From: Anaerolineaceae bacterium
Lineage (GTDB): Bacteria; Chloroflexota; Anaerolineae; Anaerolineales; Anaerolineaceae
Reading direction: 5' to 3'
Assembly: GCA_019429225.1 (NCBI GenBank)
Contig: JAHYJK010000015.1
Span: forward strand, 1-35,471
Length of the DNA stretch: 35,471 nucleotides
Shown: in pieces, positions 1-35,471 of the stretch
Position numbering within the stretch: position 1 is the first letter of the stretch
Layout: each line of letters begins with the position of its first letter
The notes under the pieces: model-generated
Told to the model about the DNA's origin: nothing
Database searches by the model: none
Seen by the model: only the letters and a program-made list of their open reading frames with translations
Program-made: the position numbers and the translations under genes

Positions 1-587
1 CCCAGGTGAACGGCAGCGTCCATGAAGGCTTCCATGAATAAGTAGACATACATAGGACCGGTCCCGGAGACAGCGGTGGCCATATCCAGATAATATTCCT
101 CATCCACCTGAACATCTTCACCCAGGGCTTGCAACATCAAACGGGCTTTTTCCAGATGTTGTTCAGAAACCGTCGCAGGGGCGAACCAGACCGTGATGCC
201 TTTTCCAATTTGACCGGGTGTGTTGGGCATGGTTCGCACAACGACATCATGTGCCAGCTCTTTGGAAATTTTCTCAATGGATGCGCCAGCAATGATGGTA
301 ACAACCACTGCTTTTGAGGGGATATGCCCGGATAGTTCAGACAGAATTTTTTCAAGTTTTTGCGGTTTGACAGCTAACACGACAACGTCGGCATCATCCA
401 CAACTTCAAGGTTATGGGCTGAGGTTATGATCCCGTATTTACCTTTCAATTCTTCACAGCGTTCCAGGCGTGGTTCGGATGCATGAATATTCTCCGGAGA
501 TGTCAGATTCTGCCTTAACAATCCACCGATAATGGCCTCTCCCATCGCTCCAGCGCCAATAATTGCAAATTTAGTTTGAGTACTCAT
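1..587 (-). CDS. proC: Pyrroline-5-carboxylate reductase ProC (C-terminal part beyond the window)
   Basis: Catalyses the last step of proline synthesis, NAD(P)H-dependent reduction of 1-pyrroline-5-carboxylate in the cytoplasm. The reading frame is open from an ATG at 587 down to base 1, giving about 195 residues of a family that is usually about 270 long, so the C-terminal dimerisation part lies outside. The N-terminus carries the Rossmann dinucleotide motif GAGAMG (residues 11-16). Further on come VVVLAVKPQ, RTMPNTP and SGTGPMYVYLFMEA, all ProC signatures; the last begins the substrate-binding segment. AAAGGA lies a few bases upstream of the ATG. Only 16 bases separate it from the upstream methyltransferase gene, so the two probably share a transcript. 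The assignment is firm; only the 3' end is missing. Confidence 0.95.
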   Translation of the reverse strand, partial: MSTQTKFAIIGAGAMGEAIIGGLLRQNLTSPENIHASEPRLERCEELKGKYGIITSAHNLEVVDDADVVVLAVKPQKLEKILSELSGHIPSKAVVVTIIAGASIEKISKELAHDVVVRTMPNTPGQIGKGITVWFAPATVSEQHLEKARLMLQALGEDVQVDEEYYLDMATAVSGTGPMYVYLFMEAFMDAAVHL

Positions 588-603
588 GATGTGATTCCTT
601 TGA

Positions 604-1494
604 TCAAGAGATTGAAGTCCAGCGGCCATAAATTGCCATGGAGATGGCATTCTTGCCAGTTTTTTCACTTAACACAACCTCACCAACTGAGGTGGTCCCT
701 TTATGCTTTCGCATCATCTCTTCTAAACCGTAATAAAGGGTCAAAGAGGATGCTTTGATGGCGTATGCCGTTATTAAAACGAAGATGGGTTTATCGCTCA
801 AAATTTGCCGGCAACTATCCAATAAATCAGGCAGAATTTTGTAAAATTCCCAGACTTCGCCTTTGGGCCCACGGCCGAATTTCGGCGGATCGAGGATAAT
901 GCCATCATATTTGCTATTACGGCGAATCTCACGCTTGACAAACTTGAATGCATCATCCACTAACCAGCGAATGGATTGATCAGATATGCCGGAGAGTGCC
1001 TGATTTTCCTGCCCCCATTGATTCACTTTGCGGGAAGCATCCAGATGCGAAACAAATGCACCTGCTTTGGCAGCCGCCAGACTCGCAATACCGGTGTAGC
1101 CAAATAAATTCAGCACATTTAAGCGTACATTCGGAATACTGGCTTGCTGTTGAATCCAATCCCACTGCACTGCTTGTTCGGGAAAAACGCCTAAATGACG
1201 TGAGGCAGATTTTTGCACCCAGAATGTCAGGTTTTTATATTGCATCTTCCAGCGTTCTTCCATCGGACGATGTTCAATCCAATGTCCACCATTCTTTTCG
1301 GCAGTTGGTAGAAATTCAGCATGGAGTTGATTCCAAACTTTTTCTGGTTTGGACGGCTTCCAGATCGCTTCTGGTTCAGGTCGCTTGAGTAAATAAGTAC
1401 CGTAACGCTCCAGTTTGGATCCATTCCCACTGTCGACCAATTCATAGTCTTTCCAAGCAGGGGAGGTAAGTAAATTAATGTTGGGTAAATTCAT
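604..1494 (-). CDS. Class I SAM-dependent methyltransferase, RlmI-like (COG1092 group)
   Basis: A 296-residue Rossmann-fold methyltransferase. Motif I is NLFGYTG (about 129-135), followed by the acidic end of strand 2 in SHLDASRKV (149-157). The catalytic-loop motif is LDPPKFGRG (201-209), as in the 23S rRNA m5C1962 methyltransferase RlmI and relatives. The N-terminal PUA domain of E. coli RlmI (about 390 aa) is absent; the first 90 residues are instead a short beta-rich segment with many Trp residues. The substrate is therefore probably RNA, but the exact target cannot be read from the sequence. Start at 1494 is the only reasonable ATG, although its ribosome-binding site is weak. proC follows 16 bases downstream on the same strand. 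Confidence 0.85.
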   Translation of the reverse strand: MNLPNINLLTSPAWKDYELVDSGNGSKLERYGTYLLKRPEPEAIWKPSKPEKVWNQLHAEFLPTAEKNGGHWIEHRPMEERWKMQYKNLTFWVQKSASRHLGVFPEQAVQWDWIQQQASIPNVRLNVLNLFGYTGIASLAAAKAGAFVSHLDASRKVNQWGQENQALSGISDQSIRWLVDDAFKFVKREIRRNSKYDGIILDPPKFGRGPKGEVWEFYKILPDLLDSCRQILSDKPIFVLITAYAIKASSLTLYYGLEEMMRKHKGTTSVGEVVLSEKTGKNAISMAIYGRWTSIS

Positions 1495-1517
1495 TGGTTA
1501 AATCCATTTTTTTTCTA

Positions 1518-1523
1518 ATTTTA
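1518..1523 (-). promoter_or_regulatory. Putative -10 element for the methyltransferase-proC pair
   Basis: On the minus strand the sequence reads TG directly followed by TAAAAT, 23 bases before the ATG at 1494. No convincing -35 box is seen at the right spacing. Weak prediction. Confidence 0.3.
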
Positions 1524-1568
1524 CAGGACAATCTGATTTTTTTGTTTTTCATTAATGGTCAGGGCTCA

Positions 1569-1597
1569 TCGACAATCATTTCTACTGAAAGTATAAT
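1569..1597 (+). promoter_or_regulatory. Sigma-A type promoter for the PatB-like gene
   Basis: TCGACA (1569-1574), a 17-base spacer and a perfect TATAAT (1592-1597) lie about 70 bases before the start codon at 1665. The -35 box differs from consensus at one base. It likely drives the plus-strand genes from 1665 onward. Confidence 0.7.
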
Positions 1598-1664
1598 CGT
1601 AATATGTATCCAGGTACCGAAATTGAATAAGGATACTAAATTTCTTACGAGATTATGAGGGTCT

Positions 1665-2831
1665 ATGCAGTATAACTTTGATGAAATAATTCCCCGACGA
1701 GAAACCGAAAGTATTAAATGGAATCGTTATGGTAAGGAAATCCTGCCATTTTGGGTGGCTGATATGGATTTCCGATCGCCACAACCGGTGATTGATGCAT
1801 TGGAAGCCAGGGTCAAACATGGCGTCTTTGGGTATCCATCAGAGAACCTGACTTTAAAAGAAACGATCAAAGAACGTCTGAGTGATTTGTATCAATGGAA
1901 TATCGCACTGGAAGATATCGTATTTTTGCCAGGTGTTGTGAATGGGTTTAATCTGGTCATCAAAGCTCTTACGCAATCAGATCAACAGGTTCTGATGCAA
2001 CCACCTGTTTACCATCCATTTTTATCAGCTCCGCAAAATGCCGGTGCGTACAGGAAAGATGCTCCGCTGCAAATGGATATAAACCGAAGGTATCAAATTG
2101 ATTTTGACCAATTTGAAGGGTCTATTGATTCAAATACCAGTATGTTCTTGCTATGCAATCCACATAACCCCGTTGGCAGAGTGTTTACCAAAAACGAATT
2201 GTTATCGATGGCTGATATTTGTCTGAAAAAAGATGTTTTTATTTGTTCGGATGAAATTCACGCTGATATTGTTTATCCCGGCTATCAACATAGACCGATC
2301 GCATCGCTCAGCCCTGAAATTGCCCAAAAGACCATCACATTAATGGCACCCAGTAAAACCTACAATATTGCGGGGTTGGGATTTTCCTTTGCAGTGGCTC
2401 AAAATCCCGAATTACGAAAAAAGCTGAAACTGGCTCGTGCTGGTATTGTTCCGGAAGTGAACTTATTAGGCTACACAGCTGCTTTGGCGGCATATCAGCA
2501 TGGCGATGATTGGTTATCACAATTATTAGTTTATCTGGAGGGCAACTACCGTGCGCTTGTGGAATACATCCAGATAAACATCCCGTATATTAAAATCACA
2601 CCGATAGAAGGCACTTATCTGGCATGGCTGGATTGTAGTGATTTAGAAATTCAAAAGAGTCCTTATGAATTTTTCCTTCAGGATGCTGGTGTCGCTTTCA
2701 ACGATGGAAAGATATTTGGACCTGGTGGAGAGGGCTTTGTGCGCTTCAATTTTGGATGCCCACGCAGTATGACGATAGAAGGATTGGCGCGTATGAAACA
2801 GGCATTGGAGAACGTGAAACAGAAAGCGTAA
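1665..2831 (+). CDS. patB: PLP-dependent aminotransferase, MalY/PatB type (probable cystathionine beta-lyase)
   Basis: A 388-residue fold-type I PLP enzyme of class I/II aminotransferases. The MalY/PatB subgroup is indicated by the start (FDEIIPRRETESIKWNRYG), by PFWVADMDF and by the segment SDEIHADIVYPG. The Schiff-base lysine is K231 in APSKTYNIAGL, and CNPHNPVGRVF provides the conserved Asn of the family. Members cleave cystathionine or cysteine to pyruvate and ammonia; some act as aminotransferases, so the substrate is inferred from family. Length matches the usual 385-400 residues. GAGGG precedes the ATG at 1665. The DUF218 gene begins two bases after the stop, so the two are probably cotranscribed, although no functional link is evident. 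Confidence 0.9.
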   Translation: MQYNFDEIIPRRETESIKWNRYGKEILPFWVADMDFRSPQPVIDALEARVKHGVFGYPSENLTLKETIKERLSDLYQWNIALEDIVFLPGVVNGFNLVIKALTQSDQQVLMQPPVYHPFLSAPQNAGAYRKDAPLQMDINRRYQIDFDQFEGSIDSNTSMFLLCNPHNPVGRVFTKNELLSMADICLKKDVFICSDEIHADIVYPGYQHRPIASLSPEIAQKTITLMAPSKTYNIAGLGFSFAVAQNPELRKKLKLARAGIVPEVNLLGYTAALAAYQHGDDWLSQLLVYLEGNYRALVEYIQINIPYIKITPIEGTYLAWLDCSDLEIQKSPYEFFLQDAGVAFNDGKIFGPGGEGFVRFNFGCPRSMTIEGLARMKQALENVKQKA

Positions 2832-2833
2832 GC

Positions 2834-3469
2834 ATGAATAACGCTATGCCAAACTCAACTCAGAAATCAAAATCATTCTTGCAGGGATGCCTCATATTCT
2901 TGCTCGTCATTGTGGTTATTTTTATCCTTGTCTGGGTTGGGTTGATTGGCGCTGGTGCATATTTGATCGTGGGTGATCGCGTTAAACCGGTAGATGCGAT
3001 TGTTGTTCTCAGTGGCGATGAGGGTGAACGGGTAGAAGAAGCTATCAAATGGTATGAAAAAGGATATGGGAAATATTTTGTTATCACAAAAACACATACA
3101 GAAGATATAGGAGAAGGAAGGACTTATAGTGAAAAGTTGATGCGCATCGCCATCGATGCTGGCGTACCAGCGGATTCCATGTTTGTCACAGCCGGAGAGG
3201 CCTCCACTACCATCGAAGAAGCAATGGCAGTAAAAGTTTTAGCCAATCAACGCAAAATTACAACGATTCTGGTAATTACGGCGCCGTATCATACCCGGCG
3301 CACACAGATGATCTTCAACCGTGAATTTAAGGATTCTGAAATAAAAGTTCTGGTTCATCCGGTGGAAGATAGCTGGTATAAACCACATACCTGGTATTTT
3401 TCATCACAGGGATGGCGTCAGACGCTGGCAGAATATGCCAGTCTGCTTTTGATCTGGTTTAATGCCTGA
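2834..3469 (+). CDS. YdcF/ElyC-like DUF218 membrane-anchored protein
   Basis: A 211-residue protein with one N-terminal membrane segment (about residues 15-43, LIFLLVIVVIFILVWVGLIG) followed by an outside DUF218 domain. Typical family features are DAIVVLSGDEGERVEEAI, the TEDIGEGRTYSEKL stretch, the glutamate-rich EASTTIEEAMAV and ITAPYHTRRTQMIFNREF. Family members (YdcF, ElyC/SanA) are linked to envelope integrity and peptidoglycan or lipid-carrier metabolism, but the reaction here is unknown. The ATG at 2834 is chosen because it starts just after the PatB-like stop at 2831; an in-frame start at 2756 would overlap that gene by 76 bases. The next gene follows 17 bases downstream. Confidence 0.8.
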   Translation: MNNAMPNSTQKSKSFLQGCLIFLLVIVVIFILVWVGLIGAGAYLIVGDRVKPVDAIVVLSGDEGERVEEAIKWYEKGYGKYFVITKTHTEDIGEGRTYSEKLMRIAIDAGVPADSMFVTAGEASTTIEEAMAVKVLANQRKITTILVITAPYHTRRTQMIFNREFKDSEIKVLVHPVEDSWYKPHTWYFSSQGWRQTLAEYASLLLIWFNA

Positions 3470-3486
3470 ACAGGTTAGGTGATCAT

Positions 3487-4887
3487 ATGATGAGAAAATT
3501 GGAACAATTATTACCTTCCATTGTTGTCATATTCTTACCTTTTCTGATGGCTGTATACCTGGATGTAACTCCTTATTCCAAAACAATCGAATCACGATGG
3601 CGAAGCTTGGATTTTAACCAGAATGCAACCCAAACAGAAGAATGGATTGATATTGCAAATTCGATTCTGAGACAACAACCCTGGCAATCCAATTTATGGA
3701 TCAGATTAGCAGAAAAACAAATCCAAAACAGAGACCTTGATGACGCCATTCATTCTTTTCGAGTAGCTGATTCGATCTCAGCATTGACGGTTGAACAAAC
3801 AATTCTCCTGGGGCAGGTTTATTGGGATGCCAATCAATTGGAGAATGCTTATGCCACCTGGCAAACGATTATTAATCAAAAAGATTTGAGAGCCGAAGAT
3901 TTACCTTTATTGGTACAGATTCAACAATCGAAAAACGATTGGTTTGGTGCCTACCAGACATTATTGAAATGGAAGGAAATCGATCCTGAAAATAAAGATC
4001 TTGTTCTACCTCTGGCTTATTCACAAATTATTTTTGAACCAGATGCATCCGTAAAAACCATAACCAACTCAAACAATCGCAAAATTCAATCTCTCCTCCC
4101 TGAAATCGAAATAATCATCCAGGAAGAGAATCCTGTGTTTGAAATGGTTTTATCCGGGAATTTATTGGCATCCATCGGTGAATGGGATTATGCCAGTGCT
4201 GCTTATGCCTATGCCACGCGTCTGGATCCTGAATACGCGGAAGGTTGGGCATTATATGGGAATGCATTAGTCAATTCTGGAAAAGATGGCATTTCGGCTC
4301 TGAATAAAGCACTGAGCATCTCACCAAAATCGATCCTTACCAGAGCATTTTTAGCATCCTATTGGCGGACACAGAATGATTTTGAGCGCAGTCTGGAGAT
4401 TTATCAGGAATTATCCAGTGATGAGCCCGGGCAGGCGATCTGGCAACAGGAATTGGGAAATACGTACATCCTGGCGGGAGATGTGGATAAAGCATTACAG
4501 GCATATGTAAAAACTACAAAAATAGCGCCAGGTGATTCATATTATTGGATTAATCTGGCCAGGTTTTGTGGCGAATATAAGGTTCAAATTCAAGAAATTG
4601 GTTTACCGGCTGCAAGACAGGCTCTCTTAATTGATGAGAAAAATTGGGAAGCTTTTGATACCCTGGGATGGTTATTCTTAATATTGGAGGACTACACTTC
4701 AGCAGAACGTTTCCTGACTTCAGCCTATAAAGAAGCTCCTGAATCTGCATTGGTAAATTTGCATTTGGGACAACTCTTTTATTTCCAGAATAAAACACAA
4801 CTTTCCACTTATTTTTTGAAACGTTGCATCGAATTTGCTGAAAATGAAGCGTTAATTGAATTGGCAAATAAATTCCTGAGCCCATGA
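3487..4887 (+). CDS. Membrane-anchored tetratricopeptide-repeat protein
   Basis: A 466-residue protein with an N-terminal hydrophobic segment (about residues 9-25) that probably anchors it or acts as an uncleaved signal. The rest is helical repeats. Clear TPR-like units include WIRLAEKQIQNRDLDDAIHS, EGWALYGNALVNSGKDGIS, WQQELGNTYILAGDVDKALQ, WEAFDTLGWLFLILEDYTSA and LVNLHLGQLFYFQNKTQ. Such proteins are scaffolds; no enzymatic motif is seen and the partner is unknown. AGGTG lies about six bases before the ATGATG start, so either ATG may be used. It lies directly behind the DUF218 gene, suggesting an envelope role, but that is only context. Confidence 0.8.
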   Translation: MMRKLEQLLPSIVVIFLPFLMAVYLDVTPYSKTIESRWRSLDFNQNATQTEEWIDIANSILRQQPWQSNLWIRLAEKQIQNRDLDDAIHSFRVADSISALTVEQTILLGQVYWDANQLENAYATWQTIINQKDLRAEDLPLLVQIQQSKNDWFGAYQTLLKWKEIDPENKDLVLPLAYSQIIFEPDASVKTITNSNNRKIQSLLPEIEIIIQEENPVFEMVLSGNLLASIGEWDYASAAYAYATRLDPEYAEGWALYGNALVNSGKDGISALNKALSISPKSILTRAFLASYWRTQNDFERSLEIYQELSSDEPGQAIWQQELGNTYILAGDVDKALQAYVKTTKIAPGDSYYWINLARFCGEYKVQIQEIGLPAARQALLIDEKNWEAFDTLGWLFLILEDYTSAERFLTSAYKEAPESALVNLHLGQLFYFQNKTQLSTYFLKRCIEFAENEALIELANKFLSP

Positions 4888-4904
4888 GCACATTCCCTAA
4901 ATCA

Positions 4905-4913
4905 TGTTAAAAT
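4905..4913 (+). promoter_or_regulatory. Putative extended -10 promoter abutting a start codon
   Basis: TGT followed by TAAAAT (4908-4913) ends seven bases before the ATG at 4921. If used, transcription would begin at or next to the A of the start codon. No good -35 box is seen. Confidence 0.4.
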
Positions 4914-4920
4914 CTTTCCT

Positions 4921-5571
4921 ATGAAAAGAATAATTATTTCTTTGCTCCTGGTCATCTTGCTAAGCGCCTGCTCAGCTTTGGATGCGGTTTTTCCAAAGAC
5001 AACCGAGATTCCCCCATCGGGAACAGTATTATTCACTGATACTTTTTCATCCGCCGAAAGTGGATGGAATACATGGAATCAGAATGGCTCTTACGTGATT
5101 TATCAGGCGGATGGATTGCGTTTTTTTGTTGACAAACCGCATCTGGATTTCTATTCAAAACCTGGATATACATTTACTGATGTTCGGCTTGAAGTGGAAG
5201 CCATTAAGATAGGTGGACCGGATAATAATACCTTTGGTGTTATTTGTAGAATGCAGGATGAAAAAAATTATTATGCTTTTGTGATCAGCAGTGATGGCTA
5301 TGCCGGAATCATTAAAGTGGAAGAAGGGGTATACCAGTTGATCAACAGCGAATCCATGGAATTTGCCCCGTCCGTTCGTCAAGGCGAAGCCATTAATTAT
5401 CTGGTCGTAACCTGTCAGTATAATTTTTTGAAGTTGGATATTAATGGAGAAAACCAGTTTTCCATCCAGGATAACAGCTTTACACATGGTGATGTAGGGT
5501 TGATAGCAGGCAGTTTCGAAGAACCTGGTGTGGATATTTTCTTTGATAACCTAACTGTTTTTCAACCATAA
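4921..5571 (+). CDS. Lipoprotein with a concanavalin-like (LamG/DUF1080-type) domain
   Basis: A 216-residue precursor with a lipoprotein signal peptide: positive MKRI start, hydrophobic core and lipobox LSAC with Cys at residue 17. The mature part looks like a beta-sandwich of the laminin-G or 3-keto-disaccharide-hydrolase-like type. Features are LFTDTFSSAESGWNTW, YSKPGYTFTDVRLEVEAIKI, FGVICRMQDEKNYYAFVISS and a terminal DVGLIAGSFEEPGVDIFFDN. These domains usually bind carbohydrate or act as structural modules; no catalytic residues can be claimed. There is no Shine-Dalgarno sequence before the ATG, and a -10-like element sits right upstream. mtaB begins 10 bases after the stop. Confidence 0.75.
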   Translation: MKRIIISLLLVILLSACSALDAVFPKTTEIPPSGTVLFTDTFSSAESGWNTWNQNGSYVIYQADGLRFFVDKPHLDFYSKPGYTFTDVRLEVEAIKIGGPDNNTFGVICRMQDEKNYYAFVISSDGYAGIIKVEEGVYQLINSESMEFAPSVRQGEAINYLVVTCQYNFLKLDINGENQFSIQDNSFTHGDVGLIAGSFEEPGVDIFFDNLTVFQP

Positions 5572-5581
5572 GGTTTTTGTT

Positions 5582-6859
5582 ATGAACGTTTATTTTGATA
5601 CGATTGGTTGTCGTCTCAACCAGAGTGAAATTGAAATGATGGCTGCTCAATTCAGAAAGGCAGGACATATTGTCGTGGACGATGCTGGCAAAGCAGATCT
5701 GGTGATTGTTAATACCTGTGCGGTGACCAGCGCAGCTGCCTCTGACTCGCGACAAAAAATCCGCCAGGCTGCCCATAAAGGGGCAGGTCAAATTATTGCG
5801 ACCGGGTGCTGGGCGACTCTGGAGCCGCAAGCAGCACTGAACCTGCCAGGGGTAGAGAATGTTGTATTAAATGAGAACAAAGACAATCTGGTATCCGATT
5901 TTTTGCATATTACACCCTTGATATTTGATCTGGAACCACTGGCACGAGAACCTTTGCCGGGAGATCATTTAAGAACGCGGGCTTTTCTGAAAGTGCAGGA
6001 TGGCTGCGATAATTTCTGCACATTTTGCATCACCAGGGTAGCAAGGGGTAAAGGTGTCAGTCGACCCCTGACTGAAGTCATGGCGGATGTCATGAATGCA
6101 CTGGATGGCGGGGTAAAGGAAATTGTTCTGACCGGTGTGCACTTAGGATCGTGGGGAAAAGATATCGATCACACATTACACCTGCGAGATTTGATTGAGA
6201 CGATTTTAAAGGAAACCAACGTTCAGCGGTTACGATTATCTTCACTTGAGCCCTGGGATCTTGGGGAGTCTTTCTTCAGCCTGTGGGAGGATTCCAGATT
6301 ATGTCAGCACTTGCATCTGCCTTTGCAATCGGGATCGGCAACCATTCTGAAAAGAATGGCGCGTAAAACGACCCCGGAAAAGTATATGCGTATCGTTCAG
6401 GATGCCAGAGCAGTGGTACCGGATATGGCCATCACGACCGACATGATCGTTGGCTTCCCTGGAGAGACTGATGAATTATTCGAAGAATCGATGGCATTTG
6501 TTCGGCAGGTGAATTTTGCGGGAGGACACATTTTTCCATTCTCTGCCCGTCCGGGTACCGCGGCTGCGAATTATGACCAGCAAATACCAAAAGCCATCCG
6601 GAAACGTCGTTCGGCTGCCATGCGAGCGCTTTTTGCAGAAATGACACACCAATACCAATCTGCCTACCTGGGAAAAACTGTCGAGGTTCTGTGGGAGAGT
6701 GGAGAGCAGTTGCCAGGTAGCGGCTGGTTGATGAAAGGCTTGACCGGAAATTATTTGCGCATAGCCACAAAAACTCCAATCAATTTAGCCAACCAGGTTA
6801 CTCAAACGAAAATTACCGCTTTTTCTGAGCATGGGCTGAATGGGGAAAATACTAATTAA
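5582..6859 (+). CDS. mtaB: tRNA methylthiotransferase, MtaB type (MiaB family)
   Basis: A 425-residue radical-SAM enzyme that would add a methylthio group to t6A37 of tRNA, forming ms2t6A. The N-terminal UPF0004 domain has the three cluster-binding cysteines: C10 (DTIGCRLNQ), C46 (VNTCAVT) and C76 (ATGCWA). The radical SAM cluster motif CxxxCxxC is C142, C146 and C149 in DGCDNFCTFCI. Further family blocks are LTGVHLGSWG, RLRLSSLEPWD, HLHLPLQSGS and TDMIVGFPGETD. The C-terminal 60 residues are short and TRAM-like. The N-terminal GCRLNQ motif favours MtaB over MiaB or RimO. It is the last gene before a bidirectional terminator. Confidence 0.9.
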   Translation: MNVYFDTIGCRLNQSEIEMMAAQFRKAGHIVVDDAGKADLVIVNTCAVTSAAASDSRQKIRQAAHKGAGQIIATGCWATLEPQAALNLPGVENVVLNENKDNLVSDFLHITPLIFDLEPLAREPLPGDHLRTRAFLKVQDGCDNFCTFCITRVARGKGVSRPLTEVMADVMNALDGGVKEIVLTGVHLGSWGKDIDHTLHLRDLIETILKETNVQRLRLSSLEPWDLGESFFSLWEDSRLCQHLHLPLQSGSATILKRMARKTTPEKYMRIVQDARAVVPDMAITTDMIVGFPGETDELFEESMAFVRQVNFAGGHIFPFSARPGTAAANYDQQIPKAIRKRRSAAMRALFAEMTHQYQSAYLGKTVEVLWESGEQLPGSGWLMKGLTGNYLRIATKTPINLANQVTQTKITAFSEHGLNGENTN

Positions 6860-6870
6860 AACAATAAAAT

Positions 6871-6896
6871 AGACCGCCATTGCTGACGGTCTTTTC
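6871..6896. terminator. Bidirectional intrinsic terminator between convergent genes
   Basis: AGACCG (6871-6876) pairs with CGGTCT (6887-6892) around a 10-base loop. A T-run follows on the plus strand, and an A-rich stretch precedes it so that a T-rich tail also forms on the minus strand. It sits between the ends of mtaB (plus) and the NBR1-domain lipoprotein (minus). Confidence 0.75.
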
Positions 6897-6914
6897 TGAT
6901 AATTCTTTGGATTC

Positions 6915-7862
6915 TTACTTTACGATGATGGTCAATGGCAGGTTACAGAGGATTGTATTTCCCTGGACCAGAGCCCAGTTGGTGGTGTATGTACCGGTTG
7001 AATGAGGTGCCAGTATATCAACACGAATTTTTACAGTATCTCCAGACTTGACTACTTCATTCAGGTCATAATGGTTTTCGTATTTGTGCATTTCAGTGCC
7101 GCGAATATATTTGTAATCAACGGTACCTAATTCCCAGGTTTTGCCACTGATGTTTTTCACTGTCCATATCACATCAAAATCATAGCCAGGAGACACAACG
7201 GTAGATAACGCAGGCGAAACTGTAACCTCACAGATAGAACTTGTCACAGGTGTAGCTATGGCAGGGATTGACCCACTGGTCACATTCTTGAAATAATTAT
7301 AAGCAAATACACCAGCTTTGCTATCCAAACGAACTGTTACTCGTTCAACATCTTTAACCACACCAGGTAAAAGGACTGTGAATTTGAATGTTCCTCCATT
7401 ACCTGAATTGATGGTTCCAACTTCTACATAATCTCTGAAAAAGGTGTCAAAAGGACCAACTCTAATTTTGAAGACCTGGTTTTCAGGAAAATTATCTGCC
7501 TGGACAGTTACGGCTGTATTTTTCTCTACGCCAGTAATAGTAATGATGGCTTTTGGTTGTTCTGTCGCTGTGGCGGTTGGTGTGGCTGGTATGGCTGTTG
7601 GTAAGATCACAGTTGTTGCCGTGGGTAATGGTGTGGATGATGGCAATGGCTCCTGTGTAGGTTCAACCGTTGGTACAGGTGGCAAAGCGGTGGCAGTTGA
7701 TTCGGCAACCGTTTCAGCTGCTAACGTCTGAGATATTTCCGTACGGATCGCATTTAGGGCTTTATCGATTTCCTCTGGTGATACTGTTGGCGAACTGCTA
7801 GGGGTACAAGCAGCTAATAATGCAATCAAAATTATGTATAAAAATAGTTTCATCTTTCTCAT
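6915..7862 (-). CDS. Lipoprotein with Thr/Pro linker and C-terminal NBR1-type Ig-like domain
   Basis: A 315-residue lipoprotein precursor. The signal peptide ends in the lipobox LAAC with Cys at residue 19. A short helical stretch (EEIDKALNAIRTEISQTL) is followed by a linker of about 50 residues rich in Thr, Pro and Ala. A beta-rich middle domain (about 108-190, TVQADNFPENQVFKIRVGPF) comes next. The final 105 residues match the Ig-like domain named for NBR1: VSPGYDFDVIWTVKNISGKT, then WELGTVDYKYIRG and GTYTTNWALVQGN, all familiar from Chloroflexota extracellular proteins. The function is unknown; the layout indicates a surface protein with a spacer. AAGGAG lies six bases before the ATG at 7862. 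Confidence 0.85.
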   Translation of the reverse strand: MRKMKLFLYIILIALLAACTPSSSPTVSPEEIDKALNAIRTEISQTLAAETVAESTATALPPVPTVEPTQEPLPSSTPLPTATTVILPTAIPATPTATATEQPKAIITITGVEKNTAVTVQADNFPENQVFKIRVGPFDTFFRDYVEVGTINSGNGGTFKFTVLLPGVVKDVERVTVRLDSKAGVFAYNYFKNVTSGSIPAIATPVTSSICEVTVSPALSTVVSPGYDFDVIWTVKNISGKTWELGTVDYKYIRGTEMHKYENHYDLNEVVKSGDTVKIRVDILAPHSTGTYTTNWALVQGNTILCNLPLTIIVK

Positions 7863-7935
7863 GACTCACTCCTTACTAAATTGGCTTACAAGTATAGGAC
7901 GAATTATTCTTCTGGTTTGTTCCCATCATTACAAT

Positions 7936-7965
7936 AAAAAAGACCAGTAGTAGACCTGGTCTTTT
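7936..7965 (-). terminator. Intrinsic terminator of the lactate dehydrogenase gene
   Basis: AAAAGACCAG (7938-7947) and CTGGTCTTTT (7956-7965) form a 10-bp stem with an 8-base loop. Read on the minus strand it is followed by a T-run, just after the ldh stop. Confidence 0.85.
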
Positions 7966-7988
7966 GGGTTGTGAGCCATAAAATATAC

Positions 7989-8942
7989 TTAAAAATTTAA
8001 TTTTTGAATTGTGTCTTTCAAGATAGTAGCTGATCTTACCAGTCCATTTTTTTCTTCTTCATTTAATTTTAGTTTCAGCACCCTTTCAATTCCCCCACGA
8101 TCAATAACAGTCGGTAACGAGAAGCATACATCTTGAAGGTCATAATAGTCATCTATCAGACTGGAAACGGAAAGGACCGTGCTTTGATCACGTAAAACTG
8201 CTTCAATGATTCTTTCCAGACCAGTTCCGATCGCGTAATAGGTTGCTCCTTTGCGTTCGATAATGTGATAAGCAGCATCCCGCGTTTGAGTGAATATCTG
8301 GGTGAGATCTTCATCACTGCAGGCTATCAGATTAGTTTTGCAATAATCAGTCAAACTCATCCCGGCGATATTTGCCAGAGACCAGACAGCCACTTCGCTA
8401 TCTCCATGTTCACCGATGATAAAAGCATGAACACTGCGGGGATCCACATCAAAACGTTTGGATAATAAATAACGGAAGCGGGCTGTATCAAGTATGGTGC
8501 CTGATCCAAATACACGTTGAGCTGGTAGCCCGGATATTTTAATAGAAACGTAAGTCAAAACATCCACTGGATTTGTGGCAATCAGAATCAATCCGTTGGG
8601 ATTGAATTTGACAATTTCAGGGATGATCTGTTTAAAGATATCCGTGTTTCTTTGAGCAAGGTCTAATCTTGTTTCGCCTGGTCGTTGTGCAGTTCCTGCT
8701 GTCACGACCGTGATGGCTGCGCCCTCGATATCTTTATAATCACCTGCATAAATCCTGGTTGGACGAACGAGTGGGACAGCATGCATCAGATCCATCGCTT
8801 CACCTTCAGCTTTATCGACATTACGGTCTATGAGCACAATCTCAGTTGCCAGTCCCGAAAGGGTGAGTGCATAGGCCAGTGTAGCGCCAACATTACCTAA
8901 ACCAACAATTGCAACCTTATTCGTAATATGCGGAGTAAACAT
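7989..8942 (-). CDS. ldh: L-lactate dehydrogenase
   Basis: A 317-residue NAD-dependent enzyme interconverting pyruvate and L-lactate. The Rossmann motif is VGLGNVGA. The substrate loop is AGTAQRPGETRLDL: glutamine (Q86) at the discriminating position indicates lactate rather than malate dehydrogenase, and R92 is the loop arginine. D152 and R155 (ILDTARFR) and the catalytic H179 (IGEHGDSEV) are in place. R157 and H172 correspond to the residues that bind fructose-1,6-bisphosphate in allosteric bacterial enzymes, so sugar-phosphate activation is plausible by analogy. The ATG at 8942 is preceded by AGGAG. It has its own terminator and shares an upstream region with the divergent rpmH operon. Confidence 0.93.
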   Translation of the reverse strand: MFTPHITNKVAIVGLGNVGATLAYALTLSGLATEIVLIDRNVDKAEGEAMDLMHAVPLVRPTRIYAGDYKDIEGAAITVVTAGTAQRPGETRLDLAQRNTDIFKQIIPEIVKFNPNGLILIATNPVDVLTYVSIKISGLPAQRVFGSGTILDTARFRYLLSKRFDVDPRSVHAFIIGEHGDSEVAVWSLANIAGMSLTDYCKTNLIACSDEDLTQIFTQTRDAAYHIIERKGATYYAIGTGLERIIEAVLRDQSTVLSVSSLIDDYYDLQDVCFSLPTVIDRGGIERVLKLKLNEEEKNGLVRSATILKDTIQKLNF

Positions 8943-8998
8943 GGTTTCATCTCCTAATTCTGCTAATATCTGGTAAAATTCATTCTTGATATCCAGTA

Positions 8999-9004
8999 AT
9001 TATA
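8999..9004 (-). promoter_or_regulatory. Putative -10 box of ldh
   Basis: A perfect TATAAT on the minus strand, 57 bases before the ldh start. No clear -35 box is visible at 16-18 bases. Confidence 0.4.
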
Positions 9005-9073
9005 TCGCAAGCTCACTTCCAAGTTTGCTGAAGGATTAAACTGGAAAAAAAGGATGAAAAAAAGCTGCCAGGT

Positions 9074-9102
9074 TTGACCACAATACTCCGTTGCGGTATA
9101 AT
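9074..9102 (+). promoter_or_regulatory. Strong sigma-A type promoter of the rpmH-rnpA-yidC operon
   Basis: TTGACC (9074-9079), a 17-base spacer and TATAAT (9097-9102) give one mismatch to consensus over both boxes. The likely start near 9109 leaves a leader of about 47 bases before rpmH. Confidence 0.85.
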
Positions 9103-9155
9103 AATCGCTTGTCGGTTTTTTAGTTTTGATTAATCAACTTTGAAAGGAATAATCT

Positions 9156-9323
9156 ATGCCCAAAAGGACATACCAACCGAAGAAAAAACATCGAATTCGA
9201 GTGCATGGTTTTCGAGCCCGTATGGCAACCAAAGGTGGACGCGATGTATTAAAACGCCGTCGTCTTCGTGGACGCAGTAGTCTTGCAGTAACACTGCCTC
9301 ATGTTAAAAGAATTAGCTGGTAA
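9156..9323 (+). CDS. rpmH: 50S ribosomal protein L34
   Basis: A 55-residue basic protein of the large ribosomal subunit, read from ATG at 9156 to TAA at 9321. It begins [20 protein letters not shown] and contains the conserved block [20 protein letters not shown]. Most L34 proteins stop soon after this block at about 44-47 residues; here some 10-15 more residues follow ([15 protein letters not shown]). AAAGGA lies seven bases upstream of the ATG. As in most bacteria, rnpA follows directly, 58 bases on. dnaA, often the neighbour on the other side, is not present; ldh lies there on the opposite strand. Confidence 0.95.
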
Positions 9324-9381
9324 AGCTTATTCTTTGTTCGGATTAAACCTGTCGTCAGTTAATGCTCGGACAGGTAAATGA

Positions 9382-9735
9382 GTGAAACGCAACTACCGAT
9401 TAACGCGATCAAACGATTTTCAGCGGGTAAAGCAAACAGGAAAATCCTATGCTCATCCTCTACTCGTTTTGATCAAATTACCAAACCCTGATGGGTTACT
9501 CAGAATAGGAGTATCTGCTGGTAAGACCGTTGGAAATGCTGTTACAAGAAATCGTGCGAAACGCCGGATGCGAGCCAGTTTGAGCGGATTGATAGAAAGT
9601 ATTCAGCCTGGTTGGGATCTGGTGTTTCTGGCAAGAAAACCAATTGTGGATGCTGCTTATAATGATATTATCGCAGCGGAGATTTACTTACTAAAGCGTG
9701 CAGGATTGTTTTTGGACGAAAGTGGAAGAGAATGA
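9382..9735 (+). CDS. rnpA: Ribonuclease P protein component
   Basis: A 117-residue basic protein that binds RNase P RNA and helps mature the 5' ends of tRNAs. The RNR motif is [12 protein letters not shown] (about residues 51-62), preceded by [10 protein letters not shown]; the N-terminal [15 protein letters not shown] is typical. The start is GTG at 9382, because the family begins just before this motif and no in-frame ATG fits. The stop overlaps the yidD start by four bases (ATGA), indicating translational coupling. Confidence 0.93.
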
Positions 9736-10013
9736 GTTATCTACACGAGTATCCGAATGAGCCTACTTTAAATTCCTTACCCTTCAATTTGAGGAATTTT
9801 CCACGCTGGATATTGTTGGTTTTCGTTCGTTTATATCAGAAACTAATTTCTCCAGCATTACCGGCGAATACCTGCCGCTTTTACCCCAGTTGTTCTCATT
9901 ATGGATATCAAGCCATTTATAAACATGGAGCCATAAAAGGTTTACTGATGGCGATCTGGCGGGTGTTGCGTTGCAATCCATTTAACCCCGGTGGTTACGA
10001 CCCTGTTCCCTGA
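9732..10013 (+). CDS. yidD: Membrane protein insertion efficiency factor YidD
   Basis: A 93-residue protein that assists YidC-dependent membrane insertion. The family core is [20 protein letters not shown] followed by [13 protein letters not shown] and [17 protein letters not shown], with the conserved cysteines. The N-terminal extension of about 30 residues before the core is longer than usual. Start overlaps the rnpA stop. The order rnpA-yidD-(propeller lipoprotein)-yidC is the standard cluster with one inserted gene. Confidence 0.93.
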
Positions 10014-10062
10014 ATGAATCAGGTTTCTTGAGTTTAATGACCCCTTGAAATTAAAGAGTTCA

Positions 10063-11115
10063 ATGAAGAAAAAAATATTAATCATCACAATGTTTGTCAT
10101 GCTGACATTAATTTTATCCGCTTGTAGCGGAATGTTAAATGCCAGTGGTTGGCCAGGAATCTCCGGTGACGCGGATTCTGTTTATGTTGCCTATGCAAAT
10201 CAGGTCTATGCATTGCGATTAAAAGATGGATCTCTGAATTGGCGATACCCTGAAAAAGTTGAAGCAGCCAGAACTTATTATGCAAACCCTGCAATCAACG
10301 GATCAAATGTAATCGTTGGCGATTATAAAAACACTTTATCGGCGATTAACATTCAAACCGGTACAGAAATATGGACATTTGAAGGTGCTTCTAATCGTTA
10401 TATTGGTGGCGCACTGGTTGTTGGCGATACGATTTTAGCGCCGAATGCGGACCATAACTTATACGCCCTGGACCTGAATGGTAATTTAAAATGGAAATTC
10501 AAAGCCAAACATGCTCTCTGGTCGACTCCAATTGTTCATGAGGAAATAGTTTATCTTTCATCCATGGACCATTATTTATATGCGATTAATATCAGAAGTG
10601 GCCAATCAATCTGGGAATTAGACATGGATGGTGCAATCGTTTATAGTCCATCCTTCGATACAGACACCATTTTTGTTGCCACTCTGGCGAATGAAGTTGT
10701 TGCTGTTAATGCAAAGACTGGTGCGATCATCTGGAAGAATAAATCCGGGGTAGGTTTATGGTCTCAACCTGTCTATGACAATGGCGTTATTTATTATGGA
10801 GATACCGTAGGAAAAATATATGCAGTATCAGCCACGGATGGAAATGCCATTTGGGATTATGTGATGGGTGAAATGGTTTCCGGAGCACCAGCAGTCATGC
10901 CGGATGGTGTTGTTTTTGCGGGTGAAAATGGCAAGTTAGTTGCTTTGGATTTCAATGGCAACATTTTGTGGACTCGCTCCATTACTGGAAAATTGTATAC
11001 TGGCCCAGTAATTGTTGACGGATTGTTGGTTTTGGGTATTTCTCAAGGGGAAGAAGTAATCAAAGCTTACGATTTTAATGGCAATGAGATCTGGAAATTC
11101 ACACCAGAAAAGTAG
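10063..11115 (+). CDS. PQQ-type beta-propeller lipoprotein (BamB-like fold)
   Basis: A 350-residue lipoprotein with signal peptide MKKKILIITMFVMLTLILSA and Cys at residue 21 (LSAC). The remainder is a beta-propeller of repeated blades with the pattern YALxxxxGxxxW: VYALRLKDGSLNWRY, LYALDLNGNLKWKF, LYAINIRSGQSIWEL, VVAVNAKTGAIIWKN, IYAVSATDGNAIWDY, LVALDFNGNILWTR, and IKAYDFNGNEIWKF. No PQQ or metal ligands can be claimed, so it is probably a binding scaffold. An in-frame TTG at 10045 is possible, but the ATG at 10063 has AAAGAG upstream and gives a clean signal peptide. It lies between yidD and yidC (14 bases before yidC), suggesting a role in membrane-protein biogenesis. Confidence 0.88.
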   Translation: MKKKILIITMFVMLTLILSACSGMLNASGWPGISGDADSVYVAYANQVYALRLKDGSLNWRYPEKVEAARTYYANPAINGSNVIVGDYKNTLSAINIQTGTEIWTFEGASNRYIGGALVVGDTILAPNADHNLYALDLNGNLKWKFKAKHALWSTPIVHEEIVYLSSMDHYLYAINIRSGQSIWELDMDGAIVYSPSFDTDTIFVATLANEVVAVNAKTGAIIWKNKSGVGLWSQPVYDNGVIYYGDTVGKIYAVSATDGNAIWDYVMGEMVSGAPAVMPDGVVFAGENGKLVALDFNGNILWTRSITGKLYTGPVIVDGLLVLGISQGEEVIKAYDFNGNEIWKFTPEK

Positions 11116-11129
11116 AGGCAGGTTAAAAA

Positions 11130-11933
11130 ATGTGGGATGCAATAATCATTACTCCCTTTATAAATGTAATACTCTTTATTTACAGCATTGTTGGTAAAAA
11201 CTTTGGAATTGCGATCATTCTCTTTACCATCTTAATTCGTTTAATCACTCATCCTTTGATGGTTAAGCAAATTAAAGGCGCTCAGGGTATGCAGAATATG
11301 CAACAGGACGATGAGTGGAAAAAAGTACAGGAAAAATATAAGGGCGATAAGGAAAAATTAGCCCAGGAGCAGATGAAGTACTACAAAGAAAAAGGCATCA
11401 ATCCATTTGCTTCCTGTTTACCAACTTTAATCCAGTTTCCAATCATCATTGCTCTATACCAGAGTATCATTGCTGCGTTGGCAGCAACTCCAGTAGAAGT
11501 GCTTAATTTGGTTCGCCATGTTTATGCTGATTTTCTGGATGTCTCAAGTATCATTCCTTTAAATAGTCAATTTTTATGGATGGATTTGGGTCAACCTGAG
11601 CGATTGAATCTTCCATTTCTTTCATTTGGCATTCCGATTTTGGCGATTTTGGTGGTTATTTCCACTTATGTTCAATCAAAATTAATCCAGCCACCATCTT
11701 CGAATACCAAGGATCAGACAGCAATGATGGGAAATATGATGAACATATATATGCCATTCTTTATGGGTTATCTGGCGTTGACATTGGCATCGGGATTATC
11801 TTTATACTTCCTGGTATCAAACTTACTCGGTATTGCTCAATATGCAATGTTGGGAAAAGTCAATTGGAGAAACCTCCTGCCAGGTGCAAAACCCAATAAA
11901 CCAGTGGCAGTTTCAACAAAACGGAAAAAGTAG
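11130..11933 (+). CDS. yidC: Membrane protein insertase YidC/OxaA
   Basis: A 267-residue polytopic membrane protein of the Gram-positive (short) YidC type, lacking the large periplasmic domain of proteobacterial YidC. Five membrane segments are expected. The conserved positive residue of the hydrophilic groove is R37 in ILIRLITHPL. The cytoplasmic charged hairpin (about 48-90, EWKKVQEKYKGDKEKLAQEQ) is followed by GINPFASCLPTLIQFPIIIA. The C-terminus ends in a basic tail (STKRKK), as in YidC proteins that contact the ribosome. There is no N-terminal lipobox, unlike SpoIIIJ of Bacillus. khpB follows after 15 bases. Confidence 0.95.
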   Translation: MWDAIIITPFINVILFIYSIVGKNFGIAIILFTILIRLITHPLMVKQIKGAQGMQNMQQDDEWKKVQEKYKGDKEKLAQEQMKYYKEKGINPFASCLPTLIQFPIIIALYQSIIAALAATPVEVLNLVRHVYADFLDVSSIIPLNSQFLWMDLGQPERLNLPFLSFGIPILAILVVISTYVQSKLIQPPSSNTKDQTAMMGNMMNIYMPFFMGYLALTLASGLSLYFLVSNLLGIAQYAMLGKVNWRNLLPGAKPNKPVAVSTKRKK

Positions 11934-11948
11934 AAAGTTGGACCTCTT

Positions 11949-12734
11949 ATGGAATACAAAAAAATTACCCAGGAATTTATAGCTCCTACTGTTGAAGAAG
12001 CAATCGAACAAGGTGCAAAGACATTAGGAATAACCCAGGACATGTTGGATGTTGAAGTATTGGATCAAGGCAGTAAAGGGCTTTTTGGGTTAGGAAGTCG
12101 ACAGGCCCGTGTGCGACTTTCTATTCGCAATGGGGAAAAGCAGAAATCTGAACCTACACCCAGATCTGAAAGACCTACTGTTGAAAAACCAAAAACAGAG
12201 AAACCTAAAGCTGAAAGACCTTCTCCAGTCGTTACAGACACCGTAGAAACAGAAAAAGACCCGGTTTTAAAATTGGCAGAAGATGTTGTTTGGGAATTGC
12301 TACAAAAAATGCATATCGATGCGAAGGTTGAAGCAAACTACGTCGCTCCGATCGATGAACGCGACCAGAGAATGGTACAGGTGGAAATATTAGGTCGAGA
12401 TTTAAGTATATTAATCGGCCGGCGCAGCGAAACCCTGAATTCACTTCAATATATCAGTAGCCTGATTGTTGCCAAAGAACATGGAGAATGGGTGCCTCTG
12501 ATGATCGATGTGCAGGGTTATCGTGAACGCCGCGAACGGCAATTAAAAGTATTAGCGCGTAGAATGGCTGAGCAGGTCGTACACACGGGTCGAAGACAGA
12601 ATCTGGAACCTATGCCGGCAAACGAACGTCGAGTGATTCACATGGAATTACGCAATCATGAATTTGTAACCACTGAGAGTGTGGGTGAAGAACCAAATCG
12701 TAAAGTGACAATCATTCTTAAAAAACAAAAGTAA
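11949..12734 (+). CDS. khpB: RNA-binding protein KhpB (Jag/SpoIIIJ-associated)
   Basis: A 261-residue RNA-binding protein, normally encoded right after yidC. The N-terminal Jag-N domain (about 1-60) ends in DQGSKGLFGLGSRQARV. A charged Lys/Glu/Pro-rich linker (about 60-105) follows. The KH domain (about 108-185) has the loop LIGRRSETLNSLQY, in which the last glycine of the usual GxxG is serine (GRRS, 157-160). The R3H domain lies at the end with ARRMAEQVVHTGRR and ANERRVIHMEL. The KH/R3H pair binds RNA; in Firmicutes it affects cell division and cell-wall synthesis. A hairpin closes the operon. Confidence 0.92.
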   Translation: MEYKKITQEFIAPTVEEAIEQGAKTLGITQDMLDVEVLDQGSKGLFGLGSRQARVRLSIRNGEKQKSEPTPRSERPTVEKPKTEKPKAERPSPVVTDTVETEKDPVLKLAEDVVWELLQKMHIDAKVEANYVAPIDERDQRMVQVEILGRDLSILIGRRSETLNSLQYISSLIVAKEHGEWVPLMIDVQGYRERRERQLKVLARRMAEQVVHTGRRQNLEPMPANERRVIHMELRNHEFVTTESVGEEPNRKVTIILKKQK

Positions 12735-12742
12735 GGAAAATA

Positions 12743-12780
12743 AAAGAACGCTGATAAATATTAATGTTGGCGTTCTTTCT
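12743..12780 (+). terminator. Hairpin after khpB
   Basis: AAAGAACGC (12743-12751) pairs with GCGTTCTTT (12770-12778), with an 18-base AT-rich loop and a T-rich tail. Likely the operon terminator; the long loop makes it weaker than the one after the pyrimidine phosphorylase. Confidence 0.65.
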
Positions 12781-12809
12781 TATTTAAATGGGGTTTAGAG
12801 AAAGGCGAA

Positions 12810-14117
12810 ATGATGAAAGCTGTCGATATCATCATCAAAAAAAGAGATAAACAAGAACTCAGTAAAGAAGAAATTGAATTCTTCATTAATGGATTTACTG
12901 CCGGAGATATACCCGATTATCAGGCAGCTGCATGGGCAATGGCTGTGTTATTGAATGGCATGACTGATCAGGAGACGACAAATTTAACCCTGGCGATGGC
13001 TCATTCCGGCGAGATTCTTGATTTATCCGACGTGGTTGATATCAGCCTGGATAAACATTCTACCGGTGGTGTGGGCGATAAAACAACCCTGGTGGTTGAA
13101 CCACTTGTAGCGGCCTGTGGTTTACCTTTTGGTAAGATGTCGGGGCGTGGTTTAGGGTTCAGTGGCGGCACTCTTGATAAAATGGAATCCATTCCTGGTT
13201 ACCGGGTTGACTTAACCCGTGAAGAATTCATCCAGCAACTAAAAACGATTGGGATTGTTTTATCCGGTCAAAGTGGAGATTTAGCGCCAGCAGATGGAAA
13301 AATGTATGCCTTGCGTGATGTCACCGGCACCGTACCATCCATGCCGCTGATTGCCTCCTCTGTTATGTCCAAAAAAATTGCTGGAGGTGCTCAGGTTATC
13401 GTTCTGGATGTAAAAGTTGGGGTTGGGGCTTTTATGACAACTTTGGAAGATGCCAGGACACTCTCCCGTTTATTAGTTTCTATTGCACAAATCACCGGTC
13501 GCAAAGCCGTCTGCATGTTATCAGACATGAACCAACCTCTAGGGAATGCTGTTGGAAATTCCCTGGAACTCCTGGAAGCCATTGATACTTTACATGGTGG
13601 GGGGCCGAATGACTTCGTGGAACATTGTCTTTCTGCCGCTGCTTATCTGGTTATGTTGGGTAAAAAAGCCAAAAATTTGATACAGGCACGCCAAATGGTA
13701 GAAGACGTTCTCAAAAATGGTACAGCCTGGGAAAAATTCCGTCAAATGGTTATTACCCAGGGTGGCGATGTCAAATTTATTGATCAACCAGATCTATTAC
13801 CAAAAGCCAGTTTTATTGAGACGACAAATGCAGATAAGAATGGATTTGTTCACTGGATTGATGCGCGCATCATTGGTGAGACCTCAGTCGATCTGGGCGC
13901 TGGAAGAGCCAAGAAAGGTGATCCAGTTGATCATGCAGTTGGAATTATTGTTCATCATAAAGTTGGAGATTATGTGATTGAGGGTGAGCCTTTGTTTACC
14001 ATTCATGCTAATTCACAAGCAAAACTGGAATTAGCTAAAACGCAAGTTCGTCAGGCTCACAGGATTGAAGAAGAAAAATGTGAACCTTTGCCATTGTTCT
14101 ATGAAATTGTGGATTAG
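12810..14117 (+). CDS. pdp: Pyrimidine-nucleoside (thymidine) phosphorylase
   Basis: A 435-residue enzyme of nucleoside salvage that splits thymidine or uridine with phosphate into base and (deoxy)ribose-1-phosphate. The family signature is SGRGLGFSGGTLDKMESIPG (111-130). The phosphate site is KHSTGGVGDKTT (about 82-93), and KKIAGGAQVIVLDVKVGVGA is the central active-site strand. Length and the C-terminal domain with HKVGDYVIEGEPLF fit both Pdp (broad) and DeoA (thymidine), which are hard to separate by eye; Pdp is preferred for this Gram-positive-like context. AAAGGCG precedes the ATGATG start. No separate promoter was found after the khpB terminator. Confidence 0.92.
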   Translation: MMKAVDIIIKKRDKQELSKEEIEFFINGFTAGDIPDYQAAAWAMAVLLNGMTDQETTNLTLAMAHSGEILDLSDVVDISLDKHSTGGVGDKTTLVVEPLVAACGLPFGKMSGRGLGFSGGTLDKMESIPGYRVDLTREEFIQQLKTIGIVLSGQSGDLAPADGKMYALRDVTGTVPSMPLIASSVMSKKIAGGAQVIVLDVKVGVGAFMTTLEDARTLSRLLVSIAQITGRKAVCMLSDMNQPLGNAVGNSLELLEAIDTLHGGGPNDFVEHCLSAAAYLVMLGKKAKNLIQARQMVEDVLKNGTAWEKFRQMVITQGGDVKFIDQPDLLPKASFIETTNADKNGFVHWIDARIIGETSVDLGAGRAKKGDPVDHAVGIIVHHKVGDYVIEGEPLFTIHANSQAKLELAKTQVRQAHRIEEEKCEPLPLFYEIVD

Positions 14118-14141
14118 GAAAATCGTTCGAAAATTTCTATT

Positions 14142-14168
14142 GAAGTGCTCGTGAGCACTTCTTTTTTT
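14142..14168 (+). terminator. Strong intrinsic terminator after pdp
   Basis: GAAGTGCTC (14142-14150) and GAGCACTTC (14153-14161) form a near-perfect stem with a tight CGTG loop, directly followed by seven T. Confidence 0.93.
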
Positions 14169-14240
14169 GGCGATTTTAAGAAGTGTGTGTACTCAGTCAG
14201 CTTATAGGTTGAAAAACCTTCCAATGATTTTTTTTGCTTG

Positions 14241-14249
14241 TGATATACT
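14241..14249 (+). promoter_or_regulatory. Extended -10 promoter of the membrane protein gene
   Basis: TGA followed by TATACT (14244-14249), 29 bases before the ATG at 14279 and just after the pdp terminator. No good -35 box. Confidence 0.5.
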
Positions 14250-14278
14250 CTGCTGCGGATAATATTCTGGAGATTTTA

Positions 14279-15034
14279 ATGACGAAAAAAGCGAAGTTCT
14301 ACTTTATTACTGCAATAATCCTGTTTGTATTAGGAGTTGCCGTAGGGCTATTTCTGTGGACAGGGTCAGTTTGGGCTGATTTTGAAGGCTACATGTTCCA
14401 ACCAGCCACTCATGCAGACAGGTCTGAATTCAATTTATTATGCCCACACCTGATCACAACCAATGATTTCGGCGTAATTTCCATTGGAATCGAAAATGAT
14501 TATGACAAAGATGTCAGGAAAGTTGTTCGCGGATATAAATCGTTAGGATATGTAATTTATATTGCCTCCGATGAAACTTCGTTGGAGCTTTCTCCCGGTG
14601 AATCAGAAGTTCTGCACTGGTATATTTATCCTGAAGATGCTGCCTGGAAAAGGTTCGTTTTATTCAGAGTGAACATCATCAGCAGTCGCGGAACTGGTTT
14701 GACAACTGCTTCCTGTGGGGTCATGGTTGTAAATGTACCATTTCTGAAAAGCGATCAATTTTTCTTACTGGCACTCTTATCCGGGACACTGCTCGTTGCA
14801 GCGGGAATTTACCTGATGTATCGCTCATCACTATTACAGGCGAAAAATAATTATTATTTTGAAAGGCTCATGCTTTCTATTACTGGGGTAATGGTTATTG
14901 GTTTATTACTTTCATTTTTTGGGCAATGGATTGCTGGAGGATTGATATTGGTTGGGATGTATCTTTTCCTGATGGTTATCATTACACATTATGTTCAAAA
15001 ATGGATGGATAAACGTCCAGTACCGGAAATTTGA
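14279..15034 (+). CDS. Predicted membrane protein of unknown function
   Basis: I do not recognise this 251-residue protein. It has an N-terminal membrane segment (about residues 8-28), an extracytoplasmic domain of about 120 residues, and three further hydrophobic segments in the second half (about 155-177, 192-214 and 217-238). The outside domain is predicted beta-rich, with two cysteines (in NLLCPHLI and TASCGVMV) that might pair. It contains the phrase ELSPGESEVLHWYIYPEDAA, reminiscent of Ig-like or membrane-proximal beta domains. The ATG at 14279 follows GGAG by six bases; an in-frame TTG at 14234 lies upstream of the likely -10 box and is unlikely. It stands alone between a terminator and the ileS promoter. 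Confidence 0.6.
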   Translation: MTKKAKFYFITAIILFVLGVAVGLFLWTGSVWADFEGYMFQPATHADRSEFNLLCPHLITTNDFGVISIGIENDYDKDVRKVVRGYKSLGYVIYIASDETSLELSPGESEVLHWYIYPEDAAWKRFVLFRVNIISSRGTGLTTASCGVMVVNVPFLKSDQFFLLALLSGTLLVAAGIYLMYRSSLLQAKNNYYFERLMLSITGVMVIGLLLSFFGQWIAGGLILVGMYLFLMVIITHYVQKWMDKRPVPEI

Positions 15035-15060
15035 AAAAAATAATCAATATAAGCTCATAA

Positions 15061-15089
15061 TTGAATTTTCCCAGGAATTCTGGTATGAT
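15061..15089 (+). promoter_or_regulatory. Promoter of the T-box/ileS transcript
   Basis: TTGAAT (15061-15066), a 17-base spacer and TATGAT (15084-15089), with the likely start near 15096, just before the structured leader. Confidence 0.8.
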
Positions 15090-15103
15090 TTGGGACAATC
15101 TTA

Positions 15104-15380
15104 AAAAAGCAATGATGGAAACGAGTAAGCATTCTTCATCAAACAGCGAACCTGGAATTGGTGTGAGCCGGGGTTGAAAAGAATGCCCAAAATCCTTCCG
15201 GAGCTTCAATCTGAACCTGCTTATAGCAGCAGTAAGTGAGACGGCTTCACCAATCGTTATCAGTGGTGTGGATTTATCAATCTTTGGATATTTCCAACTG
15301 AGTACTCACTCTAGAAAAGTGAGAAACAAGGTGGTACCACGGGAATCGCTCGTCCTTGATGTAGGACGAGTATTTTTTTT
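15104..15380 (+). promoter_or_regulatory. T-box leader of ileS (isoleucine specifier ATC)
   Basis: A tRNA-sensing leader. Stem I contains GCATTCTT (15129-15136) pairing with AAGAATGC (15179-15186). Above it lie an AG-bulge region (AACAGCGAACC) and a terminal helix CCTGG/CCGGG (15151-15155 with 15168-15172). The specifier loop contains ATC (15192-15194), an Ile codon, just before CTTCCGGAGC. A small hairpin CTCACT/AGTGAG (15305-15323) precedes the conserved T-box sequence AAGGTGGTACCACGGG (15328-15343). TGGT there (15332-15335) is the bulge that pairs with the tRNA acceptor end. Uncharged tRNA-Ile(GAU) would stabilise the antiterminator and switch on ileS. Confidence 0.93.
15349..15380 (+). 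terminator. Regulated terminator of the ileS T-box
   Basis: CTCGTCCT (15349-15356) and AGGACGAG (15363-15370) form an 8-bp stem with a 6-base loop, followed by TATTTTTTTT. It starts just after the T-box sequence, as required for antiterminator competition. Confidence 0.92.
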
Positions 15381-15392
15381 ACAGGAGGAAAG

Positions 15393-18300
15393 ATGTTTCG
15401 ACCAGTTTCACCAAAATTGAATGTCAATCAAATGGAAGAAGGCATCTTAGCGTATTGGAAAGATAAAGATGTTTTCCACAAAACATTGAAAGATCGAAAG
15501 GGGTGTCCTGAATATGTTTTTTACGAAGGGCCGCCAACAGCCAATGGCCGTCCAGGGGTTCACCATGTGTTAGCACGTGCATTTAAGGATATTTTTCCCC
15601 GCTATAAAACCATGCAGGGATTCTACGTCTCTCGCAGAGGAGGATGGGATACGCATGGTTTACCGGTTGAAATAGAAGTTGAAAAACAGCTGGGTTTTAC
15701 CAATAAACAGGATATTGAAAATTATGGCATTGATAAATTCAACGCTCTTTGTCGTGAATCTGCTTTTACATATATTCAGGAATGGGAAAAACTAACTGAT
15801 CGCATTGCCTTTTGGGTAGATCTGGAAGATGCCTATATTACCTATAAGAACTCGTATATCGAGTCGGTCTGGTGGATATTAAAACAGTATTGGGAAAAAG
15901 ATTTGCTTTATCAGGGTTTCAAAGTGGTTCCATATTGCCCACGTTGTGGTACACCTTTGTCAGACCACGAAGTTGCACAGGGGTATGAAGATGCTGAAGA
16001 TCCATCAATCTTCGTACGGATGAGGTTATTGGATGAGCCTGATACTTCCTTCTTGGTCTGGACTACCACGCCCTGGACTTTGCCAGCAAACGTTGCGATT
16101 GCTGCCGGAGCGAATGTGGATTATGTAAAAATCGAACGGGTTTTACATGATGATCACAAAGAAAAATTAATTCTGGCTGAAGCTTTACTTGAAAAAGTGT
16201 TTGGAGATGAGCCTTACTCGATTGTGGAACGATTTAAAGGTAGCCAATTAGAAGGAAAAAAATACGAACCATTATATAGATTCTTGCCTTTGGAAAAACC
16301 TGCTCATCGGGTTGTGCTGGGTGATTTTGTAACAACCGAAGATGGTTCAGGTCTGGTTCATATCGCCCCAGCCTTTGGTGCAGACGATATGAATATTTCC
16401 AATGAACAAAATTTACCCATTTTACAAACAGTTGCTTCGGATGGCACCTTTATAAAAGAGGTTGAACCATGGGCAGGTATATTTGTTAAGGATGCTGATC
16501 CGGATATTACAAAGAATCTTCAGGAGCGTGGATTATTATTCCGATCTGGGACGATTATTCATACATATCCATTCTGTTGGAGATGTTCAACTCCTTTGTT
16601 GTACTATGCGCGACCAACCTGGTATATTCGAACCAGTGCATTTAAAAACCGTCTTGTGGAACTGAATGAAAAAATCAACTGGTACCCGAGTCATATTAAG
16701 AATGGTAGATTTGGAAATTGGTTGGAAAATAATATCGACTGGGCTTTGGGTCGTGAACGGTTTTGGGGAACTCCATTACCTGTCTGGCAATGTGAATCCT
16801 GTGACCATCAGGTATGTGTTGGTTCGGTGGCAGAATTATCGCAATTGTCTGGTCAGGATATGAGTGAGTTGGATTTGCACCGACCCCACGTAGACAAGGT
16901 CAAATTAGCATGCTCAAATTGCGGCGGAAAGATGAACCGGGTTCCGGAATTGATTGATGTCTGGTTTGATTCAGGGTCCATGCCAGTCTCTCAATGGCAT
17001 TATCCTTTTGAAAATGAGGATAAATTTAAGCAGCAATTCCCTGCTGATTTTATCTGTGAAGCAGTGGATCAAACGCGCGGTTGGTTTTATTCTCTGCATG
17101 CCATCAGCACTTTATTACACGATGAAGTCGCCTTTAAAAATGTCATATGCCTGGGTTTAATCCTGGATGGTGATGGATATAAGATGTCCAAGTCCAGAGG
17201 AAATGTTGCCAGCCCCTGGGAGGTCATTGATAAAAATGGCGCAGATGCCATGCGCTGGTATTTGTACACCGCCAGTCCTCCAGGTCAGGAACGTCGTTTT
17301 TCCAGTGACCTGGTTGGAGAGGTGCTGAGAAATTTCACACTTACCTTATGGAATACATACTCATTCTTTGTGACATATGCAAATCTTGATGGTTGGAGGC
17401 CTGATCCAAATGTAAAACCTGAATACAGCGCATTGGATCGGTGGGTGCTGAGTGCCTTGCACACTTTGGTGCGCGATGTCACCAATGCCCTTGAAAATTA
17501 TGATGTTTTGGGCGCAACCAGACCGATTGAAGTATTCGTGGATCAATTATCGAACTGGTTCCTGAGACGATCTCGAAGACGTTTCTGGAAGAGCGAATCC
17601 GATGGTGATAAATTTGCAGCCTATGCAACTTTATACGAAGCGCTGGTGACGTTAAGTAAGTTATTGGCTCCAACCATGCCATTCATCGCCGAAGAACTGT
17701 TCCAAAATTTAGTTGCAGACGTGTCAACAGATTCAAAAGTTTCAGTCCATTTAGCTCAATGGCCAACATATGATCCTTTACTGATTGATGAGAATTTGAA
17801 TCGAGAGATGGATCTGGTTATGAAACTTGCTTCTGTAGGGCATGCCGCCAGAAATAAAGCCAATCGTAAAGTGCGACAACCATTGTCTGAAGCTGCTTTT
17901 TCAGTTGGAAATGTGGATGAGCGAGAAGTTATCCAGAAATATGCTGATATCCTGGAAGATGAATTGAATGTGAAGATGGTGAGAGCGCTGGATGCAGCCA
18001 CAGAAGCGGTTGCTTATGAAGTAAAACCACTTCCCAAGCAATTGGGCCAAAAATATGGTTCGAAATTCCCAGGTTTGCGGGCAGCGATTCTTGCCTATGA
18101 TCCTGAAATAGCTGCCAAAACTTTGTTGGCTAATCAACCTTTATCCATTGATTTAAATGGTGAGACATATAAGATCCTGCCAGAGGAGGTGGAAGTCAAA
18201 TCATTAGCCAGGGAAGGTTATGCTGTTGCATCAGAAGGAGCCTATCTGGCCGCATTGGTCACTGATCTTTCACCCGAATTGGAAAAAGAAGGTCTTGCCA

Positions 18301-18542
18301 GGGAGTTCGTTCGCAGAGCGCAGGATTTACGAAAAACGGCTGATTTTGAAATATCTGACAGAATAAAATTGGTTTATTCTGCAACACCTAAATTAGCACA
18401 AGCTGTCAATGAGTTTTCTAAATATATAAAGAATGAAACTCTGACACTTGAATTAGTGGCAGGTGAACCGAGTCCGGAAATGACGCAGATTGTGAGTGAA
18501 TTTGATGGAGAAACAGTAAAACTGGGTGTCGAGCGGTTATAA
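15393..18542 (+). CDS. ileS: Isoleucyl-tRNA synthetase, type 2
   Basis: A 1049-residue class I synthetase that charges tRNA-Ile. The HIGH-type motif is in NGRPGVHHVLAR: GVHH at 55-58 is the altered version typical of IleRS type 2 (eukaryote-like, usually mupirocin-tolerant) rather than the HIGH of type 1. KMSKS is at 597-601. An editing (CP1) domain lies between, with VWTTTPWTLPANVA and the EDGSGLVHIAPAFGADD region. Two Cys pairs, C467/C470 and C507/C510, form a probable zinc site (CESC, CSNC). DQTRGWFYSLHA and WFDSGSMP are conserved near the catalytic core. The C-terminal part is anticodon-binding. AGGAGG precedes the ATG. Expression is controlled by the T-box upstream. Confidence 0.97.
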   Translation: MFRPVSPKLNVNQMEEGILAYWKDKDVFHKTLKDRKGCPEYVFYEGPPTANGRPGVHHVLARAFKDIFPRYKTMQGFYVSRRGGWDTHGLPVEIEVEKQLGFTNKQDIENYGIDKFNALCRESAFTYIQEWEKLTDRIAFWVDLEDAYITYKNSYIESVWWILKQYWEKDLLYQGFKVVPYCPRCGTPLSDHEVAQGYEDAEDPSIFVRMRLLDEPDTSFLVWTTTPWTLPANVAIAAGANVDYVKIERVLHDDHKEKLILAEALLEKVFGDEPYSIVERFKGSQLEGKKYEPLYRFLPLEKPAHRVVLGDFVTTEDGSGLVHIAPAFGADDMNISNEQNLPILQTVASDGTFIKEVEPWAGIFVKDADPDITKNLQERGLLFRSGTIIHTYPFCWRCSTPLLYYARPTWYIRTSAFKNRLVELNEKINWYPSHIKNGRFGNWLENNIDWALGRERFWGTPLPVWQCESCDHQVCVGSVAELSQLSGQDMSELDLHRPHVDKVKLACSNCGGKMNRVPELIDVWFDSGSMPVSQWHYPFENEDKFKQQFPADFICEAVDQTRGWFYSLHAISTLLHDEVAFKNVICLGLILDGDGYKMSKSRGNVASPWEVIDKNGADAMRWYLYTASPPGQERRFSSDLVGEVLRNFTLTLWNTYSFFVTYANLDGWRPDPNVKPEYSALDRWVLSALHTLVRDVTNALENYDVLGATRPIEVFVDQLSNWFLRRSRRRFWKSESDGDKFAAYATLYEALVTLSKLLAPTMPFIAEELFQNLVADVSTDSKVSVHLAQWPTYDPLLIDENLNREMDLVMKLASVGHAARNKANRKVRQPLSEAAFSVGNVDEREVIQKYADILEDELNVKMVRALDAATEAVAYEVKPLPKQLGQKYGSKFPGLRAAILAYDPEIAAKTLLANQPLSIDLNGETYKILPEEVEVKSLAREGYAVASEGAYLAALVTDLSPELEKEGLAREFVRRAQDLRKTADFEISDRIKLVYSATPKLAQAVNEFSKYIKNETLTLELVAGEPSPEMTQIVSEFDGETVKLGVERL

Positions 18543-18557
18543 GCAACCTCACGTATT

Positions 18558-18600
18558 AAATCCAGACAATTCCTTTTTTGAAGGGTTGTCTGGATTTGGC
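18558..18600 (+). terminator. Long hairpin after ileS
   Basis: AAATCCAGACAA (18558-18569) pairs with TTGTCTGGATTT (18586-18597), extended inside by CCTT/AAGG with a T-rich loop. The tail is only GGCTTT, so it may be a weak terminator or a transcript-stabilising hairpin. Confidence 0.6.
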
Positions 18601-18622
18601 TTTATGTGGTTGATATTTTATT

Positions 18623-19141
18623 ATGAAAATTTTTGAAGTTGTTGATGAAATACCTGATGAAATTGGTAGTTACTGTTTAATATTTCACTTGAAAAATTCG
18701 ATTAATGTTTTGATTGGTAAATTGGGATCATTTTTCTTTACTTCAGGATATTACTATTATTTTGGAAGTGCAATAGGGAGCGGGGGATTACTGGCAAGAG
18801 TTAATCGTCATATTTCGATGAAAAAGAAAAAGTTTTGGCATGTAGATTATTTGCGTCCTCATATGATTTTTATAGCAGCTTTTTTCACAATGCAAACGAA
18901 TCAAGAATGTTCATGGTTTCAGAAAATTGAAAAAAATTCCTACTTTGATGTTCCTGTGAAAGGATTTGGAGCCAGCGATTGTTTATCATCATGCAAAGCC
19001 CATTTATTGCACTCAAATTTCATGATAGATCTCAATGAATTTTCTGAATATTTGAAATTATCAGATCCAAACTTTGGTCAACTTTTTCTATTCCCCCAGG
19101 AAAATCTTGAAAGTACGGTAAAATCAAGAGGGAAAATTTAA
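18623..19141 (+). CDS. DUF123-type GIY-YIG nuclease family protein
   Basis: A 172-residue protein of the Uri-like DUF123 branch (COG1833) of the GIY-YIG superfamily. The first motif is GSYCLIFHL (15-23). The second, GYYYYFGSAIGSGGLLARV (42-60), holds the YxG(S/A)A core and the conserved arginine, then NRH and KKFWHVDYLRP. The second half keeps ECSWF and PVKGFGASDC followed by CKAHLL, the usual Cys-containing end of the family. Its biological role is unknown; members are presumed structure-specific DNA nucleases. No good ribosome-binding site lies upstream of the ATG at 18623. The gene looks more AT-rich than its neighbours, which could indicate transfer, but this is a visual impression. Confidence 0.82.
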   Translation: MKIFEVVDEIPDEIGSYCLIFHLKNSINVLIGKLGSFFFTSGYYYYFGSAIGSGGLLARVNRHISMKKKKFWHVDYLRPHMIFIAAFFTMQTNQECSWFQKIEKNSYFDVPVKGFGASDCLSSCKAHLLHSNFMIDLNEFSEYLKLSDPNFGQLFLFPQENLESTVKSRGKI

Positions 19142-19146
19142 TTTTG

Positions 19147-19187
19147 AAGAAATTGTGAGTGCAGAATTACAACAATTTCTTAATTGT
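19147..19187 (+). promoter_or_regulatory. Leader hairpin before lspA
   Basis: AAGAAATTGT (19147-19156) pairs with ACAATTTCTT (19172-19181) around a 15-base loop. AATTGT (19182-19187) could instead pair with ACAATT of the second arm, so two alternative structures are possible just upstream of the lspA ribosome-binding site (GAGG near 19191-19194). Function unknown. Confidence 0.35.
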
Positions 19188-19202
19188 CAATGAGGTTTTT
19201 TT

Positions 19203-19745
19203 TTGAAAAAATTATTGCGAAATTATTCATTATTAATAATTGTTGCTACAATCATTATCAGTCTGGATCAATATACAAAATACCTGGTTCGTCAAAATCT
19301 TGATTTATGGACGGAAACCTGGGTGCCGTGGGATTGGATGTTGCCATATGTAAGAATCGTACATGTTCCCAATACCGGTGTCGCCTTTGGCATGTTTCAA
19401 GGATTTGGTGATATTTTTTCCATTGTTGCCATTATTGTTGCTCTGATTATTATTTTTTATTTTCCCAGAGTTCCGATATCAGATTGGTCTTTGAGATTGG
19501 CAATGAGTCTACAACTCAGTGGTGCATTAGGTAATCTGATCGATCGGTTGACGATCGGGCATGTTACAGACTTTGTTTCTGTTGGAAATTTTCCGGTTTG
19601 GAACATTGCCGATGCAAGTATTACGATCGGAGTGGTTGTTTTGATCTTAGGTGTTTGGATCACTGAGATTGAAGAAAAGAAGAAAAAAGGTTCAAGTCAG
19701 GAATCCCAAATCGAAGGTGATACTGATTTGATGGAAAAAGTTTGA
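19203..19745 (+). CDS. lspA: Lipoprotein signal peptidase (signal peptidase II)
   Basis: A 180-residue membrane aspartyl protease that cleaves the signal peptide of diacylglyceryl-modified prolipoproteins before the lipobox cysteine. Four membrane segments are visible. The catalytic aspartates are D114 (GALGNLIDRL) and D137 (FPVWNIADASI), and VPNTGVAFG is the other conserved block, with the usual start SLDQYTKYLVRQ. Start is TTG at 19203 with GAGG about eight bases upstream; the encoded MKKLLRNYSLL start fits a positively charged first segment. The C-terminus has a charged tail after residue 155, longer than in E. coli. It serves the lipoproteins encoded at 4921, 6915 and 10063. rluD follows after 6 bases. 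Confidence 0.94.
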   Translation: MKKLLRNYSLLIIVATIIISLDQYTKYLVRQNLDLWTETWVPWDWMLPYVRIVHVPNTGVAFGMFQGFGDIFSIVAIIVALIIIFYFPRVPISDWSLRLAMSLQLSGALGNLIDRLTIGHVTDFVSVGNFPVWNIADASITIGVVVLILGVWITEIEEKKKKGSSQESQIEGDTDLMEKV

Positions 19746-19751
19746 GCAGTC

Positions 19752-20672
19752 ATGAGCAAAGTTTTTAATTTAATATTTGATTTACCCGAAAGCCAACGTC
19801 TGGATAAATATCTTGTTGATCAATTTCCGGATTTCTCACGATCCCGATTGCAGACATTTATTCGGGGAGGTATGGTTTCCATCAATGGAAAACCAGTGTT
19901 GAAGGGCGGTGTGAATCTTGAAAAAGGGAGCGAAATTTCCATTACCATTCCACCCATTGTAGAGAGTGGACTTATTCCGGAACAGATTCCACTGGATATT
20001 ATTTATGAGAACGCTGATTTAATGATTGTTAATAAACCAGCCGGTATGGTTGTTCATCCTGCATCCGGTCACCTTTCCGGTACGCTGGTTCACGCAGCAA
20101 TCAATTATGCACCAGATCTGGAGGGCGTTGGAGGGGAGCATCGGCCAGGAGTTGTTCATAGACTCGATAAAGATACTTCTGGGTTAATCATCCTGGCAAA
20201 AAATGATAAAGCCCATCGCTTTTTACAGGACCAGTTTCGAAAAAGAAGTGTACATAAAACCTATTATGCTTTGACAGATGGCTTCCCACCGACACCAACA
20301 GGTAGAGTGGAGGCACCGATTGGAAGAGATCCTTCACACCGAAAGCAAATGGCTATCGTCCCTATCAGTCGGGGTCGAGAATCCGTCACCGAATATAAGG
20401 TGATTGAAAAATTTGAACAGCATGCCTTAATTGCAGCCTATCCCCATACCGGTAGGACGCACCAGATCAGGCTTCATCTGGCATTTTTAGATTGTCCAAT
20501 CGTTGGTGATAAAGTTTATGGACATCGAAAACAAATATTGGATGCTGGCAGGCAAATGCTGCATGCTTATCAAATCGAATTTATCTTGCCTGGAGAGTCA
20601 TCCCCCCAAATTTTCAAGGCTCCCATACCAGAAGATATGAATCAGTTATTAATAGAATTACGAAATCACTAA
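19752..20672 (+). CDS. rluD: Ribosomal large subunit pseudouridine synthase RluD family
   Basis: A 306-residue enzyme that isomerises specific uridines to pseudouridine in 23S rRNA. The N-terminal S4 RNA-binding domain spans about residues 12-75 (RLDKYLVDQFPDFSRSRLQT). The catalytic domain starts near VNKPAGMVVHPASGH and has the active-site aspartate D139 in HRLDKDTSGLIILAKN. The HPHTGRTHQIRLH-type block is present as YPHTGRTHQIRLHLAF. The pair lspA-rluD, six bases apart, is a very common bacterial arrangement. RluC-like targets cannot be excluded without a tree. Confidence 0.9.
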   Translation: MSKVFNLIFDLPESQRLDKYLVDQFPDFSRSRLQTFIRGGMVSINGKPVLKGGVNLEKGSEISITIPPIVESGLIPEQIPLDIIYENADLMIVNKPAGMVVHPASGHLSGTLVHAAINYAPDLEGVGGEHRPGVVHRLDKDTSGLIILAKNDKAHRFLQDQFRKRSVHKTYYALTDGFPPTPTGRVEAPIGRDPSHRKQMAIVPISRGRESVTEYKVIEKFEQHALIAAYPHTGRTHQIRLHLAFLDCPIVGDKVYGHRKQILDAGRQMLHAYQIEFILPGESSPQIFKAPIPEDMNQLLIELRNH

Positions 20673-20687
20673 ATTTTGGAGAACAAC

Positions 20688-21722
20688 ATGATTGACCTTC
20701 GTTCTGACACTGTAACCCTGCCGACGGATGAAATGCGCCATGCAATGGCTTTAGCTGACGTGGGAGATGATGTTTATGGAGAAGATCCTTCTATTAATCG
20801 TCTTGAAGAGCTTTCAGCTGATAGGATGGGGAAAGAAGCCGGGTTATTTATTCCTTCTGGCACAATGGGTAATCTCACAGCATTCTTAACCCACTGCCAA
20901 AGGGGCGAAGAAGCCATCATGGGCGACCAGGCGCATACTTTTTATTATGAGGTCGGTGGCGTATCAGCTTTGGGTGGCATTATGGTTCATACCGTTCCTA
21001 ATCAAGCAGATGGAACGATGAATATTCGTGATTTGAAAAATGCGATTCGAGATGAGGATGTACATTTTCCAACTACCAGGTTAATTGCTCTGGAAAATAC
21101 CCATAATCGCTGTGGTGGTGTAATTCTAACGCCTGAATATACCCTAGAAGTAGTGAAATTAGCACAGGATAATGGATTGTTCGTGCATATGGATGGGGCT
21201 AGAATTTTTAACGCTGCTATAAAACTCGGAATACCAGTTCAGAAGTTGGTAGATGGCGTGGACTCGATTACATTTTGTCTGAGTAAAGGGCTGGGAGCGC
21301 CTGTTGGAAGTGTGTTATGTGGAACCCAGGATTTCATTCACAGAGCTCGTCGAATTAGAAAACAATTAGGTGGGGGAATGCGTCAGGCTGGAATTTTAGC
21401 GGCAGCAGGTATCGTCGCTTTAGAAACGATGGTGGATCGCCTGGAAGAAGATCATCAACGGGCACAGCTTCTGGCAGATAAACTCAGAGATATTCCTCAT
21501 CTACATGTGCGAGAAAATTCACCCCAGACAAATATGGTTTTTATTGACCTGGATGATCGTGATCCAAGGACCAATATACAGGTGATTGAAGAATTAAAAA
21601 ATTTGGGTGTTTTAATTGGCACATCAAAAAACAGAGGTTTCCGATTGGTAACCCATTATGGAATTTCTGATGACGATATTGATAAAGTGTCTGAAATTTT
21701 CATGAAGATCATGTCCAATTAA
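20688..21722 (+). CDS. ltaE: Low-specificity L-threonine aldolase
   Basis: A 344-residue PLP enzyme of fold type I that splits L-threonine or L-allo-threonine into glycine and acetaldehyde. It begins MIDLRSDTVTLPTDEMRHAM and continues with VGDDVYGEDPSI, both signatures of the family. ALENTHNRCGG and HMDGARIFNAA follow. The Schiff-base lysine is K200 in CLSKGLGAPVGSVLCG. GGAG six bases upstream of the ATG at 20688 fixes the start; an in-frame TTG at 20676 overlaps that site and is less likely. It follows rluD by 15 bases and is probably cotranscribed. Confidence 0.92.
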   Translation: MIDLRSDTVTLPTDEMRHAMALADVGDDVYGEDPSINRLEELSADRMGKEAGLFIPSGTMGNLTAFLTHCQRGEEAIMGDQAHTFYYEVGGVSALGGIMVHTVPNQADGTMNIRDLKNAIRDEDVHFPTTRLIALENTHNRCGGVILTPEYTLEVVKLAQDNGLFVHMDGARIFNAAIKLGIPVQKLVDGVDSITFCLSKGLGAPVGSVLCGTQDFIHRARRIRKQLGGGMRQAGILAAAGIVALETMVDRLEEDHQRAQLLADKLRDIPHLHVRENSPQTNMVFIDLDDRDPRTNIQVIEELKNLGVLIGTSKNRGFRLVTHYGISDDDIDKVSEIFMKIMSN

Positions 21723-21730
21723 CTCGCAGG

Positions 21731-21760
21731 TTCGAGCCACAATTTATATTCTGATATAAT
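21731..21760 (+). promoter_or_regulatory. Promoter of the purine-nucleoside phosphorylase gene
   Basis: TATAAT at 21755-21760 preceded by TGA (extended -10); a poor -35 box, TTCGAG (21731-21736), lies 18 bases upstream. The leader to the ATG at 21866 would be about 100 bases. Confidence 0.6.
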
Positions 21761-21865
21761 TTATTTAATAGAAATTCAGGGAATTGATTTCAAGTTACAC
21801 GCGAAATAATTCTTTTTGTTAAATTGACGATATTAAATCTCACAACAGATAGTGGAGGTTATTTT

Positions 21866-22702
21866 ATGAAGGAATATTTTACTCTCGCTGAAATCGATGA
21901 GGTAGCTCAGGTTATTCGAAGCTTAACAAAACATCAACCTAAAGTGGGTCTGATTCTGGGTTCTGGATTGGGTGATTTAGCTAACTCGATTGAAGACCCT
22001 GATTTTATTCCTTATCCAAATCTTCCTTATTGGCCCACATCCACTGTCCATGGACATTCTGGCCAATTGGTGATTGGAAAACTTGAAGGCCAGACGGTTA
22101 TTACGATGCAAGGTAGAGCACATTATTATGAAGGTTATAGCATGGCGGAAGTCACCCTACCGGTCAGAGTAATGCAAAGACTGGGGGTTGAAATATTAAT
22201 TGTTACCAATGCGGCAGGCGCAATCAATTCGGAATATGTTCCAGGGGATGTTATGTTTTTATCCGATCATATTGCGATGATTGCTATGACCGGCAACAAC
22301 CCTCTGCGGGGTCCAAATCTGGATGAATTTGGACCAAGGTTTCCAGATATGAGCCAGGCATATGATCGGGTTCTTTTAGAAAAATCCAAAAAAATTGCAG
22401 ATAAAAACAACATCAAAACCTTTTCAGGCGTTTATGTATCATTATCCGGCCCATCATTTGAATCTCCTGCCGATCTACGGTTTTTGAGAGCGATTGGAGC
22501 TGATGCGGTTGGAATGTCTACGGTGCCTGAAGTTATTATCGCAAGGCATGGTGGTCTTCGTGTTTTAGGTATATCCGGGATCAGCAACAAAGCGAACCTG
22601 GATGGAACTACGATCACAACCCATGATGAAGTTCTGGAAGCTGGCAAGGTATTGGTGCCCAGACTGACAACAATCGTTCGGGGATTACTCTCTGAAATGT
22701 AA
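21866..22702 (+). CDS. punA: Purine-nucleoside phosphorylase I (trimeric type)
   Basis: A 278-residue enzyme of purine salvage: nucleoside plus phosphate gives free base and (deoxy)ribose-1-phosphate. The trimeric PNP family is shown by LILGSGLGDLAN, HGHSGQLVIG, MQGRAHYYEGYS, TNAAGAINSEYVPGD, PLRGPNLDEFGPRFPDMS, SGPSFESPADLR and GADAVGMSTVPEVI. The first motif and GRAHYYEGYS hold phosphate-binding residues. Such enzymes usually prefer inosine and guanosine. The start is the ATG at 21866, 8 bases after GGAGG; an in-frame start at 21824 lies upstream of this site. Its own promoter lies about 110 bases upstream. Confidence 0.93.
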   Translation: MKEYFTLAEIDEVAQVIRSLTKHQPKVGLILGSGLGDLANSIEDPDFIPYPNLPYWPTSTVHGHSGQLVIGKLEGQTVITMQGRAHYYEGYSMAEVTLPVRVMQRLGVEILIVTNAAGAINSEYVPGDVMFLSDHIAMIAMTGNNPLRGPNLDEFGPRFPDMSQAYDRVLLEKSKKIADKNNIKTFSGVYVSLSGPSFESPADLRFLRAIGADAVGMSTVPEVIIARHGGLRVLGISGISNKANLDGTTITTHDEVLEAGKVLVPRLTTIVRGLLSEM

Positions 22703-22726
22703 AGATCGTGGTGGTTATGGTCTGGT

Positions 22727-23404
22727 ATGACTGAAATTCTTGATTTTTTAATTGAGTTTGAGATCTGGTTCTATGTAATTCTTGGACTTATCTCGCTTAT
22801 ATTCTTCTCCAGATTATTTAACGCGATTGGTAAATGGCGTGAGGCAGCTTTTGGTTTGGAGCGTGACATCGCTCAACGAAAATTTCGATCTGCGCTTTCT
22901 ATTCTATTGTTGATTTTTATTCTGTTTGTGGGTGAGTTTTTTTTTGTGACTTATTCCAGCAGTATATTACCTGACCAGACGATTCTTGCTACACCAACCA
23001 TTGATATTCTGGCTTCACCTTCACCAACCAATCCACCCGTTGCGCTTGTGGTAAACGATGAAACTTCATCCCCGACTCCTACAACTACCCAGGATGGATG
23101 CATACCAGGACAAATCGAATGGATCTATCCTGAACCAGCGTCTGAAATATCAGATGTTGTGCAATTAATTGGAACAGTGAATATTGAAAATTTTGGTTTT
23201 TACAAATATGAGTATACTGAACCAGGAAACACTTTTTGGAAAACAATTGCAGGCGATAATACAGTAGTTATAGAAGATAAAATTGGATTGTGGAACACAT
23301 CCCAAATTGTTCCAGGAGATTATTTATTACGCCTGGTTGTTTTGGATAATGATAACAATGAATACCCTGCCTGTATCGTTTCAGTAAGAGTTATTAATCA
23401 ATAA
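22727..23404 (+). CDS. Membrane-anchored protein with Thr/Pro linker and Ig-like C-terminal domain
   Basis: I do not recognise a named family. This 225-residue protein has two N-terminal membrane segments (about residues 10-32 and 58-80) with a short basic loop between them (GKWREAAFGLERDIAQRKFR). A linker rich in Pro, Thr and Ser follows, typical of exported Chloroflexota proteins. The C-terminal 95 residues look like an Ig/FN3-type beta-sandwich: QIEWIYPEPASEISDVVQLI, then IENFGFYKYEY and IVPGDYLLRLVVLDNDNNEY. A Cys at the start (QDGCIPG) and one near the end (YPACIV) could form a disulfide. It follows punA by 24 bases and precedes a GNAT gene. Confidence 0.6.
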   Translation: MTEILDFLIEFEIWFYVILGLISLIFFSRLFNAIGKWREAAFGLERDIAQRKFRSALSILLLIFILFVGEFFFVTYSSSILPDQTILATPTIDILASPSPTNPPVALVVNDETSSPTPTTTQDGCIPGQIEWIYPEPASEISDVVQLIGTVNIENFGFYKYEYTEPGNTFWKTIAGDNTVVIEDKIGLWNTSQIVPGDYLLRLVVLDNDNNEYPACIVSVRVINQ

Positions 23405-23416
23405 TGGAGAGTGGAA

Positions 23417-23956
23417 ATGCCACAAATTGAAATCCGACAAGCAGTATCAGCAGATATTATTGAGTTGATCTCTTTGGATCATTCCTGTAAGTCCAATTAT
23501 GTCTGGCAAATGGACCGATCGATTGAAGACGGTCAATTCCTGATCTCATTTCGGGAAATTCGCTTGCCAAGACCCACACAGGTTGCATATCCCAGACAGG
23601 TTGAATTATTGGAAAATGAATGGCAACAGGCACCCGGATTAATGGTTGCAATTCACAATGGTCAACATGTCGGTTACATCCGTTTGATTGAAGTTTTAGA
23701 AATTCAATCGGCTGTTATCAGAGACCTGGTCGTAGATAACCCTATCAGGCGGCAAGGAGTTGGAACAGCCATGGTTTTAGCAGCCCAAAACTGGGCAATT
23801 CAACGGGGAAACCGCAGACTTACGCTTGAAATCCCACCCAAAAGCTATCCGGCCATCAAACTGGCTTTTAAATTAGGCTTTGAGTTTTCCGGATATAATG
23901 ATTCATATTATCCTAATAAGGACATTGCTCTTTTCTTTTCCAAATATCTAAAATAA
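23417..23956 (+). CDS. GNAT-family N-acetyltransferase
   Basis: A 179-residue acetyl-CoA-dependent transferase. The acetyl-CoA-binding motif A is VIRDLVVDNPIRRQGVGTAM, in which RRQGVG provides the pyrophosphate-binding loop. The C-terminal motif B is PAIKLAFKLGFEFSGYNDSY, where the conserved tyrosines are expected. The N-terminal part (about 1-75) is unusually long and has no recognised substrate signature. The ATG at 23417 is preceded by GGAG eight bases upstream; a GTG at 23411 is too close to that site. The substrate is unknown. Confidence 0.8.
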   Translation: MPQIEIRQAVSADIIELISLDHSCKSNYVWQMDRSIEDGQFLISFREIRLPRPTQVAYPRQVELLENEWQQAPGLMVAIHNGQHVGYIRLIEVLEIQSAVIRDLVVDNPIRRQGVGTAMVLAAQNWAIQRGNRRLTLEIPPKSYPAIKLAFKLGFEFSGYNDSYYPNKDIALFFSKYLK

Positions 23957-23979
23957 AACAAAATTATTGGTAATTTAAA

Positions 23980-25899
23980 ATGGTCAATTGGATCGAAGGT
24001 TTCATTAATCTTGTTCGAACAATAAACGATATCCTTACAGCGGGGATCGCAATAACAGCATTTTCTTTGTTATTGTATGCATTAAAATTCAATCTCAAAG
24101 ATCGGGTTGCCCGATCTTTTGCTATGATACTGGTTTGTGTAGTGATTGTTTTCACTGCTGAAGCCTTAGGTGGAATCGCTGTTGATGAAACAAATATGGA
24201 GTTCTGGCTTAAATTACAATGGCTGGGAATTGTTTTGTTACCACCGACGTATTTACATTTTTCTGATGCGCTTGTTGCAACGACGGGTCGCCCCAGCCGG
24301 TGGCGACGACGTTGGGCGGTACGAATTACTTATTTATTCTCTTTATTCTTATTAATTCTCATTCCATTTGATATTCTTGTAGGTTCAATTACGACGGATC
24401 AGGTCTCTGCTCCCCATCTTGAAAGAACTTTGATCACAGAATTATTCACCATCTACTATTGGATCATTATGCTCCTTTCGTGGATCAATTTTTTCAGGGC
24501 ATACATTCGTACTGTCACACCTGTCAGTCGACGCAGGATGGGGTATTTAGTTGTTGGTGCACTGGCTCCTGCAATAGGATCATTCCCCTTCTTGTTGTAT
24601 GGTTCTGGTATGGCAGATCGCCTGGCTGGAATGTTCTGGATTGTAGCCATGCTTAGCAACCTGATCTTCTACTTTTTGATTATCATGATGGCATATGCTG
24701 TGGCATTTTTTGGGGTTGCCTGGTCAGATCGGGTGGTAAAAACCAGATTGCTTAAATGGATTATGCGTGGTCCTGTGACTGCAAGTATTACACTGGGATT
24801 AACAACGATCGTCAGACGAACAGGGGCTGTTTTTGGTTATGATTTTGAAGTATTTATACCGATTTTCATGGTGGCAACAATTGTGGTCTTTCAACACTTG
24901 ATCACGCTCTTATCACCGTTGGGAGAGAAGTGGTTCTTCTATGGTAACGATCAAAAAGATATTGAAATCTTACAGACTCTGGAAAATAGATTACTGACCC
25001 GAAATGATCTTTTAGAGTTTCTGGAGATGATTTTATCAGCACTGATGGATAGATTACAGTCATCTGGCTCATTTATCGTTTCGATCAATGAAGATGGACT
25101 TGAATTGGTGCTTACGAATGGAAAAATTCAGTTTAACGATCAAAAGATTTCTGATGAACTATCAAAAATAGTTACTGAAAATGATGATTTTCCTGAAATC
25201 TTCCAATGGGAAAACACTTCTTTATTCCCTTTAAAATCAAGAATGAATGGGGATCAAGAGCAAAAACAATTGATTGGAATCCTGGGATTAGCAGGTGTTG
25301 ACATAAGTGAACTGGACGATGAACAAAAAAGTGCATTAACGATGATGGTTGAAAGAGCTTCTTCAGCATTAAGTGATCGACGGATGCAAATCCAGATTTT
25401 TGAATCCATGGAAAAATTAAGCTCGAGAGTTAATACCATTCAACAATTAAGGTCTCGAGGCCGATATGATCGTGAACGCGTCTTTTCTGTTGATGATCCA
25501 ATTCAAAGTGGAGACTTATCCACCTGGGTTAAAGATGCTCTCACACATTTTTGGGGAGGGCCGAAATTAACCGATAATCCATTACTGGAATTGCAAGTAG
25601 TTCAGGAAGCCGCTGAAGAGGGGGAAGGTAATAAAGCGAATGCATTACGCTCCATTTTAAGAGATGCCATAAACCAGGTAAAACCTGAGGGCGAAAGACG
25701 CTTTACAGCAGAATGGATACTGTATAATATTTTAGAGATGAAGTTTTTGGAAGGAAGAAAAGTTCGGGAAATCGCCATCAAATTATCCATGTCAGAGGCT
25801 GATTTATATAGAAAACAAAGGGTGGCGATCGAAACGGTTGCCAACAAAATCATTGAAATGGAAAAAGAAGCGCGCAATGAAGACATTAGCACTGATTAA
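23980..25899 (+). CDS. Membrane sensor with 7TM-type N-terminus and C-terminal helix-turn-helix
   Basis: A 639-residue protein. Residues 1-320 are multi-spanning; the block WLKLQWLGIVLLPPTYLHFS is typical of the 7TM domain found at the N-terminus of some histidine kinases. Additional hydrophobic helices follow (about 270-315). Residues 325-470 look like a GAF-type sensor domain (ILQTLENRLLTRNDLLEFLE and LIGILGLAGVDISELDDEQK). No histidine-kinase H-box, N-box or G-box is present. The C-terminus (573-639) is helical and resembles a sigma-region-4-like HTH (FLEGRKVREIAIKLSMSEAD then LYRKQRVAIETVANKI). This layout suggests a one-component, membrane-bound transcription regulator that senses a membrane or hydrophobic signal. 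Ligand and targets are unknown. Confidence 0.75.
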   Translation: MVNWIEGFINLVRTINDILTAGIAITAFSLLLYALKFNLKDRVARSFAMILVCVVIVFTAEALGGIAVDETNMEFWLKLQWLGIVLLPPTYLHFSDALVATTGRPSRWRRRWAVRITYLFSLFLLILIPFDILVGSITTDQVSAPHLERTLITELFTIYYWIIMLLSWINFFRAYIRTVTPVSRRRMGYLVVGALAPAIGSFPFLLYGSGMADRLAGMFWIVAMLSNLIFYFLIIMMAYAVAFFGVAWSDRVVKTRLLKWIMRGPVTASITLGLTTIVRRTGAVFGYDFEVFIPIFMVATIVVFQHLITLLSPLGEKWFFYGNDQKDIEILQTLENRLLTRNDLLEFLEMILSALMDRLQSSGSFIVSINEDGLELVLTNGKIQFNDQKISDELSKIVTENDDFPEIFQWENTSLFPLKSRMNGDQEQKQLIGILGLAGVDISELDDEQKSALTMMVERASSALSDRRMQIQIFESMEKLSSRVNTIQQLRSRGRYDRERVFSVDDPIQSGDLSTWVKDALTHFWGGPKLTDNPLLELQVVQEAAEEGEGNKANALRSILRDAINQVKPEGERRFTAEWILYNILEMKFLEGRKVREIAIKLSMSEADLYRKQRVAIETVANKIIEMEKEARNEDISTD

Positions 25900-25965
25900 T
25901 TAGCAATCTTTTCTGATTTTTTGAGTTTACACTAGAGAAATTGGTTGTTCTGGAGGAAGAGGTTT

Positions 25966-26904
25966 ATGTATCAAAGCAAAATCAAGAATGAACCAGAATT
26001 ACCACCCATGGATGAAGGGTGGTGGGCATCTATATTGGCAGATGAAGAAATATTAGAACCTGATGTCCAGGATAGTGAAACAAGAATTTCATTATCCACT
26101 GGTGCTTTGATGGTGGATTGGGAAAAAGTTGCATCCGTTTTTGATCACGATGAGATTGTCGAATTGTTTGTTCAGGGGTTTAATCGTGGGGGATTATTAG
26201 TTCAAGGGGATAGTATTCAAGGTTTTGTGCCATTATCACATCTGATCGAATCCTCGAATGAATGTGATGAAGAAGAAAAACGCGCAGTTCTGGCAAATTA
26301 TGTAGGAAAAACGATTAAATTAAAAGTTATCGAATGTGAACCCAGTCAGGAGAGAGTTGTTTTGTCCGAAAGGGCTGCTCTGGCGGGTGAAGGCAGTCGG
26401 AAAGCACTATTTCAAACTTTGAAGACGGGATCCATTGTCAACGGGATCATCACCAATATAACGGATTTTGGCGTATTTGTAGATCTAGGTGGTGTGGAAG
26501 GTTTGATTCACGTTTCAGAATTGTCCTGGGGACGGGTACAGCATCCTGGAGAAATCCTATCTTTAAGTCAACCCATTAAAGTGCTGGTTTTGCAAGTCAG
26601 TGAAGAAAGTGCCAGAATTGCGTTGAGTCTAAAGCGGCTCTTCAGAAATCCATGGGAATCATTGGCAGAAATGTATGTGATTGGTGACATCGTGTCAGCA
26701 ACGGTGACAGCTATCACACGTTTTGGGGTTTTTGCCCGTCTGGATGAAGGTGTCGAAGGGTTGATTCATATTTCATCCATTCAGCAACGCGCAGCACAAA
26801 AAGATCTTGAGAGTATGTTTGTGACAGGTCAGGTTGTCACCGTTAAAATACTCCATATTGATATTGAAAGAAGACGTTTAGGTTTAGGTCTGATGGATGA
26901 GTAA
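25966..26904 (+). CDS. Protein with three S1 RNA-binding domains
   Basis: A 312-residue protein with an acidic N-terminus (about 1-45) and three OB-fold S1 domains. S1-1 (about 62-132) is degenerate (VELFVQGFNRGGLLVQGDSI, GFVPLSHL). S1-2 (about 150-222) is canonical (GIITNITDFGVFVDLGGVEG, LIHVSELSW). S1-3 (about 235-308) is also canonical (ATVTAITRFGVFARLDEGVE, GLIHISSI). It resembles ribosomal protein S1 but is shorter than the 4-6 domain form, and is more like the short S1-type proteins of Gram-positive bacteria. GGAGGAAGAGG precedes the ATG at 25966, favouring it over an in-frame TTG at 25945. Its stop overlaps the ftsK start by eight bases, indicating translational coupling. Confidence 0.85.
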   Translation: MYQSKIKNEPELPPMDEGWWASILADEEILEPDVQDSETRISLSTGALMVDWEKVASVFDHDEIVELFVQGFNRGGLLVQGDSIQGFVPLSHLIESSNECDEEEKRAVLANYVGKTIKLKVIECEPSQERVVLSERAALAGEGSRKALFQTLKTGSIVNGIITNITDFGVFVDLGGVEGLIHVSELSWGRVQHPGEILSLSQPIKVLVLQVSEESARIALSLKRLFRNPWESLAEMYVIGDIVSATVTAITRFGVFARLDEGVEGLIHISSIQQRAAQKDLESMFVTGQVVTVKILHIDIERRRLGLGLMDE

Positions 26905-29107
26905 AAAATCAGGGAACATTAATAACAAACAATATTCGCTGGAAAACGATCAAAATCCAACCGATCATCAAAAAAACTTGTTAAGTAAAATTCAACCCAT
27001 CTTGAGTAGATATGGTCTGGATTTTTTTGGTGTCGCTATGTTTGCATTGGCTGTATTAACATTGTTTGGGTTGATTGGATGGACAGCAGGAAGTCTCATA
27101 TCAAATTGGATTAATTTGATAGCACAGTGGTTTGGTTGGGGAAGTTATTGCTTTGTTATTGTTTTTGCAGCCATCGGATTCTGGAGTTTTCGTAAAAGAG
27201 TTTTTGGAGACATTCAGTTTCCGTTATCACGGGTCTTAGCATTTGAATTATGTTTTTTTGTTTTAATTGCCCTGCTATCCATTTATGGGGGCATGGATTT
27301 ACTAAGGGCGGAATCAGGGTTGGATGGAGGGTTTATTGGTTGGGGATTGGCAAATTTGTTTTCCAGAGTTATGCCAGAACCGATCCTCTCTATTCTGCTT
27401 ATTTTTCTTTTCATCATCAGTATTGCCCTCGGGACTGGTTTTTTCTCATATCTCATAAAAAAACTGGATACATGGACAGAAGCTTACATTCAAAAGAAAG
27501 GATTGGATGAATTAGCTGGCTTCACCAGTTTAACTTCCTCAGAAGTTGATTTAGAGCAGAAATTATCAAGAGATGAAAAAATTCTTGAGAAATTGAAAAG
27601 CCAGACGGTCATGACACCTGCCCCCATCATTCAACGGCAGGAAAATTTACCACCTTTTGACCTATTAGCTGCTGAACAGGTTTTTGTGATGGATAATGTT
27701 CAGGTTCAGGTGATGGGTGAACAAATCGAAAAAACCTTGGATGAATTTGGAGTCCCTGCCAGGGTCGCTGGTTATCGAATCGGGCCGACTGTCACACAAT
27801 TTGCGGTTGAACCAGGTTTTGTAGAAAAAGAAAATCCAGATGGGACAATCAGCAAACATAAAGTTCGTGTATCTCAGATTTCTTCTCTGGCCCGAGATCT
27901 TGCCTTAGCGTTGTCAGCTGAAAGGTTAAGGGTAGAAGCGCCAGTGCCGGGGAGATCATATGTTGGTATAGAAGTGCCAAATATGCAATCAAAAATGGTG
28001 TGCTTAAGACCCATACTTGAATCTGAAGTATTTCAAAAACTCCGCTCACCATTAAGCCTGGCATTAGGACAGGATGTTTCCGGACAACCAGTCGTTGCGG
28101 ATTTGATAAAGATGCCACACTTACTGATTGCAGGTACGACTGGATCAGGAAAATCGGTCTGCGTCAGTGCCATCACAACCTGTTTACTCATGAATAATTC
28201 GCCAGACAATCTACGAGTCGCCATGTTAGATCCAAAGATGGTCGAATTGGTAAGGTTTAATGGTGTTCCTCATTTGTTGGGAAAAGTAGAAACTTCTATT
28301 GATCGCATGGTAGGTGTTTTACGCTGGGCAATTTCAGAAATGGATCAGCGCTATCGCTTATTAGAAGAGGCAAGAGCGCGAGATCTGGATGCTTATAACA
28401 CAAAAATGCTGAGAAAAAATCAAGCCACCCTGCCCAGAATTGTGATTATTGTCGATGAACTGGCTGATTTGATGTTATCCTCGCCAGATCAAACTGAGCA
28501 TAGCCTGGTTCGATTGGCTCAAATGGCTCGTGCCGTCGGCATGCATCTGATTGTCGCTACACAACGTCCTAGTGTTGATGTTGTGACGGGATTGATTAAA
28601 GCAAATTTCCCGGCAAGAATTGCTTTTACAGTAGCATCTTCCATCGATTCCCGGGTTATTCTGGATATGAATGGAGCAGAATCTTTGATGGGAAAAGGAG
28701 ACATGCTTTTCCTGGCACCAGATGTAGGCGCTCCACAACGGGCACAGGGTGTAATAGTTACCGATCACGAAATTGATCAAATTATAGACTTTTGGCGCCA
28801 ATCGGAAAAAATCAAATTAGATGAACCCGCGCCGTGGGAAGGTTTAATGAAAGTAATGGAAGAAGAGGGGGGAGATGATCTGGTAAAGCAAGCGATTGAA
28901 TTGGTAAAAACCAGTCGCAGAGCATCAGCATCATTATTACAACGCCGACTTCGGATTGGATTTCCCAGAGCTGCCAGATTATTAGATCAATTAGAAGAAA
29001 TGGGGGTTGTTGGCCCCAGTCAGGGCGGAGGGAAGGATCGAGAAGTAATGATTGATCCAAATGACAATTGGGAAGACATGAAGAATGCCAGCGAGGATGA
29101 GGAATAA
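26897..29107 (+). CDS. ftsK: DNA translocase FtsK/SpoIIIE
   Basis: A 736-residue membrane-anchored DNA pump for chromosome segregation at division. About four membrane segments occupy residues 40-200. An alpha/beta segment (QVQVMGEQIEKTLDEFGVPA then YRIGPTVTQFAVEPG) precedes the motor. Walker A is GTTGSGKS (413-420), and Walker B IVIIVDELAD has its Asp near 520. The segment VATQRPSVDVVTGLIKANFP is highly conserved in FtsK. The C-terminal gamma domain is a winged helix (SRRASASLLQRRLRIGFPRA then RLLDQLEEMGVVGP) that recognises orienting DNA sequences. The ATG at 26897 lies inside the end of the S1 gene. Confidence 0.95.
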   Translation: MSKKSGNINNKQYSLENDQNPTDHQKNLLSKIQPILSRYGLDFFGVAMFALAVLTLFGLIGWTAGSLISNWINLIAQWFGWGSYCFVIVFAAIGFWSFRKRVFGDIQFPLSRVLAFELCFFVLIALLSIYGGMDLLRAESGLDGGFIGWGLANLFSRVMPEPILSILLIFLFIISIALGTGFFSYLIKKLDTWTEAYIQKKGLDELAGFTSLTSSEVDLEQKLSRDEKILEKLKSQTVMTPAPIIQRQENLPPFDLLAAEQVFVMDNVQVQVMGEQIEKTLDEFGVPARVAGYRIGPTVTQFAVEPGFVEKENPDGTISKHKVRVSQISSLARDLALALSAERLRVEAPVPGRSYVGIEVPNMQSKMVCLRPILESEVFQKLRSPLSLALGQDVSGQPVVADLIKMPHLLIAGTTGSGKSVCVSAITTCLLMNNSPDNLRVAMLDPKMVELVRFNGVPHLLGKVETSIDRMVGVLRWAISEMDQRYRLLEEARARDLDAYNTKMLRKNQATLPRIVIIVDELADLMLSSPDQTEHSLVRLAQMARAVGMHLIVATQRPSVDVVTGLIKANFPARIAFTVASSIDSRVILDMNGAESLMGKGDMLFLAPDVGAPQRAQGVIVTDHEIDQIIDFWRQSEKIKLDEPAPWEGLMKVMEEEGGDDLVKQAIELVKTSRRASASLLQRRLRIGFPRAARLLDQLEEMGVVGPSQGGGKDREVMIDPNDNWEDMKNASEDEE

Positions 29108-29124
29108 TGATCCAAGCTTGTGTC

Positions 29125-29153
29125 TTGACAGTTCTTTAGCCGTACGATAGGAT
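29125..29153 (+). promoter_or_regulatory. Promoter of the CDP-alcohol transferase-lgt-ABC operon
   Basis: A perfect TTGACA (29125-29130), a 17-base spacer and TAGGAT (29148-29153), about 35 bases before the start at 29188. Confidence 0.75.
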
Positions 29154-29187
29154 AAGCAGATCAAAAAATTGAAATTGAAGGTGGATT

Positions 29188-29829
29188 TTGGATAATTCTG
29201 AAAAGAAAAAATTAAGTTTTTCTGACCTGATGAGAATAAAATTCAAAGGAATTCTGGACCCGATTGGTGGGTTCCTCAACAACCTTGGTCTCAAACCGAA
29301 TATGATCACCATTCTGGGGTTGATTGGTCACGTTATTTCCGCAATATTTATTGCATTTGGGGAAATCATGTGGGGCGGTATTATTATGCTAGTATTTGCT
29401 CCCATCGATGCGCTCGATGGCACCATGGCACGACTCAGAAACGAGCCAACACGCTTTGGTGGCTTTGTTGATTCAGTCACTGATCGTTATTCAGAACTGA
29501 TTGTTTTTGCTGGTTTGTTGTATCATTTTGCGAAACTGCAAGACACATTGGCAATTATGCTGGTTTTCTTTGCCGCAGCAGGTTCCATTATGGTTTCCTA
29601 TAACAGAGCACGCGCAGAAGCATTGCATTATGATGCAAAAGTTGGCATTATGACCAGGTTGGAACGCTTGATCATTCTGATCCCATGTCTGATTTTCAAT
29701 ATTCCATTGGTGGCTTTATGGGTTCTGGCAATCCTGGCGAACTTCACCGCAATACAAAGAATTTGGTCAGTTCGCAAACAGGCTTATCTTGCTCAGGATG
29801 TTGTGGGATTAAAAAAAGATATTAAATAG
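29188..29829 (+). CDS. CDP-alcohol phosphatidyltransferase
   Basis: A 213-residue membrane enzyme that joins a CDP-activated lipid to an alcohol. The family signature DxxDGxxARxxxxxxxxGxxxDxxxD is present as DALDGTMARLRNEP (from D74), then FGGFVDSVTDR. It is preceded by GLKPNMITILGLIGH. About six membrane segments are expected. The product could be phosphatidylglycerophosphate, a phosphatidylinositol phosphate or another phospholipid; the sequence alone does not decide. Start is TTG at 29188 with AAGGTGG upstream; the next ATG, 14 codons on, would lose a conserved charged stretch. lgt follows after 9 bases. Confidence 0.82.
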   Translation: MDNSEKKKLSFSDLMRIKFKGILDPIGGFLNNLGLKPNMITILGLIGHVISAIFIAFGEIMWGGIIMLVFAPIDALDGTMARLRNEPTRFGGFVDSVTDRYSELIVFAGLLYHFAKLQDTLAIMLVFFAAAGSIMVSYNRARAEALHYDAKVGIMTRLERLIILIPCLIFNIPLVALWVLAILANFTAIQRIWSVRKQAYLAQDVVGLKKDIK

Positions 29830-29838
29830 AGGTGAAAA

Positions 29839-30681
29839 ATGCCCGAAGGTTTTTATATTGGTAAATTATTTATACATTTTTATGGCGTCATTATTATGTT
29901 TGGCGCAGTATTGGCAGCATGGCTTGCAACGGTTGAAGCCAAACGTCGAGGTCATAATCCGGATATCGTTTGGGATGTGATGCCTTGGCTTTTAATTGCT
30001 GGTATTATTGGTGCCAGAATCTGGCATATTCTCACACCCCCAGCCTCCATGGTTGAAATGGGAATCACAACCCAATACTATTTGACACATCCTTTGGATG
30101 CGATCAATATTCGTGCAGGTGGATTGGGAATTCCAGGAGCAGTCATGGGTGGCGCTTTGGCATTATGGCTCTATACCCGGAAAAAGAAATTAAGTTTTGC
30201 TTCCTGGGTGGATATTATTGCTCCTGGTCTGGCTCTTGCTCAGGCAGTCGGCAGATGGGGAAATTTCATTAACCAGGAACTGTATGGTGCACCAACGAAC
30301 CTTCCCTGGGCCATCTTTATTGAACCTTCTCGCAGATTAGCAGAATACATGGATGTGGCATATTACCACCCGATGTTCTTATATGAATCCTTGTGGAATT
30401 TAATGAATATGGCAGTTTTATTAATTCTTGGGCGTAAATTAAAAGAGAAACTATTCAGAGGTGATATTTTCCTGATTTATCTGGTTATTTATCCGTTAGG
30501 CAGGTTCTTTTTAGAATTGATTCGTCTAGATCCATCTAATGTGGGTGGAATCAATGCGAACCAGACGATCATGGCGATCATCGCTATTTCATCATTGATC
30601 ATACTCGTTTTAAAGAGAACGATATTAAAAGATAAACAAAGTTTAGAAGAGTTTCCAGTTGTTCTGCAGAAGGCTGGTTAG
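29839..30681 (+). CDS. lgt: Prolipoprotein diacylglyceryl transferase
   Basis: A 280-residue membrane enzyme that attaches diacylglycerol from phosphatidylglycerol to the lipobox cysteine, the first step of lipoprotein maturation. The signature is GRWGNFINQE (138-147). Other family blocks are IRAGGLGIPGAVMGG and HPMFLYESLWNL, and the C-terminal YPLGRFFLELIRLD. Seven membrane segments are expected. AGAGGTG precedes the ATG. It acts before LspA, which is encoded at 19203 in a different operon of the same window. The ABC transporter genes follow in the same direction. Confidence 0.94.
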   Translation: MPEGFYIGKLFIHFYGVIIMFGAVLAAWLATVEAKRRGHNPDIVWDVMPWLLIAGIIGARIWHILTPPASMVEMGITTQYYLTHPLDAINIRAGGLGIPGAVMGGALALWLYTRKKKLSFASWVDIIAPGLALAQAVGRWGNFINQELYGAPTNLPWAIFIEPSRRLAEYMDVAYYHPMFLYESLWNLMNMAVLLILGRKLKEKLFRGDIFLIYLVIYPLGRFFLELIRLDPSNVGGINANQTIMAIIAISSLIILVLKRTILKDKQSLEEFPVVLQKAG

Positions 30682-30714
30682 GAAAAACAGAATTATTTTC
30701 ATAAGCGAGGACGG

Positions 30715-31647
30715 TTGATAGAAACGCAGGAGCTGACCAAAATCTTTGACGATTTTACGGCAGTTAATCATGTAACTCTGAATGTTCATTCTGGCCAAAT
30801 CCTTGCATTATTAGGCCCGAATGGTGCTGGAAAAACGACCACTGTTCGAATGCTGTCATCCATACTCAGACCCAGTAGTGGTTGGGCAAGAGTAGCCGGT
30901 TATGATGTATATACCCAACCCTCAGAAGTTCGCAAGATGGTGGGTGTGTTAACTGAACACCATGGTCTATATGGCAGAATGAACGCTGACGAATATCTGA
31001 TTTTCTTTGGTGAACTATATGGATATTCACGATCCCACATATTGAGAAAAATCAATCCCCTTTTAGAACAATTAGGGATGGATCAATATCGCAAGAAACG
31101 CCTGGGTGAATACTCAAAAGGAATGCGTCAAAAATTAGCGCTTGTGAGAGCCCTCATTCATGAGCCCCCGGTTTTGTTACTGGATGAGCCAACCTCTGCG
31201 ATGGATCCTGAAAGTGCGAGGATTGTTCGTACAGCCATAAAAAGTTTGAGTAACAAGGAACGGACAATCATTTTGTGCACACACAATCTGGTGGAAGCAG
31301 AAGAATTGTGTGATCAAATTTCTATCATACAGGAAGGCAGCATAATCTTAAATAAATCCATGCAGGAAGTAAAAAATTCACTGGTTGGATCCCCTGTTTT
31401 TGCTGCAAAATTTGTTGCTTCTATGGATGGAAAATTTTTTGATTTACCTGATGGCGTTCAAATGGTAAACCGTAATGAAAGTACAATTTATTTTAAGGTG
31501 GAGAAACCGACCATTCAAAATCCTGTTTTGATTCGTTTACTGACTGAAAAATACGATTTGTTATCCTTTGAAGAAGTTCCAATTAAATTAGAAGATGCTT
31601 ATATGGGTGCAATTAACCAGATCAAAAAGAACAATAATGATGAGTAA
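30715..31647 (+). CDS. ABC transporter ATP-binding protein
   Basis: A 310-residue ABC ATPase. Walker A GPNGAGKTT is at 34-42. The Q-loop region is followed by the signature YSKGMRQKLALVRALIH, Walker B LLLDEPTSAMDPE (D157, E158) and the H-loop LCTHNLVEAEEL. The C-terminal 90 residues form the extra domain seen in drug/lipid exporters and NatA/CcmA-like ATPases. TTG at 30715 has GAGG upstream; no nearby ATG fits. The gene overlaps the permease gene by 8-11 bases, so the two act as a pair. The substrate is not known. Confidence 0.88.
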   Translation: MIETQELTKIFDDFTAVNHVTLNVHSGQILALLGPNGAGKTTTVRMLSSILRPSSGWARVAGYDVYTQPSEVRKMVGVLTEHHGLYGRMNADEYLIFFGELYGYSRSHILRKINPLLEQLGMDQYRKKRLGEYSKGMRQKLALVRALIHEPPVLLLDEPTSAMDPESARIVRTAIKSLSNKERTIILCTHNLVEAEELCDQISIIQEGSIILNKSMQEVKNSLVGSPVFAAKFVASMDGKFFDLPDGVQMVNRNESTIYFKVEKPTIQNPVLIRLLTEKYDLLSFEEVPIKLEDAYMGAINQIKKNNNDE

Positions 31648-33058
31648 TCAACTGAAACTTGCCCTGGTGATTACGAAACGAGAAGTACGCGATCAATTTC
31701 GGGATTGGCGCATTATTTTTCCTATCCTTGGATTGACAATATTCTTTCCATTTTTAATGAATTTCACAACAGCGCAAGTTCTCCAATTTGTCAACCGGTA
31801 CGGAGCAACAATCGTTGGTGAACGACTGGTTCCATTTTCGATGATGATCGTTGGCTTCTTTCCAATCTCGGTTTCATTGGTAATTGCCTTAGAGAGTTTT
31901 GTGGGAGAAAAAGAACGTGGAAGTATCGAACCTTTATTCAATACCCCATTATTGGATTGGCAAATCTATATCGGAAAGTTGATTTCCTCGATTGTACCGC
32001 CATTGTTTGCCAGTTTTGTGGGTATGTTGGTGTATTGTGTTGGATTGATTATCAACGATGTTCCATTACCGGAATTGCACTTAATCATTCAAATCGTTGC
32101 TATTACGATTATTCAGGCTGTTGTGATGGTTGCCGGAGCCGTAGTTGTTTCCACGCAGGCAACATCGGTTCGTGCAGCGAATTTACTGGCGAGTTTTATC
32201 ATTATCCCCATGGCATTGTTAATTCAAGGGGAAAGTATCGTGATGTTTTGGGGAAATTATGCAACCTTGTGGTGGGTTGTTTTTGGCTTGTCCGTTCTGG
32301 CTATCTTATTGTTAAGAATTGGATTGGCACATTTTAGCAGGGAAGAATTACTGGGAAGAGATATTGATGTGCTCAATTTTCGTTGGGGGTGGAAGGTATT
32401 CCGAATGAATTTTCTTGGGAATGCAACCAACCTCAGGAATTGGTATCAATTTGAAGTTTTTCCTTACATCAGAGAAATTCGTTACTCCATCTTAATTCTC
32501 AGCCTGCTTGTTCTGGTAGCTTTCTTTGTAGGAAAGACACAAATAACCAGGTTTGAGCTTCCGGTTGAACAATTAGGTGTGGAAAATATGCAAGCACAAC
32601 TGACTCTTTTGAGTCAGAATTGGTCTTTTGGTGATTTTTCTCCCGTTATCGCCATTTTCTGGCAGAATATTCGGGTTATTTTACTGGCTTTTATTCTGGG
32701 GGTAATTACTTTGGGGATTTTTGGTGTGCTGCCACTATTCGCATCTATCGGAATTGTTGGATACATCATGGGTTTATTAGGTAATGCGGGTTTAAGTGTG
32801 AGTACTTACTTTTTAGGATTTATTCTTCCGCATGGAATTATTGAAATTCCTGCGGCAGTGATTGCTACAGCTGCAATTTTCCAAATTGGCGTTATTCTGG
32901 CTACACCTGATAACCAACAAACAATTGGAGAAGTATGGATCAAATCGATAGCGAATTGGGCAAAAGTAATGCTAGGGCTGGTTATACCCATGATGATTCT
33001 TTCTGCAATGATTGAAGTTTGGGCCACACCTGAGTTAGCGTTATGGTTGATCCCGTGA
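31637..33058 (+). CDS. ABC-2 type permease fused to a SpoIIM domain
   Basis: A 473-residue membrane protein in two parts. Residues about 15-270 form an ABC-2/NatB-type permease with the conserved cytoplasmic segment SFVGEKERGSIEPLFNTPLL (starting near 92) and the GKLIS that follows. Residues about 285-473 match the SpoIIM family (DUF95): FWQNIRVILLAFILGVITLG, then GIVGYIMGLLG, and the diagnostic FILPHGIIEIPAAVIATAAI. SpoIIM is a membrane part of the engulfment machinery in endospore formers, but relatives occur in many non-sporulating bacteria. The start is ATG at 31637 or 31640, inside the end of the ATPase gene. The stop lies five bases from the end of the convergent HNH gene, leaving no room for a terminator. 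Confidence 0.82.
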   Translation: MMSNQLKLALVITKREVRDQFRDWRIIFPILGLTIFFPFLMNFTTAQVLQFVNRYGATIVGERLVPFSMMIVGFFPISVSLVIALESFVGEKERGSIEPLFNTPLLDWQIYIGKLISSIVPPLFASFVGMLVYCVGLIINDVPLPELHLIIQIVAITIIQAVVMVAGAVVVSTQATSVRAANLLASFIIIPMALLIQGESIVMFWGNYATLWWVVFGLSVLAILLLRIGLAHFSREELLGRDIDVLNFRWGWKVFRMNFLGNATNLRNWYQFEVFPYIREIRYSILILSLLVLVAFFVGKTQITRFELPVEQLGVENMQAQLTLLSQNWSFGDFSPVIAIFWQNIRVILLAFILGVITLGIFGVLPLFASIGIVGYIMGLLGNAGLSVSTYFLGFILPHGIIEIPAAVIATAAIFQIGVILATPDNQQTIGEVWIKSIANWAKVMLGLVIPMMILSAMIEVWATPELALWLIP

Positions 33059-33063
33059 CGGCA

Positions 33064-33567
33064 TTACCATCCCTGTAAGAAGGGTAGCCATTCTTCGTCT
33101 GTGAAGTTATTTCTCGCAAAAATATACATTGCATTAGCTGGTGGGGGTTTGGGAATCCGCATTAATTTCATACCAGCATCATGAACCGTTCTGACACCCT
33201 TTTTATGATTACACACAGAACAGGCAGTAACCAGATTCTCCCAGGAGAATTCACCTCCCAGCCGTTTGGGGATAACGTGATCAATGGTGAGATTGGAGGA
33301 ATGATGACCACAATATTGGCAAGTATAATGGTCTCGTCGGAATATTTCTTTGCGGGTAAGATGAACCTGCGCTCTTGGCCGATGAATCATCCTTTGGAGT
33401 CGGATAACGGATGGAATTGGAAACTTTTGGTTGATACTGTAGAAATAACCACGACCATTACATACCAGCGTCGCTTTTTCTGTGAGTATCAGACCAAAGG
33501 CGCGTCTTAAGTCACAGATATTGATTGGTTCAAAATTTGCATTGAGAACAAGAACTTGATCAGACAT
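33064..33567 (-). CDS. HNH endonuclease family protein
   Basis: A 167-residue protein with an HNH nuclease fold. The core is DHYTCQYCGHHSSNLTIDHV, continuing as IPKRLGGEFSWENLV and TACSVCNHKKGVRT. Two Cys pairs bind zinc (CQYC and CSVC), and DHVIPKRLGG carries the metal-binding His. The N-terminus VLVLNANFEPINICDLRRAF is typical of this COG1403 group, so the start at 33567 is preferred. An upstream in-frame ATG at 33624 would add 19 residues. Neither start has a clear ribosome-binding site. Function in the cell is unknown; group members are often single genes outside restriction systems. Confidence 0.82.
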   Translation of the reverse strand: MSDQVLVLNANFEPINICDLRRAFGLILTEKATLVCNGRGYFYSINQKFPIPSVIRLQRMIHRPRAQVHLTRKEIFRRDHYTCQYCGHHSSNLTIDHVIPKRLGGEFSWENLVTACSVCNHKKGVRTVHDAGMKLMRIPKPPPANAMYIFARNNFTDEEWLPFLQGW

Positions 33568-33713
33568 AGTGCTTTGAGAAATTATAGCAGATTCTAAAGT
33601 TTTTGATTCACAAGCATAAGTCATTTATCATGAAAATGAATTTAAGCTTGTTCATAGTACCTGATAACTATACAATTAATGTGATAATGAATTTGAGTGT
33701 TTTTATTATAAAA

Positions 33714-33783
33714 TTGTTAAAATTCTGTAAAAACTTGTTAAACAAATGAAGTTGATATTATTTTGATATTGACTTGTTAACAA
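33714..33783. repeat. Three TTGTTAA motifs, two in palindromic form, upstream of the epimerase-like gene
   Basis: TTGTTAA occurs at 33714-33720, TTGTTAAACAA at 33735-33745 and TTGTTAACAA at 33774-33783, 21 and 39 bases apart. The last two are inverted-repeat forms with shared flanks (AC before, AT after). They lie in the AT-rich gap between divergent genes and could be operator sites for a dimeric regulator. No convincing promoter is seen. Confidence 0.4.
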
Positions 33784-33811
33784 ATCATTGATTTGAAATG
33801 AGGGAAATATT

Positions 33812-34720
33812 ATGAAAATTCTTATCTCCGGTGGCACTGGACTTATTGGCAAGGCTCTCTTAAAAAATCTTATTACAGCGGGTGATCAAGTTGTTGTACT
33901 TACTCGAAGTAAGGTGGGACTAGAAGATACTGATTCAATAAAATATGTTGAATGGGATGCCAGGTCTTCCGAACCATTAATTCCTTACCTAAAGTATATT
34001 AATGCTGTCATTAATTTAGCAGGTGACAATATTGGTAATGGTTATTGGACAGAAGCAAAGAAAGAACGAATTGTTAATTCAAGAGTTCAAGCTGGAAATG
34101 CGTTGTCCAGAGCAATTATTGATTCTGGCAATAAACCTGATGTGTTTATCCAGGCATCCGGAGTAGGGTATTACGGGGCCAGTCTGGATGAAACATTTAA
34201 TGAATTATCGCCAAATGGAAATGGATTCCAGGCTGATGTTGCCCACAAATGGGAAAACTCCTCAGCGATATTGGATGCTGCCGGTGTTCGTCGTGTGATC
34301 ATTCGGATGGGAATCGTGCTGGATGCAAAATCTGGTGCCTTGCCTTTGATGGTTTTGCCTTTCAAAATGTTTGTTGGTGGACCGCTGGGGAGTGGGCGTC
34401 AATATGTATCCTGGATCCATTTGCAGGATAATATTCGTGCGATTGATTTTGTGATGCGTAATAACAAATTAGTCGGTGCGGTTAATCTTACTGCACCCAC
34501 ATCATATACCAATAAAGAATTTGGAAAGATTATCGGCAAAGTGTTACGCCGACCTTACTGGTTTCCAGTTCCTGCCTTTGGATTAAAATTAGTATTGGGT
34601 CAAAAAAGCGAACTTGTTCTGGAAGGGCAAAAAGTCAACCCCGGAAAACTCCTGGAGCATGGTTTTCAATATAAATATCCAGATTTAGAAAGTGCATTAA
34701 GAAGTATTTACAATAAATAG
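33812..34720 (+). CDS. TIGR01777-family epimerase-like SDR protein (YfcH type)
   Basis: A 302-residue protein of the extended short-chain dehydrogenase/epimerase fold. The dinucleotide motif GGTGLIG is at 7-13. INLAGDNIGNGYWTEAKKER is the characteristic block of the YfcH/TIGR01777 family, with QASGVGYYG as the YxxxK-like region of the family. PFKMFVGGPLGSGRQYVSWI and HLQDNIRAIDFV follow, then a C-terminal domain with NPGKLLEHGFQYKYPDLESA. The substrate is unknown. GAGGG lies seven to eight bases upstream of the ATG. It is a monocistronic gene between an HNH gene and tyrS. Confidence 0.9.
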   Translation: MKILISGGTGLIGKALLKNLITAGDQVVVLTRSKVGLEDTDSIKYVEWDARSSEPLIPYLKYINAVINLAGDNIGNGYWTEAKKERIVNSRVQAGNALSRAIIDSGNKPDVFIQASGVGYYGASLDETFNELSPNGNGFQADVAHKWENSSAILDAAGVRRVIIRMGIVLDAKSGALPLMVLPFKMFVGGPLGSGRQYVSWIHLQDNIRAIDFVMRNNKLVGAVNLTAPTSYTNKEFGKIIGKVLRRPYWFPVPAFGLKLVLGQKSELVLEGQKVNPGKLLEHGFQYKYPDLESALRSIYNK

Positions 34721-34767
34721 GGATCAAATTTTTCCCATTGACCTGGTAATCTATAAATAATCTGGTG

Positions 34768-34776
34768 TGCTATTAT
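34768..34776 (+). promoter_or_regulatory. Putative extended -10 promoter of tyrS
   Basis: TGC followed by TATTAT (34771-34776), 78 bases before the tyrS ATG. The gap of 133 bases to the preceding gene is too short for a full T-box and shows no T-box sequence, unlike ileS. Confidence 0.4.
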
Positions 34777-34853
34777 TCACGATCGAATCCTTAATCTTCA
34801 ATTGATTCATGTTAGAATTGCGAATACTTAACACGAAAGGTGGAATCGATCAC

Positions 34854-35471
34854 ATGACAACCATTACGAATGCTTTTGACGAACTAAAATGGCGAGGAAT
34901 GATTTTTGACTATGTCGATGGAATTGACAGCATTTTAGGTGAGAAAAAGGTAACTGTTTATAATGGTTTTGATGCTACCGCCGATAGTTTGCATGTTGGG
35001 CATATGGTTCCTCTACTGGCATTAGCCCGATTGCAACGCTTTGGACATCACCCGATCGCATTAGCAGGTGGTGGAACAAGTATGATTGGTGACCCGAGTG
35101 GCAAATCGGCAGAAAGACAATTATTGAGCCACCAAATCATTGAAGAAAATGTTGAATCCATCAAGCAGCAGTTAGCTCATTTCCTCGATTTCAAAGTCAA
35201 ATCGAATCCTGCCCGGGTTTTAAACAATGCTTCCTGGCTCATGAAGTTAGACTTGATAGATTTCCTCAGAGACATTGGAAAGCATTTTACGATTAATTAC
35301 ATGCTGGCCAAAGACTCCGTTAAATCAAGAATTGATCGTGAAGAGGGGATCTCTTATACAGAATTCAGCTATATGCTCCTGCAATCTTATGATTATCTGC
35401 ACCTTCATCAGCATGAAAATTGTATTTTGCAGACCGGTGGAAGCGATCAATGGGGAAATATTACGGCGGGG
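34854..35471 (+). CDS. tyrS: Tyrosyl-tRNA synthetase (C-terminal part beyond the window)
   Basis: The frame is open from ATG at 34854 to the last base, giving 206 residues of a protein that is normally about 400-430. It is a class I synthetase that charges tRNA-Tyr. The HIGH-type motif is HVGH (47-50) in [63 protein letters not shown] and [11 protein letters not shown] are all TyrRS blocks. The KMSKS loop, anticodon-binding part and S4 domain lie outside. AAAGGTGG lies eleven bases before the ATG, a rather long spacing. Confidence 0.94.

Follow-up and report, generated by a model that had tools for sequence, protein, structure and literature searches.

A SpoIIM domain built into an ABC-2 permease and paired with an ABC ATPase forms a conserved, putatively exporting family in Chloroflexota

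Our analysis of a 35,471-nt stretch of DNA from an Anaerolineaceae bacterium (hereafter, the window) revealed a single gene (31637..33058, forward strand) for a 473-residue permease in which an ABC-2 half is fused to a SpoIIM half, as supported by Pfam, alignments, and an AF2 model. Both parts belong to known families; together they make up an ABC transporter that carries SpoIIM as an integral module, and the ABC ATPase, the ABC-2 half, and the SpoIIM domain stay together across the phylum in three different layouts. The fusion is thus a conserved family and not an accident, and, judged from gene sequence and order, its three parts are one machine. By analogy with circular-bacteriocin export, our leading reading is that this machine is an ABC exporter in which SpoIIM acts as an accessory gate, a reading that we hold tentatively and for which the balance falls just short of even, given that transport itself, its direction, its substrate, and the contact between SpoIIM and the ABC-2 half are steps that we infer. 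To our knowledge, SpoIIM is poorly understood outside sporulation, though it is widespread.

The fusion gene runs from an ATG to a stop codon with no internal stops. Its longest possible start lies at 31595, while the start at 31637 leaves an 11-nt overlap with the stop of the ATPase gene, and overlaps of 4 to 11 nt between ATPase and permease are frequent among relatives. Pfam placed ABC2_membrane_2 (PF12679) on residues 11-190 (E = 1e-9; 38.5 bits, cutoff 27.2) and SpoIIM (PF01944) on residues 286-465 (E = 1.4e-20; 74.3 bits, cutoff 26.9), the latter match covering model positions 3-163 of 163, which is the whole domain. These matches bear out the original prediction of a single gene that joins an ABC-2 half to a complete SpoIIM half. 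The separate scan of C-terminal halves that it had called for returned PF01944 in all 75 members scanned. Because both halves lie in one frame in 80 of the 80 named relatives, a frameshift artifact is unlikely, and the objection that the prediction had raised against itself, two genes joined by a frameshift, was set aside.

Both halves also carry the marks of selection. The ABC-2 (type V) transmembrane half, at roughly residues 1-245 (31637..32371, forward strand), is delimited by PF12679, a fold match to NosY, and invariant columns, and conserves RDWR and GEKER motifs. G90, E91, E93, R94, and E98 are invariant in two alignments, one of 25 sequences (A1, the window and 24 loci chosen for a fused ORF) and one of 79 (A2, the window and 78 of the 80 named loci, with the copy L089 and the truncated L141 dropped), as are four of the five GEKER positions; a third alignment (A3) holds the window and 74 of the 80 named loci. 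The invariant columns mark the GEKERGSIEPLL segment (residues 90-101; 31904..31939, forward strand) as a likely coupling helix, which, going by type V ABC structures, we take to be the part that contacts the ATPase. The linker and SpoIIM half (residues 245-473; 32369..33055, forward strand) form a helical bundle according to PF01944 and the AF2 model. Estimates of dN/dS (NG86) for the window against two relatives were 0.02-0.03 for the N-terminal half and 0.10-0.11 for the C-terminal half, the ratio for the second relative being rough since its dS is saturated; one relative (L072) is 93% identical to the window. Purifying selection therefore acts on both halves.

The spread of the fusion was followed in two samples. 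A scan of species genomes with the family alignment, using N-half patterns, confirmed 446 relatives, and 80 named Chloroflexota loci among them were analyzed (those titled Chloroflexi, Chloroflexota, Anaerolineae, or a genus taken as that phylum, such as Candidatus Aquidulcis for L144), of which L088 and L089 are two copies within one genome and L141 is cut by a contig end; one relative outside these 80 (L189) is split by a frame break. An ATPase gene lies directly upstream, mostly overlapping, in each of the 75 named loci with more than 1 kb of upstream DNA. In the 67 with more than 3 kb, lgt is upstream in 65 and a CDP-OH-P synthase is found in 59. In a sample of the phylum, 104 of 399 genomes matched at an E value of 1e-30 or better. 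As we read the rows, 98 of these matches cover almost the full length of the model, an in-frame TAG being present in one of the 98; one more is split by a frame break (G043), one covers positions 78-242 only and is probably a paralogue (G035), and in four the alignment is confined to the first 300 positions; L222, L223, and L224, from this last group, have a diverged SpoIIM half. Within the window's own family, a near-full-length match was present in 40 of 121 genomes, with fragments in G512, G533, and G565. A tblastn search of plasmids with the whole fusion returned only short matches, in three Pediococcus plasmids.

The partner ATPase (30715..31647, forward strand) is a 310-residue protein of the DrrA/GldA-like NBD kind (ABC_tran, E = 1.1e-29; 264 bits against TIGR01188, under the cutoff of 312) with readable Walker A, signature, Walker B, and H-loop motifs. 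The named loci yielded 78 ATPase ORFs: all of them show the Walker B and H-loop patterns, 77 the signature pattern (that of L105, FSKGMSQK, falls outside the pattern tested), and 75 the Walker A pattern, contig ends having truncated the other three (L100, L106, and L134). A gap of 33 nt precedes the ATPase gene, and one of 5 nt separates the permease from an HNH gene on the other strand, leaving no room for a small-peptide gene beside the pair; the nearby gap at 33625-33811 holds no ORF longer than 48 aa. Among relatives, the recurring gene downstream of the pair encodes an MBL-fold hydrolase, with recurring-neighbor counts, taken from filtered ORFs, being lower bounds.

The three parts also occur rearranged relative to one another. 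In one layout, as in the window, an ATPase gene is followed by an ABC2-SpoIIM gene. Another is an ABC2-ABC2-SpoIIM protein of 740-760 aa, seen in all six loci of this type that were read (L059, L060, L061, L068, L228, and L229), with an ATPase gene directly upstream in five; in the phylum sample, two tandem N-half matches occurred in 33 of the 399 genomes, in open frames of 740-869 aa and all from families f23 and f33. In the remaining layout, ATPase, ABC-2, and SpoIIM share one frame (L182, L183, and L185; ORFs of 928-1037 aa), and a fourth locus of the same genus (L184) has a separate ATPase. Since the frame start in L182 and L183 overlaps a CDP-OH-P gene in another frame, these proteins are probably shorter than their ORFs, and probably nearer 835 aa as estimated from the start of the ATPase match. 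The one-frame layout is direct evidence that ATPase, ABC-2, and SpoIIM work together, and the tandem layout shows a single SpoIIM to be capable of serving a pair of ABC-2 halves. Hence, SpoIIM appears to be an added module and not a replacement for the second transmembrane half; the idea of SpoIIM as a stand-in for a second ABC half is weakened by the 2:1 form. In 33 diverged fused loci that we chose, the ATPase lies within 400 nt upstream in 26 and is fused in three, or 29 together; in L052, it lies about 0.5 kb away, while L059, L191, and L197 contain no ATPase of the same kind in the retrieved DNA, which counts against the exporter reading. The original prediction paired the permease with an ABC ATPase and supposed that the ATPase drives SpoIIM; a fusion that works with the neighboring ATPase is supported by adjacency in 75 of 75 named loci, pairing in 29 of 33 diverged loci, and the three loci where everything is in one frame.

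The genes upstream of the pair appear to be less tightly bound to it. In the window, these are a CDP-alcohol phosphatidyltransferase (29188..29829, forward strand; PF01066, E = 2.4e-16) and lgt (29839..30681, forward strand; LGT, E = 6.3e-67), the latter probably outside the machine. Six genomes from this family, picked because the permease is missing from them, keep the order FtsK, CDP-OH-P synthase, and lgt, from which it follows that these genes do not need the pair. In all six, both ATPase and permease are absent after lgt, and because they are absent together, the pair behaves as a cassette; in three (L210, L211, and L212), the MBL-fold hydrolase directly follows lgt. Among 22 fused loci at the class and phylum levels, searched with tblastn over stretches of differing length, lgt was present in four and the CDP-OH-P synthase in eight, and in L182, L183, and L184, the synthase ends just before the ATPase part. 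From gene order, then, lgt looks like a bystander, and a function linked to it is weakened by the six loci that have lgt without the pair, although the eight diverged loci with the synthase, three of them with it directly before the ATPase, would fit an old link to phospholipid synthesis. The original prediction had asked whether the fusion is always next to the ATPase and lgt, and had raised the possibility of a lipid or envelope substrate. The first neighbor proved constant or nearly so, while lgt did not (4 of 22 class- and phylum-level loci); the lipid link finds slight support at most, with the named loci and the synthase counts in its favor and the scarcity of lgt farther out and the genes that remain when the pair is missing against it.

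The window genome (4.2 Mb; 97.9% complete) contains a single SpoIIM match, which is the fusion, and no match to SpoIID or SpoIIP (PF08486 and PF07454); Bacillus subtilis, used as a positive control, matched both profiles. A sporulation role was consequently set aside, and the earlier remark that no other sporulation gene is seen held for the two families tested. The accompanying picture of SpoIIM as a sporulation component did not: SpoIIM was present in 146 of 301 phylum genomes sampled and is no mark of sporulation in this phylum, and published work describes it in many non-spore-forming bacteria (PMC5898192).

Within the stretch at 32666..33018 (forward strand), four polar residues of the SpoIIM core (N344, H399, E403, and E460) hardly vary across 124 fused SpoIIM rows and 46 others, stand-alone SpoIIM among them, where each miss is a gap; the fused rows include near-copies, and the others include L186 and the fragment of the broken L189. 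All four lie within long helices predicted by AF2. Exceptions occur in four diverged fused loci: E460 is replaced by Q in L222, L223, and L224, and H399 by N in L226, with the fusion kept. In a tree of 93 SpoIIM domains, 44 ABC-fused rows and L186 share one side of a 97/98 branch, which makes a single origin possible, while stand-alone SpoIIM domains of the phylum fall apart from them, some being from the same genomes (G163, G067, and G012). The tree kept 13 order-level fused rows and L231, and dropped L189, L198, and matches shorter than about 110 residues; it has several long branches and unsettled bootstrap values, so its other details are unsure. As a separate observation, L186, which nests among the ABC-fused rows, carries its SpoIIM in union with a region resembling a PMT_2 glycosyltransferase.

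Structure prediction (whole fusion protein: pLDDT 84.6, pTM 0.77; SpoIIM half alone: pLDDT 93.6, pTM 0.90) indicates a type V transmembrane fold for the N-half. Model residues 7-238 superpose on NosY (7o0z_E) with Z = 21.6 and an rmsd of 2.8 over 218 aligned residues, and the N-half resembles ABCG, ABCA, and PmtCD at Z = 14-16 and 6-16% identity (ABCG2 and ABCA7, Z about 16). Among solved structures, NosY alone is also related by sequence (E = 1.7e-6; PDB 7o0y and others). The likeness to NosFY ends at model residue 236-240, before the SpoIIM half; there is no NosD-like gene among the window neighbors scanned, and a Pfam scan of nine window proteins recovered neither NosD nor N2O reductase. 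In the same way, the ABCG-, ABCA-, and PmtCD-type exporters share the fold of the N-half, whereas the C-terminal SpoIIM module is the fusion's own. For that module, fold searches gave a best Foldseek E value of 0.62 (MlaE) and a best VIA Z of 5.6, both in the chance range for helical models, and a PDB sequence search with the SpoIIM profile gave no match up to an E value of 10; such weak fold matches are no proof of a new fold.

Several lines of evidence lead us to the exporter reading: both halves occupy one ORF throughout the named relatives; the ATPase adjoins in nearly every locus; one-frame and 2:1 forms exist; both genes are missing after lgt in the permease-less genomes; the N-half folds as NosY, ABCG2, and ABCA do; and the ABC-fused SpoIIM domains share one side of a supported branch. 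To these is added the pairing of SpoIIM with an ABC ATPase in circular-bacteriocin clusters, as described in the excerpts of two sources (PMC10888436, PMC6131525). In the mechanism we envisage, two ATPases and two ABC-2 halves would make up the engine, with each ABC-2 half bearing a SpoIIM bundle through a cytoplasmic linker. The two ABC-2 halves would be set rocking as ATP is bound and hydrolyzed, and the SpoIIM bundle, through its N/H/E/E polar residues, may take up a hydrophobic substrate, peptide- or lipid-like, and release it on the outer side, much as SpoIIM seems to act in circular-bacteriocin export.

The bacteriocin comparison can be stated more closely. According to three sources, no circular-bacteriocin cluster lacks a SpoIIM protein, and the genes that the clusters share include one for an ABC ATPase (PMC6131525, PMC5695211, PMC10888436); loss of the DUF95 gene lcyD is reported to leave the mature circular product in the cells (PMC6131525). 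Two plasmid loci that we read show similar content, one with a bacteriocin, a large protein, SpoIIM, and an ABC ATPase (L218), and the other with an ABC ATPase, YIP1, four bacteriocin genes, and SpoIIM (L217). By reading, their SpoIIM proteins have the same PHGxxE and later E as the fused domains. Thus, modules of the As-48C, LcyD, and PumC1 kind, as far as the published excerpts describe them, likewise combine a SpoIIM membrane protein with an ABC ATPase. However, SpoIIM in L218 and L217 is encoded on its own (170 and 171 aa, respectively) with bacteriocin genes beside it, whereas in the window it is part of a fusion and the flanks of the pair have no space for a small-peptide gene. In the tree, the bacteriocin SpoIIM rows lie apart from the fused ones, for which reason the likeness is one of analogy, a point against the exporter reading.

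The main rival to export is force transmission, in which ATPase and ABC-2 would move SpoIIM, and SpoIIM would recruit or switch an envelope enzyme or bend the membrane, with nothing crossing it. FtsEX acts in this way on cell-wall hydrolases and NosFY in copper delivery, and the system of NosY, described as force-transmitting rather than exporting, supplies both the sole solved relative by sequence and the best fold match, which speaks against the exporter reading. Bacillus SpoIIM is regarded as a scaffold on which the hydrolases SpoIID and SpoIIP assemble (PMC9600426), and archaeal SpoIIM is proposed to take part in membrane remodeling (PMC5898192). Yet the window genome has no SpoIID or SpoIIP match, no peptidoglycan hydrolase lies beside the pair among the recurring neighbors scanned, and the recurring MBL-fold hydrolase is also kept in three of six loci without the pair; we consider force transmission unlikely, if the most serious of the alternatives. 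A transporter of phospholipids or lipoproteins tied to Lgt or the phospholipid synthase, which can be a special case of the exporter, seems improbable to us: the upstream genes that accompany the pair in most named loci, and the synthase relatives at class and phylum level that in three cases abut the ATPase part, have to be set against the sparse lgt and synthase of those diverged loci and the unchanged gene order in the six pair-less genomes.

A slightly fainter prospect is that the SpoIIM half acts as an enzyme within the membrane and processes what the transporter exports. Its near-invariant polar residues inside long predicted helices would suit such a role, and the ABC permease/CPBP protease fusions of NCBIfam NF041647 have a parallel layout, with a weak match to the N-half; membership in that family was rejected, as the whole protein scores 15.8 bits against a cutoff of 435. 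DUF95 proteins have been presumed to help circularize bacteriocins, but the lcyD knockout still makes the circular product (PMC6131525). The E-to-Q and H-to-N changes, under which the fusion is kept, weaken the enzyme reading and fit a polar network better than essential catalysis. Least of all do we expect SpoIIM to be a passive remnant of the fusion event that contributes nothing to the transporter, which we regard as highly improbable. The C-half does change faster than the N-half in the nearest pair (dN/dS 0.11 versus 0.03), but purifying selection acts on both, the polar core is near-invariant, and SpoIIM was retained through two rearrangements and in all 80 named relatives, themselves found by N-half patterns.

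Other SpoIIM systems differ in how the domain is connected. Bacillus SpoIIM of the DMP complex shares PF01944, but here the domain is joined covalently to an ABC half and has an ATPase as its partner, in a genome with no match to SpoIID or SpoIIP. The archaeal arCOG01994 and arCOG01996 proteins share the SpoIIM domain and, in the excerpts of two studies, some arCOG01996 loci have a SalXY-family ABC transporter; there, the SpoIIM genes are separate, arCOG01996 lies beside Yip1-like proteins, and those excerpts describe no ABC-2 fusion (PMC5898192, PMC4158269). Our literature search, which missed most subscription journals and is weak evidence on this point, found no published description of an ABC-2/SpoIIM fusion.

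That SpoIIM is fused to an ABC half, in some loci together with the ATPase, indicates which kind of engine drives it, and the family offers one- or two-gene targets for structure determination and knockout. More speculatively, and with a likelihood that we put low, SpoIIM/DUF95 may generally be an ABC-powered membrane module that cooperates with an ATPase as a gate or hand-over chamber, for which the phylum-wide fusions (1:1, 2:1, and all three parts in one chain) would be the covalent evidence. If so, one mechanism would account for circular-bacteriocin export, the archaeal SpoIIM/Yip1/ABC cassettes, and envelope export in Chloroflexota, and other SpoIIM proteins would have a motor partner that has so far gone unseen.

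Downstream of the fusion permease, in which an ABC-2 half is joined to a SpoIIM half, the window carries a small HNH endonuclease gene on the minus strand (33064-33624), and relatives of this gene were recovered by tblastn in 69 of the 80 named loci, the Chloroflexota relatives of the fusion permease. A conserved gene family of about the same size, encoded on the opposite strand and downstream of the permease, occurred in 64 of the 80. A gene for an MBL-fold hydrolase lies downstream of the permease, in the same orientation, in 55/80 (for example, L074:9299-10204); it does not adjoin the permease in the window, and it is retained in three loci that are devoid of the ATPase-permease pair. Another window gene (23980-25899) encodes a protein of 639 aa that begins with a 7TM histidine-kinase region but in which Pfam detected no kinase domain at E 0.1; a relative of this protein is present in 45 of the 80 named loci.

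In Levilinea saccharolytica, contig_12 holds two copies of the locus (L088 and L089) in opposite orientation, ~66 kb apart, which represent either a real inverted duplication or an assembly artefact; genome G488 exhibited a pattern matching this arrangement. Elsewhere, in genome G043, the fusion permease is broken into two overlapping frames of 430 and 101 aa (L189:6104-7610), reflecting either a frameshift or a sequencing error.

A PMT_2 mannosyltransferase-like region and a C-terminal SpoIIM region share one ORF at L186:6254-8017, and the SpoIIM domain tree placed this SpoIIM within the ABC-fused group. On a Halostagnicola plasmid, a 512 aa protein (L220:2756-4294) shows a weak, sub-cut-off DUF7847 match ahead of the SpoIIM with which it ends; thus, the C-terminal SpoIIM module occurs elsewhere too. 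In Priestia megaterium, plasmid p2 carries four circular-bacteriocin genes between those for a YIP1 family protein and SpoIIM (L217:1946-4243), with an ABC ATPase just upstream. The arCOG01996 SpoIIM cassettes of archaea are likewise reported to occur alongside Yip1-like proteins and an ABC transporter (PMC5898192).

Upstream of the pair, three diverged loci from one genus each encode a CDP-alcohol phosphatidyltransferase relative (L182:3943-4470, L183:5639-6145, and L184:5570-5989), the end of which immediately precedes the ATPase part. Because it ends just ahead of the ATPase in all three, the CDP-alcohol phosphatidyltransferase may have accompanied the ATPase-permease pair for longer than lgt has.
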